This document shows positions 1 to 8,088 of a stretch of DNA of 8,088 bases, piece by piece. The DNA lies in assembly GCA_026985515.1 (NCBI GenBank), contig JALSQH010000208.1:1-8088 (forward strand), given 5' to 3'. The notes beneath the pieces are model-generated. The model ran no database searches. It saw nothing but the letters and a program-made list of their open reading frames with translations, and had not been told where the DNA came from. Within the stretch, counting starts at the first letter, position 1. Each line of letters starts with the position of its first letter. This DNA comes from a bacterium (lineage in GTDB: Bacteria > JALSQH01). Made by a program: the position numbers and the translations under genes.

Positions 1-141
1 AGGGATAATCCATGGTCTGAGGAGGGTTTTTACCCGAAAATAAAGGGGCATTTCCTTGATCCTCCTGAATGGCACTATTTACCATTTTACAGGGAGCTGC
101 ACCTTGAAAAAGTTGATCTTCTCCTTCCTCCTGATAAGTAA
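1..141 (+). CDS. C-terminal fragment of a YidD-like membrane protein insertion factor (5' truncated)
   Basis: Frame 1 is open from the window edge for 46 codons to a TAA at 139-141. The fragment begins RDNPWSEEGFYP, which resembles the C-terminal signature of YidD proteins (typically RCHPxxxGGYDPVP), the small membrane-associated factor that helps YidC/Sec membrane protein insertion. The cysteine usual after the Arg is Asp here, and the tail after the motif (about 34 residues, ending LLLPPDK) is longer than in short YidD proteins. The next gene encodes a signal-peptide-bearing protein with predicted membrane segments; from memory, yidD is often followed by such genes, which supports the call. 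The stop lies 38 bases inside that next gene if it starts at 104. Only the end is visible, so the family call is tentative. Confidence 0.45.
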   Translation, partial: RDNPWSEEGFYPKIKGHFLDPPEWHYLPFYRELHLEKVDLLLPPDK

Positions 142-931
142 CTATCTCTTTGCATGGGGTGATAGGGGATTGATTGAAGAGACCTTTTTGAGGGGAGATT
201 ACTTTAACACGATTTCATTTTCGAAAGAATTGTTTTTCTATTCAAACTCTGCAACCGACAGATGTTTTGCCTCAATGTTCATTTCTGAATCCTTTGCACG
301 GTATGGGAACTATGGGAGGAGCTTCCGCTGGTTAAAGAGGGTGAGGAAGTTTTGTGAGAGTGAAAAATACACACTTTTTCTCGCTTACCTTTCTGCCGAG
401 GCGAATGTGAATGGTTCTCTCAAGTTAATCAGGAGAAATTCAAGAAAATTGTATACATCTTCTGAGTGGTGTTATACAGGGATTGTCGTCCTTGCAAAAA
501 ATCTCAAGTTTAGAAAGGCAATAAAACTGAGCAATTTCTGTGCACGGGAGGGAATAATCTCACATAAGTTGCCTGAATTATTAGAGGAGAAGGTGAGGGT
601 CTTGAAAGTAATGGACAGATTTTATTCACAGGTGTGGAAACTGGGAGTAATCCCGGGTGTTCCACAGTTTCTTCTCGGGAGAGCTAAGGAAGGCATCGGA
701 GAAGATTTTATTATAGCAGTTTCGATGGCAGGGTTAATTTATTCTTATTCTCACGGTGGTTTTTTCGAACTCTGGTTGTTTCCTCTGATAAACTATTATT
801 TTGGTGGAATGATTCACTCATATAATCTTGCAAGAGAAAAAGAGAAACAAAATTACGAGATTTTTTCTCAATGGCTAAACGAAAATTTCTTGTATAAACC
901 TGAAGTTTTCAGTAAGATTATTGAAAAATGA
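104..931 (+). CDS. Exported or membrane-anchored helical-repeat protein with two C-terminal hydrophobic segments
   Basis: From the TTG at 104 this is a 275-residue protein starting MKKLIFSFLLISNYLFA, a typical signal peptide: two lysines, a hydrophobic core and an Ala before a polar region. AGGGAG at 91-96, seven bases upstream, fits as ribosome binding site. An upstream in-frame TTG at 56, preceded by AAAGGGG, would add 16 residues that push the lysine/hydrophobic segment inward, so 104 is preferred but not certain. The middle is helical, with alternating basic and aromatic residues consistent with degenerate TPR-like repeats. The C-terminal part has IPGVPQFLLGRAKEG, resembling the IPGxGQxYxGRxxEG motif of small membrane proteins, then two hydrophobic stretches and a tail HSYNLAREKEKQNYE. 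It overlaps the YidD-like gene upstream and shares ATGA with the gene downstream, suggesting co-translation. No enzymatic motif is visible. A role in envelope assembly is inference from context. Confidence 0.7.
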   Translation: MKKLIFSFLLISNYLFAWGDRGLIEETFLRGDYFNTISFSKELFFYSNSATDRCFASMFISESFARYGNYGRSFRWLKRVRKFCESEKYTLFLAYLSAEANVNGSLKLIRRNSRKLYTSSEWCYTGIVVLAKNLKFRKAIKLSNFCAREGIISHKLPELLEEKVRVLKVMDRFYSQVWKLGVIPGVPQFLLGRAKEGIGEDFIIAVSMAGLIYSYSHGGFFELWLFPLINYYFGGMIHSYNLAREKEKQNYEIFSQWLNENFLYKPEVFSKIIEK

Positions 932-945
932 AGAGCTTACTGAAA
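907..945 (+). repeat. Perfect 10-bp inverted repeat enclosing the ATGA stop/start overlap
   Basis: TTTCAGTAAG (907-916) and CTTACTGAAA (936-945) are exact reverse complements separated by 19 bases. The loop (917-935) contains the TGA stop of the upstream gene and the ATG start of the downstream one (ATGA, 928-931). In mRNA this could form a hairpin presenting the start codon in the loop. There is no convincing Shine-Dalgarno sequence before this ATG, so coupling by reinitiation is plausible. The repeat is visible in the sequence; the function is inference, and a 10-bp repeat can arise by chance in AT-rich DNA. Confidence 0.4.
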
Positions 946-1464
946 TCCAGATTGATAAAAGCTATAGTTTCACTTGAACTTAATTGGTTTAAGACATTGA
1001 AAACAGAGCAAACTTACTGCCAGGAAAATGAAGAATCTTTCAAGAGAATCAGGTCCGTCACTTTTCAAACCTGGTCATTAAAGACCCTTTTCCTCTACTG
1101 GAGGTATCTTGTCTCTCTGAAAAAGGAGGGAAGAAATCCAGTAGCAGAAAAGTACCTCATAATGGATGGAAGACTTCCCGGATCTACCAGAAGGATAATA
1201 AAAGATATTGTGGAAATAGAATCTGGATGGATGGATGAAGTAAGAAGGGAGTATCCATCATTTTTTAAAGATGATCTCTCATCATTTAAAAGGTACCTAT
1301 CCGCCGAATTGTCAACCTATTCAGATGAGGTTCTCGCCAGTTATATGGACGATTTGAATAATGCCCTGGAAAATGGCAGGAACCTTGTGAAGGAAAGATA
1401 TGAATTTCTCGCAAGATCACTGAGTTTTTCTTCTCTCGCAGAAATGGCTGGTGCCAGAAAATAA
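928..1464 (+). CDS. DUF4125-like protein made of two similar halves, function unknown
   Basis: This is a 178-residue soluble protein with no signal peptide or membrane segment. It resembles the DUF4125 family, remembered by a leading acidic/aromatic helix (E..WF), a Cys-Gln near residue 31 (YCQENEESF), an aromatic W49 and the block EGRNPVAEKY. The second half repeats the first: LIKAIV..E..W at 9-20 matches IIKDIV..E..W at 90-101; ESFKR at 36-40 matches SSFKR at 118-122; GRNPVAEKY at 68-76 matches GRNLVKERY at 150-158. The offset is 81 to 82 residues throughout. The Cys-Gln exists only in the first half. The start ATG overlaps the upstream stop (ATGA) with no clear ribosome binding site, implying translational coupling. 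No catalytic motif is recognised. The next gene has its own promoter, so a functional link to it is not implied by transcription alone. Confidence 0.7.
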   Translation: MKSLLKSRLIKAIVSLELNWFKTLKTEQTYCQENEESFKRIRSVTFQTWSLKTLFLYWRYLVSLKKEGRNPVAEKYLIMDGRLPGSTRRIIKDIVEIESGWMDEVRREYPSFFKDDLSSFKRYLSAELSTYSDEVLASYMDDLNNALENGRNLVKERYEFLARSLSFSSLAEMAGARK

Positions 1465-1467
1465 TTC

Positions 1468-1502
1468 TTGACAAATTTAGTAAAATATTTAAAATAACTC
1501 TG
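1468..1502 (+). promoter_or_regulatory. Sigma70-type promoter giving a near-leaderless mRNA
   Basis: TTGACA (1468-1473) is a perfect -35 box. Sixteen bases later TAAAAT (1490-1495) matches the -10 consensus TATAAT at five of six positions. A transcript starting about seven bases past the -10 box would begin near 1501-1503, two to four bases before the ATG at 1505. No Shine-Dalgarno sequence is present between the promoter and the ATG (AACTCTGGT). The site occupies the 40-base gap between two genes, where a promoter is expected, and drives the Fe-S block downstream. Confidence 0.7.
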
Positions 1503-1504
1503 GT

Positions 1505-3325
1505 ATGAAAAAGATAGGTATATCTTCGACATTGCCCATTGAAGTTCTCTATGCTGCAGAGTACAGGGTTTATGATCTCAACAATCTTTTTATAAATTCT
1601 CACTTACCTCAGGGTCTTATAGAGTTTGCCCATGAAACCGGTCTGTCTCGAACCACCTGCGGCTGGACAAAGGGGGTTTTTGCTGCTGCTCTTAAATTCG
1701 GATTTGATAAGGTGGTTAATGTTGTGAGTGGTGATTGTTCAAATAATCATGTTATGGGTGAAATTTTAAAGAAAAGAGGGGTGGAGGTTATACCTTTTTT
1801 CTATCCATATCCCCGGAACAGAGATGATTTAAAAAAGGAAGTGGAAAGTCTTATGCGGAGATTTGGTGTGACCTGGAGTGATGTGGAGGGTGTCTTTAAC
1901 AGATTTTCGCGAATAAGGAGCAAGCTCCTTATGCTGGAAAAAATTACGATTGAAGAGGGAAAGATCAATGGTAACGAGTTACTGGCATATCTCATTTCCG
2001 GAAGTGATATGAGAGGAAATCCTGAATCATTTGAGAAGGAGATTGATTCATTTTTATGTACAGTTGAGAAAAGGCCATCTTTGAGAAGAAAAATCAGGGC
2101 AGGAGTCATAGGCATTCCACCCATGTTCACTGACCTGTTTTCTTTTCTGGAAGAACATGATGTACAGGTAGTATACATTGAAACTGCAAAAGAATTCGGG
2201 AGAGTAGGGGAATTCAGTGATATCATTGATGTCTACCATACCTACTCATATCCTTATGAGCTTTCTTACAGACTGGAAAGAATTAAAGACGAGATTAAAA
2301 AGAGGGGAATTGATATTCTCATTCATTATGTTCAGTCATTCTGCTTTCACAGAAATGAACATCTCTTCTTCTCTGAGAATATAAGTATTCCTGTGCTGCG
2401 TGTAGAAGGGGATCTTCCCGGTCCCATGGATGAAGCAACTCGTGTGAGGGTTGAATCATTTTTAAAAAGCGCAGGTTTAAAAAGTGGGGGGGAAAGAAAT
2501 AACTACACTTACCATGGGGACGGTAAAATCGATATACCTCTGCTCGCAGTAGATGCTGGAAGCAGGAATGTTAAGATGGCCTTGAAAAAAGGGAAGGATC
2601 TTTCATTAAAAGTTGTTGATACAATTGCCTTTATAAAGAAACATATTATGCCTGCTGAAAATGGTAGAGTGGATCTATCAAGAGTGATTGTGAATTACTT
2701 TGATGAGAATGTAAAAAACTTCATTGCACTTGCAACAGGATACGGCAGACATCAGTTAAAATGGGAGAATGTGAAGGTTATTCCGGAGATAGAAGCTCAT
2801 TTCTGGGGGGTAAGAAGTGAAATAGATGAAGATGATTTCACGATTCTTGATATGGGAGGACAGGATACAAAAGTAATAAGAGTCAGAAAAGGAATAATTG
2901 ATGATTTCATTATGAATGATAAGTGTGCAGCAGGGGGAGGAAGATACCTTGAAAACATGGCAAGGATACTTGAAATACCTCTGGAGGAGATGGGGAATTA
3001 CTTTGAGAACCCGGAAAAACTGGATATAACCTGCGCCACATTTGGTGAAACAGAACTTGTGGGCAAAATGATAAAGGGGGTACCCATTGAAAGGCTGGCT
3101 GCAGGTGTAAACTGGTCAGTTTTCAGAAGATCTCTTTACCTTGTTAAAAAGCTTTATTCACCTGTTCTTGTGCTGTCTGGTGGGGTTGCACTGAACAGAG
3201 CAATTGTGAAATATTTTGAAGAAAGCGGTGAATTTGAAAAGGTTATTGTTGTGAGAGAGCCTCAATTTACAGGGGTAAAAGGACTTATTTTTTATGGAGA
3301 AAAGGAACTGGAGAAAATAGTGTGA
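1505..3325 (+). CDS. Fusion of an HgdB-like 2-hydroxyacyl-CoA dehydratase/DCCP-type Fe-S protein with its BcrAD/BadF activator ATPase
   Basis: The 606-residue protein has two domains. Residues 1-330 resemble HgdB/BcrB/BcrC (HGD-D family): the N-terminus STLPIEVLYAAEYRVYDLNNLFI matches the family start, confirming the ATG at 1505, and cysteines C52, C78 (GDCSN) and C280 (QSFCFHR) sit where family members bind a [4Fe-4S] cluster. Residues 343-606 are an ASKHA-fold activator: phosphate loops VDAGSRNVK (349-357) and LDMGGQDTK (448-456), NDKCAAGGGRYLE with C474, C510 in ITCATFGE, and SGGVALNRAI (558-567). C474 and C510 are the usual ligands of the [4Fe-4S] bridging an activator dimer. Activators hydrolyse ATP to inject low-potential electrons into their partner; here donor and acceptor share one chain. 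No separate HgdA-type subunit lies in the window, so the substrate is unknown. A double-cubane-type reductase or a maturation role are alternatives. A G7 tract lies at the junction. The stop overlaps the next GTG start (GTGA). Confidence 0.85.
   Translation: MKKIGISSTLPIEVLYAAEYRVYDLNNLFINSHLPQGLIEFAHETGLSRTTCGWTKGVFAAALKFGFDKVVNVVSGDCSNNHVMGEILKKRGVEVIPFFYPYPRNRDDLKKEVESLMRRFGVTWSDVEGVFNRFSRIRSKLLMLEKITIEEGKINGNELLAYLISGSDMRGNPESFEKEIDSFLCTVEKRPSLRRKIRAGVIGIPPMFTDLFSFLEEHDVQVVYIETAKEFGRVGEFSDIIDVYHTYSYPYELSYRLERIKDEIKKRGIDILIHYVQSFCFHRNEHLFFSENISIPVLRVEGDLPGPMDEATRVRVESFLKSAGLKSGGERNNYTYHGDGKIDIPLLAVDAGSRNVKMALKKGKDLSLKVVDTIAFIKKHIMPAENGRVDLSRVIVNYFDENVKNFIALATGYGRHQLKWENVKVIPEIEAHFWGVRSEIDEDDFTILDMGGQDTKVIRVRKGIIDDFIMNDKCAAGGGRYLENMARILEIPLEEMGNYFENPEKLDITCATFGETELVGKMIKGVPIERLAAGVNWSVFRRSLYLVKKLYSPVLVLSGGVALNRAIVKYFEESGEFEKVIVVREPQFTGVKGLIFYGEKELEKIV
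2486..2492 (+). other. G7 homopolymer at the interdomain junction (possible slippage site)
   Basis: Seven consecutive G bases cover codons 328-330, in the linker between the HgdB-like and activator domains. Reading with one extra G gives GGG GGG GGA AAG AAA TAA, a stop at 2500-2502, so a +1 transcriptional slip (or -1 ribosomal slip) would release the N-terminal domain alone. The in-frame linker after the tract has no ATG or GTG close by, so the activator half would not obviously be re-started; this argues the fusion frame is real and not a sequencing error. Actual slippage is not shown. Confidence 0.4.
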
Positions 3326-4305
3326 AAGGAATTGGACTATTATCAGGTGGTCTTGATAGTGCCATTGCCGTTTATTTGATGAAGGAGCAGGGAGTGGATA
3401 TTGTGGGAATCAACATCGATACAGGTTTTATCTCCGAGGATCTTGAAAAACTTGAGAAATTATCAGAGAGATTTAACTTCAGGGTAGAAAGGATTGATGT
3501 TTTTGAAGAGTATAAAAAAATTCTTGACAATCCACGATTTGGTTTTGGTAAGAATATGAACCCCTGTATCGATTGCAGAATACTGATGTACAGGGTGGCA
3601 AAGAAGAAGATGCAGGAGGAAAAGGCGGATTTCATTTTTACAGGTGAAGTACTGGGGCAGAGGCCCTTTTCTCAGACCCTGTATGCAGTGAAGCAGATTG
3701 AAGAAAAGAGTGACACTGCTGGCATGGTGATCAGACCCCTTTCAGCTTTTTATTTCAGACCCACGGGTGTGGAATTGTCTGGCAGGATTAACAGAAGTAA
3801 ATTCCTTTCTATCAAAGGACGGAACAGGAAAGTACAGCTTAAACTTGCAGAATTGTGGAAACTGAATGAGTTCAATTCACCTTCAGGTGGGTGTCTTCTC
3901 ACCGATCCAGGTTTTTCCCGGAAGCTGAAGGAGTGGATAAGGATTGCAGGTGGGGCAACCAATCTGACACGGGAGATGGTTGAAATTATGAAAATTGGAA
4001 GGCACATCAAACTATCAGACAGATCTATTCTTGTGGTGGGGAGAAACAGATCAGAAAATAGCAGGTTAGAAGAGATGTCAGGAAATTATGTAACGCTTAA
4101 GACCATGGAATTTCCGGGACCCACTGCCATTATTTTTGGTGATCTGACGGAGAGAGAAATCCGTCATGCTTCTGAAATTGTGGCAAGATACAGTGATGCG
4201 CCTGCGGGAGGAGAAGTTAGAGTGAAAGTGATGGACCAAGAAGGTAAAAACAGTTTTGTTAGAATAAAAGTGGATAAAAAATTGAAATACAGTATTATAA
4301 CCTGA
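3322..4305 (+). CDS. PP-loop ATP pyrophosphatase, tRNA thiolation (ThiI/MnmA-like) with C-terminal NFACT-R-like domain
   Basis: The 327-residue protein starts at a GTG sharing GTGA with the upstream stop, with GGAG at 3310-3313. The N-terminal PP-loop SGGLDSA (8-14) adenylates a target base in this superfamily. Family blocks follow: NPCIDCR (C82, C85), FTGEVLGQRPFSQ (106-118), IRPLSA (137-142), GRNRKVQLKLAE (166-177) and SPSGGCLLTDPGFS (186-199, C191). Residues from about 220 to 327 (GRHIKLSDRSILVVGRNRSE, then PGPTAIIFGD) resemble the NFACT-R (DUF814) RNA-binding-type domain that accompanies thiouridine-synthase-like PP-loop enzymes. A tRNA uridine sulfur transferase is therefore the best call; databases often label such proteins ThiI, though the THUMP and rhodanese domains of classical ThiI are absent. 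The three cysteines (CxxC plus GGC) could hold a [4Fe-4S] cluster as in cluster-dependent thiolases, or act in persulfide relay; this is inference. Tight coupling to the fused Fe-S protein and the following cluster-assembly genes fits that idea. Confidence 0.8.
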   Translation: MKGIGLLSGGLDSAIAVYLMKEQGVDIVGINIDTGFISEDLEKLEKLSERFNFRVERIDVFEEYKKILDNPRFGFGKNMNPCIDCRILMYRVAKKKMQEEKADFIFTGEVLGQRPFSQTLYAVKQIEEKSDTAGMVIRPLSAFYFRPTGVELSGRINRSKFLSIKGRNRKVQLKLAELWKLNEFNSPSGGCLLTDPGFSRKLKEWIRIAGGATNLTREMVEIMKIGRHIKLSDRSILVVGRNRSENSRLEEMSGNYVTLKTMEFPGPTAIIFGDLTEREIRHASEIVARYSDAPAGGEVRVKVMDQEGKNSFVRIKVDKKLKYSIIT

Positions 4306-4320
4306 CAAAAGGGGGATGTT

Positions 4321-4626
4321 ATGGAAAAAATTACAGAGGAAAAAGTCCTTGAAGTTTTAAAGGGTGTTATTGATCCAGAAATTGGTATGGATGTGGTGAA
4401 TCTTGGTCTTGTGTATGATGTGCAGATCACAGATGATAATGTCGTGAAGGTAAAAATGACAATGACTGTGCCAGGTTGCCCACTTCAGAACCAGATTCTG
4501 ATGGCGGCAGAACAGGCTATACTTTCAATACCTGGTGTTAAAGATGCCATTGTGGAACTGGTATGGGAGCCTCCATGGAATCCAAATATGATGTCTGAGG
4601 AAGCAAAGAAGAGGCTGGGTTATTGA
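4321..4626 (+). CDS. MIP18/DUF59 family Fe-S assembly factor (SufT/PaaD-like)
   Basis: This 101-residue protein is a single MIP18 (DUF59) domain of normal length. Hallmarks are VIDPEIGMDVVNLGLVYDV (17-35), the TVPGCP motif with C53 (49-54) and the end VWEPPWNPNMMSEEAKKRLG (81-100), typical of stand-alone bacterial members. Such proteins aid Fe-S cluster maturation or transfer in the cytosol, sometimes as SufT in SUF pathways; C53 is the candidate functional residue. GGGGG at 4311-4315 precedes the ATG by five bases and is a good ribosome binding site. It lies 15 bases after the PP-loop gene and 30 bases before the Mrp ATPase, the usual partner type, so joint cluster delivery is a reasonable inference. 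Confidence 0.9.
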   Translation: MEKITEEKVLEVLKGVIDPEIGMDVVNLGLVYDVQITDDNVVKVKMTMTVPGCPLQNQILMAAEQAILSIPGVKDAIVELVWEPPWNPNMMSEEAKKRLGY

Positions 4627-4656
4627 GTTCTTAAAAATTAAAAAAAGGAGTCTGAA

Positions 4657-5715
4657 ATGGAAGAAAGAATTTTAGAAGTGCTGAGAAAGGTCAAGTATCC
4701 TGGTTATTCAAGGGACATAGTCTCTTTTGGAATGGTTAAATCAATTAATTATGACAATGGAAGGCTCGAACTGGAAATTGAAGTTGTAACAAAGGATCCT
4801 GAAGTCCCCAAAAAGCTTGAGGAATCCATTACAAATGTAATCTATCAGGAATTGAGAAATGAGGTAAAGGAACTTGATCTCAAAATAAATCTCGCAAAGG
4901 GAGAACCAACCAGGGGGAAAGAGGCTGAGAATCCATTCATTGGACAGTCTGCCATACCGGGTGTCAAATATCTTATTGCAGTTGCCTCAGGTAAGGGTGG
5001 AGTTGGCAAAACTTTTGTGGCAGTTAATCTTGCTGCCGCCCTACACAAACTTGGACATAAGGTTGGAATAATGGATGCGGATGTGTATGGTCCAAATGTA
5101 CCTCTTATGCTGGGCCTTGTTGGGGAAAGACCCCGTGCTACAGAGGACAAGAAAATCTATCCCATCGAAAAGGATGGTATGAAAGTTATTTCGATGGGAT
5201 TTTTTGTTGAGGAAGGAGTTCCAATAATCTGGAGGGGACCTCTTGTAAATAAGTTGCTGGAGCAGTTTATAAATGATGTAATATGGGGTGAACTTGATTT
5301 CCTGATAGTTGATATGCCTCCAGGAACCGGTGATGTCCAGCTTACAATGGCACAGAAATCAAAGTTAAATGGAGCAATAATGGTTACAACGCCACAGGAT
5401 ATTGCTCTCAGCGATGTTCTGAGAGGCGAGGAGATGTTTAAAAAGGTAAATGTGCCAGTTCTTGGTGTTGTGGAAAATATGAGTTACTTTGTGTGTCCAC
5501 ACTGTGGAAAGAAAACTGATATTTTCAGCCATGGGGGTGCCAAAAAACTTGCTGAGAAGGCTGGCATAGACCTCCTGGGTGAATTACCACTTGATCCCAC
5601 ATTGAGAGAATTCAGCGACGAGGGTAAACCTATTGTTCTTGTGGATCCTGAGCATCCTGTAGCGAAAACATTTTTTGAGATAGCTGAAAAGGTTTACAAA
5701 AAGTTATCGGGATAG
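4657..5715 (+). CDS. mrp: Mrp/ApbC family P-loop Fe-S cluster carrier ATPase
   Basis: The 352-residue protein has a MIP18/DUF59-like N-terminal domain (about 1-80) followed by a ParA/MinD-type NTPase (about 103-350), the standard long Mrp architecture. It shows the deviant Walker A SGKGGVGKT (111-119), DADVYGPN (140-147), Walker B-type VDMPPGTGD (218-226) and the CPHC motif (280-283), whose two cysteines bind a bridging [4Fe-4S] cluster in the dimer. Mrp/ApbC/NBP35 proteins load and pass clusters to apo-enzymes in the cytosol in a nucleotide-dependent way. AAAAGGAG lies a few bases before the ATG. The N-terminal domain has lost the TxPxCP cysteine (VTKDPEVPKK, 44-53), while the separate MIP18 protein just upstream keeps it. 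Position after two Fe-S-related genes suggests it serves them, although Mrp clients are usually broad. A terminator-like hairpin lies inside the gene at 5159-5205. Confidence 0.95.
   Translation: MEERILEVLRKVKYPGYSRDIVSFGMVKSINYDNGRLELEIEVVTKDPEVPKKLEESITNVIYQELRNEVKELDLKINLAKGEPTRGKEAENPFIGQSAIPGVKYLIAVASGKGGVGKTFVAVNLAAALHKLGHKVGIMDADVYGPNVPLMLGLVGERPRATEDKKIYPIEKDGMKVISMGFFVEEGVPIIWRGPLVNKLLEQFINDVIWGELDFLIVDMPPGTGDVQLTMAQKSKLNGAIMVTTPQDIALSDVLRGEEMFKKVNVPVLGVVENMSYFVCPHCGKKTDIFSHGGAKKLAEKAGIDLLGELPLDPTLREFSDEGKPIVLVDPEHPVAKTFFEIAEKVYKKLSG
5159..5205 (+). terminator. Terminator-like perfect 12-bp hairpin plus T-run inside mrp
   Basis: ATCCCATCGAAA (5159-5170) is exactly complementary to TTTCGATGGGAT (5189-5200), with an 18-base loop, and the 3' arm runs into six T bases (5200-5205). 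This has the shape of an intrinsic terminator, though the stem is only moderately GC-rich and the loop is long. It lies in the mrp coding region over codons for YPIEKDGMKVISMG, well-conserved protein sequence. Whether it stops or pauses transcription is unknown; the structure is seen directly, the function is inference. Confidence 0.3.
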
Positions 5716-5734
5716 TAAAATAAACAAAGGAAAA

Positions 5735-7153
5735 ATGCTTAAAGGAAATCTTTTAAAAACTGATTTTCCGGAAATACTCATGAGAATATATGAATCAAAG
5801 CTAACGGGAGAATTGCAGGTTGAGAATGGCAACATAAGAAAGGTGGTTTTTTTTCTTGGAGGACATCCGGTTTTTGCAAGATCCAACGCTGTTGAGGATA
5901 GGATTGGAAGATTAATTTATGAAAGTGGAAAAGTTTCTAAAGAGAAGCTGGAGGAAGCCCTCAGACTTGCAAAAAAGTACAACAAAAAGGTTGGACTTGT
6001 GCTGGTTAAAATGAATATTCTTACTGCTGGAGAATTGTATGAACTTGTTATACAACAGGTAAGAAAGATAATTGATTCGCTCTTTCAGTGGGAGTCAGGG
6101 AGGTATATTTTTACTGAGAGATCATCTCTTCCACAGGAGGTAATAACCCTTGAAGAGAATCCGGCAAGTATTATTTTTAATGGTATTATCAGAAACTACA
6201 CTGAAGAAAGAGTAATCAAGAGGCTTGGCACACTGAATGCTGTTTTCAAAAAAATAAAGAGTCCATTTTTCAAACTACCCTCTCTTCCTTTAACGGAATC
6301 TGGCATTGAAATTCTACAAGCCATTGATGGTAAGAAGAATCTGAAAACACTTATAAAAGAACTGCCTTATTCCAGAAAGGAAATTTTGACGACTGTTTAT
6401 GCTCTGATGGTTCTGAAATTTATTGAACCTGTGGAGATGCTTGAAACTGCTGAGGATCTATACAGAAAGGAAAGACTTGTTGAAATTCTGAATAAATTTG
6501 AATCCACCAACCTGTTTCAATGGCTCGGAGTAACTCCAGATGCTACAAGGGAAGAAATAATAGAAGCTTACTCAAGGCTGTCACGTAAATTTGGAAAAGA
6601 GTTTCTTCCTGCATTTATTTCTGAAGAAGTCGCAGATCTCTGTGAGAAAATTTTTGAAAAGATAACAGAAGCATATTCATTTTTAGTGGATGAAGATTTA
6701 AAAAAATATTACGCAGGTCTCATAAAAAGCGGAGTAAGTACAGAAAAAGCTTTGAATCTTCTAAAGAAAAAATACGCCCGACAGCTCTTTGAGGAGGGAA
6801 AAGAGCTGTACAGGAACAACAAACTTCACGAAGCACATAGAAAGTTTATGGAAGCCATAAAGTATGACCCCACTGAGGCGGATTACTACACTGCTGTTGC
6901 ACTTACCGATCTCACCGATATAGAAGGGTATGAACCTGACTTTGATGAAGCTGAGAGGATGCTGAAAGAAGCACTAAATCTCCAGATGCACCAGCCCCGC
7001 AATTACTTCTACCTTGGTCAGATGTATAAACATCTTGGAAATTATATTCTTGCCAAAAAGTATCTTACCCAGGCTCTTGAAGTGGACCCTAACTACGTTT
7101 ATGCCAAAAAGGCACTTGAAGAGGTGAAGAAACTCGAGAAAATGAGGGGATAA
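5735..7153 (+). CDS. PATAN (DUF4388) domain protein with degenerate J-like domain and C-terminal TPR repeats
   Basis: The 472-residue cytosolic protein begins with a PATAN/DUF4388 domain (1-130): LKGNLLKTDFPEILMRIY, KLTGELQVENG, VVFFLGGHPVFARSN and a helical part ending LFQWESGRYIF. PATAN domains are protein-interaction modules often found with signalling, gliding or regulatory proteins. Residues 185-235 look like a small winged-helix region. Residues 258-327 (NLFQWLGVTPDATREEIIEAY ... IFEKITEAYSFLVDEDLKKYY) match a J-domain in pattern, but the HPD that stimulates Hsp70 ATPase is replaced by GKE (287-289), so it is probably a scaffold. The C-terminus has three TPR-like units (about 346-380, 384-416 and 420-453, with the last reading NYFYLGQMYKHLGNYILAKKY). 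AAAGGA before the ATG acts as ribosome binding site. A T8 run at 5847-5854 is present. It is followed one base later by def, and a second PATAN-like gene follows def. The precise role is unknown; an adaptor is inferred. Confidence 0.85.
   Translation: MLKGNLLKTDFPEILMRIYESKLTGELQVENGNIRKVVFFLGGHPVFARSNAVEDRIGRLIYESGKVSKEKLEEALRLAKKYNKKVGLVLVKMNILTAGELYELVIQQVRKIIDSLFQWESGRYIFTERSSLPQEVITLEENPASIIFNGIIRNYTEERVIKRLGTLNAVFKKIKSPFFKLPSLPLTESGIEILQAIDGKKNLKTLIKELPYSRKEILTTVYALMVLKFIEPVEMLETAEDLYRKERLVEILNKFESTNLFQWLGVTPDATREEIIEAYSRLSRKFGKEFLPAFISEEVADLCEKIFEKITEAYSFLVDEDLKKYYAGLIKSGVSTEKALNLLKKKYARQLFEEGKELYRNNKLHEAHRKFMEAIKYDPTEADYYTAVALTDLTDIEGYEPDFDEAERMLKEALNLQMHQPRNYFYLGQMYKHLGNYILAKKYLTQALEVDPNYVYAKKALEEVKKLEKMRG
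6781..6809 (+). repeat. Perfect 10-bp inverted repeat with a purine loop inside the PATAN-TPR gene
   Basis: ACAGCTCTTT (6781-6790) and AAAGAGCTGT (6800-6809) are exact complements around the 9-base loop GAGGAGGGA. The loop resembles a Shine-Dalgarno sequence but no start codon follows at suitable spacing. It lies at the J-like/TPR boundary of the encoded protein. It may be chance. Confidence 0.3.
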
Positions 7154-7154
7154 A

Positions 7155-7697
7155 ATGAGTGTGAGAGAAATTAAAATTTTTCCAGATAAGATATTGAGAC
7201 AGGAAGCAAGAGAAATTGAAAACATAGATTCATCCATCAATGATCTTGCGAGGGATATGCTTGAAACAATGTATAAAGCTCCTGGTATTGGTCTTGCTGC
7301 CAATCAGGTGGGGGTTGATTTAAGATTAATAGTGGTTGATGTTGCTCCCAGAGAGGATAGGGGAAAGAACCCAATTATCCTTGTTAATCCTGTTATTGTG
7401 GAGAGGGAAGGGGAGATAGTCTGGGAGGAAGGCTGTCTCAGTGTACCCGGGATGAATGCAGAGGTTGAGAGAAATTACAGAGTTCTGGTTAAGGGTTTCG
7501 ATTTAAATGAGAGGGAAGTTACTATTGAAGGTGAGGAATTGCTTGCGGTTGTGCTCCAGCATGAAATAGATCATTTAAATGGTGTCCTTTATTTTGACCA
7601 ACTCAGCAGACTGAAAAAGGAATTTTTTCTGAAAAGTTACAGGAAGTATCTCAGAGAGCATGTTGACACTGAAAAATCCAAAAGGATCAGGGTGTGA
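7155..7697 (+). CDS. def: Peptide deformylase
   Basis: This 180-residue enzyme removes the formyl group from the N-terminal methionine of new proteins at the ribosome exit, releasing formate. All three motifs are intact: GIGLAANQVG (44-53), EEGCLSVPG (91-99) with metal ligand C94, and QHEIDHLNG (135-143) with metal ligands H136 and H140 and catalytic E137. Length and the N-terminus (REIKIFPDKILRQEA) are normal, so the ATG at 7155 is right; GAGGGGA at 7144-7150 is the ribosome binding site, within the end of the previous gene. Usual partner genes such as fmt or priA are not seen; instead it lies between two PATAN-domain genes, one base after the first and overlapping the second by GTGA. The tail after residue 150 is lysine/arginine rich, as in many bacterial forms. 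Essential housekeeping function is established for the family. Confidence 0.97.
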   Translation: MSVREIKIFPDKILRQEAREIENIDSSINDLARDMLETMYKAPGIGLAANQVGVDLRLIVVDVAPREDRGKNPIILVNPVIVEREGEIVWEEGCLSVPGMNAEVERNYRVLVKGFDLNEREVTIEGEELLAVVLQHEIDHLNGVLYFDQLSRLKKEFFLKSYRKYLREHVDTEKSKRIRV

Positions 7698-8088
7698 CCT
7701 ATCATTTAAGTTTTAATCAGAGGTTTTTTGAGATACTTGCAAAAGCCTATCTTGATTCTTTCAATGGGACTCTTTCTGCATCAAGAGGAGATACGAGGAA
7801 AAGTGTTTCCCTTATGTTTGGAAAAATTATAAGTGCATCTTCCAATGCAAAAATAGATAGACTGGAACTCTGGTTTTACAAGAAGAAGTTTCTCTCAAAA
7901 GATGAAATAGCAAAATTCTCCCAACTTGCGAGAAAAAAGAAAATAAGCTTCTGGAAAGCCATTGTACTATCAAAAAGATTCTCTGATCAGCAGTTATCAG
8001 AATTGATTACCGAGAGGATAGTTGAAATTCTATATGACCTTTTTACATGGACCGAGGGGACAGTTGAAGTTCTTGAAGGCGAATACAC
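7694..8088 (+). CDS. Second PATAN (DUF4388)-like protein, 3' truncated by the window
   Basis: A GTG at 7694, sharing GTGA with the def stop and preceded by AAAGGA (7681-7686), opens a frame that stays open to the window edge (131 complete codons). The product resembles the N-terminal PATAN region of the 5735-7153 protein: YLDSFNGTLSASRGDTRKSV (19-38) parallels the KLTGELQVENGNIRKVV block, IISASSN (45-51) parallels PVFARSN, then a helical region, and IVEILYDLFTWTEGTVEV (109-126) parallels VRKIIDSLFQWESGRYIF. It is therefore likely a diverged paralogue with a PATAN-like domain first. Remaining domains lie outside the window. Overlap with def indicates co-translation. Family assignment rests on the pattern match to its neighbour; function is unknown. 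Confidence 0.7.
   Translation, partial: MTYHLSFNQRFFEILAKAYLDSFNGTLSASRGDTRKSVSLMFGKIISASSNAKIDRLELWFYKKKFLSKDEIAKFSQLARKKKISFWKAIVLSKRFSDQQLSELITERIVEILYDLFTWTEGTVEVLEGEY

Follow-up and report, generated by a model that had tools for sequence, protein, structure and literature searches.

HadBC/I and BzdNOPQ act on CoA thioesters and bring together two different HGD-D subunits and an HgdC-type activase. In HadB and BzdO three cysteines hold a [4Fe-4S] cluster with one open iron, and activases of the HgdC type pass electrons to HGD-D proteins in an ATP-dependent manner (PMC11971306). In the DCCP/DCCP-R system a reductase of a single type is driven by an activase, and the [8Fe-9S] double cubane is held by six cysteine ligands per monomer. 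Acetylene, hydrazine and azide are all reduced by DCCP, and it has been proposed that new catalytic functions arise in the HAD/BCR/double-cubane superfamily when a sub-cluster is lost (PMC11971306). The nitrile of preQ0 is reduced in queuosine synthesis by QueF (PF14489), which works with NADPH and a thioimide cysteine and needs neither an Fe-S cluster nor ATP. Reduction of preQ0 to preQ1 takes four electrons, for which QueF spends two NADPH.

The DNA analysed here (the window) spans positions 1 to 8,088 of contig JALSQH010000208.1 from the 2.36 Mb genome of a JALSQH01 bacterium (assembly GCA_026985515.1). A gene on its forward strand (1505..3325) encodes a 606-aa protein that we regard as a candidate preQ0 reductase. 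As a preliminary description of this locus had stated, an HgdB-like [4Fe-4S] reductase domain and an ATP-driven activase lie in one chain, which distinguishes the protein from DCCP/DCCP-R. The HgdB-like (HGD-D) domain occupies residues 1-335 (1505..2509), with PF06050 matching residues 10-320 at 92.5 bits against a cut-off of 28.4 (E 5e-26). The activase, a BadF/HgdC-type ASKHA ATPase, occupies residues 343-606 (2531..3322), with TIGR00241 matching residues 347-593 at 148.7 bits against a cut-off of 125.4. No match to the QueF T-fold nitrile reductase model PF14489 was found in the fusion protein, and its fold is unrelated to that of QueF. An AlphaFold model built with 78 sequences has a mean pLDDT of 91, and the linker at residues 326-337 alone is disordered. 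In this model the HgdB-like half superposes on BzdN, DCCP and HadC chains with Z 30-32 over ~312 residues, while the activase half matches solved activators with Z 27. The best PDB sequence matches of the reductase half are the DCCP entries 6ENO and 7YYL (E 4e-16 and 8e-16, Z ~31).

In an alignment of 71 diverse relatives the only conserved cysteine positions are Cys52 (codon 1658..1660), Cys78 in a GDCSN motif (1736..1738) and Cys280 in an HYxQxFC motif (2342..2344), all three invariant in 71/71 and predicted to be [4Fe-4S] ligands. In the activase half, Cys474 (NDKCAAG, 2924..2926) and Cys510 (TCATFGE, 3032..3034) align with both cluster cysteines of the solved activators 4eht/1hux and are the expected ligands of a dimer-bridging [4Fe-4S] cluster. 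Fold, HGD-D score and the three cysteines thus place the fusion in the PF06050 superfamily, with a cluster predicted from the sequence. It shares with HadBC/I and BzdNOPQ the HGD-D fold, the three cluster cysteines and the HgdC-type activase, but has one type of HGD-D subunit and no CoA-pathway genes. The locus lacks the two different, jointly encoded HGD-D subunits of a functional 2-hydroxyacyl-CoA dehydratase. The preliminary description had noted that classical partners are absent, and indeed the window contains no HgdA-type or acyl-CoA gene; a protein search of the whole genome with the HgdB-like half as query (E<=1e-3) also returned no second homologue, though a very distant HGD-D subunit could have escaped it. 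With three conserved cysteines per monomer, the six-ligand set of a double cubane is likewise missing. Because the three further cysteines of DCCP have no counterpart in the HgdB-like family, a single three-cysteine [4Fe-4S] cluster with an open iron is expected.

We compared the distribution of the family with those of QueC, which marks synthesis of preQ0, and QueF in 386 genomes. The HgdB-like family is present in 45/67 genomes that have QueC and lack QueF, but in 0/183 that have both and in 0/136 that lack QueC (Fisher p 2.7e-33, without phylogenetic correction; 30 families). Profile matches are bimodal, with all 45 genomes at E below 1e-59 and none from there to 1e-15. The pattern persists with one genome per family (98 genomes), where the counts are 13/18, 0/45 and 0/35 for the same three classes (p 8e-10). 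It also persists among genomes with both QueH and QueC, a restriction that controls for anaerobic life: 13/16 of those without QueF carry the family, as against 0/17 of those with it (p 1e-6). All 13 family-positive genomes of the one-per-family set contain QueC and QueA, and none contains a true QueF. In the reverse direction, true QueF is absent from 49 of 50 named genomes chosen for carrying the HgdB-like family, all 12 isolates included; a few of these 50 are also among the 386. The family and QueF are almost mutually exclusive across genomes. What the family truly goes together with is the making of preQ0 in the absence of QueF.

The window's own genome fits this distribution. QueC and QueD are paired on contig C194, QueA and Tgt on C33, and C118 carries QueH (by Pfam); a genome search found no QueF, so that the gap in the pathway is the step from preQ0 to preQ1.

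The QueC+/QueF- pattern indicates that the fusion very probably fills the missing QueF step. Taking it together with the domains, invariant cysteines, fold, gene neighbourhood (below) and own-genome gap, all of which are observed, we are fairly confident that the fusion stands in for QueF as an oxygen-sensitive preQ0 reductase of the queuosine pathway, an Fe-S enzyme driven by ATP whose chemistry is predicted from genomic evidence. The best reading of the distribution is a non-orthologous replacement of QueF in anaerobes: the two proteins would share a reaction and a place in the pathway. It is likely, in our view, that the HgdB-like family constitutes a second, unrelated class of nitrile reductase, belonging to the HAD/BCR/double-cubane superfamily and making preQ1 in many anaerobic lineages.

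We infer the substrate, the four-electron course and the delivery of electrons inside the fused dimer as follows. The activase half would dimerize around one [4Fe-4S] cluster, hydrolyze ATP and hand low-potential electrons singly to the HgdB-like half, the fusion placing electron donor and acceptor within one homodimer. There, the open iron of the [4Fe-4S] cluster on Cys52, Cys78 and Cys280 would bind or activate the nitrile of preQ0 (7-cyano-7-deazaguanine), either as the free base or already in tRNA, and four single-electron steps would convert this nitrile to the aminomethyl group of preQ1. Such chemistry fits the substrate range of DCCP, the nearest relative by sequence. The main chemical objection is cost, as an ATP-driven one-electron donor is expensive compared with the NADPH-dependent QueF.

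Several observations count against a preQ0 reductase. The family is missing from 22 of the 67 QueC+QueF- genomes (G001, G030, G032, G079, G087 and 17 others), which may reflect incomplete assemblies (several are incomplete), other uses of preQ0, use of QueC for other 7-deazaguanines, or a third preQ0 reductase. One metagenome-assembled genome, G100 (locus L048), is the only sampled family-positive genome with a true QueF (90.7 bits), owing either to contamination or to real redundancy. The window copy of the fusion gene adjoins no que gene. We also count against it the absence of an upstream preQ1 riboswitch in the 49 sources scanned, as well as the company of murI, rph and rdgB described below.

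Elsewhere the gene neighbourhood does lead to queuosine synthesis. We collected 119 HgdB-like loci with flanks of up to 10 kb, of which 114 were distinct after removal of 5 duplicates, and checked the identities of que neighbours by NCBIfam/Pfam. Already among the first relatives examined QueE adjoined the HgdB-like gene in two, with QueC or DUF366 close by. Over the full set 15/114 loci have QueE on the same strand at a distance of no more than 300 bp, where roughly 0.1 would be expected; several of them also have QueD, QueC and DUF366. Armatimonadota, WS1/Zipacnadia and UBP13 are among the lineages represented. In all, 12 loci contain QueD, 9 contain DUF366 and 6 contain QueC. A separate activase gene is adjacent to the HgdB-like gene in 58/114 loci, and the only other fused copy seen occurs in the order QueC-QueE-fusion (G088, locus L034). 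Proximity to murI (30 of 114 loci), rdgB (22) and rph (21) was observed in loci L046-L125 (e.g. L051, L067, L094). These surroundings occur mainly in Desulfotomaculia, murI also in Geobacter relatives, and we read them as conserved housekeeping synteny within a small number of lineages.

The contact with QueE in 15/114 loci, together with QueH in 13/13 family-positive genomes, could also mean that the fusion uses ATP to reduce the radical-SAM enzyme QueE or the epoxyqueuosine reductase QueH and does not itself reduce preQ0. We consider this unlikely: the 183 QueC+QueF+ genomes need QueE too and all lack the family, as do 17/17 genomes with QueH, QueC and QueF, and preQ0 reduction would stay unfilled in 45 genomes. 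The superfamily membership of the fusion and its mostly anaerobe-like hosts would also suit a dehydratase of 2-hydroxyacyl-CoA catabolism or a reductase of small molecules like DCCP, with the link to missing QueF in either case an artefact of lineage or lifestyle. This is highly improbable given that the QueF pattern survives both the one-genome-per-family and the QueH+ restrictions and that linkage to QueE, QueC and QueD spans several phyla; the single HGD-D subunit without acyl-CoA genes and the lack of the three additional cysteines of DCCP also count against it.

The preliminary description had instead proposed that the fusion donates electrons to the product of the next gene for an Fe-S-dependent tRNA thiolation. 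That gene (3322..4305, forward strand, GTG start, 327 aa) does overlap the fusion gene in a GTGA stop/start at 3322..3325, and its product has the three cysteines ascribed to it (Cys82, Cys85 and Cys191). It joins a ThiI-type PP-loop (PF02568, SGGLDS) to NFACT-R_2 (PF18297, residues 226-312) and is a probable tRNA thiolation enzyme. Like ThiI/NcsA/TtcA it combines a PP-loop with three cysteines, but it has NFACT-R where enzymes of that type have THUMP, and it reaches 58.7 bits against a cut-off of 264.5 with the full-length ThiI model TIGR00342, of which only the PP-loop part matches.

Such a partnership seems scarcely plausible after comparison of loci and genomes, and we dropped it. In 0/114 distinct loci does the PP-loop gene occur near the HgdB-like gene (within ~8-10 kb), and although both genes are present in 11 sampled genomes they share a contig in the window's genome only, the outcome that the preliminary description had named as counting against its proposal. 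The contact is a peculiarity of this genome. In the set of 98 genomes, with the HgdB-like half in 13 (one marginal match left out) and the PP-loop gene in 40 (E below 1e-25), co-occurrence was weak, the PP-loop gene being present in 11/13 family-positive genomes versus 29/85 others (p 0.001), and it lost significance in the QueH+ subset of anaerobe-type genomes (p 0.17). The PP-loop gene does without the HgdB-like family in 29 sampled genomes, and to our knowledge known PP-loop thiolases need no activase. What stands of the earlier proposal is its direction, a most likely role in tRNA modification (here queuosine) rather than acid fermentation; the thiolation link found no support. Another candidate function, first suggested by the QueE/QueC neighbours, was reduction of epoxyqueuosine in place of QueG or QueH. 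We rejected it because QueH is present in all 13 family-positive genomes, none of which has QueG above the cut-off.

The neighbours of the PP-loop gene vary in other genomes. A cysteine desulfurase gene directly follows it in two and a Mrp-type gene in one (loci L210, L220, L233), and a LarE-like PP-loop gene is a neighbour in three. With a Mrp gene also near it in the window, the desulfurase and Mrp neighbours suggest a sulfur-transfer tRNA enzyme that works alone. The rest of the window holds a DUF4125 gene upstream of the fusion (928-1464) and, downstream of the PP-loop gene, genes for a SufT/DUF59 protein (4321-4626), the Mrp/ApbC Fe-S carrier (4657-5715), a DUF4388-TPR protein with DnaJ-like and TPR regions (5735-7153) and a peptide deformylase (7155-7697), on the other side of which lies a second DUF4388 protein (7694-8086).

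Reconstructions of queuosine metabolism require QueF for the status of full de novo producer (PMC6593275, PMC11130926), and under this rule genomes with the HgdB-like family would be scored as salvagers despite making preQ0. If the family is a preQ0 reductase, the gap would be closed in many anaerobes, including Geobacter relatives, Desulfotomaculia, Armatimonadota and Coatesbacteria among others, and proteins whose sole present annotation is "2-hydroxyglutaryl-CoA dehydratase" would gain a physiological role. The reactions of ATP-driven Fe-S reductases would then include nitrile reduction, which is close to what nitrogenase and DCCP catalyse, and within the literature surveyed this would be the first biosynthetic role in tRNA modification assigned to the superfamily. 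In that literature, mostly open-access journal papers, we found no publication tying queuosine to hydroxyglutaryl-type enzymes; an earlier description may exist.

Two further arrangements were seen among the collected loci. At L045:80-2625 an HGD-D-like protein overlaps a 559-aa protein composed of a second HGD-D-like part and an activase, an arrangement very distant from the HgdB-like family (E 7e-4). DUF366 (PF04017) occurs beside QueE and the HgdB-like gene in a QueC-QueD-DUF366-QueE-HgdB-like run in 9 distinct loci (L109, L111, L105, L120, L092, L108, L160, L174 and L037), with strand shared and no more than 1 kb between in 8 of the 9, and is probably a protein of the queuosine pathway.
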